Of a stretch of DNA of 64,000 nt, positions 1 through 64,000 are shown piece by piece. A model generated the notes under the pieces. The model worked only from the letters and a program-made list of their open reading frames with translations. It searched no databases and had not been told where the DNA came from. Source of the DNA: Brachionus manjavacas (taxonomy: Eukaryota; Rotifera; Eurotatoria; Ploima; Brachionidae). Numbering within the stretch: position 1 is the first letter of the stretch; each line of letters starts with the position of its first letter. A program made the position numbers and the translations under genes. The stretch covers positions 992,001 to 1,056,000 of the forward strand of contig JAHQIY010000022.1 of assembly GCA_019054805.1 (NCBI GenBank), in the 5' to 3' direction.

Positions 1-330
1 TCAACAAAATGTATGCAAAGAGTTCTTTACTAACAGGGTTGTCAATGAAAGATCACAGACTCCGACTCAGTCAATCAATTCAAGAATTGCTACGATGCCT
101 TCATGACCAAGTTTAATTGATCCAACAATATCTTTTATAAACCCCTTTCAGTTCCTTCTAAGTTCTTTCTTACCTTATACTGTAAATGATGTCTGTTGAC
201 TCTAAAAACTAAAAAAGTTCTTGTATTTTTGTAGTTTTCCTTTTATAGCTCAATGTGCTACCATAGGCTACCTCCTAGTACGTTGCCTCCGCAAGCTTGC
301 TTGTCGTAGCTTTATTTATTATCATTATTA
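1..330 (+). mobile_element. 3' end of a non-LTR retrotransposon (degenerate)
   Basis: The first ~119 bases encode a frameshifted copy of the conserved tail that follows non-LTR reverse transcriptases. FFTNRVVNE is readable in one frame and VNQFKNCYDAFMTKFN followed by TGA in another. The fragment at 47138-47395 has the same ending (VNKFKNRYDVFRSS, stop), so the two are related. The following ~200 bases would be the 3'UTR, and a TTA-rich run near 310-330 resembles the short-repeat tail of CR1/jockey-type elements. The element is cut by the window edge and is not functional here. Confidence 0.6.
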
Positions 331-1114
331 TTAAAAGTGAGCGACGCTTAAAAAAAATACAAATAAAGTTGACATCTGAGATTGGAAAAAACGAATAAAT
401 TTAACAAAATAGCTAAATTTCTTCTTTGATTTTTGAATCAACATTTTTTATTGTTTCTAATTCTCATCCATCATTCTTTAGAATTAAAAATGTTCCATAA
501 TGAAAAATTTTGACTGAAATTAATTCAAAATTTTGTTTAAAAAATTAGGACACTAATATTTTGATTTTAAAATTAACAAAAGCCTTTCAGAGATTTGTCT
601 TTCTTGTTTTTATGTGTACCCTTAATTAGTGACCAGCACTCTTAGGTCTAACTCAAAATTGGGGCCTATTATAAATGATTTTGAATCCAACTGATGCTAT
701 TAATTTATTTTGAGAATTAAACTCGACTGCTCGTTTTAGGACGTTGTGAAATTAAGTAAAAAAATTAAACCAAAATATTTTCTTTTTTGAAAAATTAATA
801 GTGTAAAATAAAATTTTTTTTGTTGAATATTTTTTACCTATAATAAATTATTTTATTTCTTTATTAAATCAATCAAACCAATAGTCAAATTAAAATCTTA
901 TTGATGTTTTATTTTTTGACTTTATCATTCATCATAGAGTTTTTTTTCAAAAATTAACAATAAATTTAAAAAGAAAAAACAAACATTTTTTCGAGCGAAT
1001 TTTGGAAAAATTTTTTCATTTCATTGAAAAAAAAATTAAAATATAAAAGAATATTTAAAAATAAACTTTTTTAATATCGAAAATATTATGTTCTAATATA
1101 AATTAATAACAAAT
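331..1114. other. AT-rich spacer, nothing recognised
   Basis: Low-complexity A/T sequence without a convincing ORF, RNA gene or repeat boundary. Confidence 0.5.
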
Positions 1115-2283
1115 TACTTTTAATTTTGTGGTTATGTGGTTATGGACTAGGTGAGAAAATAGTAAGTTCGCTCGAAGACTTTTTGAGTATGAAAACTCAG
1201 CGAGTTGTGCTTGGAGATGGAGTTTCTAGATGGTCAGAGGTACTGAGTGGAGTTCCGCAAGGATCTGTACTTGGACCCCTGCTATTTGTTTTGTACATAA
1301 ATGACCTACCTGACTGCGTTTCAAATAAAATGGAATTGTATGCAGATGACTCAAAAATACTCGGTATAGTTAATAATGTTTATGAGAGAGCGATGTTACA
1401 GAAATATCTGGATGCAGAATGTCAATGGATAGAGGTTTGGCGTATGGGATTTTGTGCTAACAAATGTAAAGTAATGCATTTCGGCAGACTAAATGCAAGG
1501 CATAAATATACACAAAAAAGCAACAGGAATGTTATACTAGCGACCACAGATTGTGAAAGGGATCTTGGAGTGATGGTTTCATCAGATTTAAAGTGGACCA
1601 GCCAAGTGAAAAGTGCTTGCGCGAAAGCGAGTAGGGTACTTGGAATGCTAAAGCGAACGTTTACAAGTAGAGAGGAAAGACTGTGGGTAAGATTGTATAT
1701 ATCCATGGTGAGACCCCACCTAGATTACGCAGTGCAGGTTTGGAATCCAAGTATGAAAATGGACGTGAATGCGTTGGAAAAGGTGCAAGAGAGGGCAACA
1801 AAAATACCTTTGTCTGTAAGAAACATGCCGTATGAAAAGAGGCTGACAAAATTAGGACTGACAAAGCTGAGTGAAAGAAGAGTGAGAGGGGACTTGATTG
1901 AAATGTACAAACTAGTGAATGGAATAGAAAAGGTAAGCTTGGTCAAGAATCTAGTGAATAAATCAGAAAACAAGGGACCAGCCGGGGCGTTATGAGGAAA
2001 TAGCATCAGAGTCCAGAGAGAAAGTTTCCCAGCTAAAATTAGAAACGATTTTGCGGCTGCAGTAAATGCCAGACATGTATTTTTCTCAAACAGAGTAGTT
2101 CCGCATTGGAATAGGTTGCCAGAAAACGTGGTGAAATCCAAGTCAACCGCTAATTTTAAAATGGCTTTAGATAAGTTCAATGGAATCGGCTGCTACAGCT
2201 CTACACGGCCAATTGGCGGTGATGGGCTTAGACAATCTACATGTTAGGTGTCGCAGCAAGAACTACTACTACTACTACTACTA
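1115..2283 (+). mobile_element. 5'-truncated non-LTR retrotransposon, RT C-terminal half
   Basis: The frame 1126-2247 encodes the second half of a jockey/CR1-like reverse transcriptase. It has the primer-grip region GVPQGSVLGPLLFVLYINDL, the catalytic YADD box at about 1339-1350, the thumb region (VRPHLDYAVQVWNP) and the tail VFFSNRVVPHWNRLPENVV. The frame is interrupted once, by TGA at 1993-1995, and resumes in the same frame to TAG at 2245-2247; the TGA looks like a CGA-to-TGA transition. The 5' truncation inside the RT domain is typical of aborted target-primed reverse transcription. The 3' end carries about six ACT triplets (about 2262-2282), the tail expected of this class. Confidence 0.85.
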
Positions 2284-2386
2284 ATTTCGTCCATCTATAT
2301 TGGATATTTTTTCTCATAATAATTTAAATTAGCATCACCACTGTTCTTAAATAACGCTTTCAATTAAGCTTTACATTTATTTATTT

Positions 2387-3040
2387 CAGAGTTGCTTAAA
2401 GGCCCAAAATAAAGTCCAAATCATTAAAAACAAAGCCAAAGTGCGGACATTAAATTTTTTTTTTCAAAAGTCCAACACTTACTTGGCTTCCCAATTAACT
2501 ACCTGGGACGGCAAAAATATAATTTTTACGCAACAATAACTACCTTAAACGAAAGAAATTTCATTTGTCCTTGATTCTGACTGATGGATTCCCGATGCTA
2601 TTTATTTGGCTCAGTTTTATTTAAAAAAAATAAAAAATAATCAAAATAAAATTTATTTATCTTTTGTGTAAATTTGGATATCAAAAAATCTAGATATTTT
2701 AAAACTTATCTATTATTAAAGATGTTTATTGAAAATAATTGGACAATGGACTTTTAATAGGCCTAACAGAACTTTATAAGAGAAATATTTAGCCCCGAAA
2801 TAAATAGAATTACAGGAAAATTTATTTGATTAATTTGTAAAACTGGAGAAAAAATTGACTTTGGGATCTCGGAACTTCGAGTCATCAAGATTAAGACAAT
2901 TTATTATTTTAAAATACTTTAAGAATTTTCTAGTCATGATATTCATTCTGAAAAATAAATTAAAAAGCTTTAGAAATTTAAAAAAAAAAAAAGTCCGGAA
3001 TAGGACTTGACTTGAGACTTGTGTTTTTTAAACAACTCTG
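2387..3040. mobile_element. hAT-type MITE with perfect 8-bp target duplication
   Basis: The left end reads CAGAGTTGCTTAAA and the right end, on the other strand, CAGAGTTGTTTAAA; both are followed inward by AAGTCC-rich subterminal sequence. The element is flanked by identical octamers ATTTATTT at 2379-2386 and 3041-3048. CAG ends plus an 8-bp duplication are the signature of the hAT superfamily. At 654 bp, without an ORF, it is non-autonomous. Related ends occur near 28114 and 46736. Confidence 0.85.
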
Positions 3041-3048
3041 ATTTATTT

Positions 3049-4567
3049 AATTCAAATTAGCTTTCATAAAGATAAGTAAAATAAAAGGAAAAAGAAATTA
3101 AAATTAATTACAAATAAAGTTAGAAAAGGAAAAGGCTATTGATAAAACCTCCTCTGTTTCAGAAGAATTGAGCTAGCAACTGTCAAAAACTATCTAGATT
3201 ACTATGGTGTTAAAAATTTAGAAGCTGCACTTTTCAAAATTATTATTTTGTTGATGAATCAACAATGTTTTTTTCACAGAAACCAATTTTTTATCTAAGG
3301 TATCCCTCGAATATCAAATAGAATAGAAAACTAGATATTTGGGCTATAATTTTTTCATAAAGGGGCTACAAATTTTGCGGCTTGTTTTTTTATATTGTCT
3401 ATTTCATTAGACTAAGATTGCAAAAGATTTATTCAGTATTTTATAGGGAACAAATTTCAGAATATTTGTTACCATTTGCAGCAGCTAAATTCGATTCGGA
3501 ATTCCATTTGCACAAAAGACAATGATCCGGAACACAGGAAATTGTTATATCAATCATTTTTAGCCTTAAAAAAAACTAGTTGGGGAAAAATATAATAAAC
3601 AAAATTTTAAAACTTATCTAGTAATTAAATTTCAAGATTAAATCTCCCTATTTTTATTTCAAATTTTTTATTAATTTTTGAAAATAATTTTAGAATATAA
3701 ATGAATTTTTTTTAACTTTATTACTTTTTACTCTAGAAAAATATAGCAAAAAATCGAATTATTTAAATTTTCCGATTTCGATTTTAATTGTAATTTTTTT
3801 TATAAATTTTGTTAGAGCTTAAGCTGAAATTCTCTTAAAGAAAATAGAATTTAATTATATTTAACAATTGATTTATTTTGTTTTAAAAATTAAATAAATT
3901 CTAAATTTTGAGATTAGATTTAAATTAAATATTAAAATTAAGTTTTAAAAAAACCTCTGGTATGAGGAAGAAAATTGAAAATAAATTAAATTATTAAATT
4001 TTATTATATGTAAAATAAAAAAATTTATTAGTTTACTTTTAAAGAGAAAAGTAATTTGACATCTGCAAGTCTGCTGACTGAGTAAAAACTTGTTTCTCGT
4101 TTCAATTTTTGATTCATGTGAATTATTGAATTTTAAAGATAATTTTTTATCAAAGTTTATCAATATTTAGAGCAATTATATTCTAAAAATTTTCATAGAA
4201 CCATGATGTAACGAAAAAAAAATAAACAATACACAAGAATATGAATAGAATAATTTTTTTTTTTAAACGGATTGCGCTGGTAAGTTTTTAAGCCTTTAAA
4301 ATTTTTTAAAAATAACATTTATTTAAAGTTTTTTATGCTGTTTTTTATTGCAAAAAAAAGCGACGCCAGCGTTATTTAAAAATTATGATTAGAAAAATAT
4401 AATTTAATGCAATGTATACACAAATTGAGATCTTTTCTCGACTTAATTTTAGTTTATAATGCTTTGGGATCGAAGTATCTAACAAAATAATTTTCTACTG
4501 CGATTTCTAATTTATAGACCAAATTTTGGTATTCTTAATCTAGAATTTTTTTGGCTAAGAGTTCAAA
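3049..4567. other. AT-rich spacer upstream of SUCLA2
   Basis: No ORF with family resemblance, no RNA gene and no clear repeat seen. The last few hundred bases presumably hold the SUCLA2 promoter, but no motif is distinctive. Confidence 0.4.
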
Positions 4568-6159
4568 ATGGCAAATGTTTGCAAAAATCTTCAATTTGGC
4601 CTGAATGCTTTTAAAAAATCCACTCTAGCTTCAAAACAGGTGATTTTTAAGTTTTAATTAATTTTTTTTTTCTAAATTTACCCATCAAGCTCCTCAATTT
4701 TAACAAATTAAACAAGAACAGCGTTCTTCTGAACAAGTCTCAAATAAGAAACTACCTTTTGCTGCATGAGTATGTTTCGATGGGCTTGCTCCAACAGTTC
4801 GGAATCAAAATTCCTAATTTTAAAGTAGCAACATCCCCTAGTGAAGTCAAAGAAATAACTGCAGCTGGAGGTTTGTGGTTAACAATTTAAAAAATTCACA
4901 TTTCATTCGCTTTCTTCCATTTGATTGTAGAATTGGGAAAAGATGTTGTGATTAAAGCTCAAATTTTGGCAGGTGGTAGAGGAAAAGGTACATTTGATAG
5001 TGGAATGAGAGGAGGTGTAAAGCTGGTCTATAGCGTTGAAGAGGCTGAAAATGTATCCAAAAATATGCTAGGTCATCGTTTGTATACCAAGCAAACTGGC
5101 CGTGAGGGCAAGCCATGCAATAAAGTAATGGTGTGCGAGAGGTTGTTCACCAGGCGAGAGTTTTACTTTGCCATTACTCTTGAGCGTGCTTTCCAGGGGC
5201 CAGTTATTATCACAAGTACTCAAGGAGGTGGCAATATTGAACAAATTGCGGCCGAAAATCCAGAGGCTATCATCAAAGAACCAGTTAATTTAGACACTGG
5301 TCTAACTGAGGAACAATCGCTCAAATTAGCCGGCAGACTAGGGTTTACCGGAGATGCTTTGTTACAAGCTTCTGATATAATGCAAAAATTATACAAACTC
5401 TTCAGAGAAAAAGATTGCATTTTACTCGAAATTAATCCATTATCAGAAACAACCGAGGGTCAAATTATTTGCATGGACTGCAAAATAAATATCGATGAAA
5501 ATGCGGAATTTAGGCGCCAGGACATTTTTGCCTTAAAAGACGAGTCCCAAGACGACTGGAGAGATGTAAAAGCTGCCAAAGCAAATCTTAACTACATAGG
5601 TCTAGATGGCGAAATTGGATGTTTGGTCAATGGAGCTGGTCTTGCCATGGCGACCATGGATATTATCAAGCTACATGGAGGCAATGCTGCTAACTTTTTG
5701 GATGTAGGTGGAGGAGCCACAGCCGAACAGGTCAGAGAAGCGTTTGAGCTTATCACAGCAGATCCGAGAGTAAATTTAAGCTTTAGTTTTTTTATTTTTT
5801 ATTGTTTTTTCAAAAAAGGTCCAAGCTATTCTAGTTAATATATTTGGAGGAATTATGAGATGCGACACTATAGCTGAAGGAATCATTGAAGCAGCTAAAA
5901 GTTTGAAATTAAACGTACCAATTGTTGTTCGCTTGCAAGGAACAAGAGTTGATGATGCCAAGGCTTTGATTGCTAGCAGTAAATTGAGAATTATTGCTTG
6001 TGATAACTTGGATGAAGCAGCTAGAATTGTAATTTTTTTGTTTTTAACTAGAATTTTGCAAGTTTTAGCAATTTTTTAATTTAGGTCGTCAAATTATCCG
6101 AAATTGTTGGCTTGGCCAAAGCAGCGTCTGTTGGCGTTCAATTTGAATTGCCAATTTAA
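4568..6159 (+). CDS. SUCLA2: Succinyl-CoA ligase [ADP-forming] beta subunit, mitochondrial
   Basis: ATP-specific beta subunit of succinyl-CoA synthetase, which couples succinyl-CoA cleavage to ATP synthesis in the mitochondrial TCA cycle with the alpha subunit. Five exons fit in phase: 4568-4639, 4690-4870, 4931-5769, 5819-6028 and 6085-6159, giving 458 aa (animal SUCLA2 is about 460). Exon 2 could instead start at 4717, also in phase. Recognisable in order: [14 protein letters not shown], the ATP-grasp segment [17 protein letters not shown], the Mg-binding stretch [27 protein letters not shown] with the phosphate loop, [25 protein letters not shown] and the C-terminal FELPI. The N-terminal ~24 residues are basic and Ser/Thr-rich without acids, as in a mitochondrial presequence. 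Similarity is higher to the ATP-specific than to the GTP-specific paralogue as remembered. Confidence 0.95.
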
Positions 6160-6177
6160 ATTTATTTTTTAGCTTAG

Positions 6178-6757
6178 AAAAAAATTCGGAACAAAAATAA
6201 TTTTTAATTTTATTTTTAAAAACATAATAAAAAAATCCAAATTTGGTTTTTAAAAAGGATTCAAAATTTCCTTTTTGAAGCTCAATTTTTCTAAATTTAA
6301 AAAATTTTTTTTTTTTACCACAAAATCGGCCTAACAGATGAAAATTTTTCCAACTCACTATTTAAATTAATTATTAATTAAAATAAATTTTGACATAAAA
6401 ATCCCAATGGAATTATTTGTAAAAAAAAAAGAGAGACAATTTTTTTAAGTTTTATTTAGCAAAAATGAAAAAAAATTCGGAACAAAAATAATTTTTAATT
6501 TTATTTTTAAAAACATAATAAAAAAATCCAAATTTGGTTTTTAAAAAGGATTCAAAATTTCCTTTTTGAAGCTCAATTTTTCTAAATTTTAAAAATTTTT
6601 TTTTTTTACCACAAATTTAGCCTAACAGATGAAAATTTTTCCAACTCACTATTTAAATTAATTATTAATTAAAATAAATTTTGACATAAAAATCCCAATG
6701 GAATTATTTGTAAAAAAAAAGAGAGACAATCTTTTTAAGTTTTATTTAGCAAAATAT
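6178..6757. repeat. Tandem direct duplication, ~291-bp unit, two copies
   Basis: The sequence beginning AAATTCGGAACAAAAATAAT at about 6182 recurs at about 6473. The two units then run in parallel through matching blocks (e.g. GGATTCAAAATTTCC, CCAACTCACTATTTAAATT, CCCAATGGAATTATTTG) to TTTATTTAGCAAA. Only a few differences and poly-A/T length changes separate them, so the duplication is recent. It lies between the convergent 3' ends of SUCLA2 and COX5B. Confidence 0.9.
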
Positions 6758-6839
6758 TTATAAACTGTTTGCTATGATGTTAAAGTTTATTTTTTTCTAA
6801 TTTTACTCAAACAATTTCTAAGCATTGTCGATTTTTAAT

Positions 6840-7388
6840 TTAGTGATGGGCATGCTTTTCCAAGTGTAGCCCGTAATCGCTTAAATCTGGCAGCTCTCTT
6901 TCGACACATTTGAACCAGTGACCACATTCGCATCGTTTAGTTTCTCCCTTAGATATCCACATAAAGTTAATGTGATGAGTGTCGGCTTCGCAGATGCATC
7001 CGACAACTCGTTGATCAGCCAAAGTTTGCACAACATTGGGATCTTCTTTGCTGCTGACAGCCTTTCTCTTCAATGGTTCCATATCGTACGGATCGTCGTA
7101 TCCCTTGCTTTTCATGGCTATCTCAAATCTTTCGGCTCCGTACAACAGGTCCCATGGATTGGCCATGTCTGTGTAATGATTAATCAGCAAAATTTTTTTT
7201 TAAAAAACATTTAAGTTACATGTTTCTTTTGGATCAGCGTTGGGATCAGTAGCTTCTTTTTGAATTGGGGTATCCATTTTACCAGCCGATGGCTTATCGG
7301 TGGAGTTGAATCGGACTCCAACCATTGCCATATTGGCTTGTCTAAACATGCCTAAGCATCGATTGATCGGTTTAATCAAACTTGCCAT
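6840..7388 (-). CDS. COX5B: Cytochrome c oxidase subunit 5B, mitochondrial
   Basis: Nuclear-encoded zinc-binding subunit of respiratory complex IV, facing the matrix side of the inner membrane. Two exons, 7388-7220 and 7168-6840, join in phase across a 51-nt intron (GTAAC...ACAG) to give about 165 aa. The first exon is a presequence rich in Arg, Met and Ala, with VRFNST near the likely cleavage site. The mature part has NPWDLLYGAERFE, VVGCICEADTHH and KGETKRCECGHWFKC. The zinc ligands would be the two CxC pairs; vertebrate COX5B has CxxC in the second. An AG preceded by AAATTT lies 12 nt before the ATG. Transcribed convergently with SUCLA2 and divergently from TSFM. Confidence 0.94.
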
Positions 7389-7997
7389 CTCTAAATACTT
7401 CTAAATTTAAAAATTATTTTAATTGAACATAATAAAACTATGCTGGTGAAAAATTCAAGTTTCATTATTAGCGTTACCGATATACGATGCTTTGAATTTA
7501 GCAAAGAACGCATAGTCTTTGCTAATTTGTGTGGAAATGTTGTGTATGCAATTTATAATATATTTATAATAAATCCCTGAGTTTTTGTTAAGGTTTTTAT
7601 ATTTTTGTGCCGCCACACAATCCTCAACAGCCCAAACTTAACTTTTTTTATTTGTCTATTTTATCATTAAATTTTCTAGGTTATTTTAAATTTTTTTTGT
7701 CTTCCAAAAAAAAAAATTTTTGCTCAATCGAGCTACAAAATTAAAGTGGAATTAATTTATAAATTCATTTTTTTAAAAAATATACCCAAAGACAAATTTT
7801 GTGTCTTGGCTAAAATACTATCACAGTAGACGATTGAATGACCGCTAAGGGTGTCCTCTAGCATTCCCATTGAAAATGTAATCCTCTGCTGCTTTTAATT
7901 AATGGAATTGAGCAAGGATTAAAAAAAGAGCAATATTTCAATAAAACGTAATATTTCACTTAATTTTTTTTAATTTTTGTAGATTTTGAAAAAAAAA
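7389..7997. promoter_or_regulatory. Intergenic region between divergent COX5B and TSFM
   Basis: About 600 bp separate the two start codons, so both promoters must lie here. No TATA box or known site stands out. Immediately before TSFM the sequence ends in a T-rich tract and GTAG (7979-7982), which looks like a 3' splice site for a 5'UTR intron or a spliced leader. Confidence 0.4.
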
Positions 7998-9068
7998 ATG
8001 TTTACTAAATTGATAAACCAATTCACAGTTAAACCGACATTAGCTCGCTGGATTTGCGAGTCCAAGTCGTTGCTTCAAGAAACCAAAGGTTCCAGTTCAA
8101 ATTTGTTCAAACTGAGAAAATCGACTGGCTATGCATTAAACAAATGCAAGGAAGCACTAGAAAAACATGAGGGTAATATCGAAGCTGCCACTAAATGGCT
8201 GAACGAACAAGCTCAAAAAGAAGGATGGAGCAAAGCTGAGAAACTAAAAAACAGACAGACCAAACAAGGAACCTTGGTGTTTTATGCTGACAAAGAAAAA
8301 AATCAAGCAACATTGGTCGAACTTAATTGTGAAACTGACTTTGTTGCCAGAAACGAAAAATTCTTAGATCTATCTTCCCATTTGGCCAAATCGATTTTAT
8401 GGAACGCACAAGTTAAAGGATCTAAAGTAAAAGCCAAAGCTTTTCTACCGAACTAAGTTGGTCAATTGAGTTTTGTGTAGCTTATTCAAATGGCAATCTT
8501 AGTTTGGTAGAAATAGAGTGAATTTTTAAAAAATTAAAAACTTTTCAAGGAACTTATTGAAAAAGAAGAATTGAATAAAATAAAATTTTTGGATCAAAAC
8601 AAAACTCTAGGAGATCAAATCGCTTTGGCGATCGGAACTTTGGGAGAAAATATGTCAATTAGACGAGCTTTTGTATTAAGCTTAGGAGAAAATGAAAAAA
8701 TGGGATGGTATATGCATGGCTCTATAACTGATTCGATGAACAATTGTCACTTTGGAAAATATGGTGCTTTGGTCAATTTTACACTCACTCAGAAAAATGA
8801 AAATTATAAAACTTTTGATATTGGACGTCAGATAGCTCAGCATGTGGTTGGCATGAAACCTTTAACTCTTGGTGAAATGCCCGTAGAAGAAGTCAATGCG
8901 GATGAACCAGTTAAAATTGATGATAATGAGACAAGACTTCTTTATCAAGAATTTCTTATGAAGCCAAATACAAGAGTTTTAGACTTTATTAATGAAAATC
9001 ATGCAAAAATTAACGATTTTGTTCGATTGGAATGTGGAGAAATTTTGGAAAACGATGAAAATAAATAA
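7998..9068 (+). CDS. TSFM: Elongation factor Ts, mitochondrial
   Basis: Guanine-nucleotide exchange factor that regenerates EF-Tu.GTP during mitochondrial translation. Exon 1 starts at ATG 7998 (MFTKLINQF) and ends at 8426 (AAA, then GTAAAA) or possibly 8411; exon 2 is 8550-9068. Both choices keep phase 0 and give about 310-315 aa, close to the human 325. The UBA-like N domain is clear: LFKLRKSTGYALNKCKEALE and a following AATKWLNEQAQKEG. The EF-Tu-contacting TDFVARNE is also present. The second exon carries LGDQIALAIGTLGENM, GKYGALV, IGRQIAQHVVGM and the C-terminal DFVRLECGE typical of animal mitochondrial EF-Ts. The N-terminus is basic (presequence). The intron contains an in-frame stop, so splicing is needed. 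Confidence 0.93.
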
Positions 9069-11030
9069 CATTTTCTTTAAAACTAAAAATAATAAAACAT
9101 TTTGAAAGATTTTTGAAAATATTTTTGAAATTTTTTATCACAGTTAAAAAATTCTAAAAAATAAATCAGCCATATAGTAAAATAAAGAATTGATGTAAAT
9201 TTTTTTTAAATATCCAAATTCCAAATCTTTATGAGATTTTAAATGAGATCTATTTAATTGATTCTATCCAAACCTTGACTAAAATTTTATCCAAAGCAGA
9301 AAAATTTTCCATTTTGCTACAAAATCGGATAAATTTTAAAGTTAAAAAAATTGTAAAAATTAAAGCAGCCACGTAGTAAAATATAGAATTGATTTATAAT
9401 TTTTTCTAAGTGTATTATATATATTAAGCTAGCTCATTTTGTAAAAAAATTTGTTATAAATCCTTTTGTAAATACAAATTTTGCCGAAATTCCAGTTATT
9501 TATCAATTGTGCCCCATTATTTATTCAAAATAGTTGGTGATAAGCTTAAAGCAGGTTTATGTGGAAGATTTTACCTTGAAGACTAAAAAAATTACAATAA
9601 CTTAAATGATTTTATAATCTAATTTTTTACTTCTTTTTGTCAAAACATTGATTAAAAATACCATAAGATGCATTTTATTTTATATTTCTAAATTTTATAG
9701 ATTAATAAAAAATTATTTGATTTTTTTCAAAAGTTAAGTAACGGCTTGCTCTCCAAGATTTCAAAAATGAATTAAAATATTTTATACTTTTCTTGTTCAA
9801 ACGATCTATTTCTGCAACTGCTATGAATGTTATTTGAAAAAATTAAGACGAGCATTTTAATTATGATTCTGTGAAAAAATTTAGTACCAACTTCCACATC
9901 TCAAGACTCTTGAGAGATTATTTGAGAGAATATTTTTTTGTCATCTGATAAAATTTTTGCTAGAATTTTTATCTAAAAAAAAAATAGATAAACATAATTA
10001 ATAATGGCTAAAATTATAAGTGATTTTTAATTTTAGATAAAAAAAATTTTATTTATTTTGTGTTATTTTTACTAAAACACTAAAAATTACTTTTACTCAA
10101 TCATTTAAATAGAATGAAGTGTTCTCTTTAAAATCATTTCCGCTTGATAGGTAAGTTGCTGTAGGTCAAAGACGTTTCTTTTGTCACTTTAATTTATAGA
10201 ATTTATTTATCTTTCACTAAAAATGTTTAAATAAAAAATTTCAATTTAATTTATCGGATCAAAATGATAAGTTAGGGAATTCAATTAAAAAAAATTAAAA
10301 ACCAAGAGATTACTTATCATCATTAGTTATAAAAGGCTTAGAATTGTTTTATCACTATTTGTTATTCATAAATATAGTTTAAAATTTAATGCTTTCTCAA
10401 ATATAAAAAAGACTTAGTTATTTTAATTTTTTTCAGAAATTCCTCTTTTTTTTTTTTAATTTTTTAAATTAATTTAGAGAGCATTCAAACCAAAAACAAA
10501 AAAAACTTAAAGTATGCAAACATATTTAATAGACTAAGTTATGGAATAAAGGCCCAATTATTTTTTTTTTAAATTATAAAAAAATTAATAATTGAGTAAA
10601 TTTTGTGGATAGATAAATACTTTAGATCTAGCCAAAATAAAAACATATCTGGTAAAGTCGTGTAAATGTTTTAATTCGCTTCAAACACAAGGGTTATTTG
10701 AAATTAAAAAAAATTAATTGTGTTTATGAAATTGATTTCAATTAAAATTAAAATTTTATTTTATAAATTAAATTAAAGTATTATCGTATATTGATTGAAT
10801 TAATTTGAAACAGAAACAAACATAAGTATTAAAAAAGACAAGGAAAAATTTTGGTTCAATTAAATAGAAAAAACAACAGGATTCGAATACCTGAAAAAAA
10901 TTGAAATTTACAAAATAAAGGTTAAAAAAATTATCTAAATGTTAGATTTCTGCCTATCTTTGGATGGCCTTCAATTCCTATTGAGCACTTAAAAATAAAA
11001 AATTTAATTATTTTATTTAAAACAAAAAGG
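9069..11030. other. AT-rich spacer between TSFM and the KIF23-like gene
   Basis: Long A/T tracts and short diverged repeats; no ORF resembling a family, no RNA gene and no element ends seen. The first ~50 bases contain AATAAA (near 9099), a likely TSFM poly(A) signal. Confidence 0.4.
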
Positions 11031-13192
11031 TCAAATTACTTTATCTTCAATTATAAATGGATTTTTTTCAAGAACACCGGACGATTTACGATGCCTTGGC
11101 CTGGCCAACTGAGGTGATTTTAAATGCAAGCGTTCAATATCTGTAAATATAACACTGCTTCCTCCTGAAGGTGACTTTATAATATCTCCTTTAATTAAAT
11201 TAGTAACCACCTCTCCATATTCATCCTGCTGCTGATGTGTTAACACATATTTAGAAGATCTTTTGGTATCTTTAAATTCTAGTTTTGTAACAGAATTTTT
11301 TTTTGTCATTGTTGGTTGCATCAATGTATCCAATTTGGCCATATTTTGGGGTTTATGATCCAGCCAAACCTCGACTGATTTAGACCTTTTTTGGCCTCTT
11401 CTGTTAGCAACCGGAACTCCATTTATGAATTCAAAGTTTTCATTTCTACTCAACCTAAGCGTACTTTTTATGTTATTAGATAATTTTCTAATCTTTGGCG
11501 CAAGCTCTTTTTTTGGGCCATTTTTTTTCTCATTTTGACTCGATTGAGTTTTATTGATGGGCTCGTTGAGTGTCTTTAGGGCGCTGACTTTAGTGAGCGA
11601 TTCAGTCTCGTTACCAAAGGTAGTTACAGAGCTTTTGCGTCGCGTTAAATTTGCTTCCTTTCCTAAATACATCTCTATTTCATTTGTGAAGTCATTCATT
11701 TTTCTATCAAATGAATTGTCAAATTTAATTTGGCTTATTTTCTGTTGCAGTTCAGTCAAGCGTTTGATCAATTTTGTTACATCATGATGTCGATTAAAAA
11801 TAGTCGACATTTCGTCACCATTTGAAGTGTCAATTTCGTCTTTTGCCACTCTTTCCTCTTTGAACTCTTCATAGATTTCCTGGTTTGATTCAGCATCATC
11901 TTCTATTCTTTCATATTCTGCAAAGCTTTTGAAAAAGGTCGAACTTGCAGCTATTTTAGGGGTGGAAGTTGAGTTGAAATTTGACTCGAAATCAAATTTA
12001 GTATTAGCAAATTTCAAAACATTCTTTGGAAAAAAAAATAAAAGCTGATTTTTTTAGCTCAAAAACTTACACAAGTGTCACTGAGTTCTTCTTGCGAAGG
12101 ATTCAGACAAAGAACGATTTTAATTCTAGAATCAGAACAAAGAAAATTTTTAAGAGCCCAAGTTAATTTGGACTCTCGATAAGGTATTTTAGCGCCCGAG
12201 TATCGTTTTTCTTTTAAAGCCTCGAAACAATTTCTCAATGCCATAATCGAAGATTTGATGCATTCGTTCTCTTTCAAATTGTTGCTCTGAAAAGCCAAAT
12301 CAACAATGGAAAGCTTTGAATAGCGATTATTGCCGAGTGCAAGTTTTATGGTCAAAATTCTGTGGCTTATGGATTCAGTTCTTGATGCCAGACCAAAAAA
12401 TAAAAAATCCATGGCCTTTTTTATGCTTTCAACTTCAATTTCACTAGCTTTATCTCTTTTTTTTGAATCTTCGCTTTCTAACAAGTCTACAAATTCATTG
12501 TGAACCAAACCGGTATAACTAATAAATACAGAGTATTTTCCAAGTCGATGTGCTCCTGGATTTTGCTCATAAGGAACTCTTTGATGCCATTTATGATTTG
12601 GAATTTTTTTGTACAAACTATCACTTTCGTCTGAATCAGAATAATTTTGAGTAGCTACCTAGAAAAAATCCTCACAATCATTTTTATTTTATTTTTTGAA
12701 AAATAAAATACCTCCTGAAAGTTTGACTTGTGCCGTTCAATTAAATTAAATAAAAGAAAAAAACTTTCTTGAATGATTCCATTGTCTTTTTCATTACCAT
12801 AAATGGTATACTCTGTTCCAGATTTGCTAGCACCATGAAAAACTAGCAGTGAGTTGACACCGTTGAATAAGTCTTCTATTGTCGGCCTACAAACTTGATT
12901 GAATAATTCGATTTGAGTTGAATTTGAATCGAATATTTTATTTAAGTAAAAAGTTTGCTTAAATTAAGATAAATAAATTTTACACATTTGGAAAATTAGT
13001 TTTCAATTTACTGTCTTTTTTGCGCCGTACTTATGATTTTCCTATAAATTATAAAATATTTAGGTGAAATTGTAAAAGGAGATTTTAAAATTTTACAGGC
13101 AGGGACAAAACCAATTCTTTGTCGTTTTTAGTGAGACAATTTTTATATCTGTAATTTAGTGGTTTGATTCTGGCATAAATTTCTGGCTCCAT
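11031..13192 (-). CDS. KIF23/MKLP1-like kinesin-6 with degenerate ATPase motifs
   Basis: Five exons (13192-13097, 13041-13012, 12957-12712, 12658-12071, 12023-11031) join in phase to about 650 aa. Order: start EPEIYARIKPL (the CRVRPL strand), kinesin motor, short linker, basic tail. The tail holds the segment shared with human KIF23: RSKSVEVWLDHKP, MQP, KYVLTHQ, LIKGDI and SVIFTDIE (the Arf6-binding region). KIF23 with CYK-4/RacGAP1 forms centralspindlin, which bundles midzone microtubules in cytokinesis. Odd: the P-loop is GASKSGTEYT where kinesins have GxTxSGKTYT, so the Walker A Lys is lost. Switch I SSRSH is ESISH, and switch II DLAGSE is DLAFQS. IPYRESKLT and the rest of the fold remain. 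The coiled coil is much shorter than in KIF23 (about 950 aa). All frames are open, so this looks like a gene for a non-hydrolysing kinesin rather than a pseudogene. Confidence 0.88.
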
Positions 13193-13461
13193 GTTTAATT
13201 TCTGAAGACTTTTTAAAATGAATAATTTTGATAAAACTAGATGTAAAAATTTGCTAGTTCAAATCGTGTACAGTTATGTTACAGTTATTTTATGCAGCTT
13301 TATTTTGTTAAATAGTAAAATTTCTAATTTGAAGGTTTGTATAATTTTAATCTTGGATAAACAAGATTTTTTTTAAATTAATTATCTTCTTTTAAAATGA
13401 AGTGTTTGAGGATGAGTAAAAATCCATGTCTTGTTTTTAATTAAAAAATATTTTATTTTAG
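13193..13461. promoter_or_regulatory. Short divergent intergenic region, KIF23-like / SPTSSA
   Basis: Only 269 bp separate the divergent start codons, so the promoters must be shared or adjacent. The last bases before the SPTSSA ATG are ATTTTATTTTAG, a good 3' splice site directly abutting the start codon. Confidence 0.5.
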
Positions 13462-13677
13462 ATGGAAGCAATAAAAAAATTTGTTAATTTTATCCACTGG
13501 ATTTATATGCAGTACAGTTTTGTGACAGCATTGAACATTTTGGATACCAACGAGAAATATTTATTCAACACAATAATGGTTATAATCGTTTCATTGTTAA
13601 TTTATTCTGGATTTATATTTTTACCACCACAATTAGAAAATTTGTACAATTTTGTATCAAAAATAAATTCGAATTAA
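13462..13677 (+). CDS. SPTSSA: Serine palmitoyltransferase small subunit (ssSPT)
   Basis: A 71-residue ER membrane protein that activates the SPTLC1/SPTLC2 heterodimer, the first committed step of sphingolipid synthesis (serine plus palmitoyl-CoA). The match to SPTSSA/SPTSSB is along its whole length (human 71 and 76 aa). It has an amphipathic start, then WIYMQYSFVTALNILDTNEK (human SPTSSA reads QYLLVTALYMLEPWE in this stretch), then a hydrophobic helix, about residues 34-54, ending in FIFLPP (human VFMPQ). A single exon covers the CDS. The ATG sits directly after ATTTTAG, implying an upstream intron or trans-splice site. Which paralogue it equals cannot be decided; one gene may serve both roles. 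Confidence 0.88.
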   Translation: MEAIKKFVNFIHWIYMQYSFVTALNILDTNEKYLFNTIMVIIVSLLIYSGFIFLPPQLENLYNFVSKINSN

Positions 13678-13702
13678 AATTTTTAAATAACATTTCAAAA
13701 TT

Positions 13703-14331
13703 TTAATTTAATAAAATCTTAGAGATAGCAGTAATATTTGTAGTATTAAAAATAAATGCGACTCGTGTGACGAGTAAAGCCGTATGGCTGCGGCAGTTCT
13801 TTGCTATAACACCATTCTTTCTGTTCCATGAACTGATAGATTCTAGATTACTGATTATTTTAAAAATTTGCATTAAATCGCCTCTTATTCTTCAAGTATT
13901 AAGTGAAGTAAGTTTAATCTACGCAATCTCTCTTCATACCCAAGGTTTCTAAATTTTGGAATCATCTTTTGTTCTACCCTGTACTTTTTCAAGTTCCTTT
14001 TTATCTTTTTCCAAGAATGAATTCCAAACACCAACTCCATATTCTATTAGAGGTTTTACCAATGATGTTTAAAGTAACTTAAATACACTGCTATCCAAAA
14101 ATTTAAAATTTTTCCCAATCATTCCCAAAACTCTAACGGTAGATTCGCTCTGGCATGAGCAGCTAACATGAGCTCCCATTTTAGGCAGTTTTGAAAAAAT
14201 ACACCCAAATCATTTTCTAATGACTCTGTTCCGTGTTCATTAAAAACTGTGTAGTCAAACTGATGATTTTTATTACCAATACGCATAACTTTATTACATT
14301 TCTTTAAGTTTAAAAGAAAATTTCTTATCAA
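13703..14331 (-). pseudogene. Degenerate non-LTR reverse transcriptase 3' fragment
   Basis: On the minus strand the sequence reads as the C-terminal third of a jockey/CR1-like RT in several frames. From 14331 down there are CNKVMRIGNKN and EHGTESLENDLGVFFQNCLKW. Then come KPLIEYGVGVWNSFLEKD, ELEKVQGR, LGYEERLRRLN and RGDLMQIFKI, ending at TAA 13703-13705. Frameshifts and stops break it. It landed just 3' of SPTSSA and 5' of IFT25. Confidence 0.8.
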
Positions 14332-14569
14332 TAGAAATTTATCTAATTAAAAATAAGAATAAAATTTATTTTCTTTATCTTATTTGAATTTTAAGCTGAA
14401 TGTTGAAACTAAAGTATAAGACAAATTTAGAAGGCTCCTTTAAGATAAAAAAATTGTTTAGATTGGTTTCCATGGTTTCAAAAAATTCAAAAATATTTCA
14501 GATCTAAAATGGAATTAGATTTTTGAAAATTTAGCTCGAATTTTCAAAAAAATTCATAAATTGTTTAAA

Positions 14570-15152
14570 ATGAAAAATTTACCATTAGATCAAACCGGAG
14601 CATATGTATCAGTTGCTATTTCCAACGATGAGAACCATCCAGCATCAAATGTTATTGATGGGTATTTTTTTTTAAATCAAATAGAAATTTTCTAATTAAT
14701 CAAATTTTGCAGTAATTCGACAACTTTTTGGATGACAACTGGTCTATTGCCACAATCTCTAACAATTTCATTCCCTCAAGTAGTTGAAATCAAAGATATT
14801 AGCTTATCTTGTTTCAAAAGTAAGCTTTAAAAAATAAAGCAAATTTTAAAATAAATTTTTAAAATATTTTCAACTAATTTAGTAAGAAATCTCGTCATAG
14901 AAAAGAGCATCAAGTCAAATCCGATGGATTATGAAATAGTCCATGAAAAATGTATTTTTTTCATCTTTTAACTAAATATTTGTTTAAATCTTTTAATTAG
15001 CATTTAAAAATCAAAATACCGAGTTACAACATGGTGAATTTGATTTTGGAAGAGGAATTGAAGTTCGACATTTAAAATTTACAATAACAGAGGCGTATGA
15101 TTCTTTTATTGCAATTCAAAATATTTGGGCTAATTTTAGTCGAGGAAGATAA
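14570..15152 (+). CDS. IFT25: Intraflagellar transport protein 25 (HSPB11-like)
   Basis: Beta-sandwich (F5/8 C/galactose-binding-like fold) subunit of the IFT-B complex, partner of IFT27, which exports membrane proteins from cilia. Four exons, 14570-14661, 14713-14819, 14883-14951 and 15001-15152, join in phase to 139 aa (human 144). The hallmark start is present: SVAISNDENHPASNVIDG, then, across the first intron, STTFWMTTGLLPQ (human: SSDEKHPPENIIDG, ETFWTTTGMFPQ). Further on are LVIEKS and the C-terminal strand EVRHLKFTITEAYDSFIAI. All introns are 51-63 nt and none could be read through in frame with the protein. A ciliated animal is implied. Confidence 0.92.
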
Positions 15153-16028
15153 CTTAATTTATTTTTAGTTTTGATGTATTTAAATAAAATAATAACTTTA
15201 AATTAATTTTTTTTTTTATTTTGGCTGTTATTAAAACAGAATAGCACATAAATAACACATATATTTTGTATAAAGGTAACTATGAAAAGAAGTTCTTGAT
15301 TTACTGACCAAAGCTTTGATTCCATAAGTTAAATCTGAGCATTGTTTCTTTTCTATCTTCTCATTATCTTTTATCTATAAAAATAAAACAGTGAATTTTT
15401 GATTGTTTTTTTTGTTAAGATGTTGGCAAAAATTTTTCAAAGTAAAATTTTAGTGATGCAAACTTTTGTCAATCGATTCATTTTTGAATTAAAGTAATTT
15501 TTTTTAAGATTTAAGATTTTTTTAAGAAAATATTTCACTTACTTAATTATTGTTAAATTATTTTAATTCAATGGAAATGATAAAAAATGTTTGATAATTA
15601 TTTAATTGCTTTGAACTGTTATTTTTACTAATATTCAAAAAGCCTAGAAAAACCTAATCAATCTTTAAAAAAAATTTTGACAATTGTTTTTGATTTTTAA
15701 ACAGGACATGATTTGTCGCATTCATGAAAAACATTGCAAAAATAAGCAAAAACAGCTAAAAGTTTTAATGGTAGCAATTTTAATTTCATCAATTTTTTAA
15801 TTTGAAATTAAAAAATTTTATTTTTAAAAGTATTTTGATACTGGTAATTATGCGAATAAAACTCTTTTTTAAGAATTATCAACTTTTTAGAGAAACTAAT
15901 AAGAAATTGTCGATTTAAAAAAATATCATATTAATTTTTAATAACAACAAAGTTTTTATTTTTTCAAATGTTCAAAGTTCAAGTTTCTTTTATTCTCTAA
16001 AAGAAAGTATCATCCTTTCAACCCACTT
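15153..16028. other. AT-rich spacer
   Basis: No gene or element ends recognised. IFT25 transcript end is probably near the AATAAAAT motif at about 15183. Confidence 0.4.
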
Positions 16029-16215
16029 ATGAAAGGTTTATTGATATTCTTATTTAGAAACAGAATTAAGTGTCTCTGTAACAACGGCTTATTTCAAGAT
16101 ATCAGAGATAAGTGGAAAATTGAGATATCAGCTGAAAAGTCGTGTTCAGTAGTCTTGTTCATTAAGTACAATAACGAGAGTGATAATCTTGACTCAAAAA
16201 TTTATGGAATTTATT
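16029..16215 (+). pseudogene. Small RT fragment, same family as the 16.4-17.7 kb copy
   Basis: The bases around 16110-16205 encode WKIEISAEKSCSVV and later YNNESDNLDSKI. These match WKMKISVEKSCSVV and YKKEGDNLNLKI of the RT at 16749-17204, so this is a short duplicate of that RT placed upstream of it. It is broken and runs straight into the minisatellite. Confidence 0.7.
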
Positions 16216-16375
16216 AAATGGCGGCCCCGTTATAATTAACCGTTCCATCAAGTCAAATAGGTGGACCCATGAAAAATTTGCCGTTCCATAAAGTTAAGTA
16301 TGCGTTCTCATAAAAAATTTGCGGTTCTATCAAGTTAAGATGGCGGTCCCGTTATAAATTTACCGTTTCAGCAAT
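16216..16375. repeat. ~45-bp minisatellite, upstream block (about 3.5 units)
   Basis: Diverged units of the pattern GGCGGYCCCGTTATAA, then ATTTRCCGTTCCATCAAG, then TTAA. Units start near 16218 (ggcggccccg), 16260 (ggtggaccca), about 16308 and 16341 (ggcggtcccg). It is GC-richer than its surroundings. The same unit recurs at 17788-17885, on the other side of the RT fragment. Confidence 0.8.
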
Positions 16376-16379
16376 TCTA

Positions 16380-17760
16380 ACTCTGAATTCTAAAACGATT
16401 AAAAATGAAGCGGCATCAGGACCAGACCAAATTCATAACTTAATGTTTAAAATCTTACCTAGAATTCATTTATAGAAATCATAGAGCTTTTTAATTTATC
16501 AGGTGAAGTTCGGAAAGCGTGGAATACTTCGAACATTTCTATGATTCAAAAAAAGGCCTCTACTTTTCAAGATCCTTTAAATTATAGACCAATTAGTAAA
16601 ACGAGTTGTTTAGAAAAGTTACTGAAACGAATAGTCTATTCAAGATTATACAATTTTTTGGAACAAAATTCACTTCTTATCTAAGAGCAATCTGGATTTA
16701 GGAAACACCGGCGAACATCAGATAATCTTTTCTTTTTAATTCAGAAAATTGTGGAGTCATTTAATAGAAAAAAAAAATGACCATCTGAGCGAAGAATATC
16801 AAATAACTGCAGGTGTCCCTCAAGGCTCGGTAATTAGTCCTCTTTTATTTAGTCCATATATTAAAGACATCCCCAAAAGAAACAAAACAAATAATGAATA
16901 CTCTCTGCTTTTCGCAGATGATCTAGTTACATTCTTCATTTATAACAAAAAAGGGAACCTAGAAAATAAGATTAATAAATACACCAACGAACTAGAACAA
17001 TGGCTTATTAAATGGAAAATGAAGATATCAGTTGAAAAGTCGTGTTCAGTAGTCTTTTCTAGGTACAAAAAAGAGGGTGATAATCTTAACTTAAAAATTA
17101 ATAGAAACAAGAAAATGAGCCGAAAAGAAATTAAGTTTCTTGGTATTAAATTTGATTCCAAGTTAAATTTTAATATATTGGTAGACGAAATTAAAGAACC
17201 CTAAAAAGGCTGAAAATTATTAAGTTACAGTCAAACAAAAATTGGAGTCTTAATCAAAATACACTAGAAAATTTATATAAATCTTTAGTTTTCCTTGCTT
17301 GAATTCATTTTCAGAAAATAATATCAAAAAACTACAAGCAATTCAGAATACAGCAGTAAGATCTATCCTTAAGTTAAAATGTAATACTCCCACCGACATC
17401 TTGCATCACGAGGCTTTTAATAAACTTAAATTACTAACAGTCTCGAATCGGCTTTTTGAGTTGAGTAAAAGATATGTTGAGACAGGTGGGAGTCATTCTA
17501 TTCCATTGATTGTCAGACTTGTGGAGGAATACAAAGAAGGTTTCGAATCGAGATATATTGAATATCCAACTCCATTGTGTAATTGCTTCCTTACTATTTC
17601 CTCTTTTTTTTCGAAAGCTTCAACTGTGTAAAAATGTGTCAAATGTAATAATCTATTTCAATATGTCTTTTAACTTTCTTTATTTTTTTTGCTCATTTAC
17701 TTTAATTTAATTTTTATTTGATCTTATTTTATTCTGAAGGAGCTCTAGCTCGGTACAGAA
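16380..17760 (+). pseudogene. Jockey-like reverse transcriptase pseudogene lacking motif A
   Basis: Pieces of one RT lie in order on the plus strand: ASGPDQIHNLMFKILP (about 16412), LNYRPISKTSCLEKLLKRIV, SGFRKHRRTSDNLFFL, then GVPQGSVISPLLFSPYIKDI, the catalytic FADD box, WLIKWKMKISVEKS and LQAIQNTAVRSILKL with the tail at 17299-17631. Between QKIVESFNRKKK and DHLSEEYQI the segment that should carry the first catalytic Asp (motif A) is deleted. Together with several stops and frameshifts, this makes the copy dead. Confidence 0.85.
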
Positions 17761-17787
17761 AACAAAAAAAACAACAAAATTTAAATA

Positions 17788-17885
17788 GGCGACCCCATGT
17801 AATATTTGCCGTTCCATCAATTCAAATAGGCGGCCCCATGTAATATTTGACGTTCTATCAATTTAAATCGGCGATACCTGAAAAT
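17788..17885. repeat. ~45-bp minisatellite, downstream block (about 2.5 units)
   Basis: Units near 17788, 17830 and 17868 read GGCGACCCCATGTAATATTT, then GCCGTTCCATCAATTCAAAT, then again GGCGGCCCCATG. They are the same family as the block at 16216-16375, in the same orientation. Confidence 0.8.
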
Positions 17886-18416
17886 GATTTTCAATGGGAA
17901 ATTAAATTCCAATTATTGTTATTTTTTTTTAGGGGAAACCGGCCATGTAAAATAAATTTGAGGGTAAAATAGGCCCTTATAGGATACTATTTGGAAATGA
18001 ATATTTGTTTTAAAGAATTAAAATTTTAGAAAATTTTCGACTTTTCGACTGGCAGCTTAAAAGCGGGGGGTTGAATAGATTTTTTCAGGAGAATAAATTG
18101 GTCATGAAAAATAAATTTGGGACAATTTTAGTATAAGTTTATTATATTCATCATATCAAAAATAAATACTCTATTATTAATTAAAATTTTAATAGATTTA
18201 CTTAATAAATTGTTTTACTCGTAATGTTCTTTTTTTTTAAGTTTAAAAAAAACAAGAAATTATTTAAAAGAATTGCAATAAAAACAACAAAAAAATTATT
18301 CCTTTCACATTGATTCTGCTATTTAGATTAGTCCATTTAATTTCAGCATGCGCTTCAGCTAAGTCGTTTATTAGTATAAAAATAGTTCGGAGTTTCAACG
18401 GCAAAACAATATTCGA
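17886..18416. other. Spacer
   Basis: No gene recognised. Contains a short GC-richer stretch around 17930-18080 that could be an old repeat. Confidence 0.35.
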
Positions 18417-20816
18417 TCAATCATAAGAATTGTACAAATCACATATGTAGTTAAAAAACGGCGCCAAGTACTGCACTTGCATGGTCCAAATGTAGTGGAA
18501 CAGCAAGTATTGATTGTGCTGCCTGATCTGTGGCAAATATTTGTGCACACACTCGGCATAGAACTCGAACTTGGACAACAACGCGGCCGATATGTCCATG
18601 TGAGCTTGCTGGTTGGCCAGCAACGAGTTCAAGTTCTCGTTGCGTCTGAGAACTTTGTCGTGAATGTCGACGAGCACCTGCTCGTTCATCTTGAAATGGT
18701 CGCGCTTCGACTTGAACTGATCGAACAAAATTTGGAAAAAATCGCTCAAGTACTCGTTGAAAATTTTGTCAGTGCTCTTGAGCTTAAACGGAACACTCAA
18801 ATCAACGGGCTTCGCAGCTTTCCTAAAATAGACCTCACTCTTGGCGAGCAAATCGACAAATTCGCTTAGCTTGGAGTCGACTGCCGCTTCGTCCACAATC
18901 TCTTGCTTTAAATCGAAAAAATTGGGCCGGTTGAGCGAACCACAGCTCTGAACGGTGGCTCTCAAGAACGAGCCAAAGCTCAGAAACAAACGGTGCGGCT
19001 CAAGCTTCATTGACTCCGCGTGCGAATCGATGAAGCGCAAAAAATGGTGCAACAAAACCCTGGGTCCAACAAAGCTCTCGTCTCTGTGCTTCACCACGGC
19101 ACAAGTGTCGCGCACGATGCCTCTCAGGTTGTTCAACACATTGAACAAATAAAAGTAGGCGAAGAGGTGACGGGCGCTCAGCGATTTGAAGAGTACAGTT
19201 TCGGCCAGCCTGGTGTCCACAGTCCATTTTTCGGCGCCGGCCTCGTCGTAGCTCATGTCCAGTTCGTCTCTGGCCGATTTGTTTGTTATCAAACAAGTGC
19301 TCTTGGCAATGTAGCCGAGCAAGCGCTGGCACTTGACGAACTTGAGACGATGCAAAAAATCGTAGCTGCTGGGCCACTGGCTTAGCTTGAGATACAATTT
19401 GAATTTAGAAGATTTGAAGTCGGACTCGTTGGTCACATATGAGAACGAGTTGTCGATTTTGTGCTTTCGGATAAAGCCAGCGCTGCTCAGATTCAGCTGC
19501 GACTGATTCAAATTGTTTGTGGTGTGGAGAAAATTCTCGACTAGTTTGCAAGAGAAATTGCTCAGAAAACACAGAAATAGCTTGTCGTTTAGGTCCGAAT
19601 AGTGGATGGGAATGAGACTGGACTCAGAGCTACTGGTGTTTATTACGGGCGTGCTAGAGGTCGACGAGGACGACGAATTGCACATGGCTTTGGAGTAGTG
19701 GGACTTCTTGCAAATGTCCAGCAGTGATTGAACCACGCGGAAGTTGCTGGTCTCTATGTACTTTTGCCTAAAGCTTTCCAACACGCCCTGGTTGTTCAAA
19801 TTGGTCGCTTGGCTCAGCTCTTTTTCTTTCTTCAGCATGTACTTTACTTTTTGCTGGTCGAGCAGCAGCATTTGCTTGTCATTCACATACTTTATGTAAA
19901 GTTGATCTTCCATGTCGTTGTCGAGCTCGGCGCAGCTCTCTACTAGATTTACGTCGATGTTTTTACACTCGAGGATAAAAGTGGAGCTGAGCTGGCTGAG
20001 AGCGGGCTGCTGAATGAACAGAGAGAAGTTGTTTTCGCTGAGGATGTGCTTCAAGTAGTTGATGTCGTCGGCGTTGGCCAGCGATTTGGGAAAGACGAAC
20101 TTTTTTATGAAGTTGAACATTTCGCGTTCTTGGCTCCTGACCGAGTGTTTCGAGTTGAGCTCGATTTGGCCAAGGATGCAATCGTGCAAGCTTTTGGCCA
20201 CCGAGTCGACCGCTTTGTGGCTCAGGTCTTGCCAGTCTGGCAAAAGGGAGTAGAGCTCGTCGTTCGGTGTGGTCTGGCATCGTTCAATTGTGGCTTGGGG
20301 TGATTCGAGTTCGGCTATTTTGTCAAAGTCGTTGAGCCATTTTTCGATTGATTTCGAATTTTTGATCGTCTGCTCAATGCTTTTAATGGACCGCTTGGAC
20401 TTCTGCAACGATCTGTAATTGACGTAGTTTTTTTTCAGCCTATTTGCTTCCATGTCGTCACTGTTGTACTCATCGTCCTCGTGGTACGACTTGTTCAGTG
20501 GGTCGTCTATCAAGTCTATTTTGCGTTGCTTGAGCTTTCGCTTTTTGCCAACGCGACCATTTATGATAAGATCACTCTCGTTCAGACTGTGGTTCAAATT
20601 GGAGCTTCGCTTCTGGTACACCAAGCGTCGTTTGTTCGGCTCGTATTCGTCCAGATTGGAATTTGACGTCAAATCTTCGATGGACGACTTCATTGAATGA
20701 CAAGACTGGATCAGCTTTGGTGTTGCGTCAGCATAGCTGCTTTTGCTTGTTGTTATCACTGTCGATGATATTGAGTCAACAATCAGTTGGTCACTTGACG
20801 AGTTGTTGTCTGTCAA
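18417..20816 (-). CDS. Large unrecognised protein, ~760-800 aa, single exon
   Basis: An uninterrupted frame much richer in G and C than the DNA around it, with strong codon structure, so it is surely coding. I do not recognise the family. Residues 1-180 are Ser/Asn-rich and charged, with basic stretches that could be nuclear localisation signals (GKKRKLKQRK). The rest is predicted mostly helical with many Leu and Phe, a Ser/Thr tract near residue 380 and a hydrophobic helical C-terminus (YLLFHYIWTMQVQYL). No transmembrane, kinase, helicase or zinc motif was seen. The frame opens at 20816 without ATG; TAA lies just upstream and the first ATG is at 20693. ATTAAG just before the frame could be a 3' splice site, so a 5' exon may be missing from this call. 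Confidence 0.8.
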   Translation of the reverse strand: MTDNNSSSDQLIVDSISSTVITTSKSSYADATPKLIQSCHSMKSSIEDLTSNSNLDEYEPNKRRLVYQKRSSNLNHSLNESDLIINGRVGKKRKLKQRKIDLIDDPLNKSYHEDDEYNSDDMEANRLKKNYVNYRSLQKSKRSIKSIEQTIKNSKSIEKWLNDFDKIAELESPQATIERCQTTPNDELYSLLPDWQDLSHKAVDSVAKSLHDCILGQIELNSKHSVRSQEREMFNFIKKFVFPKSLANADDINYLKHILSENNFSLFIQQPALSQLSSTFILECKNIDVNLVESCAELDNDMEDQLYIKYVNDKQMLLLDQQKVKYMLKKEKELSQATNLNNQGVLESFRQKYIETSNFRVVQSLLDICKKSHYSKAMCNSSSSSTSSTPVINTSSSESSLIPIHYSDLNDKLFLCFLSNFSCKLVENFLHTTNNLNQSQLNLSSAGFIRKHKIDNSFSYVTNESDFKSSKFKLYLKLSQWPSSYDFLHRLKFVKCQRLLGYIAKSTCLITNKSARDELDMSYDEAGAEKWTVDTRLAETVLFKSLSARHLFAYFYLFNVLNNLRGIVRDTCAVVKHRDESFVGPRVLLHHFLRFIDSHAESMKLEPHRLFLSFGSFLRATVQSCGSLNRPNFFDLKQEIVDEAAVDSKLSEFVDLLAKSEVYFRKAAKPVDLSVPFKLKSTDKIFNEYLSDFFQILFDQFKSKRDHFKMNEQVLVDIHDKVLRRNENLNSLLANQQAHMDISAALLSKFEFYAECVHKYLPQIRQHNQYLLFHYIWTMQVQYLAPFFNYICDLYNSYD

Positions 20817-21509
20817 GCCATCTTAATAAAAAAAAAATTGAAAAATTTTTTTTTTTTTTCAATTGTAAATTCTAAAGTCTATTTATCTAAGTTAATTTGA
20901 TTTTAGCGTGACTAGAAAATTTTCAGTGAGTGATTAGAATTTTAATGGGTTAGTTTAATTTAACGCGATTGAACTTATTAATTGTCATCAAATTGTTCTA
21001 AATCTATTTTTTTAATTTTTTTAATTTTTTCTTTTTAATTAAATAATCATTTTGAGACATCAAAAATTATTGAAAATTACACTCGAACCTCGATATAACG
21101 AGACCTCGTATAACGAGCAGTATTACCCGAACCGATTACGAGCAATAGAAGAAGATGTAAAAATTATTTCGATACAACGAGTTTCGATAAAACGAAAACT
21201 TGTCAGAACGAGCTGTATTTGAAAATTATTTTCTTAAGAAAAAAAACTTCATAATACGAGCTCGATAAAATTTTTCACTATAAATTCGAATTTAATAATT
21301 AATTTCCGATTTGGAGCTAGAAATTTTTCTTTCACACTTTAATAATACAAAAAAAAAAAAATCATTGTCTTTACTCATTATACATTGATTAGAATTATTG
21401 ATAGTGGTTTTATTCAAAAATGTCAAAAAATATCGCTGAAAAAAAAGGAAGTGTATCTCACTTGAGACTAAACTCGAAATAATGAGCAAGAAGTTCTTTA
21501 TCTGATCTC

Positions 21510-21746
21510 GAAATTGTCAACTCAAAAACCGTTACAAAGGACAATGTTGAAAGTGATTGAGATATAGAAGAAATTTCCAAATCAGAAAAAACAGCTTTTA
21601 GTTCGAAAGATGCAATTGATCGAATTAATGATTTAAAATATTTTTTTTTGAATAAAAAGGAAGATTATTCAAACATCGTTGATTTTTTATTTAATATAAG
21701 TTTATTAGACCTACACTTATTTATGGGTTTGAAAACTTTGTCCTAA
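21510..21746 (+). pseudogene. Broken C-terminal tail of a pogo-like transposase
   Basis: The frame ending at TAA 21744-21746 reads EEISKSEKTAFSSKDAIDRI, then NDLKYFFLNKKEDYSNIV. This resembles the acidic, helical tail after the DDE domain of Tigger transposases (repeated A-x2-x-L-K-x-F-x-E pattern). TGA at 21558-21560 and the missing catalytic domain show that it is a remnant. The assignment relies mainly on the TIRs around it. Confidence 0.45.
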
Positions 21747-21766
21747 GTAAAAGTAAAATAAAAAAA

Positions 21767-22162
21767 ATGCAAACAACTGAGGCTACAATTATTAAGAAAA
21801 TACTTAATCTTCAAAAATCAAGTAATCTTCTAAGTGCACTTCGTATAGAAAAAATGGAAGTAAAACTTCGCAGAGGAAAAATGCTTTTCATGAAAAGGTT
21901 ATTAACCAATAAAATGACAATGGGTGCATTGAAGGAGCTCGAAAGAAACACACAAGACCAACTTAGGAAAAAATCTATATTTAAAGAATTGAATGAGCTC
22001 ATAAAAAAAGTTGGAAACGAAGAGAAGGATATTTCTCAGAAAATAGAACTTAAACTAAGAGAGTTAAGAAATACAAATCGGAATGGAATAACTGATTCCA
22101 TCAAAGAATGCTTAGAAAATATAGGTCCCATTAAAGGAAAACAAAAATTGAAAATATTGTAA
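21767..22162 (+). CDS. 131-aa helical ORF inside the pogo-like element
   Basis: Opens with ATG 21767 and stops with TAA 22160-22162. Almost entirely charged and helix-forming (many Lys, Glu, Leu; e.g. LRRGKMLFMKRLLTNKM, LKELERNTQDQLRKK), compatible with a coiled coil and without cysteines. I do not recognise it. It follows the broken transposase tail by 20 bp and lies wholly within the terminal repeats. It may therefore be a captured host segment, a second transposon product or, less likely, a chance frame; the length in such AT-rich DNA argues against chance. Confidence 0.5.
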   Translation: MQTTEATIIKKILNLQKSSNLLSALRIEKMEVKLRRGKMLFMKRLLTNKMTMGALKELERNTQDQLRKKSIFKELNELIKKVGNEEKDISQKIELKLRELRNTNRNGITDSIKECLENIGPIKGKQKLKIL

Positions 22163-22375
22163 TTAAAAAATGCAATACAAAACAAACATCTATTTCTGAT
22201 TTTTCAAATAATTTTTATTTTGTTAACCAATTGTTTATTTTTTGTTTAATGAAATTTTAGAAACCAAAAATTTTTTTGTCCATCATTTTTAATGAGATTT
22301 CGACGCGACGAGTTTCGATATAACGAGCAGGAGATTTTCCGCCCGACATGCTCGTTATATCGAGGTTCGACTGTA

Positions 22376-23518
22376 ATTTAAATAGAACACAGCTTCAAAA
22401 TGAACACATGAACATTATTTTATTATAAGTTGATGCTCAGCATTTAGACCATGGATCAATTGAAAAAAATGTAGTGATCATGATCAAAAATTATCATTAA
22501 TGAATTGTTTGAAGTATTTTCAAATTTTCAAATTTATAACAGAAGCATTCTTTAATGCGTACCGTATTCCCATGTTTGATTATCTCGCCCATGCTAGAAC
22601 ATTTTTGATTATCACGGGTTTAGAGTCGCATCAAACTCTGAAATTCTTAATTTAATGCGTCATCTAGACTTGAGTTAAGACATAAAATAAAAAAAAACAA
22701 AATAATAAAAAATTAATTTTTCTAATATTTTATTTTCTTAATTTTTGGTGCTGCACCAAATACATAATTAAAAAAAAAAAATTTTTTTTTGGCATGGGCG
22801 ATATTTACTTTAGTATATGGTCAAAAGCGTGTTCCAGTTTGTGAAGCAGCAAAGTCGAACGAGAGAATACGATAATGCTTTGTAATGGCTTAGAAAGATT
22901 TGTTTAAAATGTAAGAATGTCTCTGCTATAAATTTTAAAATTTTTAATTTACTAAAAAAATTTTTACTAATAATTTTTGATTAAAATGTGATCATACGAT
23001 TCAATTTTCCTCTAATGGGATTTTTCAGTTATCAATAAAAAAGCAAACAACTGTAATACTGATCAGATTAATTAAATTATTTCAGAAGAAACTCCTTCAC
23101 TATCTTTGTATTACCATTAATCACAAATACCAAACATTCATTGAAAGCCCATGAATTAAAATTTTTATTCAGAAAATAATTTTTGATTTTTAGATTTGGC
23201 AACACTTTACAATTAAAAAACTTTGAAAAAATTTGTCATTTCTGTTTTAAACTAATAATTTAAATTTTATAAAATTATTCAAAATTATTTCGTTTGACTT
23301 CAAGTTTTTTAAGTGAAACTTATTTAACTTATGTAGATTTTTAATTTTGAAAAATTCTCTCCATATTTTTATTTTAGTTTTAAATGAAAATTAAAAAAAT
23401 TCTTGGCGTTTTTTGGTTTTAAGCTATTGTTGTGATTTATTAAGCACTTACTGTAAATTAATGTCAGAGTCTTTTATTTTAAACAAAAAATTATTAGTTC
23501 TTAATTTAAATTTATTTT
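22376..23518. other. AT-rich spacer with one short inverted repeat
   Basis: TCGCCCATGC at about 22585 recurs inverted (GCATGGGCGA) at about 22793; the flanks match only loosely. No gene seen. Confidence 0.4.
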
Positions 23519-23889
23519 AAAATCTTTTCTTGAAATAAAGAGGGTTCTGTGAAATTCAGTACAATTTGAAAAATAGAACAGAAAAAGGTTTAAAAAAATT
23601 GAATGACTTTTTTTAAAGGTTTATATTTAGTTCTGTAAATGCGACATGGTGTAACATTCAAGGCTTGCTAAATTCGCAGAGTTTTGCAGAAATTGAATTT
23701 TGCAGAGATTTTGCAAATCATTGGAAGACCTTTAGTGCTGATGCAACTTTGAATGTTGCACCATGCTGCATTCACAGAACTAATTGTAAACTTTTTTATA
23801 ATAAAAAACTTCGAATTTTTCAATTTTTTTCTTTGAAATCACCTCTATGATTCAAACCTCAACCCTCTTTTTATTTCAAAAGATTTTAA
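23519..23889. repeat. Palindromic (foldback) repeat, ~370 bp
   Basis: The outer ends AAAATCTTTT-TGAAATAAA-GAGGGTT and the inverted AACCCTCTTTTTATTTCAAA at the right pair with each other. The inner arms also pair: GTTCTGTAAATGCGACATGG on the left and CATGCTGCATTCACAGAAC on the right. The centre is near 23705. A related copy lies in a twitchin intron at 56787-56973. It looks like a MITE family of unknown superfamily. Confidence 0.75.
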
Positions 23890-24074
23890 AATCAATAAAA
23901 TTAAGAACATAGTTTGGTATTAAGATTATTAAAAGTCCAAAACGTATTGTCATGCTAACTAAAATTAATGGAAAAGTATTGTCTTTACTATGCTTTTTTA
24001 TTCTAAGAGTTGATCATCCCCACCAAAAAATTCTGAAATATAAAAGCTTTGAAAATTCTTAACCTACACATCTA

Positions 24075-24618
24075 CAGTGGTGTTCCGGATCCGGATTTTA
24101 TTTTAGCTTTTTTTTCGTAAAAAATTGTAAATTCAAGTAAATTTTCATAAGTAATAAACCATTAATTTTCCTTTTTTTACGTAAATTGTTGTAAAATGTC
24201 CAAATAATGGAAGAATTTTGACGTTTAATTAAAAACGTTTAGGTAAAATTTGCAAATTTATCAAGCGAGAAATTTTTCGGAAAAAATTAACCGAAATTAA
24301 AGTTGATTAGAAAAAATCTCCTTTTTGAAAATATTACTATTTTTTACGGTTTTCAACTATTATTTACTCTAAAAAAATTAAATTTTACCAAAGTTTACGT
24401 AAATTTCGGTAAATTTTTTCCGAAAAATTTGCAAATTTTAAAGAAATCGTAGTTTTATAAAAAAAAAACGTCAAAATTCTAAAAAACAATTTACGTAAAA
24501 TATTGAAATTTTTTGCCTAAAAAAAAAAGGGAAAATAATTTTTTACTTTTGAAAATTTACTAAAATTTAAAATCTTTTACGTAAATTAACGTAAAATACA
24601 AAATCCGGAACACCACTG
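24075..24618. mobile_element. Tc1/mariner-type foldback MITE
   Basis: The left end CAGTGGTGTTCCGGAT and the right end, on the other strand, CAGTGGTGTTCCGGATTTTG are inverted repeats. TA flanks both sides (24073-24074 and 24619-24620). Internal blocks such as GCAAATTT...TTTTTCGGAAAAAATT...ACCGAAATT on the left are matched inverted on the right, so most of the 544-bp element can fold into one long hairpin. There is no ORF. The TA duplication and CAGTG ends fit Tc1/mariner-related non-autonomous elements. Confidence 0.85.
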
Positions 24619-24917
24619 TACACATTAATTTGATTTTTTTAGATTTAAATAAACATCCTTTTAATGAGCTATCTTTGGAGCTTCATTCACTCTAAATGTG
24701 CTTTAGTTGATGAAAAAAAACTCGAAATTTTTTAGAATCAAAACAAAAATCAACTGAAATCAATGAGACCTAAAATTATTAAATAAATTTTTTGACATTA
24801 ATTCACAGCCTTGTAAAGTCAAGTTAATAAAAATGCTTGGTTATAATTTTTTTTAAATTTAGATAAAATGCTGGCATAGATTAATAAAAGCGTTGTGAGA
24901 TAGCAACAACAAAAAAA

Positions 24918-25604
24918 TTAGTGTTTTCTAATAGTGCTAGGTGTTTTTGTGGTACCTTTAATGCTATCTGGATTATTAGAATCGGAAACATTATCCAAAG
25001 CATCGTCACCCATGTCGACGCCGTCATCCACGTCGCTAAGCTCACTTAGCAAAGGCTTAGCGTTGTCTTCATTTACCCTACTACTTAGACTATCAACCAG
25101 ATCGCTGCTAATTACGGACCATCTTTTACTCTTACTACCCAGAGAACTTACAGACTTAAGTTTATTCAAGGCTAGATTATAGCTGTCCGAGTGATTTAGA
25201 AGGGCAGTCTGCGATTTTTGTTTCAAATCGCACATTTTAGAGACCAGATCAGAATTAAATTTTTTTTCCAAATTACTTGGCTGAACTAGATGGCTTTGTT
25301 TGAGCAGGAGAATTGTTGACGAGGAGCAAGAACTTAGCTGCGGGTTGTTCTGCTGGTGCTGATTCATGATTGCTTTGTCGAGCAATCGGCTGGCCCTGGG
25401 ACGCTTCTGCTCGTATTTTGGTCGGATTTGGGACGACAAGTCTGACTTGGTCGTCTGACGATCGTAGTCCAGCGTCTCTTGGTCATAGTCGTCGTTGTCG
25501 TACTCGTCATCACCGTACTTGTAGTAGGTCCGCTTGTGACCAGGCTTTTGAGACGACTTGAATTTTTTGTCACCGTTTCTAAGCACACAACAACAATTGC
25601 CCAT
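24918..25604 (-). CDS. Unknown protein with N-terminal myristoylation/palmitoylation signal (MGNCCC)
   Basis: Single-exon frame of 228 codons, GC-richer than its surroundings. It begins MGNCCCVLRNGDKK: Gly2 with Asn3 fits N-myristoyltransferase, and the three cysteines next to it fit dual palmitoylation, so membrane attachment is likely. Then come an acidic Tyr/Asp stretch (YYKYGDDEYDNDDYDQETLD), Gln/Asn/Ser-rich segments, a Ser-rich basic patch (LGSKSKRWSVISSD) that looks like a phosphosite, and an acidic C-terminal part. The rest is predicted disordered and no enzyme motif is seen. I do not recognise the family; a membrane-tethered scaffold is only a guess. Confidence 0.75.
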   Translation of the reverse strand: MGNCCCVLRNGDKKFKSSQKPGHKRTYYKYGDDEYDNDDYDQETLDYDRQTTKSDLSSQIRPKYEQKRPRASRLLDKAIMNQHQQNNPQLSSCSSSTILLLKQSHLVQPSNLEKKFNSDLVSKMCDLKQKSQTALLNHSDSYNLALNKLKSVSSLGSKSKRWSVISSDLVDSLSSRVNEDNAKPLLSELSDVDDGVDMGDDALDNVSDSNNPDSIKGTTKTPSTIRKH

Positions 25605-26716
25605 TTTTGCCTAAGTAAAATCTCCTCAAAGTTTCATTTTATGAACCGAATTTATTGATTTATTCTAAATTGAGAAAATCATATGTTTTAGAAATCATCA
25701 GGTTATTATAATGAGCAAACATGAAGAATTCATAATGATAGTAATAGAGTTGAAATTTTTGAAATTTGGCTCTAGTCGCGATGAAAATCCATTGAGTTAA
25801 AACTCGATAATCTCTAGACACCAAATGAATTCTAATTTGGTAGATTAACATTTCTTCAAGTTACACGATTAGATATCTAAGCTTGCGCGGATAGCAAAAA
25901 ACAATGGTCTTGTAAATCTAGTTGGGATTAGCTATGGCCTTAATTGATGCAAAATTTACATGTGTCGTTGCGAAAGCGTTCACACAAGGAAATTGTTGAT
26001 TGACAAGTGTTTTGCAAATTGAATGAGAAAATAATTTCGATCAGACATTTCCAAGTGCATTGTAGAAACTCTGCTTAGAGTCTGCTTTTTCAAATTCAGT
26101 ACAAAAGAGCAGAAAAATTGTTTTTGTTGAGAGGAAAAAAATAGTTTCTGTAAGTGCAACAACAAACAGTGTAGTATTGATATAGAAATTGAAAATTTAA
26201 CTATCTCTCATCTCAAATCGTTTACATAATGACTAATGAACCTCTAATAAAAAGCTCCCTTTCTTCTAACCTAACACGACTCTCAAAATACTTCAAAGCA
26301 AATATTGCAACCAAAAAATTTTTTTTTTAAATTTAAAAAGTCTACAAAAATGGCATTAAAAGAAAAGATTGTTTTTCTGATTTCATTGAGCTCTGTATTA
26401 CTCGGTCCTACTAAAACTCTGACCACCATTTCCTTTTTAAAAGTTTTAAAATAGTCTGAATTTTTCTCCAATTTTTGAAAATTAAACTGGTTTTTCTCCA
26501 AAATTTTTATTTTATGTGAAAATTGAACATTTTTATATCTATAAAAACCTGACCCCGTACTGACCCCCCATTCACATTGAAGGGAATTCAACGAGCTTTC
26601 TAAAAGCAAGCCTACTTTTTTCTCCAGGAAGTACAGTTTTCGAGAATTTCAAATGATTTCATAATTGAGAAAATTCAATTTTTAATTGTTTGATATTTTT
26701 TGTTATCTCTGAGCCA
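25605..26716. other. Spacer upstream of the MGNCCC gene
   Basis: Presumably holds the promoter of the minus-strand gene ending at 25604. No motif, RNA gene or element end recognised; the short frames here have no family resemblance. Confidence 0.4.
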
Positions 26717-26717
26717 T

Positions 26718-27030
26718 TTAGAGTGAAGTCTGATGTCAAGCAAAGTGGGGCCCTGTCCTCCTTTCTATTCAATGTCTTTATTGACGACCTCATAGAAGAA
26801 TGCTCAAAGAAAAAATTTGGTGCTCAATATAAAAATCTAAATCTCATATTATAGACTATGGACCTCTTTTATTTAAATCTGATTTTTACCTTAATGAAAC
26901 CAGACTTATAAAGGTTAAATATATCGATTATCTAGGCGTAACTATCAACTCAAACCTTGATTTTAACTCCTGTGCAACTGAGAAATTAAAAAAAGTACAA
27001 AAAAGCTTCTTTGGACTTTCATTTTATATG
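26718..27030 (+). pseudogene. Reverse transcriptase scrap with internal deletion
   Basis: Reads VKSDVKQSGALSSFLFNVFI, then DDLIEECSK (the GVxQGGVLSPxLFNxYIDDL block) at about 26719-26811. In another frame it then reads DYGPLLFKSDFYLNETRLIK, VKYIDYLGVTINSNLDFNSC and LKKVQKSFFGLSFY up to about 27030. The segment with the catalytic DD box is missing. The sequence is more like RTE/Rex-type RT than the jockey-like copies elsewhere in the window. Confidence 0.75.
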
Positions 27031-27284
27031 CATAATATTTTTTTATTCTTAATAATAATATTAAAAATAATAATAATGTTTTTTGTTTAATTGTTGAAAT
27101 TTCTCAAATTTTTAAAAATGATTCCACCAACAAGAGATCAAATTAAAATAAAGAGAAACGTAGCTTACCTTTACGAAAATCAGAATAAAGAGACAAAAGA
27201 TTGCAATAAAAAAATGAAAAATTTCGCCTCATTTAAGTTAATTTAAGATAAAGACTCTACTTTTTTATTAAACTAATAAAACAA

Positions 27285-28114
27285 AAAAATTAGATATTAC
27301 ATAAAAAAAAAGTTTACAAGTCTCAAGTCAAGTCCAAGTCTTTAAAAATTAAAGGCCTTAATTTTTTTAGAGCCTTGAATAGAAGTGTGTGTCGTGATTA
27401 TCAGGGACGACATTTTAAATGCGAAACACGTAGGGTTACTTAAAATTCTTTATCAATTTCCTATTTTGTATTGTTTTAAACTTATTAATTTTTGCAGAAT
27501 TTTTTACATCAGCTGTTATTTTTTAAAAAAATTTTCTTTAATAAAAGACATTAGTTTCTTCAACATCAATAAAAACATAAAGAAAAATAATTTTTTACTA
27601 TTTGAAGCTTGTGTTAATTTCTTTTAACAAAAATTATTGTTAAAAGTAAAGTATTGAAATTACTGTGGCAAAAAAACCTTCAATAAAGGTTAAAATTTGC
27701 TTACAGAAAAATTTTTTTTTTATTCCTCCAATATTTGAAAACCAACTTAATTTATTAAATTACCAAAATGAGTTAAAATGCTCTTCAAAAATGGATTAGA
27801 AACAGTTTGACGGTAACAACCTCAGCATAAAAAAAACAAAAACTATTTTGTAATGCATGCGATCAGGAATTAGACCATTCTCGCAAGTCTACTGTTGAAG
27901 CTCACTTCAATACACCCAAGGATATATTAAATTCGCATATATTGATTTAAAAAAAAATTTTAATTACATACTTAATATATACTTTTGACAAGTTTTAAAA
28001 CTCAACACTTAAGTTCAATAAATTTGATTTTTTTCAAATTCACTTGAATTAAAGTCCAAGTCCGGACTTTATCAAAAATTTTAAGTCTTTGACATGGACT
28101 CTTAAACAATTCTG
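27285..28114. mobile_element. hAT-like element remnant containing a CGGBP1/BED-like finger
   Basis: The right end CTTAAACAATTCTG (28101-28114) is the inverse of the CAGAGTTG-TTTAA end of the element at 2387-3040. At the left, AAGTCTCAAGTCAAGTCC (27318-27335) is identical to that element's subterminal sequence, but the left tip is eroded. No matching target duplication was found. Inside, 27840-27950 encodes a zinc-finger-like peptide, so this may be a larger family member. Confidence 0.55.
27840..27950 (+). pseudogene. CGGBP1/BED-like zinc-finger peptide (hAT transposase N-terminal remnant)
   Basis: Frame 27840-27950 reads LFCNACDQELDHSRKSTVEA followed by HF, then ends at TAA. The pattern C-x2-C, then (L/V)-D/N-H-x-RKST-(I/V)-x2-H, is that of CGGBP1 and the DNA-binding start of some hAT transposases. 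The final His of the finger is missing, and an upstream stop closes the frame, so it is a relic. Confidence 0.6.
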
Positions 28115-31100
28115 ATAATAATGAATAAATGAAGCTATAACATTTAATCTTTTTTTATTTTCTTCGATCTTTTTTTTTTTATAAGAATGTTTTTAAATGA
28201 AAAAATTTAACATCTCTTTTATTTTTTAAATTTTTTATTCATATACGAACTAATTTTATTTTATTTTCTCTTTAAAATTTTTTCTATTTTTCTACTTTTT
28301 TATCCTAAACTTGATAACCTGTTGATGAAAAAGTCTTTCTTTCTAATTGAACATGACCATATACTCGGAAAAACTCATACAAGATATTGCTTTTGATACA
28401 AATAATTATAAGACCGATCAATGACGGACGGTAAGGACTTTTTTAAAGCATCGTCCGTCTAGTCGGTCCCGATCGTATGACTATGCCAAAAAAGACCGGC
28501 CAAACAGGCGGACCACTCGACGCCAACACTATAAATAATTAAATTGTATGACGTGCACAACTTAAGCAAAATTTTTAGCAGATAATGCCAAAATGTGCCA
28601 CACTAGACTTTATGCTGAAGGGATTTTTTTAATCATTAGTTATGTTTAATAGTTTTGAATTAAAATTGCTGAAATCAAATAAAAGACCAGAGATGTATTA
28701 AAACTCGTTTATTGCCAAAAATCACCAAAAAGAATATTGAATATTTATATTTAACAACAAAATTTAAATGAAAATTTTTTTTTCAAAAAAATTCAAACTG
28801 ATTCTCTAAAACCTAAAAAGCTTTCATTCTTTTGAATGCAAAAGCGATTAGTTGTATCAAAAAAACAAAAAAAGATAAAAGATTTTTTAACTACTGCTAG
28901 ACTCTAAATTAAAAAAAAAATGTTCTTTCTAGTGTTGATTAAAGTGAAATTTGTGTTTGTTGAAAAAAAAATTAGAGATGCCCTCTATTCTTTTCTTCTT
29001 TTTGAAATAAAGATTTATAAATTATGAAATTCTTTTGACTGGCGATTTAAGTATAATTTAGAAAAAAATGCAAAATTTTGTTTTGACAACATTTCTTTAT
29101 TTATTCATATCTTATTGTTGGGTGACCAAAAAAAACAAACTCTCTGTAATTGTGATGAGAACAATTTGTTGTTAAATTAAAAAATACCTAGTGATAGAAA
29201 GTGGCTAACTGGCAAACTTGCATTTAAAAATTCAGAAGAATAATTTGAGGCCTAGAAGACTTCAAAAACATAAAAAAAGCTTATTAGAAAAATTCATTTT
29301 TTATTTTTTATAATGTCTGGGAAAAATACGATGAGAATTTTTTTCCATTTGAACCATATTATTTTCACACTTGTTTTCTTTAAATAGTAGGATTACCGTA
29401 GACACAAAACAAATTTAACATATAAAATGGATTTTTTATTGCCCAATTTGAAAGCCTAGAGTAGTTATGGGTGGATAAGTTTTGCTTTTTGTCAAAAAAA
29501 TATTGTCACGAAATTAACAGTAACTCACAATCACCCTGTCCAATATTTTTTTGAAATTAATTTAAATTATAAATTGCGAACAATGTGCATGGCAAAGCCT
29601 AAATTAGCAATGAAAAACGTCCGAAAAAATTTGGTTAACGAGCCATAGATCGAGCTATTAAGACTAATATCATTTAAATTTAAATCTAATATGACTCTGA
29701 TGGGCTTTTCATTTAAACCTTTGGTGGTGTTTGTACAAAATTTGTTTTTCAAATAAAATTTAATTGAATTTTGTTTAGCTTACAAAAATCGAGTGTTCGA
29801 TGTAAAAATGCAAATTTTTGCACTGATGACCCACGCGGCCAAATTTCCCCTTGAGTCCAAATTTTTGCGAATGGATTTGGGAAATTTTTAAAAATTATGC
29901 AAGTATAGATGGTTTTATATACTTTGACTCGAAAATAGGTAATTTAAATTTTAAATTTTTCTATTGTCTTCTAAAAAAAAAACAAATATTTTAAAACTTC
30001 ATTAAACATTTTTGATCTCGAATAATCAATCATCTGTAAATTTTATTAATTAAAAGCAATTTAATAAAATGCGACTTCTTTCAAATCATACTTCAACTTC
30101 TAAAAATAATATTGTTTTAAATTAAATATTTCTATGACGAATACAAGTTGAAATTATATAACTACAAACCAAACAAAAATATTGCCATATTATTTCCAAC
30201 TTAATTTCGCTAGCTTCTGAGCGATGAAAAATTTAGGAATAAAAAAAAACAAATAATTTTGTTCATTGCGAGTTTACCTATTTTGTGACGGAAAAAACAC
30301 CTAAATCCGAAATGACTCGGGCAACTAAAAATATCTCTAAACCATTTTTAGCAATGCCCAATTTACATTCAAATAACTACGAGTCGGGGCAAATATACTT
30401 TGAATAAAAAGCCTAACTCAGGACTATAGGTCAAGAGTATCGTTGTTTGTGTTTAAATTTTAATAGAATTAATTTATACCTGAATTTAAGCCTTAAAATA
30501 GTTCTTATCACGATTCGAATTATTCTATAATTCGCATAACTAGAAGCCTATTCGACTCAGCTCTTATCTTGATTTAAATAAGTTTAATTTTTGTTATGTT
30601 ATGGCCTAATTTTGTATAATTCGTCAGACTATTTTTCATTCAAATAAAAATCTGTCTTAATCAAACTGTGCTTTTTTTCTAATTAAACATGTCTAACAAA
30701 ATTTTCCAACTGCTTTTCTAATGATACTTTGGCAGAATGTTTGATATTTTGACTGTAGCGAGTAAATTTGTTTTGAACACTTAAACCTGCCTTAAAATTT
30801 GAAACTAAAAACTCTACCTTGCCTAAAATTGCTTTATAGATATCTAAAATCTTCTAATATTGCTATTTAATCACTTAAAGTTAAACATGGATTAAAAAAT
30901 TAAATATAATACTTTTATTTTATTTTTTAAAAAGACCCAAAAAAACTTGGTGTATTTAATTTTTTATTTTTTTAAATTGAAAAAAAAACAACATTTTTAG
31001 TGATGAAATCCTTCACCTACGAAATCAATTTGGCATATTTAATTTTTATATTGGGAATTAGATGAGTTTGAAGCAAGCCATGCTCTAAATCAATTTAATG

Positions 31101-34100
31101 ATCATTAAAAGAAAAAAAATACAAATGGTCAAGTTAAAATGTATGCCAGATAAAAGCCAGATATCGAAAAATAAAGGAGGTTTAAGACACTGCTTTTAAG
31201 AGGCCACATGTAACAAAAAATTAGAATAAAAAATTTAGAGTCTAATTAATTTAATGAAAAAAGTGTTTCATGTGGCAATAATTTTCAAAAAAGTGTTGTC
31301 AGACAAATTTTCTTTTGGTCAAATATTTCAAATAGCTCGACAAGAAAAATAAAAAAATAATTTAAAGTTTTAGCGAGTGTTTTAAACAATTTTGTACATA
31401 ATTTAATTTTTAAAAGCCATTAAACGTCATTAGGCTAACAAGAGTTGTTCCTCGTTGTTGAAGTTAGATTTTAAAATTTTTCACTTGATTTATTTGAATT
31501 TGAATAAAGCGACTTTTTTGATAAAAATTAAAAATAAATTTTAAACTAAACAAATTAGGGATTGCTAAATTTAGATTCATTGGACTCGCTCCGATTTCGA
31601 TTTCCCTTGAGAGCTTTTTTCGTTCATATTTTTCGAATGTTTACACCAAACCTGAAATTTCGAAAAAATAGAATTCACACTTTAATTTTTACATCTAAAA
31701 CTCTGGATATCATTTATTAAGTTACCTATTTCTGAAAATAAAATGAAAAAATAACAAGATCTAAAAATTATTCAATTGACAGATTTTGTTTAAAAAATAA
31801 AGAATCAAAACTCCTTGAGGAATAGACTATTGATCAAACTTCTTTCTGCGGGCAATCATTGTTTTTCGAGCAGATTTCTATTTTATCGAATTAAAATAAT
31901 ATTGAAAGATTAACCTTATTTAATAAATTATTTCTAAAATTTTCTTCTTTTTCAACAAACTAACTCGATTAAATTTTTTTGTCATTATTGATTTAAATTT
32001 TGCCTGAAATAAAATTAAATATTTGAAAATTCAAATAATGAAAACTATTTAAAAAAAATTGATTAACTTTATTTCAACTAGTCGTAAATTTTTGTAAAAA
32101 AACACTTTACTTCCTTCAAAAATATAATCTAAATCAGTTCTGGCAGATTAATGCTAAACCAATTTGCTGAATTTAATCAGATTTTTACTGGATACACATA
32201 TCATTTTGCTTATATCTTTGAACTAGAATAACTATAAAAATAATAATTTAATTTAATGCATTGGAGGGATTTCGGGCGTAATTTTGGCAAAAAGAACCAT
32301 TCTGTTCGACCTGGACACAATATTTGTACAAATTTCACTTATTTGTCACTCTTTTAGAGATAAGTGTTTAATTTAAAAAAAATAGAGGAAATCTAGACTT
32401 ATAGGTCAGCTAGATGAAAAATAATCAAACCTTTGAATTTAAGGTTAAAAATGGTTTTATTTCACGAAAGCCTTCAAAGTCTAGATAATTTTTTTTCACA
32501 GTAAAAAACAAGAAATTAATTAATCGATCATACTGTATCCAAACATAAATTATTAAACATGTTTGAATTCGCTTAACAAAAGCGATTTCTAGCTCTCTAG
32601 CTAGCTTAAATCTCGAGCAAAATTAATTAATCTTACAAAGCTCGAAAAAGAAAAAGTCAAATTCAAATGTATTGATTCACTAGGGCTCACTAAATAATTA
32701 AAACCATATATTCTTTGACTATTACATTTGACTCCCAAGTTAAATGGCTTAGCATTCAATAGTTATTAATTTATTCTTGGAAAATGTCTCGATCTTTTTA
32801 CTCTTTGGCTAATTGGCAAAATCTTCTAAATGTGAAATCTTTGCTTAAAATGTTTTCAAAGTCAAATATTAGAAAAATTAAGAAAATATTTTTCTGCTCA
32901 ATTGAGAAACCTTTAAAAAAATCTTTTAATTAATTCTTTTTTTTAATAAAGTAAAAGGTTTATTTTTTTATTTATCTAATTTGAAAGCAACTCGAATGTT
33001 TTAAGGTGTTTGCGTAAGATCCTTTCTATCGCCAAACTTCACAGCATTTGTCCATTTTTGAGGACTGGATTTGAAAAGAGCATGAATTTATCTTTTAAAG
33101 CCATCAAATTGACTAAGTGCTCTCTGTACAGAAGGTAGTAAAAATTTACGACACTGATAAAAATGATTGAGTCTAAAACTAAAGCATTTCTTGATACTAT
33201 TGATTTAATTATTTGGCTATAAATTATCAAAAAATAATAATAATAATAAAAGGCTTCCAATAATTTAGTCTAAAAATAAATCTGTTTAGACAGAAGTTTC
33301 AAGTAGCCAAATTTGTTTCAAATGAAAAATTTATCTAGAACGAGATTGAGTGAGTCGAAATAAAAGCCGAGAGGATCTGTGTAATTAAAACGAAAAATAC
33401 ATCTTTTGACCGAAAGGATTTCAGGTTTGAAAGCAAAAAAAACAGCGATCACAAAATTGGTAGTATCTATTAATTTTTGCTTGTCGAAAAGGTAAATTGT
33501 TTTGAGACCTATTCGACAAAAGTATTTGAAATATTTGCTTTGAAAAAAAATGTCAAACGTCATATTTATTTGGGTTTTCATTTCAACAAACTTAAACTTT
33601 TAGTCGAATTTTCAAATCTAAATATTTTTATCTACAAATAAATTTTGGTATATTATCATTATTTTGCGTTCTTTTATTAATAAATCGATCTGGATTAATC
33701 AAATTTTTAGCTCACTGAAATCTAACTTTAATCATATGAATAAATTTTAACCAAATTATTCGCCATCCGGTACTCTTTTGATTTATCCTTTGAATTTTTT
33801 ATTTTATAATTGTATTTTATTATCTAAATATAATGGACACAATTCTGTGTAAAGGTATTTAAATTGAAAAAAAAGCATAAAAAAGAGAAACTCAAGTAAA
33901 TAAATTTTTTTGAAAATTAATAGAAAATTTTTGAAGTTTTTCTTATACAATTTACCAGTTTACCTTTTTGTATATTCTTATAGTGCGTCAAATCATAAAC
34001 TGTAGTCAGCCAAATTTATTTAGAGTCTAATAACCTCCGTCAGATTCGATCAATCTTATGATTTTTGTTTTGAACTAAAGGTGATAAACTTTTTTACAAT

Positions 34101-37100
34101 TATTGGGAAATTTTTTTAAATTCATGTTATGTGAGTTAAAATTTCAATAATAATAAAAAATTAGAATTTCTTTATTTTTTTTCTTACCAAACCTGGGTAT
34201 CCAATGTTACCCTTAATAAAACAGCTAATAGATATTTTTACAAACAGCATTTATTTTTGTTTAATTTCAACCGTGGATCCAAATTAATTCCATTGCCAAT
34301 ATTCCGATTTAAATTGTACATTTTTGAATTTCTTGAACAAGATAAATAAGTACTTGTTGTAATTAGCTTCCTAATTTTGTCAAAAAATTCATTTTGACGC
34401 ATTATAAATATTTTTCATAAATTAAAAAATATATTTTTATTTATATAAATTCATTTTACAAAACATTTTTAAATTTTATTTAAAAAAAAAACAAATTCGA
34501 AATCTGTTAAAAATTTTGAAATAGCTGAAAAAACTAAAAAAACGGAGGAGTTATTTATTTTCGTTTATTGCTCAAAATCTCTAAAGATAAAAATAATTTT
34601 TTTATACTTGACAAATAAAAGATTTTTAATGTTTATCAGCAAAATTAAAATGAAAAATTTTTTTTATAAATAAATTTAAACTGATTTTCTATAACTTCAA
34701 AAGCGATAAATTTCATAAAATTGCGTAAAAAAAAGCTAGGATTGTTTTAACGCCTGATGGACTATAACTGTAAATTTAATTTAAAAAAATCTGTCTTTCT
34801 TTGTTTAATAAATTTTTTTAATTAAATGGTCAGATAAATATTTTTTTCTCTAAATTAAAACTTAAATTGTGCCTTTGTTACTTTGCCTATTAGGCTTAAT
34901 TAAAATAAATAGCAAAGAAATTCAAAGATTTCATCAAAAACTCTGCATTAATTGATCCCAATAACCCAAAAAAAAAATCGTTTAATCTAAAATTTAATAA
35001 CCAAAAGATAAATATTTGAATAATTAAATTTATGCTAAAGGTTCTAGGCCTTGAGTGCTCAGAATAGGCCGCATTAAATGGGCCAAATTGGGACAATAAA
35101 AGCCAAAATATCCTTTTTATATTTAGTCTAAACTTAGCAGACCGAAAAATATTATAAGTTAGCAAATACTTTTTATAAGACTGGGAGAATTTTCTTCAAA
35201 AACTTTCAACATGCGTCACTTGAGTCAAAATTTCATTAAGCATCTGCTATTGAATCAATTTAAATAAAAACTCTAAAAGCTTTAAAATGCAAAAAAAGCA
35301 GCCGTGAAACCCAAATTTTAATTTGTAGCTGGGCTTTAAAAGGCATTAATTGATTAGAAACAAAAATAAATTTTAAAATATTGAACCCATTCAAGAGTCA
35401 CGAGCCATCGGACTATGCCTAGAATATTGATGTCTCAAGTGAGACTGCTGAAAATTGCACTAAAGCCGTCAGCTCGCATTTACTTCTGAACTAAGCCTCA
35501 AGAAAACTTTTCTTATATAATCTAGTTTAATATTTGAATAAAACTCGATCAAGAAAGAAAAGATTCTTATCTTAAACGGTTTGGTATAAGTCAAACAAAA
35601 TTTAAATTTTCGAATTCAAATATTAGTTTTGCTTTATATGCATACACACATATAAATATATATATATATATGTATATTTAAATATATATATATAGAAAAT
35701 ATTTTATACATATTTGTACCTGATACTTAGTGAATAAAGGTAACTTAATATTCAAGATTTGATTTATTAATTTTGGAGAATAAAATGAAGGTTCAAGAGG
35801 AAATTTAACACCAACAATTGAATGTTTTGTCTTCTAATAAATTATTTTGAAAAAAGTTGAAGCAAATTATCCTGAAAAATGTTGTGACGGGCAAAATTTT
35901 CTCCACTAGGCCAAAATATTCCATTTTGTATCCAACCTTACTGCAATAAAAATATAATAACTATTTTAGCACTATATATTTTTGTAACCTTAAATTTTGT
36001 GGTATTTAAATCAATGATAAGCTTGTTATTTTAAAAAGGCTTAAGAAATTAGGAAAAAAATTTTCAATGAGATAAAATAACAATAAAATAATTAGTTTAT
36101 ATTGCTTTAACTGGCCGCATTTAAAGTGAATAAAAACAAATTTAAACTATAGAACCTGATTTAAAACAAATCCAAAGCTTGCATAATTGTATCCATTTGA
36201 TATGTTTGAAAACAATTTAAATACCGTAAATTAAAATTTTGCTAAAAAAAAAAGAAAAATTTTAACAAAAATTGAGTAGAATTTTTTTGAAAAATTTTAT
36301 TAAGAATTAGAGTAAAAATTTTAGCACTTTTAAAAGTGTAAAATTTATTATCGAAAGAATTTTATAATCCTTTGCAAAAAAAATCACTTGTCACCAAAAT
36401 TAGACCCTCAAAATTGTAATCTTTAACTTGAAAATTTTTGCATCCTTAAGCTTGCTTCTAATATTTGCTCAAATATTTAACCTATTTCGATTAGAAACAG
36501 CACAAACGAAAACCCTATTTATTCTAAATATTAACAATCTGTTTGAGAAAGATTTTGTTTGATATTTGCGAAAACATGTGCACGAAACGATTTTTACTGA
36601 TAGTAATCAATAAATTATCATTTAGATTTAAAAGTTTATTTTTCAAATTTGAAATTTTGCCATTCAAATCCAAAGCTTTTTGCTTCACCAAACTTTTTTT
36701 TATTTTTTTTATTTACGGTCATTCTAAAGCTTCTATTTTCAAAAATCCAGTTATTCAAGCTTGCTTAACATATCTTGGAACTCTAAAGGTTACTTTTTTA
36801 AATCCAAAGAGCACCATTTAATTGGACTTAATCTTAATTTACAAGACGCTGGATAAATCGATCTAATAAGCTCATCAATTGTTATCTATAAATATATCAA
36901 TCAATATTTATAAGTGATTGAACTAAAAATAAACTGATTAAAGCCGATTTCTGACAATGCTTTATGGATACAAATTCTGCTACAATCTAGTCCGAGTTAT
37001 ACTTAATGATCCTTTTTCACCTTCGTACCTCCCTTTGAATCTCATTTGAGGTGAAGCCAATTGATTTGCTATGAACTAATGAAAAGCCCTAACAAAAATA

Positions 37101-38650
37101 GCTTTAATTTAAAATAAACACATATTGTTTATTATAAGTTTGGCCAGTGCCACTAAAATAAAGAAATTCCCTCGTTCATATTTTTGATTGATGTTTGTTT
37201 TAAACAAACTTTTTGTTAGTGATTTTGGCTTCAGTTAATACCACATAAAATTTGGACAGGTAAAGTTTTAAAATATTTAAACTAAGGTCACTCAATTAAT
37301 AGCTTAAACTATTAATAAAACATTGTTTCCGTACCATTGCTTCTCTTGCAAATTTAACCTCATTTCAATTACTCTGTTTGATATTTTTGAAATAAATTCC
37401 AGCAAAGAACAGGTCTAATTTGCAAAATAAAGCCCACATAAGAAGAAACAAATTAGAGGTATTAGTAGACATTAGTAAATGAGGTTATGCACCTCAAAGT
37501 TAAACTTGGTCTAGCTTTTATTATTTTAACACTCAGATTAACAAGTCTAAATAAGCATGAAATTCTTTTATCAAAAATCTTTGGATTTTTTGTTCTAAAG
37601 ATCTAGTTTGTAGACAAATATATATTATTACCACCGGTGACTGAACTGAGCTTTTTTTTTCAAACAATATTTTCAAATTACTTTTAATCAATTGGATTCA
37701 TTTAATAAAAAATAAACGTTGCATAATAGAGATTTATTTTAATTTTTTTTTAAATAAACTTTTTTAAAGTTTGTAAAAGACTTAAAAATAAAAATATTGA
37801 AAACAGTAGAAAAAAGTAAAAATAAAACAAAATCAAATAGCATAAAAATACTTTTATGGTTTATTCAAAAATAAACTTTGATTTCATTTAGATAATGCCA
37901 CTAACCAAAATAAATTACTAAAATAACATTTGAATTTAAGCTTGACCACTTTTTAACCTAAAAGAAAGAGACATTAATAAACTGGATTAGACATAATCTC
38001 AAATATATATTACGAATAGCAAAATTTTTATTTCAGTACTTAAATCAATTTTTAAAATAAAAACAAATTTACTTGAATTCTTTTCTTTTTTTATAAATTT
38101 TTCTAGTAAAAAGATAAAGATGATTCCAGTTAGATGCGGTAATTTATTTTGAATGGAAATATTCTTGTAAATTATGTAACTTAGCAATATGTTTAATATT
38201 TTTTAACTAATTCAAAAAAACAAAACAAAAACTTTTGATTTACATCTAAATATTCTTCAAAAAATCAATTATTTTACAATTATCTTAATAACCTTCTATA
38301 ATCAGATAAAACATAAACTACTTTACTTTAGTGGTAAATATAATCTGAATAATTTAAAAAAATTTCTAATCTTAGTAAATTATTTTATTAGATGTTAAAA
38401 ATGTAATCTAGCATATTTTAAATAAATTAATCATCTACCGTATTCTATTATTCGATTTGCAGCCTCATAATTAGAAATACGACTATGACGCAAGCAATAA
38501 ATACCACCTCGCTCATGTTAAACATTCTTTGCTTAAGCTGCCTGCAACAAAGTCGTGTTTCTAGATTCGTAATTTAAGAGCGCGGTAAAAGTAATGTTTT
38601 AAAAAAAAAATTACAGCATTTCCGCTTGAGTTTCTGTGGAAAAATTAAAA
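28115..38650. other. 10.5-kb gene-poor AT-rich desert
   Basis: No ORF here shows family resemblance; the longest frames are low-complexity Phe/Ile/Lys/Asn strings. Seen: a GC-richer patch at 28405-28530 with an imperfect hairpin, an AT/TA dinucleotide run at 35652-35695, and scattered A/T homopolymers. The region could hold distal regulatory DNA or old transposon debris too diverged to name. Confidence 0.5.
35652..35695. repeat. AT dinucleotide microsatellite
   Basis: Two runs of alternating A/T (ATATATATATATAT type) separated by GTATATTTAA. Confidence 0.8.
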
Positions 38651-38774
38651 ATAACTAGAAACCCCCACTATGGTAAACGTCATAAGCGATGGTAAACAAA
38701 AAAAGTTATTGTACAAATGAATTTTATTTACAATTTATAAAAAAGACTATTTACAATTAATAAAAATAAAAAAT

Positions 38775-41700
38775 TTACATTTTAACATTATTAAAAACAT
38801 CATAAAAAACTGGATTCCTTGTGTATTTTGTGCCTTTCGGTAATGTTATAGTAATATCGTCAAAGTCAGATACCCTTGAGAGGGCTACGTAAAGTTGTCC
38901 GTGACTGAATACCGGATTTTCAAGGTACACTCCTACCCTTTTCAATGTTTGACCTTGCGATTTATTGATAGAAATAGCAAAAGCAGGTCTTACTGGGAAT
39001 TGTGTTCGCTTGAAGTCAAACGGAAGACCTGAATCGGATGGTATCAATGGTACCCTTGGAATATGAACAGATTTACCTTTTAACTTACCTATTGCTATTT
39101 CGGCTTCTATCAAGTGTTTGTGTAAACGTTTGACAATCAATCTAGTTCCGTTACATAGTCCCATATTTGCCGCTATGTTTCGAAGAAGAATAATTGGTTG
39201 ACCAACTTTAAGAGACAATTTGAAGGGTGGAATGCCAGGTGGATTGATACTATTTAGAAATTCGGTCGGATATTGTGCTGTATCGGAGTCAACGACTACC
39301 GAGTCTTGAGACAAATACTCCATAATCTCACCTGGCAAAAAAGATGTTGCTATTTCGTTTATCGAATCCACTTCTTCGTTTGTTGGACATAGGATAGCCG
39401 AATCAATAAATTCATGTGGGTTTGAACTGAATTAAATTAGATTAGTTATAAGTAAGAATTAAAATAAGAAAATAAAAAAAATTTACTTGGTGCAAATATT
39501 CAGGAAGATTTGCTTGATCAAACCTTCTTTGTCAAAATGATTTATAAGTTGTTCTGGCAATTCAATCAAATCATCATAACCATTAGGATCTTTATACCTT
39601 TTTTCTTTACCCTCTCCTATTCTTAGGAGAAATTCAGAAAAATTTCGAGCTCTTTCGCTGTCTCTACCTGTTTTGTTTAACACTCGCATATTAAGTTTTA
39701 ACTTCATGATTGTAACATGATTCCAAAACGTTGACTTGTTTAATGTGGCATTAACGATTTGAGCACTATTTCCTTTTTTAATAACCGGCAGAATTTGTCT
39801 AAAGTCACCTCCAAATAACATAATCTTGTTGCCGAAAAATATTTTTTCAAAATTTTTGTTTTTAACTTTACATAAGTCTTTGAGGGTTTGGTCAAGTGCT
39901 TGAAAAGCATGTTTGTGCATCATGGGGGCTTCGTCCCAAATTATTAAATCGGCTTTGTGAATCAATTCGGCAAGGTCTGACTGAACTGAAATGTCGCAAG
40001 TTGATGTATTTGTAAGATTCAATGGAATTTTGAATCGAGAATGGGCTGTTTTTCCAGCAGGTAGAAGTAAGGCTGCTATACCGGACGAAGCAACTGAAAG
40101 TACAATTTTGTTCTGTGAGCGCAAATAAGCTATTATTGTGTTGTACAGAAAAGTCTTCCCAGTGCCACCAGGTCCATCGACAAAAAGATTATTATCAACT
40201 ATTTTGAAAGAAAAGTTAATTTAGTTATATTAATGATTAAATTGTGATGTTTTTAAATGTACCCTGGTTTTCATTGTTGATCCTTTCAATTATTGAATTA
40301 AATATTTGTAATTGGTCTACATTCAATTGTCGATGATTCTCAGCATATTCATTTTTTAACATTTCGACGTCATAATCTAGCTCTTCATTAATAAGGTTAT
40401 TGATTGAATAAATTGGTCGAATTTCATCAAAATTTATAATCTTGTCTTGATCGTATTTAAAAAGTTCCAATATCTGCTCTACATTTTTGGAACTACTCTG
40501 GAGAATTCGGCTAATGTAAAATAACGAAGTGTTGTAAACTTTATCATCGTAATTTAGAGTTTGATCGTTTTTATGGTTTCGATATTTGTACAAAATGTCG
40601 GTCGATAGATCATTTTTGAAACGTTCCCATAAATTTTTCATGTCTGAAGGTTGACAATTTTCTAAAATTATGACAAAAAACTTCCTCAATTCTTCGATGT
40701 CTGTAATTGTTTGACATGCTTCTTCAAGAGATTCACACCACTGATTATTGGATTCAAGGTACCCATTTTTTTGAGCGGCTTCTTGAAAAGTTGAACATAA
40801 CTCTCCATTAACCGTCAGTAGATCTTCAAATGATTCGGGTCCCTTTTTATAAATCAATAAAATACGTAAAGCAAATCGTTCTATATCGCTTGGGTGAACG
40901 AAATACATTCTACCGATTATTGTTTCATCTGGTCTTAAATAATAAACTTAGATATATCGTATAATTAAATTCTAATCTTAATTCGTTTACCTGGACTTAA
41001 CTTTCCAGTCTTTTTCCTTTTCATTAAAGGTAAAATATTTTGGAATTTCATAATAGAAATATTGCTTTGCCAAATCAGGTTTTTTTTTGTTGAGCTTAAA
41101 AAATGCTGTGAGTTCTGTCTCATTTGACGTTTGTAAGATTTTCTCTTTAGGATCATTTGCTTTGAAAAAGCAAGTTTGTCGGTTTGGGAGGTGTACTGGT
41201 AATCTTCTGGTTTTCGGATACTGATCGGTTAAGCCAAAATGAAAAAGTCTCCAAATGCACTCAGGAGCACTAATGTAGCGCATATCTATGAATTTCTCAA
41301 TCTCATCATTCACTTTTAGACTGGTATCAGTGCTTAAAGAATTGGGCCCATTAGGATCATCGGTATTAATTGAGATAAGAGACTTGTCATGGCCTTTAAT
41401 TAAAATTATAACTCTAGATTATTATGCTTTTAATAAGATTACCTTTGTAAACATATTTAAAGAGATATTTGACTGCTGCGACAAAATTACACACTTCTAC
41501 ATTGATATGGCAGTTGTATTTCGTTGAAAGATACGGATTATAAGGTACAACCCATTTATTGTCTGGATTATTTGCGCTTCGTTTATAAATCGGAAAGGTG
41601 TTATTTGACATAATTGTTTCTTCAGTATATTCCTTTGGGAATTTCTTACTACATTTACCATCTACCATGCATGGTGCATTTGGGTAACCTGGACCACATG

Positions 41701-44499
41701 GTCCATGCATCATAGTCGATTTCACAATTTTATAAATATTTGGGAATTCTTCTTTTGATGGTATCTCAGCACTAACTGCAAGGTCAACTTGTTGAGCTGT
41801 CTTTATCTTATCGTCTGGATGCAATATTATAAGAATATGCGCATGAGGAAGGCCTCTTTTTTGGAATTCAATGACGTAGATATGTCCGATTGTTCTTCCC
41901 ATTACATGATTTTTTATAAGGTCTTTGATGAGCATTTTTAATTTTATTCGAAAATACCGAGCGACTAAGTCCGGACGATCGTTTGGTGTTTGTGAAAAAA
42001 GCAGATTTTTTTTCAGGCCTGGCCAATTTGGATTGCATGTCATTGTAATAAACATATCAGGTTTGCCGAGAGCTCTAACAACAGACATAGCATCTTGGAA
42101 TAGTTCGTTCATGTGTCTAGGGCTACCTGTAAATGAAGACGGTAGAATAACCTTCTTACCGATGTTTTCCATTTCTTGATCTTCTCTGTTCACAGCGTCT
42201 ATTAGCCCTTGATAAAGTTCGGCCCGAATACTTTCCTGATTAAATCGTAAAAATCTCAATCTACCACTCTCAACCTTTCCTGCGTATTGTTCTACGATAT
42301 ACTGATGAAAAAGTCTACCAAATAAATTCAAGTTGGAATCTTTTTTAAAAAAAGTTAATATTAAATTCTTATTCAATAGGGAAACAATTTGTAGAATACC
42401 TGGTCGATCTTGTAATTGATACGCATAGTATTGCATAGCCGATACGTATTTAACTTTCTCGGATTCATTTCGATTTGAATCGATTGTTGTTCTCTTATTA
42501 GGAGTATCCTTAAGCGGATAAGTGTCAAATTGCCATCCCTGTTCTCCATTCGGAAACATAAGAACATAATGAAGGGGGTCAGAATAACTATAAATCGGGT
42601 CTATAGTCTTCATCTTGCCATCCTTAGTGTGAATTAGAAACTCGTTTTTAACGGCTTCGGAGTCTTCATTCGAAATCAAAGCGGCTACTTCTAGGGCTGT
42701 TGGTAAATTGTAACGTTTATCTTTGGCTACGTGTTTTTTAAGGACAATGTTTAAATTGAGAGATGGATCGGTCCTGAACCTTCTGCCTAATTGTTGATAT
42801 AATTTAACGTACGGATTTGATCTCATTAATGAGTTTTGAAGTCGGTTCAGAATGTTTATATTAATCACTGATTTAAATTTATTTTCTCGGTATTTTGCTT
42901 GAAACTCCGGATCATATAAATAGATTTGAGAGTAAATTGGGTTTTGTGAATCATCGGGTTTTAAATTGCTGATTCTTTGAACAACTGGTCCGTTTATTCT
43001 GTAGGTGTATACACCAGATGTTGATTTCATCAAATCTCTATTGTAATTCGATTTAATGGACGTGAACGATAAGATTTTGTTATAGAGTCTAATATTTTTT
43101 CTAAAATCTTGCGCTTCGGTCGAGTTGTCAGTTAAAAGTTCAAAAATTTCTTCTGGTGGTGTGTTTTGAGTTGGAAGGAGAACTCTCCCTTTAGCACAAC
43201 AAATTCCAAATTGAGGATTGGTTAATGTTCCGTCTGATTTTTCTTCTATCCACGTAGAAGCGGAACAATATTGACAGATAACGGTTCTTTTTGGAAGAAT
43301 AATTGATCCGAAATTCTCTGAATCGGGATCTGTATCGATATATTTACCAATTATCTTTTTAGGATCATATTTTTTACGGGCAATCAAATAGCTTCTTGCA
43401 TTTGAGGTCTTTTTGCTACAAAGTAAAAATATTTAAATACTCGATTATGAAAGACTTGAAAAAAAAATATAAATACGTATGATCTGTTATTGTAGGTACT
43501 ATCTGAGTCGTTGATTCAATAGCTTCTATGGCAGATTCGATATCATCGTTTATAAATGCACTCAATCTTTTTTTATTTAATGGACACTCTCTATGATTTA
43601 TTCGTTGGTGTGATATACTACCACATTTACATTTTTTGGGTTGAATACCATTTTGTAAAATATGAGAATTAGTCGACTGATTTTGATTTAACTGGATCGA
43701 GTTGGCCTGATGTTGTACACCAATAGTATTGACTATGCTGGTCGATTGAACATAATAAGATTGTGGTGAATCCAAGATTCGACCAAAGGCATTTACTGGC
43801 TTTAAATAAAAAAATTTTTAGAAAAATATCTTTTGGGGGTTCAATTTTTATTACATTTGTTTGACTTGTTGGGATTGAAGGTGAAGAATAAAGGTTGTGG
43901 GATGTTGAAGGTCTTGGATGAGGGTATTGGTTTGGACGATTGACATGAGACATGTTATCTAATTGAAAATTTAAATTTCGACCATTAATGTGAGCAGATG
44001 ACCGATCGATAGTCCGGGGCGATGATAAAAAATTGGTATTAGGTTAACTTGAGATACTACTAAATGCATTTGCTTTCTTTAAAAAAAAAAGGTTATCGAA
44101 GAATTATGGGGGTTCATTTTTTCTTACATTTGTTTGACTTGTGGTGATTGACGGTGAAGAGTAAAGATTGTGTAAGTTGGAAGAGCCTGGATAATGGTAT
44201 TGGTTTTGGGAGTTGAGTTGGGACGTTGGAGCTTGATATGTGCTAAACAATTGCGATGAGAGTGATTTGCCAGATTGTTGTAGACCAGCAATAAGATATT
44301 GGTTTTGATAGTTTACATATGATCTATTAGTCAGTTGACATGTTACTACTTCTATTGGTGAAAAGGGAGTTGTTTTATTTTTTTTTCTGGGGCCATTTTC
44401 GAGACTTCTCTGTCTTTTTCGATTAGTGGGTGTTAAAAAGTTCTCTTTTGATTCAACTGGGATGTGGATTAATTTGGTTTTTACAAAGTTGTTAATCAT
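38775..44499 (-). CDS. Helitron Rep-helicase polyprotein, nine exons, open frame
   Basis: Rolling-circle transposase. Exons 44499-44128, 44076-44049, 43958-43855, 43799-43477, 43415-41443, 41393-40991, 40933-40263, 40198-39487 and 39426-38775 join in phase to about 1745 aa. All introns are GT...AG, 49-90 nt. Domains: a Gln/Asn/Ser-rich N-terminus (residues 1-280) with a zinc-knuckle-like CKCGS...H...CPLN; a CxxC zinc motif (CQYCSASTWIEE); the Helitron N-terminal domain; the HUH nuclease motif PHAHIL; the two-tyrosine motif KYLFKYVYKG; and a Pif1-family helicase with Walker A GPGGTGKT, Walker B IIWDEAPM, FGGDFRQILPV and the C-terminal INKSQGQTL and YVALSRV. Every catalytic residue I can check is present, so the copy may be active or recently inserted. 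Confidence 0.93.
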
Positions 44500-44555
44500 A
44501 AAAATTTATTATAAAAAAACATTAATCACAATCTAATAAAAAGAGAGAAAAAAAA

Positions 44556-44894
44556 TTAGTTGTCTTCCTTTTCTTCATCACAATCTATATTGGTCGAATT
44601 CAATTTGGAATTTTGTTCAAACATAGTGAAATCAAAGTTGATAAGGTCTCTGTCGCTTTCAGACTTATCGTTTTCTTGTTCTTGAATCAAATTTAAGTCA
44701 TGGTCTAAGTTGAGATTAAGATTTTCTTTGGCATACGACTTAATTAATTGTAATAGCTGCTTGAGATTGTTTTCTTTTCTTGCATGTCTTGATTTATCTT
44801 TTTTTAGTATCTCTTTTTGTTTGATATAATTGTTTACCATTTTTGATATGTTTATCAAAGCCTTAGAATCGAGTCTCTTAACTGTTTTTTTCAT
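44556..44894 (-). CDS. 112-aa accessory ORF at the 5' side of the Helitron
   Basis: ATG 44894 to TAA 44556. The N-terminal half is Lys-rich and helical (INISKMVNNYIKQKEILKKD), the C-terminal half strongly acidic (ENDKSESDRD, DCDEEKEDN). I do not recognise it. It ends 57 bp before the Rep-helicase ATG. The gap contains TTTTTTTTCTCTCTTTTTATT followed by AG, a good splice or trans-splice acceptor, so the two frames could share one transcript. Whether it belongs to the Helitron or is host DNA is open. Confidence 0.5.
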   Translation of the reverse strand: MKKTVKRLDSKALINISKMVNNYIKQKEILKKDKSRHARKENNLKQLLQLIKSYAKENLNLNLDHDLNLIQEQENDKSESDRDLINFDFTMFEQNSKLNSTNIDCDEEKEDN

Positions 44895-44900
44895 TTTGTA

Positions 44901-46086
44901 AAATTAAAATTCTTTTTTGTCAATTTTAGATGATAGTAAACTTGAAGTCTTAGAAGTCTCTAATTTTTTTTTGGTATAAAAAGATTTGCACAAAAGAAAT
45001 TATTTGTCTTTGAAGTCTCTAAACTTAACTAAATTTGTCTTTGAAGTAAAAAAACTAAACTAAGTTGTTACTTAAGTTACTAATTGTTACTAAACTAAAG
45101 TCTCTAATTGGTTAAACTTTATTCTTAATTGACACATTATAGATAAATTTATCACTATTTTAATTGAGCGTGGGAATATTTTTTTTATTCATGTATATAA
45201 TTTTATACGTTTTACTTCCTAACTTTATGACATCATGTAAAAGTATTATGAGAGTTTTTTAGAGAATCGCTGAAATTTTAAATAATAAGATTTATGTGAA
45301 TAATGCATTTGATATTGCACAGCAAATTGAGAAGAGAAAAAAATAAAAAAATGATATTATAATTTTTTTTAATTTTTTCAAAATAAATTCTTTTAATTTT
45401 TCGCAGCATCAAGTCTGGAAAATTTTAAAAAAGAATTTTGAAAAAGAATTGAGATTGTAAAATTTTAGTGTGATTGTTTGGCAACAAAATAAAAATTGGG
45501 AAAGTTTTTCAATAAATATCCAAACAGAGAGCAAAAAATTTTTTTAATTTTTTTAATTTTCTAAAATAAAATTCAATTAAAAATTTTGTTTTTTGATTTT
45601 TTCTTAATAAATATTGTTTAATCTTTAGACTGTTTTTTTTTTAACTAATTTTCTCCGACTGTTCTATATTCAAAACTAGACTTATTTTTAAAGCAATTTT
45701 GAATGAAAGGTATCATACCATAATAAATTTAATTCAAAATAACAATCTTAATTTTGCTTGATACAATTAAAGTTAAGGAAATTCCAAAAATCATTGTTAC
45801 ACAAATTTTATTCAATAAAAATTAGGAATCTGTCTAAAAGTTCTAAAAATCGTACGTATTATAGTTAGAAAATAGACTTTTTTTTTTCGAATTTTTTACT
45901 GATTTTTTTATTAAAGAAAGCATATAATTTGGTTATCTAGTTCTGTAATACATAACCAATTTTCTAAGAATTTGTTTATTCTGCGATCAATTTTATTTAT
46001 ATTTAATTTTTTTTAACTACTTCATTGAATAATGATTGAGAGGAGGTTCTGAAGGGATCTAAAATTTTCATCTTCCAACTACACAG
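44901..46086. other. AT-rich spacer
   Basis: Contains short imperfect repeats of GAAGTCTCTAA / GTCTTTGAAGT between about 44945 and 45110, just upstream of the Helitron ORFs; otherwise nothing recognised. Confidence 0.4.
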
Positions 46087-46250
46087 TCATGGATCAATTT
46101 CTATTAGATAAATATTCATTTCTGTCATAATTCTTTCTGTTTTAAATATAAAAAAAGTAATCAAGTCATTGGTAAAAAGGAGAGAGCATTTTTTATTCGA
46201 AATATCAACTTTTGTTAAATCATTAGTATAAATATCAGTACTAATGATTT
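46087..46250 (-). pseudogene. RT scrap related to the 16.7-kb copy
   Basis: The minus strand reads CSLLFTNDLITFFIFKTERI, then MTEMNIYLIEID, matching YSLLFADDLVTFFIYNKKGN of the jockey-like RT at 16749-17204. The FADD box is FTND here. Only this short piece remains. Confidence 0.65.
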
Positions 46251-46411
46251 TACAAAAGGTATATATCAGTCTCGGATTCAAAAATGCTTTCTTTATGTTT
46301 AAGTTTATTAATGTATTTTGAATTAAATTTTCTAATTTTGTTTATCTTATTCCAGAATGGTTTACTAGATTTTCGGTTTTGTAATAAACTTAAGAATAAA
46401 AGTCCGAACTT

Positions 46412-46690
46412 TTTTAGTAGTAGTAGTAGTGGTAGTAGTAAGAAGGGGTAGGCTGCAAGTCGCGATTTGCATGCAGAATGATGCATAACGCGATGGGTGA
46501 CGACACCCTGTATGGTAGCCACTTGCCGTAATTAAGTTGCTGTTTTGTCAAGCTTGCTTTTGAAGTCGTTGGTACTTTTGGCGGTGATGATGGAGTCGTA
46601 AAGATCGTTCCAGTCATTGACAATTCGGTTGCAGAAAAAGTTATGTCGTTGATTACAGTTCTTCACCAATTCTCGTCGTTTGTCTTTTTT
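46412..46690 (-). mobile_element. 3' end of a non-LTR retrotransposon with triplet tail
   Basis: The minus strand reads DKRRELVKNCNQRHNFFCNR, then IVNDWNDLYDSIITAKSTND and FKSKLDKTAT with TAA at 46532-46534. This is the conserved post-RT tail (FFxNRIVxxWN...FKxxLDK). About 90 bp of 3'UTR follow, then a (CTA)n tail at 46416-46440. It is severely 5'-truncated. It sits inside sequence related to the hAT MITE family (AAGTCCGAACTTT on one side, AAAGTCCGGATTTTGAC on the other), so it is a nested insertion. Confidence 0.8.
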
Positions 46691-46736
46691 TAAAGTCCGG
46701 ATTTTGACTTTAATTTTAGACTTTTAAACAACTCTG
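46691..46736. repeat. Right arm of a hAT-like MITE
   Basis: AAAGTCCGG...AAACAACTCTG ends in CTG at 46734-46736, matching the inverted end of the 2387-3040 element. The left arm appears as AAAAGTCCGAAC just before 46411; the retrotransposon end at 46412-46690 lies between. Confidence 0.55.
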
Positions 46737-47137
46737 GATACAATGCTGAATTAAAATCTAAATTTTTCATATTTTGACATTTTGATTAGGCATTCTTTTT
46801 ATTGGCATTCCTTTGATTTTTACACCAGAAAATAATAAAATGTAAAGGAAAACAAATGAAAACACATTTTCTTTTCAATCAATACTTTGAATACAAATAA
46901 TTTATTTTCTTTTTTGTCTTTTAAAAATTTGAAGCGAAATTTTCTTTTTATTTAAAGGATACCAGAAAATAGGAATTTTAAAATTAATTCAAAGAGTTAA
47001 GATTACAGATAGAAAAAGCTGGAGTCTAGGTAAAGTACAAATGATGGAAAATTTTACATTTAAATTGAAAGCGCAATAATAGAATAATTTAAAAGGAAAA
47101 AAAAATTATAAATAATAAGTGTTCATATACAAGATTG

Positions 47138-47395
47138 TTAACTAGACCGGAAGACGTCGTATCGGTTCTTGAACTTGTTAACCGAGTCGGCATCTGTGAC
47201 TGTAGCTGGGTGGGCGTTCCACTCGTTGAATATCCTGTTGGTGAATGTGTGAACTTGCGGAAACATTGGGGGTTCACCAATCTCACTTCGTTGATGCTAT
47301 ATGTGAGTTTGAACATCTGGATCAGATCTCCAAGTACACGGCGTTCATGGAGGGAAGTTAATCTAAGAACGGCAAGACTTGGACAATTTGACAAG
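47138..47395 (-). mobile_element. 3' end of a second non-LTR retrotransposon type
   Basis: The minus strand reads LAVLRLTSLHERRVLGDLIQ and MFKLTYSINEV. After one frameshift it reads FTNRIFNEWNAHPATVTDAD, then SVNKFKNRYDVFRSS and TAA at 47138-47140. This is the same kind of tail as at the window start. One frameshift and a severe 5' truncation make it a relic. Confidence 0.8.
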
Positions 47396-47936
47396 GCAAG
47401 AAAAGAAAAATTGTTTAACTTGGATAACTTTTATTTTATTTTTTTTTCTAATCTGTACAAATCTATTATTTAACTGTTAGTCAGTTAAAATCTGTTTTTT
47501 TAAATGCTTACCTTATTTGACGAATCTTGTGAAAAGTTGATTTTGTGATCCATTTAAAAAAATTAAATTTCTTAGTGGATATTTTTGTGAAAAAGTTTAA
47601 TTTTTAAGCGAAAAAAAGTTTTTGAATATTTTTAAATCATTAAGAATAAATTCATATTGCAACAACAAAGAACAAACTAAGAAATAAAAAATCTATAAAA
47701 TTATTAAGATTATTTCATTCTTTTATTCGTTTTTAAAAAATTGTTTTACTCATTTTTACTAAATTTTACAATAACAACTCAGTTTTTAAAATAATACAAT
47801 ACATTAATAAAATAAAAGGTCAATGTCATTTTTTGGAGCTTTTAAGACAATTTGTAATTGAATTATATTTACTTAAGGGATTTTAATCTGACATATATAA
47901 ATATTTTCTTCGAAATAAATTTAAAAATTGACATTT
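47396..47936. other. AT-rich spacer downstream of the calmodulin-like gene
   Basis: Nothing recognised; probably includes the 3'UTR of the minus-strand calmodulin-like gene. Confidence 0.4.
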
Positions 47937-48690
47937 TTAGTTATCTTTGTTCATTTTTTTTTCAGCTTTCAGTGAAGCCACAAACTCTTCGTAATCAATT
48001 CGACCATCACCATCAATATCAACTTCCTGTTAAGCTAATTTAGAAAAAAAAGAAGAAGAAATTAAAAATTACTTCAATCATATCTTCAACTAAAAAATAA
48101 ACTTTATAAAATTATACCAATTTTAATTTCATTTATTTTACTTTCATCTTCTGTTAATTGTTCTCCCAAGCATTGCAAAACCGATCTCAAATCACTACTG
48201 GTAATAAATCCATTCCCTTTTCTGTCAAAAACTTTAAATGCTTCTCTCAATTCCTTATCTTCTTGTTCTTCGGAAATTTCTGAAATATTTCCCATATTGT
48301 ACATTAATTGAACAAATTCTTTAATTATATTTTTGGTCAAAGTTTCCATCTATAATATTTTTTTATACCTTCAAATGAAAATGTTCCATCACCTTAGCAA
48401 AATTGGATTTTTTCAATTAATTTTTTTTTTTTTAAATTACCATCAATGTCTATATCTTTCAACATTTGCTGTAGTTCTTGTTCGGTAGGATAAAGGCCAA
48501 GATTTCTTAAAACAGATCCAATTTCTTGGGTTGTTACGACTCCATTTCCTTCCTTATCAAAAAGTCGAAAAGCTTGTTTCAACTCTTAATGAAATTTTAC
48601 AATATATATGTTTTAATTAGATAGAAAATAACCTGATATTTGTATCTCGGAGAATTTTGTTACATCAAAAACATTTGGGGATTTAGACAT
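47937..48690 (-). CDS. Calmodulin-like protein with four EF-hands
   Basis: Ca2+ sensor of the calmodulin family. Six exons, 48690-48633, 48584-48441, 48392-48369, 48318-48142, 48089-48073 and 48026-47937, join in phase to 169 aa, 20 more than calmodulin. The extra length is an N-terminal extension (MSKSPNVFDVTKFSEIQIS) and an 11-residue Lys-rich C-terminus. Loops: DKEGNGVVTTQE, DIDGDGTFSFEE, DRKGNGFITSSD and DIDGDGRIDYEE; all have Asp1 and Gly6, and loop 3 has Asp instead of Glu at position 12. LTEDEIEDMIEEVDIDGDG is nearly calmodulin. The linker between lobes is Glu/Ser-rich. Two exons are tiny (24 and 17 nt). A specialised calmodulin paralogue (CALML or squidulin type) rather than canonical calmodulin; target unknown. 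Confidence 0.9.
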
Positions 48691-49314
48691 TTTTAATAAT
48701 GGCTAGTATTGTTCTTGATAACTAGATGAAAACTCAATTTGTATTATCAAAAGGAAAGAAAGGAAGAATAAGCAAATTATAATGATGTATTTTTAGAAAA
48801 TGGGATTGAACAATAAATTCTATTAGTATAATTCAGAAATGAAAAATAAATTTGAAATTTTATTTTTCACAGAACCTAATTATCTAATTTGCGTTTAGCA
48901 CTTCGTGTCAACAAAAAGAAATATTTTAATTGCATTCTATAATTGAACATTTTATGAGTGAAAAAAATAACAAAACGAAAGCGTCAGTGGTGTGGTATCA
49001 TTGTTGCCTTCGGAGCACCCAATCCACATACAACGATATTTGTCTTTCTTCTTGAATATATTATGTCAATAAACAAGTTATCTCAATCGAATGAAAAAAA
49101 TTAAAAAAAAATCAATTAAACAATCATTAGGTTTTCCGCAAGTTAAAATATTTTTTCAAAATTTTGCACTTTAAAGCTTTTTTCATAAATAATAATAGAA
49201 AATTCCAATTAAAATACATTCAGGTTTATCATTTAGTGTTTAAATTGAATTCAAGGATTCAAAAATTGCTCAAGTGGCAAATAAAGTTTTATATTAAAGC
49301 TAATGGCAATAAGA
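48691..49314. other. Spacer between calmodulin-like gene and tRNA
   Basis: Contains the tRNA 5'-half copy at 48981-49010; nothing else recognised. Confidence 0.4.
48981..49010 (+). pseudogene. tRNA-Gly 5'-half pseudocopy
   Basis: GCGTCAGTGGTGT matches the start of the tRNA-Gly at 49315. AGCG and adjacent bases of the D-loop are then deleted, and the match resumes as ATCATTGTTGCCTT to the anticodon loop, where it stops abruptly. No 3' half, T arm or acceptor partner follows. Confidence 0.75.
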
Positions 49315-49386
49315 GCGTCAGTGGTGTAGCGGTTATCATTGTTGCCTTCCAAGCAGCAGATCCGGGTTCGACTCCCGGCTGACGCA
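49315..49386 (+). tRNA. tRNA-Gly (anticodon TCC)
   Basis: Acceptor stem GCGTCAG/CTGACGC (49315-49321 with 49379-49385) plus discriminator A at 49386. The D arm contains GTGTAGCGGTT. The anticodon stem GTTGC/GCAGC encloses the loop CTTCCAA with anticodon TCC at 49348-49350. The T arm is CCGGG-TTCGACT-CCCGG. Internal A box (TGGTGTAGCGG) and B box (GGTTCGACTCC) are intact. No intron. It reads GGA glycine codons. Confidence 0.97.
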
Positions 49387-49387
49387 G

Positions 49388-49395
49388 TTTTTTTT
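49388..49395 (+). terminator. RNA polymerase III terminator
   Basis: Run of eight T one base after the tRNA-Gly 3' end. Confidence 0.85.
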
Positions 49396-52300
49396 ACAAA
49401 AATTTTTAAATTTTTCAATTTTAATCACTGATTTTATTATTTTGACAATTACTACATTGTAATTTTAGAAAACATTTACATTTACAACAAATTATTTTTT
49501 ATTTAATTTATAATTTATAAATTAAATAATTTCATGATCGGAAAAAACCAAGTGACTATCAATTTTTTTATGTGAAAAATTTTTAAATTTTTATTAAAAT
49601 ATATAAATTTATGATTTTTTACGAAAATTCAAAATAACTTATATTAGGTTCGGGCAGGTCAAAATTACAGCACTATCTGAATTTGACGTTTGACCAAAAA
49701 GCGAAAATTTTTTAAAAAAAAAATTGAAATTTTTAATTTTCACTAATGAAAAAATTCATATATCAAATCATAATAATTTTTTTTTAAATACAGCTGAAGA
49801 CTGGTTCAAGATATAGTGTAATATTACAAAATTATATTTTTCAGATAAATCTAAGCCGATATCGGCAGAAAATTTTAAAATATCAAATAATCTTTTGGCT
49901 TGATAATCTAAAAAACAAATTAACTCTTTTTGATCAAAATTTATGGACACAAAAGTCAAAAATTAAAAAAAGTGAGTTCAAAAATTTTGTCCGGATTCTG
50001 ACTCTGCAAAAAAAAATTTGAAATTAAGGGTTAAACCAAGGACGAGATACAAAAATTGTGAAAAAATCCAAAAATTTTCGTCTCGGGTAAATTTTTATGG
50101 TCAAAACTTTTTTTTAAAAAACAAATGAATACATCATTTTGTAGATTTGAAAAAGAGCTTTAAGAATCTATACAATAATAACTAAATATCTTTACAAAAT
50201 CATTATATTTTTAAAACTAAAAGGATTCAACTAATAATTTTGGTGCTAATCTTTGAGAGAGGGTAGCTAAAAAATCAATTTTTTAACCCTGCTTAAAAAT
50301 TGGCTTTCTAATTATTATAGGTATTTGATAAAAGTTTTTTATATTTGTGGAAACTTTACTGAAAAAATTATTTGCATTTTTTTAGCAGTCAATATATATG
50401 TTTAAATGTTATAGTCCTAAATGTATTTGAGTTTGTCCAAATTAACTTTTAGTTCATAGAAAATGGCTTGCAAATCAACCAGATCTATACGCTCGCAATT
50501 TTTATCTCGTGAAAATTTTTAGTTGTCCGAAAACTACGTAAAAATTTCGAAGTCAAAATTGCGAAATTTTTTCTTAAAATTTTCGCCAAAATTTTTACTT
50601 GGGGAAAAGTCTAATAAATAAAAGATAAGGAGCCTTGAAAAGCGTAGCTGTAGAATAGGAAAAGTATAAAATGTAAACAAGTTAAAACAGAATGTATTAT
50701 ATGTTTAAATAAAAACATTTTAAGATATTAAATAGAAGAATAAAATTCAAAAAGACTGAATCTAGATTCAAAGATAGTATAGGAATTTAACGATAGAATC
50801 GAAATATTTGTTCGAAAAATGATTAAAAAATATTGAATTAATAATAGAAATGAAACAGATTTATTTTTTAAATATTGTTGATATTTTTATTTGATTTTGA
50901 AAATGAAGCTATCGAAGTGTACAAGTTCAAACTCAAAAATATGTATTCTCAATTTTTTCAAAAAAGGACTCATTTCATATTCTTTTTAGTTTGGTTTAGT
51001 TAAATTTTATTTTTTTCAATTAATGATGATTTAAATTTAATAAAATTATTTTTTGATAAAGCAGAACTTAATCGGTTTTTTTTATATTTAATTTTACTTT
51101 CAACTACAGCACTCCATCACCTAAAGTTAGATATTATGCAATCATGTAACACTCTAGTTTTCAAGAATCAATTGAAGTTCAAACGTAATGCATTTTTTAA
51201 ACTCTCAACAAAAAACATCAAAAACTAGATAACAAATGATTCTGAAACTTAAAAAATTTGACAACCTAAAGTTTATTTTATTGTTGAAAATTATATTTTT
51301 TATAATAAATCTAATAAGGTAGATTTAGTTTTTCTCCAAAACTATCTCTGAATAATATTTTCACTATGAATTCTTCACCTTAAAATCTAAGCAAAAATAC
51401 AATGTATATCGATTCAATTAATATTTTTGAAGAAACAATAAGCTCGAAATAGCAAAATTGTTTATTAAACAAATAAATCTGCAGAAAAGTCTAAATTGAA
51501 AAAAAATTGAATCAAAAAACGAAAATTCCTAAATATGTTCTATTTAATTTAGCATGAATCGAATTCAAATAATACCAGATAAAAAGCTCTATCAGATACT
51601 TAAAATCTTAAAATTTAATTTACATATCTAGTTTTACTCAACTTCTAAAACTTGTAACTTTGCTTTTTCTAATCTAAAACTATTATCTTTTCTTTACAAA
51701 GAAAAACAAGCGAATATTTATTTCAATAATCTTAATCAACAAAAGTAACTGCCTAGGAAAAATATTTAAATATTTTTAGACAGAAATTTGCTTCGGGGAG
51801 ATCCATTACTTAATCATCATTCCGCTAAAAAAGTCAATTAATTTGCCAATTTTGCTGATAATGAATTTTGTTCTTTAAACGCCTCAGACTAACCCAATTT
51901 TTAAAACAATTGAGTTCAACTTATTTGCTGCTGTTGAAGACTTTAGAGAAAACAAATTCAAAATAAATCGAAGAAAAGACTGATTGCTGCCAAAAACATC
52001 TTCTTCTTTCTTTGAATTTTGAATTTTTTTGTTAGATCTTTTTAGCTTGCAATGGTAATGTTAAGTTAATCAACTTTCCAATGATATCGACAAAGATATT
52101 GCAGCTTTTATAAAGCGAATGCTAGGGAACTGTGATCAACAATGACCAGAACCAGCCATAGACTATTATTTTTCCAAGGTACTAACTGACACTTTTCAGG
52201 TAGTCGCTTAACTCAGGATAAATATTACTGTCTCATAGAAGCACTTTCGTTTATCCTCTACGGCTTTTATCCAGATGCTGCTTAAAAAAATTTGATTCCT

Positions 52301-53655
52301 TCTTTTGAAATGTTTATTTTTCTAAGGTAAATCAAAACAGCCGTTCTAAGACCAAGTTGTAAAATATTATAAAAGATGCAACTAGTGTTTAGATGTAAAT
52401 TAAAAGTTTTAATAAAAAAAATGTTTTTATTTTATGGCGCAAAAGCTCTTCTGTCGGTCAAGCGATTCAAAAAAAGATACATTTCGTGGAAGGCTTCAAT
52501 TTTTTACATTGCCTTATTCATATATGGCATTTTGCTATTTTGTGTGCCATCTATTGTTGACAGGAATGCAGTCCCTACAAATGTCTAGTTTCACTATTTT
52601 CTTTAATTATTAGAATTTAATAAAAAAATGGAAACAAAAAATGTAAATCTTTAGAGCAGCTGAGACATTGCATTAGGAGAAAGGAAAAAGTTTCTGATCG
52701 ATTAATCAGTTTTATGCAACTATTAATTACAGAAACTTTTCAGATGGAATAACAAAAACATCATACAAGAGTAGATTAGGAGAATTGTGTTTTAAAGAAG
52801 TATTCTAGAGAAATGTTGGAACCCCCAGCTGAATAAAAGAGATCGGGTAGTAACCATTTTATTTCTTGTGTGCAATAAAACCCATTATCCGTTCAAAAGG
52901 ATGCTGCAGCATTCAGGTGCGCACAAGTCTTAATACTCGCTAATAATACTTTTTATAGTAATTATCCAAAATCGGAGTGATTTCATAACCCAAGTTTATG
53001 TAACAACTGGCAACATTTTGCTCAACTCAAATCATTCTAATTTCGGGTATAAATAGAAGGAATATTGAACATTGTAGCCAAGAAGCGAAAAGCAAAGCTC
53101 GCTTGCTACAAAAGATTAGAAAAAGGTGTAGATTTCGATCTATCGAATTACTCGATTTTCGATCAATTGGTTTAGGTAAAGAGCAATATTCATAATTAAA
53201 CACATACTGAATTCTATTCGAACATATTATGCCAGTTAGCTCACAGGTTATCCCAGAGCTTAGCATTCAAAATCGGCATATTACTTTTTTAGAATCTGAT
53301 ACAGAGCCAATGAAATTCAGATGAGGATTCGACTTAATCTTATCTGTATTAAGCTAAGTTCAATTATTTCAAAATTATGATTCGCTTGCAAGCGTCTTGA
53401 GCGAATAGCTCCTAATACAACTTTACCTACATAATCTATGTTTTATTTTCTCTAAACGAATAGATATAAAACAAGCTTTTTTAGGCTTTCTTTCTAGTAT
53501 TCAACTAAAAAGCGATCGTCTTCAAATCTAAAAGCAATAATTTATTAAGTTTTAGATTTATTAAAGCGCAAAAAAGAGATATTAAATTTTGTTCAGAAAA
53601 AAAAAGTTGCTTATTTATTGCCGAACACATTTTGCCGACACAATAGACTACGAAA
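49396..53655. other. 4.2-kb AT-rich spacer upstream of twitchin
   Basis: No gene recognised. The last ~650 bp are less AT-rich and hold two TATA-like boxes, likely part of the twitchin promoter and 5'UTR. Confidence 0.45.
53048..53055 (+). promoter_or_regulatory. TATA-like box (TATAAATA), candidate twitchin promoter
   Basis: GGGTATAAATAG at 53045-53056 is a canonical TATA context and also resembles a MEF2 core. A second TATAAAA lies at 53465-53471, 185 bp before the twitchin ATG. Which of them is used cannot be told from sequence. Confidence 0.25.
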
Positions 53656-56600
53656 ATGAGCGATAAGGCTCCGAGAATCACAGTTAAACCAAGTTTACAG
53701 CAGTTGGATAATGGAAACAAGTTGGAGTTTCATTGTCAAATCGAAGCTAATCCAAAGCCAGAAATAAAGTGGTCCAAGGAAAATGTTCAAATAGCTGAGT
53801 CTGCTCGAGTCAAGTCGAGAATTGAGCCCAACAGCGATAATCTTTACGATTTGTACTTGGTCATCGACAATTTGACTTCGGATGACTCGGGACAATTCAA
53901 GGTTTCGGCCAAGAACCGACTTGGCGAAGTGTCAGCGGCCATTGCTCTCAACTTTGCAGGTAACAACAATAGAAAATTAATAAAAAATATTTAAAAAAAA
54001 ATTTTTTTTTTTCCAATTTTTTCAGCCGAAACTGCTCAAAAAGGGTAAATAGAATTTTTTTTTGTTTGCTTTGTATTTAAGAGAAATTTTTTGCAGACTT
54101 CAGGATGGCACTGCTCCTAATTTTACCCAAAAGCCGACGATCAAATCGGACGCCGACGGCAAACGATTGTGCTTCGAGTGTAAAATTAAGGCAGAGCCGG
54201 AGCCAGAAATTTTCTGGTTCAGAGACAACCAGCCAATTGCCAACAAAGGACGTTTTCTTATCTATTGCGACAAGTTGCCCGACAACATGTACTTTGCTTG
54301 TCTTGAGATCGACGATGTGGCCATGAACGATGCCGGAAAGTACAAGGTGCAAGCCAAGAACAGTTTGGGCGAGTCGAACGCCTCTATCACTCTGAATTTC
54401 GATAGCGATGAAGCCGCACCATCTAGCCCAGGCGGAAAGCCGGTTTTTGTCCAAAAGCCTTTTATTCGTCAGTTGGAAGACAAGATTTTTTTCGAGTGCA
54501 AACTAGCTGCCGAACCACTGCCAACTTTTACATGGTATTTGGACAATTCTGTCCTAAACAACCCAGCTAAGTACAAGAAGCGCATTTTGAGCGAAGGCTC
54601 GACTCATACCATCATTTTGGAAATTAACAATCTCACTGCCAGAGACTCGGGCGACTATAAAGTGGTTGCCAAGAACTCGCATGGTGACGCCGATGCCAAT
54701 ATTAAACTCAATGTTGAATCGAAAAGAAACGCCAAGTAAATAAATAATTTCTTTTTTTTCTCATTCAATTTAGAATATTTTTTTGCTCAAAAAGATTGCC
54801 TGATGGCATTGCACCTCATTTTATCTCCAAACCTTTGGTTAATCAGAGCCAGGAGTCGTTGCTAATTCAGCTAGAACTAGAGGCGAATCCGACTCCGAGC
54901 GCTTCATGGTTCTTGGACACCAAAGATCTAAATGACATCGACTCTAGATTTATTACCAAGACAGAAAAAATTTCTGCTGACAAGTACAGACTAAGTGTAG
55001 AAATTAGAGTAAGCTTTGTAATTTTTAGAGGCGCAATTGAGGCGCATTTAAAATCAAAAGCGAATAATTTATGATTTTAACCTTTTTTCTTTTTTCCCAG
55101 AATCCCAAGAACACAGATGCTGGCTTGTACAAATGTGTTGTAGTTAACGAATTGGGAGAATGTGTGGCAAACATTTTCTTGCAGTTCGAAGGCAACAAAG
55201 CCGGTCTGAACAAAGGAGACCAATTGCCGCCATCCATTATCGAAAAGCCCAAAATTATCAAGGACGAAGTGAAAAGAACAGTTCGCATTCAGGTCAAAAT
55301 CAGAGCTAAGCCAGAGGCTCAAATTTCTTGGTTCAAAGAAAAGCAAGCTTTGAAAAGCGACAAGAAATACAAGATCGAGACCAAAAAGGAAGCGGACAAT
55401 GCTTATTTATTGACTTTGGAGATATCGGACTTCACCCCAGCCGATGGCGGCCTGTTTAAAGTACAGGCCAAGAATGAATCTGGTCAAACAAATGCAAATA
55501 TTCATTTGAATGTAGAAATGTAAGTTTTTTTTGGATTTAGATTTTTTTTTAGATTTTTTTTAATAAAAAGAATTTTGAAAAAAATTTTTAATTTTAATTT
55601 TTTTAGTCAAGAAGATAAGCCAGTGTTTTTGGGCCAGCCGAGAATAATCAAAGAGAACAAGAATCAGCGTATTGTGTTCGAAGTCGATTGCGGATCTAAA
55701 ACAAAACCTCAAGTCGTGTGGACCAAAGACGGAAAGAGCATCAAGAACGAGGGCCGTTTTTTGATCGACATTGACGACAGCCAAACAAACATTTTTGTCA
55801 TCATACTTGAGATTGATAAAGTTGTGCCGCAAGACGCTGGAAAGTACAAGTGTACGGCCAAGAACGCCAAGGGTGAAAATTCGGTGCTCATTGAATTTAA
55901 TTTTGAGGGCGAGCAGGAAGAGAAAAAGCCCGAAGAAAAGAAGCCCGAAGAAAAGAAGCCCGAAGAAAAGAAGCCCGAAGAGAAAAAGCCAGCAGAGAAG
56001 AAGCCTGAGGAGAAAAAGGCCACCGAAGCGCCAGCTGCTTTTAAAGAAAAGCCCAAAGATCAAATTGGTTTGGATGGTGATCGAATTACAGTCACATGTA
56101 AAGTGGCCGGCTCGCCAAAGCCAGAAATTACCTGGTTTAAGAACAAACAAACCATACGCAAGTCCAAAGATTTTAACATGGAGTTGAATGGCGAAACAGC
56201 CAAATTGACCATTAACGACGCTTACACTGAAGACTCGGGTGAATATTCTTGTGAAGTGTGGAACGAGGCTGGCTCGCAAACATCTTCGTTCAAAATAACC
56301 ATCAAAGAAAAGAAAGGAAAAATGAAAAGAAATAGACCTAAGCAAAAAGAAGAGGCCAAGACTGAGGAGGAGGTTCGCAAAGAGAAGCGCAAGTCTGATG
56401 CCAAAAAACAAGCTGAACAACCAGCACCAGAAGCTGTACCAGCTCAGTCAAGCATAAGTAATACTTAATTTTTATAAAGAAAAAAATGTTTAGAAAAAAA
56501 AAGGAAAAAATCCATGTTCGTAGTTAATTCCTTTATTTTATTTGATTTTTGATTAAATCATTTTTTTTTTATTGAAAAAGATTAATTAGTTCTGGAAATG

Positions 56601-59600
56601 CAAAAGAACTAACATTAGATGATTAATCTTTGACTAAAGTCTCCGCAATTTTGAATTAAAACCACAATAGAAAATAATTAATCAAACAGCGCAATAACTT
56701 AATCAAAGATTTTACTCCTAATGTAAATTATTTGGCAATTTTCAGAACCAATTTATCTTTTCCAATAAAAAAAAAAATTTACTCCGAAAGGAATTGGTTT
56801 TGTGAAATTCAGTAAAAAATGACAAATGAACAGAAAAAAATGTAAAAAATTGAATTACTTTTTTCCTGAAAGTTATGAATTAGTTCTGTGAATGCAGAAT
56901 GGTGCAACATTCAAAATTTTAGAAAATTAAATTTTTTTATATTTTGTAGTGAATTTCACAAAACCAAGGAATTGATAAGGGGGGAGTGAATTTCTGATAA
57001 ATTCGAATTTCAATTTAAGGGTTGTGAATTTCAGTTGGAATTGAACAAAAATAATTCCTTATTTAAATTTATTTTGTTTTAGAAATTTTTAATGTAAAAT
57101 TAAAAAAAAAAAGGTAATATTTTTGTTCAATTTGTACTTAAGTTCAAAACGCCTTCAATTCAGCTAAATGAAAATAATTAATCTTAACAGAAGAGATGTG
57201 TACTTTTTAGGTCTGCAAAAATTCTGCAAATATTAAAATACTTTTAATGACGTATATGATTTTTGGCGAGAAGTTATTTATCTCTTCTAATAGAAAAAAC
57301 TATTCAAATTTGGCTAAATTGAAAGAAACTTAAACTTTTCAATTGTGACAAAATTTTTTTTCATTTATCTCTAAATTTTTAAAAAAAAAACAGCCCCGAT
57401 TTACGAAGAAGAAGGTCCTCGCAGACCACTTAAAGTTCCGCCACCAAGCAGCGGAGACTCGACCCCGACTGGACCAGGCAGTCGTAAGACATCTCAGCCA
57501 GCAATTAAATTAGATGTTATTGACGAAACAGGAGGTAATTTTTAGCTTTAAATCTTTCTATTTTTTTGTCCAAAGCCGTTCTTTCCAATTCTTTCTAATC
57601 ATGACTCTTAATCAATTTAAAGCCAGAGTGGGCCATCGAAAGTCAAGTGTAGTTGCTCCTAGCGTGCGTAAAGTAAAGCCTAATCTAGAGGCCCATACTG
57701 ATGCGATGGCGCCTGTTTTCTTGGAAAAACCAGAGAACAAGCTCATTATAGAGGGTTCTAGTGATTTCATCGAAGCTGTGGTGGATGGCAATCCGTTTCC
57801 GCAAATAACCTGGCTGAAAGGTGAAAAAAAGGTGTTCGAGGGCCCCAAGTTCACATATGAATGCGATAAATCCACTGGCGTTGTAGGTCTGACAATCAAA
57901 AAGGCTAAGTCTGACGATGAGTCAAAGTACACATTGAAAATAAGCAACCCTAGTGGGGAGGAACGAGCCACGTTCTCGATCTTTGTCAAATGTAAAACTT
58001 AAACTTTAAATTCTTTTCCATTATTTAAATGACTTAATGAAAAAATAAACAGCTGGTAAAGACGATGGTATTGATTTTAGGAATTTGCTTAAGCATAGAG
58101 AACATGCTAAAAATAAAATAGATGGTGAATCTGGAGAAAAAGTCGATCTAAAACAAGGTCTGTTCTTCTCAGGTCTTAGTCGCTTATTGCATGCGTAGCA
58201 AACGCTTAAATTCGCTTTAAACGCTTTTAATTTCCGCTTTCGCTTTTTTATGCTTAAATACGGCTTAATTACTAGTCTAAATTGTAATTAGAAAAAATTA
58301 ATAATTTTTTTCTATCTTTTTTAGTCTCCGAAAAGAACGAAGATGAATTTGAGGTAAGATTTTTTTTTGTTTTTTTTTTTTTATTTAGAAAAATTTGAAC
58401 AAAAAAGAGGACAAAAAAATTTATCTTTATAAATTAATAGAAAGATAATGGAGCTAAATCATCGAGTAGACGTAACTCACAAATTGAGAATCGTCGTACG
58501 TCAATGAAACATGTAGAAAAGCCCGAAAATTCACTTAAAGTCCGCAGGGATTCAAACTCGAGACGCACATCGTTGGCCGAGTTGATCCCCGACTGGCCAG
58601 TTCTCTCAAAAAGCAAACGAACTGTTAAGGTTAATCAAACATTAGATACTTAAACTAACAGTGTTCAGTTTACACTAACAAACTAACAGTCCTCTTTTAT
58701 CTCTCTCACTCTCTATCTCTGAGTCTCTTTTAATTGAAAAAATATAAATAAATTTTAAAATTTTTTATAGCGACCTGTTTTGAAAAAATCGGTCAAATCT
58801 CATGTAATTTAAATAGTTTTTTTTTGTTGTTGATCCAAATCATCGCTTAATTTATCCAAAATTTTAGCAGATCCAATTTGTTTGGCCAAAAGTCCACATT
58901 TTCCTCGTCATTTTTTCCAAGTGATCCTTATTTATTTCAGCATGATTAACTTTTGCATGATTTTGACTCGAGTGAAGTAATTGCGGATGTGATCGCAGCT
59001 CATTTTGTTAAACTTTGACTTTGAAAGGAGCCGGAAAAGTTTGTGAAACCTTTGGTTGACACCCATGCGTTGGAGGAAGATGGCTCGGTTAGCTTTGAGT
59101 GCACTTTCTGCAAAACAGGTGGAAAGTTAAGATGGTACAAGAATAAGCAGGAAATTTTCCATGGCTTCAAATATCACATTGAAACCGAAGGCGCCAATTA
59201 TAAAATCAAGATTAACAAGTTAAATCCTGATGATGAAGGAAAGTATGTGTGCAAGGTGAATGAGGTCGAAACATTTGCCTATTTGACTGTCACTCGTAAA
59301 ATATTTTTTATCTAAAAAATTTTTTTTATATTAAATGATTTTAAAAAGCGGCCAAGCCCAAATTTGAGTTCTTGAAAAAACTTCCCGTCAAAATGGAAGT
59401 ATTTAGGACCAAGCACACAGTGCTCGAGTGCTTTGTCAATCATGATGAATGTGTACCCACTTGGTACAAAAATGGCAAGGTCATCAAACCCGACGACAAG
59501 CGATACAAGCTAACCCAAGAGAAATTATCAGGCAGATGCACACTGCGAATCACCAAAAACATCAAAGAAGACGAGGGCGAGTACTCGTGTGCTATTGATG

Positions 59601-62600
59601 ACGAGGAAAAAACAAGCTGCTATTTGTATGTAGAAGAGCCAGCATTTAAATTCATCAAGCGTTTGCCACAGCAAGTCGAGGCCCACGAAGGCTTAAATGG
59701 TGAATTGGAGTGCGAAATTGAAGACCCTGATGCTGAGTGTGACTGGTACTTTGAAGGAAAGGTAAAAAAATGCACAAAAAAAATAGAAATTAATTATTTA
59801 ATTGTTGAATTTAAGAAAATTGATCCCGAAGATGATGCCGACAAATATGAAGTGGTTGTCATTGATACCAAGAGAAAATTGGTAATCAAAAAAGCTTCTA
59901 TAAAAGACCGAGGTCGCTATGAGTGCAAGTGTGGCGTGGTCACCACTGGCACTGAGCTTTTTGTTAGACCAGCACTGAAATTTGTCAAAGAGTTGGCAGA
60001 CACTGAGGCAATCGAAGAGGACACTGTTGAACTGGCAGTCGAGGTCACTAAATCAGATCAAAGATGCAGATGGATAAGAAATGGCCGCAACATAAATCCA
60101 AATGAGGAAAGATTTGCCCACAGATATGTAATCATATCCGAGGGAACTATTCATAAATTGACAATCAAAAATTTGAGCCTTAAAGACGCTGGCGAGTTCA
60201 TTGTGCATGTGGATGAACTCTCCAGCAAATGTAATCTTGCTGTCAAGGAATGCGAAAAATTGCCTCGCGTTGACATGAGCTCAATACCTAAAGTGATTAA
60301 AGTAAAAGCTGGAAAAGATGCTGACATCGAAATACCATACACATGTAAAAATATATTTTTTTTTTTTTTTAATTAGAATAAAGATAAAATGGAAAATAAA
60401 TTTAAATTTTAGCTTTTCCCATACCGCTTGCTTCGTGGAGAAAAAATGGCCAACCACTTGATCCAAAACGAGGCTTGCAAAAAAATGATGACAAAAAGGC
60501 CAATTTGAAATTGGACAAAGTGCAACGAGGTGACAGCGGCAAATATGAACTAGTTTTGAAGAATAACAAAGGAGAAGTTGTGATACCAATTGAATTGGAT
60601 GTTATTGATAAACCTGGTGCTCCAGTGGGACCATTGAAAGTAAGCGATGTGACCAAGGAAACAGCTGTGTTGTCATGGCAGCCACCCAAAGACGACGGCG
60701 GTGCTCCCATTGAGAAGTATGTGATTGAAAAAATGGACGTTGCCAGAGGCGAATGGACCCCAGCTGAAAGTGTTTCTGGCGTGGTTAACCAAGTCAAAGT
60801 ACCAAGACTATCGGCTAAAAAAGAATACAAATTCAGAGTTCGTGCGGTCAACAAAGAAGGAGAAAGTCCTAATTTGGAGACCGAAAGTGGTACAATTGCT
60901 AAAAATCCATACGATGAACCAACTGCTCCAGGCTCAATTGAAATCCTGGATTGGGATGCTGTACTCTAATTTTTAACTAATCTAAATTAAAAATTTGTTT
61001 GAATTTTTTTTTTAACAAGGATCGAATTGAATTGGAATGGAAAGCACCTGAGAATGATGGCGGTGCGCCAATCGAAAAATACCTGATTGAAAAACGTGAA
61101 AAAGGCTTGAAAACTCCGTGGGTCAAAGCTGCTGAGTGCAACTTTCCGACCACCAAAACAGCTGTCACTGGACTATCCCAAGGCAAAGAATATGAATTTA
61201 GAGTCATGGCTATAAACAAAGCTGGTCCGAGTGAACCAAGTGAAGTGAGCAGATCGCAAATTGCCAAGCCAAGATTTGGTTAGTAACAAAATCAAAAAAA
61301 CAAACATGAAAAAAAAATAAATTTTTTATTCAAGTTGCGCCAAGAATTGACAAAATGAGTCTTAAACCCGTGACTGTCAAGGCAGGTCAACCAGTCAATA
61401 TTGATGTTAATTTCATGGCCGAACCTGAACCAACTGGAGTTTGGTCAATTGAGGGAAAAGAAATTACAAACAATGAAAGAACAACAATAAGCTTAGGCGC
61501 AAAGACCTCCAAGCTTGTTTTGACAAACTCAAAGCGATCCGATACTGGAAAGTATACCATTAAGCTAACAAATAGCGTGGGCAGTGACAGCGCTTCGATT
61601 GAAGTGTGCATTTTGTGTAACAAAATTTCTAATCAATTCACAACATTTTTAAACTAATTATTTTATCTAAAGCTGCTCCAAGCCGACCAAATGGTCCCAT
61701 TGAAGTGAAAGATGTTAAAAAGTAGGGTTTTTTTTTGAATAAAATTTTAAAATGTTGTTTAATCATTAATAAAAAAATAAATAAAGAGATAGCGCTACTA
61801 TTTCCTGGAAAAAACCTGATGACGATGGCGGCAAAGAAATCGGTTCTTATATTATTGAGAAAAGAGACAGAAAAACTGACAAATGGGAAAGAGTCAGTGA
61901 TTTTGTTCAAGGCAATTCGTTTACTGTACCAAAACTAAAAGAAGGACATGAGTACGATTTCAGAGTAATTGCTGAAAACCAAAATGGTCAATCTGAACCA
62001 TTGGAGACTGCAGATAGTACTTTGGCCAAAAATCCATTCGATCCTCCAGGTCCGCCTGGCAAATTGGAATGCTTGTCTCGCTCATACAATCACATCGAAA
62101 TTGGCTGGAAGAAACCGTCAAATGACGGCGGTGCTCCAATCAAGGGCTACATAATTGAGAGGAAAGAAAAAGGCGGCAAAAAATGGAATAGAATTAACAA
62201 AGATTTGAATAAAGACACTTCGTTTTATGATGACAAAGTTTTGTCTGGCAAAGAATACGAGTACAGGGTGTCGGCGGTGAATGAGGGCGGAGAAGGTGAA
62301 CCAAGCACAACTCCTTTAGTCTTGCCCGCTAAACCAGAAAAAGAAAGGCCCAAATTTGACCGAAGCAGTTTGTTCGGCCAGGCCAAGGAATTGCGCATCA
62401 AAGCTGGAGAGCCAATCGACATCGAATTGCCAATTGTTGGTGCTCCGGTGCCAGAAGTTTCTTGGTTCAAAGATGGCGCAAACACACCGCTACACAACAA
62501 TCAAAACGGAGTTGCACTCTCTACTGACGAAAAAATCACCAAATTCTACAAACCCAAGGCTCAACGAAGCGACACCGGAAGTTACGAGGTCAAGCTGAAG

Positions 62601-64000
62601 AATTCTGAAGGAGATGACAGCTTGCCGGTAAAGATTGTAGTTTTGGACAAGCCTGGCCAGTGTGAGGGTCCATTGGAATGCATCGATTCAACAAAGTCAT
62701 CGATCACTCTTCAATGGAAGCCACCCAAGGACGATGGAGGATCGGAGCTTTCTGGCTATGTGATCGAAAAGTGTGCCGAAGGAAGCGATGTGTGGGAAAA
62801 ATGTCCAGGCATTTACATTCAACCCAAAGCTACTGTCAAACACTTGGACGAGGGAAAATCGTTCAAATTCAGAGTAAAAGCTGAGAATATTCACGGCGAA
62901 GGTGAACCATTGGAAACCAGCAGACACATTGTAGTCAAGCCACCCTATGACCCGCCAAGTCCACCATCGCAGCCAGAAATTGCCGATTTCAATTTCAATT
63001 TTATTCGATTGAAGTGGAAAGTTCCGGAAAAAGATGGCGGCAACCCGATCAGCGGATACATTGTCGAAATGAAAGAGCAAAACTCGGACGAGTGGATTCA
63101 ATGCAACAGTTTTCCGGTCAAATTGCCAGAGTACACATGCACCAACGTGAACGAAGGAAACACTTACGAGTTTAGAGTCAAAGGAGTCAATGATGCCGGA
63201 GCTGGTGTTCCATCCAAGCCGTCTAAGGCCCAAAAAGCAGAGACACCCATTACGCCTGCCGCTCAAATGGATCAGCCAAAAGTTGACAACATCACCAAAG
63301 ACTCGGTTGCTTTGTCGTGGAAAAAACCACTGGACGATGGCGGCTCAAAGATCACTGCTATTGTGATCGAAAAAAAGACGCCTGATGGCGATTGGGAAGA
63401 AGTGTTGGAAATTCCACCCAAGGACAATCATGTTGTTCTAAAAGAGGTTAAAGAAAACGAGGAATGTCAATTTAGAGTGCGGGCCAAGAACGCTGCCGGT
63501 CTTAGCAATCCGAGCAAGCCAACCGACGTGATTAAGATACAAGATCAGCCCCAAAAGCCAACTTTTGAAATAACACACATGAAAGACATTGTGGTAAAGT
63601 CTGGCCAAAATTATGAGATACATGTGCCATTCAAGGCCCATCCATTGCCCAATGCCGACTGGACCATTAATGATAATGAAGTTCAAGTCGAAGCTGACAG
63701 AGTTGAAATTCAAACATTGGAAAATGTTGCCAGCTTTGTAAATCACAAAGCTAAGCGCAAAGATGCTGGCTTGTACAGATTGACGCTGAGAAACAGAGAG
63801 GGCGCTGGATCAATTACTTTGAAAGTTAATGTCTTGGGTAATTTAATTTTTTTAGGCCGAATAGGAGAAATTTTTTTAAAATTGTTGTTGTTAAGATCAT
63901 CCGGAGAAGCCAACCGGTCCATTGGAAGTACTCAATTTGGATGCCGAGTCTTGTACTCTTGCATGGAAGCCACCAGCTGACGATGGCGGAAATGAAATTA
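53656..64000 (+). CDS. Twitchin (titin-like muscle giant), N-terminal ~2600 residues, 3' incomplete
   Basis: Thick-filament-associated Ig/Fn3 protein of invertebrate muscle (UNC-22, projectin). Twenty-one exons keep phase: 53656-53959, 54026-54044, 54097-54735, 54795-55008, 55101-55519, 55607-56457, 57394-57534, 57623-57991, 58053-58157, 58325-58353, 58441-58629, 58771-58803, 59028-59295, 59349-59761, 59816-60344, 60413-60960, 61020-61278, 61335-61616, 61673-61721, 61787-63837, 63896 onward. Order: six N-terminal Ig domains (repeated QKPTIKSDADGKRL-type starts), a KKPEE repeat linker, Ig, a Ser/Pro linker, Ig, then the twitchin signatures GKDDGIDFRNLLKH and RRTSLAELIPDWP, more Ig, then Fn3/Ig modules (KPPKDDGG, YVIEK, Y-E-F-R-V) in the Ig-Fn3-Fn3 rhythm. 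RRTSL fits a PKA site of the kind mapped in molluscan twitchin. The C-terminal kinase would lie beyond the window. Confidence 0.95.
55918..56021 (+). repeat. 15-bp coding repeat (KKPEE)n in twitchin
   Basis: About seven units of AAGAAGCCCGAAGAA, with silent and one or two amino-acid changes (KKPAE). They encode a Lys/Pro/Glu linker between two Ig domains, similar in composition to PEVK springs. The central units are nearly identical at DNA level, suggesting recent slippage. Confidence 0.9.
56787..56973. repeat. Palindromic MITE copy in a twitchin intron
   Basis: GGTTTTGTGAAATTCA on the left and TGAATTTCACAAAACC on the right are perfect inverted repeats. The inner sequence GTTCTGTGAATGCAGAATGG, then TGCAACATTCAA, matches the palindromic repeat at 23519-23889. 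It lies within the intron 56458-57393. Confidence 0.75.

Follow-up and report, generated by a model that had tools for sequence, protein, structure and literature searches.

A KIF23 duplicate in the rotifer Brachionus manjavacas that is predicted to keep the Arf6-binding tail behind a motor domain lacking residues for ATP hydrolysis

ZEN-4 and MKLP1 bind CYK4 through a long neck situated between the motor and the coil (PMC4395295). MKLP1 also binds Arf6 directly, and this binding promotes recruitment of either Arf6 or MKLP1 to the midbody, the wording of the source being ambiguous as to which of the two is recruited (PMC12886786). Centralspindlin biology that is independent of the motor is likewise on record. 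Kinesin heads without ATPase activity are already known from other families; a kinesin-6 case appears to be new, in that no report of an ATPase-dead kinesin-6 was found among the open-licence papers listed, although one may have been missed.

We analyzed a window of 64,000 nucleotides (contig JAHQIY010000022.1; GC content 30%) from the 114 Mb, 61-contig genome of Brachionus manjavacas, in which a preliminary description had placed a KIF23-like gene at positions 11031–13192. Our gene model, hereafter KIF23b, reproduced this span exactly on the minus strand (13192–11031), and the earlier claim that its frame stays open was borne out with canonical splice sites; however, the five exons and 650 codons previously reported had to be revised to four exons encoding 640 amino acids plus a stop. 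Exon 1 (13097..13192, aa 1–32) contains the start of the motor, exon 2 (12712..12957, aa 33–114) a degenerate P-loop, exon 3 (12071..12658, aa 115–310) degenerate switch I and switch II motifs together with the alpha4-L12-alpha5 region, and exon 4 (11031..12023, aa 311–640 plus the stop) the end of the motor, a linker and the Arf-binding tail. The three introns measure 139, 53 and 47 nt, and all of them are GT-AG and in phase 0. An AATAAA polyadenylation-like signal, a word common in AT-rich DNA, starts 14 nt past the stop (11012..11017, minus strand).

Inspection by eye of the remainder of the window revealed retroelement-like frame fragments flanking KIF23b at 1102–1995 (+), 16740–17204 (+) and about 14350–13740 (−), Helitron-like helicase and replication-initiator frames in several pieces at 38775–43432 (−), and a large titin/twitchin-like gene with Ig and fibronectin-III repeats at 54053–63980 (+). 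A tRNA-Gly (TCC) at 49315–49386 (+) was the sole Rfam match in the window at the gathering threshold. The 23-mer spliced leader of bdelloids was searched for in the genome and found nowhere at up to 2 mismatches, and B. plicatilis ESTs likewise displayed no spliced leader (PMC1925144); this agrees with a monogonont rotifer without being diagnostic, as the bdelloid leader is missing from other animals as well. EF-Ts occurs at two loci in the genome: the gene in the window is the weaker match and is hit in two pieces (51 and 36 bits), and the other (C21:91647-92279) is a strong one-piece match of 226 bits, which may represent a further gene, one acquired by transfer, or a contig of bacterial origin.

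The tail of KIF23b (aa 515–615; 11109..11411, minus strand) matched the Pfam model MKLP1_Arf_bdg (PF16540) with 111.8 bits (cut-off 28.2), and it was also matched by the human KIF23 Arf-binding chain 3vhx (E 2.9e-20, 75.7 bits). This region includes RSKSVEVWLDHKP, KYVLTHQ, LIKGDI and VIFTDIE; the last three blocks and VWLDHKP had all been listed in the preliminary description, and every one of them is present. At E values up to 1, PF16540 yielded two matches in the genome, one in KIF23b and the other at C1:5137223-5137522, within a gene that we refer to as KIF23a.

Genome-wide, the Pfam Kinesin model produced at least 53 matches, which were assigned by position to at least 28 motors in at least 27 loci. 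The Lys and the Thr/Ser of the GK[ST] P-loop were readable in 26 of the 28 motors, with those of loci L013, L018 and L027 read by eye across an intron. The two motors in which GK[ST] is absent are KIF23b and the kinesin-like motor of locus L021 (C4:6166498; IITYGYNSSQTSIG), the latter of which we take to be KIF26-like.

The KIF23b motor (aa 30–317; 12003..13105 including introns, minus strand) exceeded the Kinesin cut-off of 29.3 with a score of 132.1 bits. When it was searched by BLAST against the kinesin loci of the genome, omitting loci that contain KIF23b itself, the best match was KIF23a (127 bits), followed by L005 (84.3 bits); a closest relationship to KIF26 was not observed, L021 being included in the search but absent among the matches listed. 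A tree covering 11 of these 28 motors joined KIF23b to KIF23a with a support of 0.998; the KIF20-like L015 and the other multi-exon motors were left out of it, and L024 offered no usable frame. Against solved structures, the KIF23b motor gave weak matches to many kinesins and scored 71.0 bits with 7tr1 (in two stretches), 70.2 bits with KIF18A (5oam) and 67.9 bits with ZEN-4 (5x3e), the last of which was matched by KIF23a with 268.9 bits; since ZEN-4 scores just below 7tr1 and KIF18A, KIF23b could not be named a kinesin-6 by structure search alone. The earlier assignment to the KIF23 type is nevertheless supported by the PF16540 tail and by KIF23a as the nearest motor, and the same two features speak against membership in kinesin-11 (KIF26).

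That a functional KIF23 might exist elsewhere in the genome had been guessed beforehand, and our genome search indeed identified KIF23a (locus L012) as an intact paralogue possessing all three motifs, GVTGSGKT, SSRSH and DLAGSE. KIF23a scored 302.1 bits with the Kinesin model, in comparison to which the KIF23b motor is clearly weaker, and 114.7 bits with the MKLP1 tail model; it comprises at least 833 residues, any exons upstream of its motor exon lying outside the model. An intron before NVLKF occupies the identical position in the two genes, and KIF23b has two extra introns within the motor. Because this intron position is common to both, an origin of KIF23b as a processed retrocopy was rejected, and the evidence points to a DNA-level duplication of KIF23. 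GC3 differs strongly between KIF23b (0.29) and KIF23a (0.61). Across 15 open kinesin frames it spans 0.22–0.70, and L001, whose kinesin frame is intact, has a value of 0.22.

The nucleotide-binding motifs were compared by aligning KIF23b to KIF23a and to nine further motors encoded in the genome, the placement of gaps being alignment-dependent. The P-loop is degenerate, reading GASKSGTE (12811..12834, minus strand) at the position of GVTGSGKT in KIF23a, and its Lys-Thr pair is replaced by Thr-Glu. Switch I reads ESISH where KIF23a has SSRSH (12362..12376), and switch II reads DLAFQS where KIF23a has DLAGSE (12284..12301), both on the minus strand. Nine residues are missing from KIF23b directly before ESISH, and the stretch from switch II to alpha4 consists of 1 residue in KIF23b vs. 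10 in KIF23a, making loop L11 nine residues shorter. The RIRPL sequence, presumably the base-binding motif, is changed to RIKPL in exon 1, and RxRP is only partly altered. The motif IPYRESKLT of L12/alpha5 (12161..12187, minus strand), which faces the microtubule in other kinesins, is retained, and the alpha4-L12-alpha5 region has a net charge of +5 in KIF23a and KIF23b alike. The alignment with the 10 motors therefore confirmed the loss of SGKTYT, SSRSH and DLAGSE as well as the conservation of IPYRESKLT, both of which had been read from the raw sequence before.

In kinesins, catalytic waters are contacted by an Arg of switch I and by a Gly and a Glu of switch II, and alanine mutants at any of the three displayed very low ATPase activity in kinesins other than this one (PMC7931232). 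In KIF23b, these catalytic-water contacts are replaced by Ile, Phe and Ser, respectively. The motor alignment and the mutant data (PMC7931232) lend support to the earlier claim that residues needed for ATPase activity have been lost; the predicted KIF23b motor is without the residues required for ATP hydrolysis, although its reading frame is otherwise intact. Any contact with microtubules would be at most static: L12 and the basic charge are kept, yet the shortened L11 would remove part of the usual contact. Single-sequence AlphaFold models of exon 3 and exon 4 were too poor (pLDDT 39.5 and 44.0) and were discarded.

The two domains of KIF23b differ in how far they have departed from KIF23a. 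In the motor tree, the KIF23b branch measures 1.18 substitutions per site vs. 0.52 for KIF23a, approximately a twofold difference. The tails score nearly equally, with 111.8 vs. 114.7 bits against the Pfam model and 75.7 vs. 77.5 bits against human KIF23 (3vhx). A codon model fitted to the KIF23a/KIF23b pair rejected omega = 1 overall (2dlnL 212.7), in the motor (122.9) and in the tail (106.6); the rejection was weaker for the middle region (8.2), where the alignment is near chance. Since the pairwise omega of 0.008–0.045 mixes both branches and was obtained with the divergence time at its fitting bound, we rely on nothing beyond the rejection of omega = 1. Synonymous sites are saturated between the two genes, and the same codon is used in 23 of the 67 tail codons that specify identical residues, which argues against recent gene conversion. 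That the tail scores are nearly equal despite this saturation suggests that the KIF23b tail has been kept by selection of its own and renders a neutral pseudogene unlikely. When random drift of the KIF23b coding sequence was simulated with substitutions alone and no indels, the frame remained open in 1 of 300 runs (0.3%) at 0.05 hits per site and in 0 of 300 at 0.1.

These data bear on several other explanations of the locus. KIF23b could be a pseudogene whose function is gone and in which stops have yet to accumulate; its GC3 near the AT-rich background, in comparison to that of KIF23a, the long and gappy motor branch, the linker without similarity and the retroelement-like fragments seen by eye nearby would all fit such a state. 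We consider this improbable, however, given that the frame is open and its three introns are canonical although synonymous divergence is saturated, and that the tail lies as close as that of KIF23a to human KIF23 and the Pfam model; a low GC3 is also seen in the intact frame of L001. A slow or unusual motor with non-canonical ATP binding or hydrolysis would be compatible with a Kinesin score well above the cut-off and with a RxRP motif that is changed only in part, but KIF23b has other residues in place of the P-loop Lys, the Arg of switch I and the Gly and Glu of switch II, both switch regions are shortened, and the low activity of the alanine mutants of other kinesins at the Arg, Gly or Glu described above makes such a motor very hard to envisage. 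We give even less credence to an artefact of the assembly or of the gene model, for instance alternative exons that would restore the motifs. The motif loss is known from assembled sequence alone; nonetheless, three separate motifs are altered in frame by substitutions and by shortening in codon lengths, and introns of such small size leave little space for alternative motif exons.

A further alternative, which we regard as unlikely but as deserving more weight than the pseudogene, is that KIF23b is still a centralspindlin subunit, in the form of a non-hydrolyzing regulatory head whose partner would be KIF23a or either of two CYK4-like proteins. Vik1 and Cik1, the non-hydrolyzing regulatory heads that act with Kar3, provide a model for this. 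Two CYK4/RacGAP1-type genes are present in the genome, with their main exons at C8:4690636-4692255 (L031, whose upstream exons are in L035) and at C3:6567750-6569543 on the minus strand (L032); the two share 61% identity across 516 aligned residues, each possesses C1, RhoGAP and GLYRVNG, and their GC3 values are 0.59 and 0.41, respectively. Matching N-terminal exons were found upstream in both copies (71–78% over 21–44 residues), and the presence of two such genes would suit a second KIF23 subunit; but the similarity of these exons in the two CYK4s gives no sign of one having adapted to a new partner. Two further loci in which C1 and RhoGAP lie side by side, L033 and L034, resemble RhoGAPs of another type by eye and were excluded from the CYK4 count. 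A weak heptad stretch is kept in KIF23b (aa 391–418; 11783–11700, minus strand), although the best heptad score was reached in 23 of 200 shuffles, in comparison to 3 of 200 for KIF23a. No similarity was detected between the neck/linker as a whole (aa 318–514; 11412..12002, minus strand) and the neck of KIF23a: past the first residues, the region from NVLKF to the tail matched KIF23a at chance level in a one-to-one BLAST (E 0.57). A precedent for an inactive head working beside an active one does exist in trypanosomes, where KIN-B works beside KIN-A (PMC10987093). A normal KIF23-CYK4 tetramer containing KIF23b appears doubtful to us; binding could outlast such divergence of the neck, but a neck without recognizable similarity suggests that KIF23b is perhaps not a normal centralspindlin subunit.

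Other components of the midzone were also found in more than one copy. The PRC1/Ase1 model matched two loci (C1:9586241 and C4:6382580-6384331) and the INCENP model three places (C2:3085867, C16:86190 and C13:59598), vs. a single genome match for COX5B. These raw copy counts hint at a duplicated midzone module, with each extra copy a candidate gene. With COX5B single, CYK4, PRC1 and INCENP multiple, and EF-Ts at two loci of which one is possibly bacterial, a whole-genome duplication is at most a possible origin of the second KIF23.

Our preferred reading, in which we place a little more belief than doubt, is that KIF23b is a functional duplicate of KIF23, an ATPase-dead scaffold with a KIF23 tail that would reside at midbodies or at stable intercellular bridges, outside the canonical KIF23-CYK4 tetramer. 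Judged from sequence, the pseudo-motor part of this reading stands. We infer the ARF6 binding, the microtubule contact, the location and the role of KIF23b, and the role at bridges by analogy. Following the DNA-level duplication of KIF23, KIF23b would encode a functional protein unable to run the kinesin ATPase cycle. The function that has been kept most likely lies in the tail, because the Arf6-binding tail of KIF23b looks as constrained as that of KIF23a, and it would consist of docking to an ARF6-type GTPase on the plasma membrane, either at midbodies or at stable intercellular bridges. With its nucleotide pocket dismantled and its L12/alpha5 face and charge kept, the motor fold might provide at most a static, nucleotide-independent contact with microtubules, as in KIF26. 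Since the CYK4-binding neck is not recognizable, KIF23b probably acts beyond the KIF23-CYK4 tetramer, and a tail scaffold that is independent of the motor could either stabilize bridges or compete with KIF23a for a membrane partner. The lack of ATPase residues together with the lack of a clear CYK4 site means that KIF23b may best be viewed as a membrane-docking scaffold whose microtubule contact is static or absent.

The significance of such a protein would lie in how far the work of centralspindlin at intercellular bridges requires a motor. A duplicate that keeps the tail and stands beside an intact parent would allow the work of KIF23 as a microtubule motor to be separated, in a living animal, from its work as a membrane anchor. 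More speculatively, and with little confidence, we suggest that KIF23 could have split throughout a whole animal lineage into a central-spindle motor and a motor-dead tail scaffold off the CYK4 tetramer, the latter holding ARF6-marked membrane at permanent intercellular bridges. If so, KIF23b would represent the first kinesin-6 pseudo-motor and would offer a test, provided by nature, of how centralspindlin functions can be separated. The additional CYK4, PRC1 and INCENP copies would then be signs of a midzone module remodelled more broadly.

Vik1 and Cik1, which are kinesin-14 partners of Kar3, and Costal-2 have kinesin-like heads without a working ATPase, as is predicted for KIF23b. They belong to different families, being partner-dependent heads and a Hedgehog scaffold, respectively, and we know of no Arf6-binding tail in any of them. 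Kinesin-11 (KIF26 and VAB-8) is, to our knowledge, a separate family that has no MKLP1 tail. With KIF23/MKLP1/ZEN-4/Pavarotti, KIF23b shares the Arf6-binding tail with RSKS..WLDHKP, KYVLTHQ, LIKGDI and FTD(I/V)E; no other motor in the genome is as close to it as KIF23a, and the intron before NVLKF is common to both. Unlike KIF23, its nucleotide motifs are broken, L11 is shortened, the neck is unrecognizable, and the protein has 640 residues compared with at least 833 in KIF23a. KIF23b is also unlike KIN-B of Trypanosoma, an orphan kinesin of the chromosomal passenger complex for which the passages on it state no link to kinesin-6 and report no MKLP1 tail, a tail that KIF23b has (PMC10987093). 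KIN-B in addition lacks the alpha4-L12 residues, some of which KIF23b has retained, and its inactive motor head does not go to the spindle (PMC10987093), from which it follows that a dead head need not bind microtubules. Also resembling KIF23b are KIF26A/KIF26B and VAB-8, in which a kinesin fold has lost motifs for ATP hydrolysis; Kif26b has no ATPase activity and still binds microtubules (PMC3387196), an example indicating that an ATPase-less kinesin head can hold microtubules. Unlike KIF26, the loss in KIF23b sits in a duplicate beside its intact parent, in a genome that has the presumed KIF26-like L021 as a separate gene.
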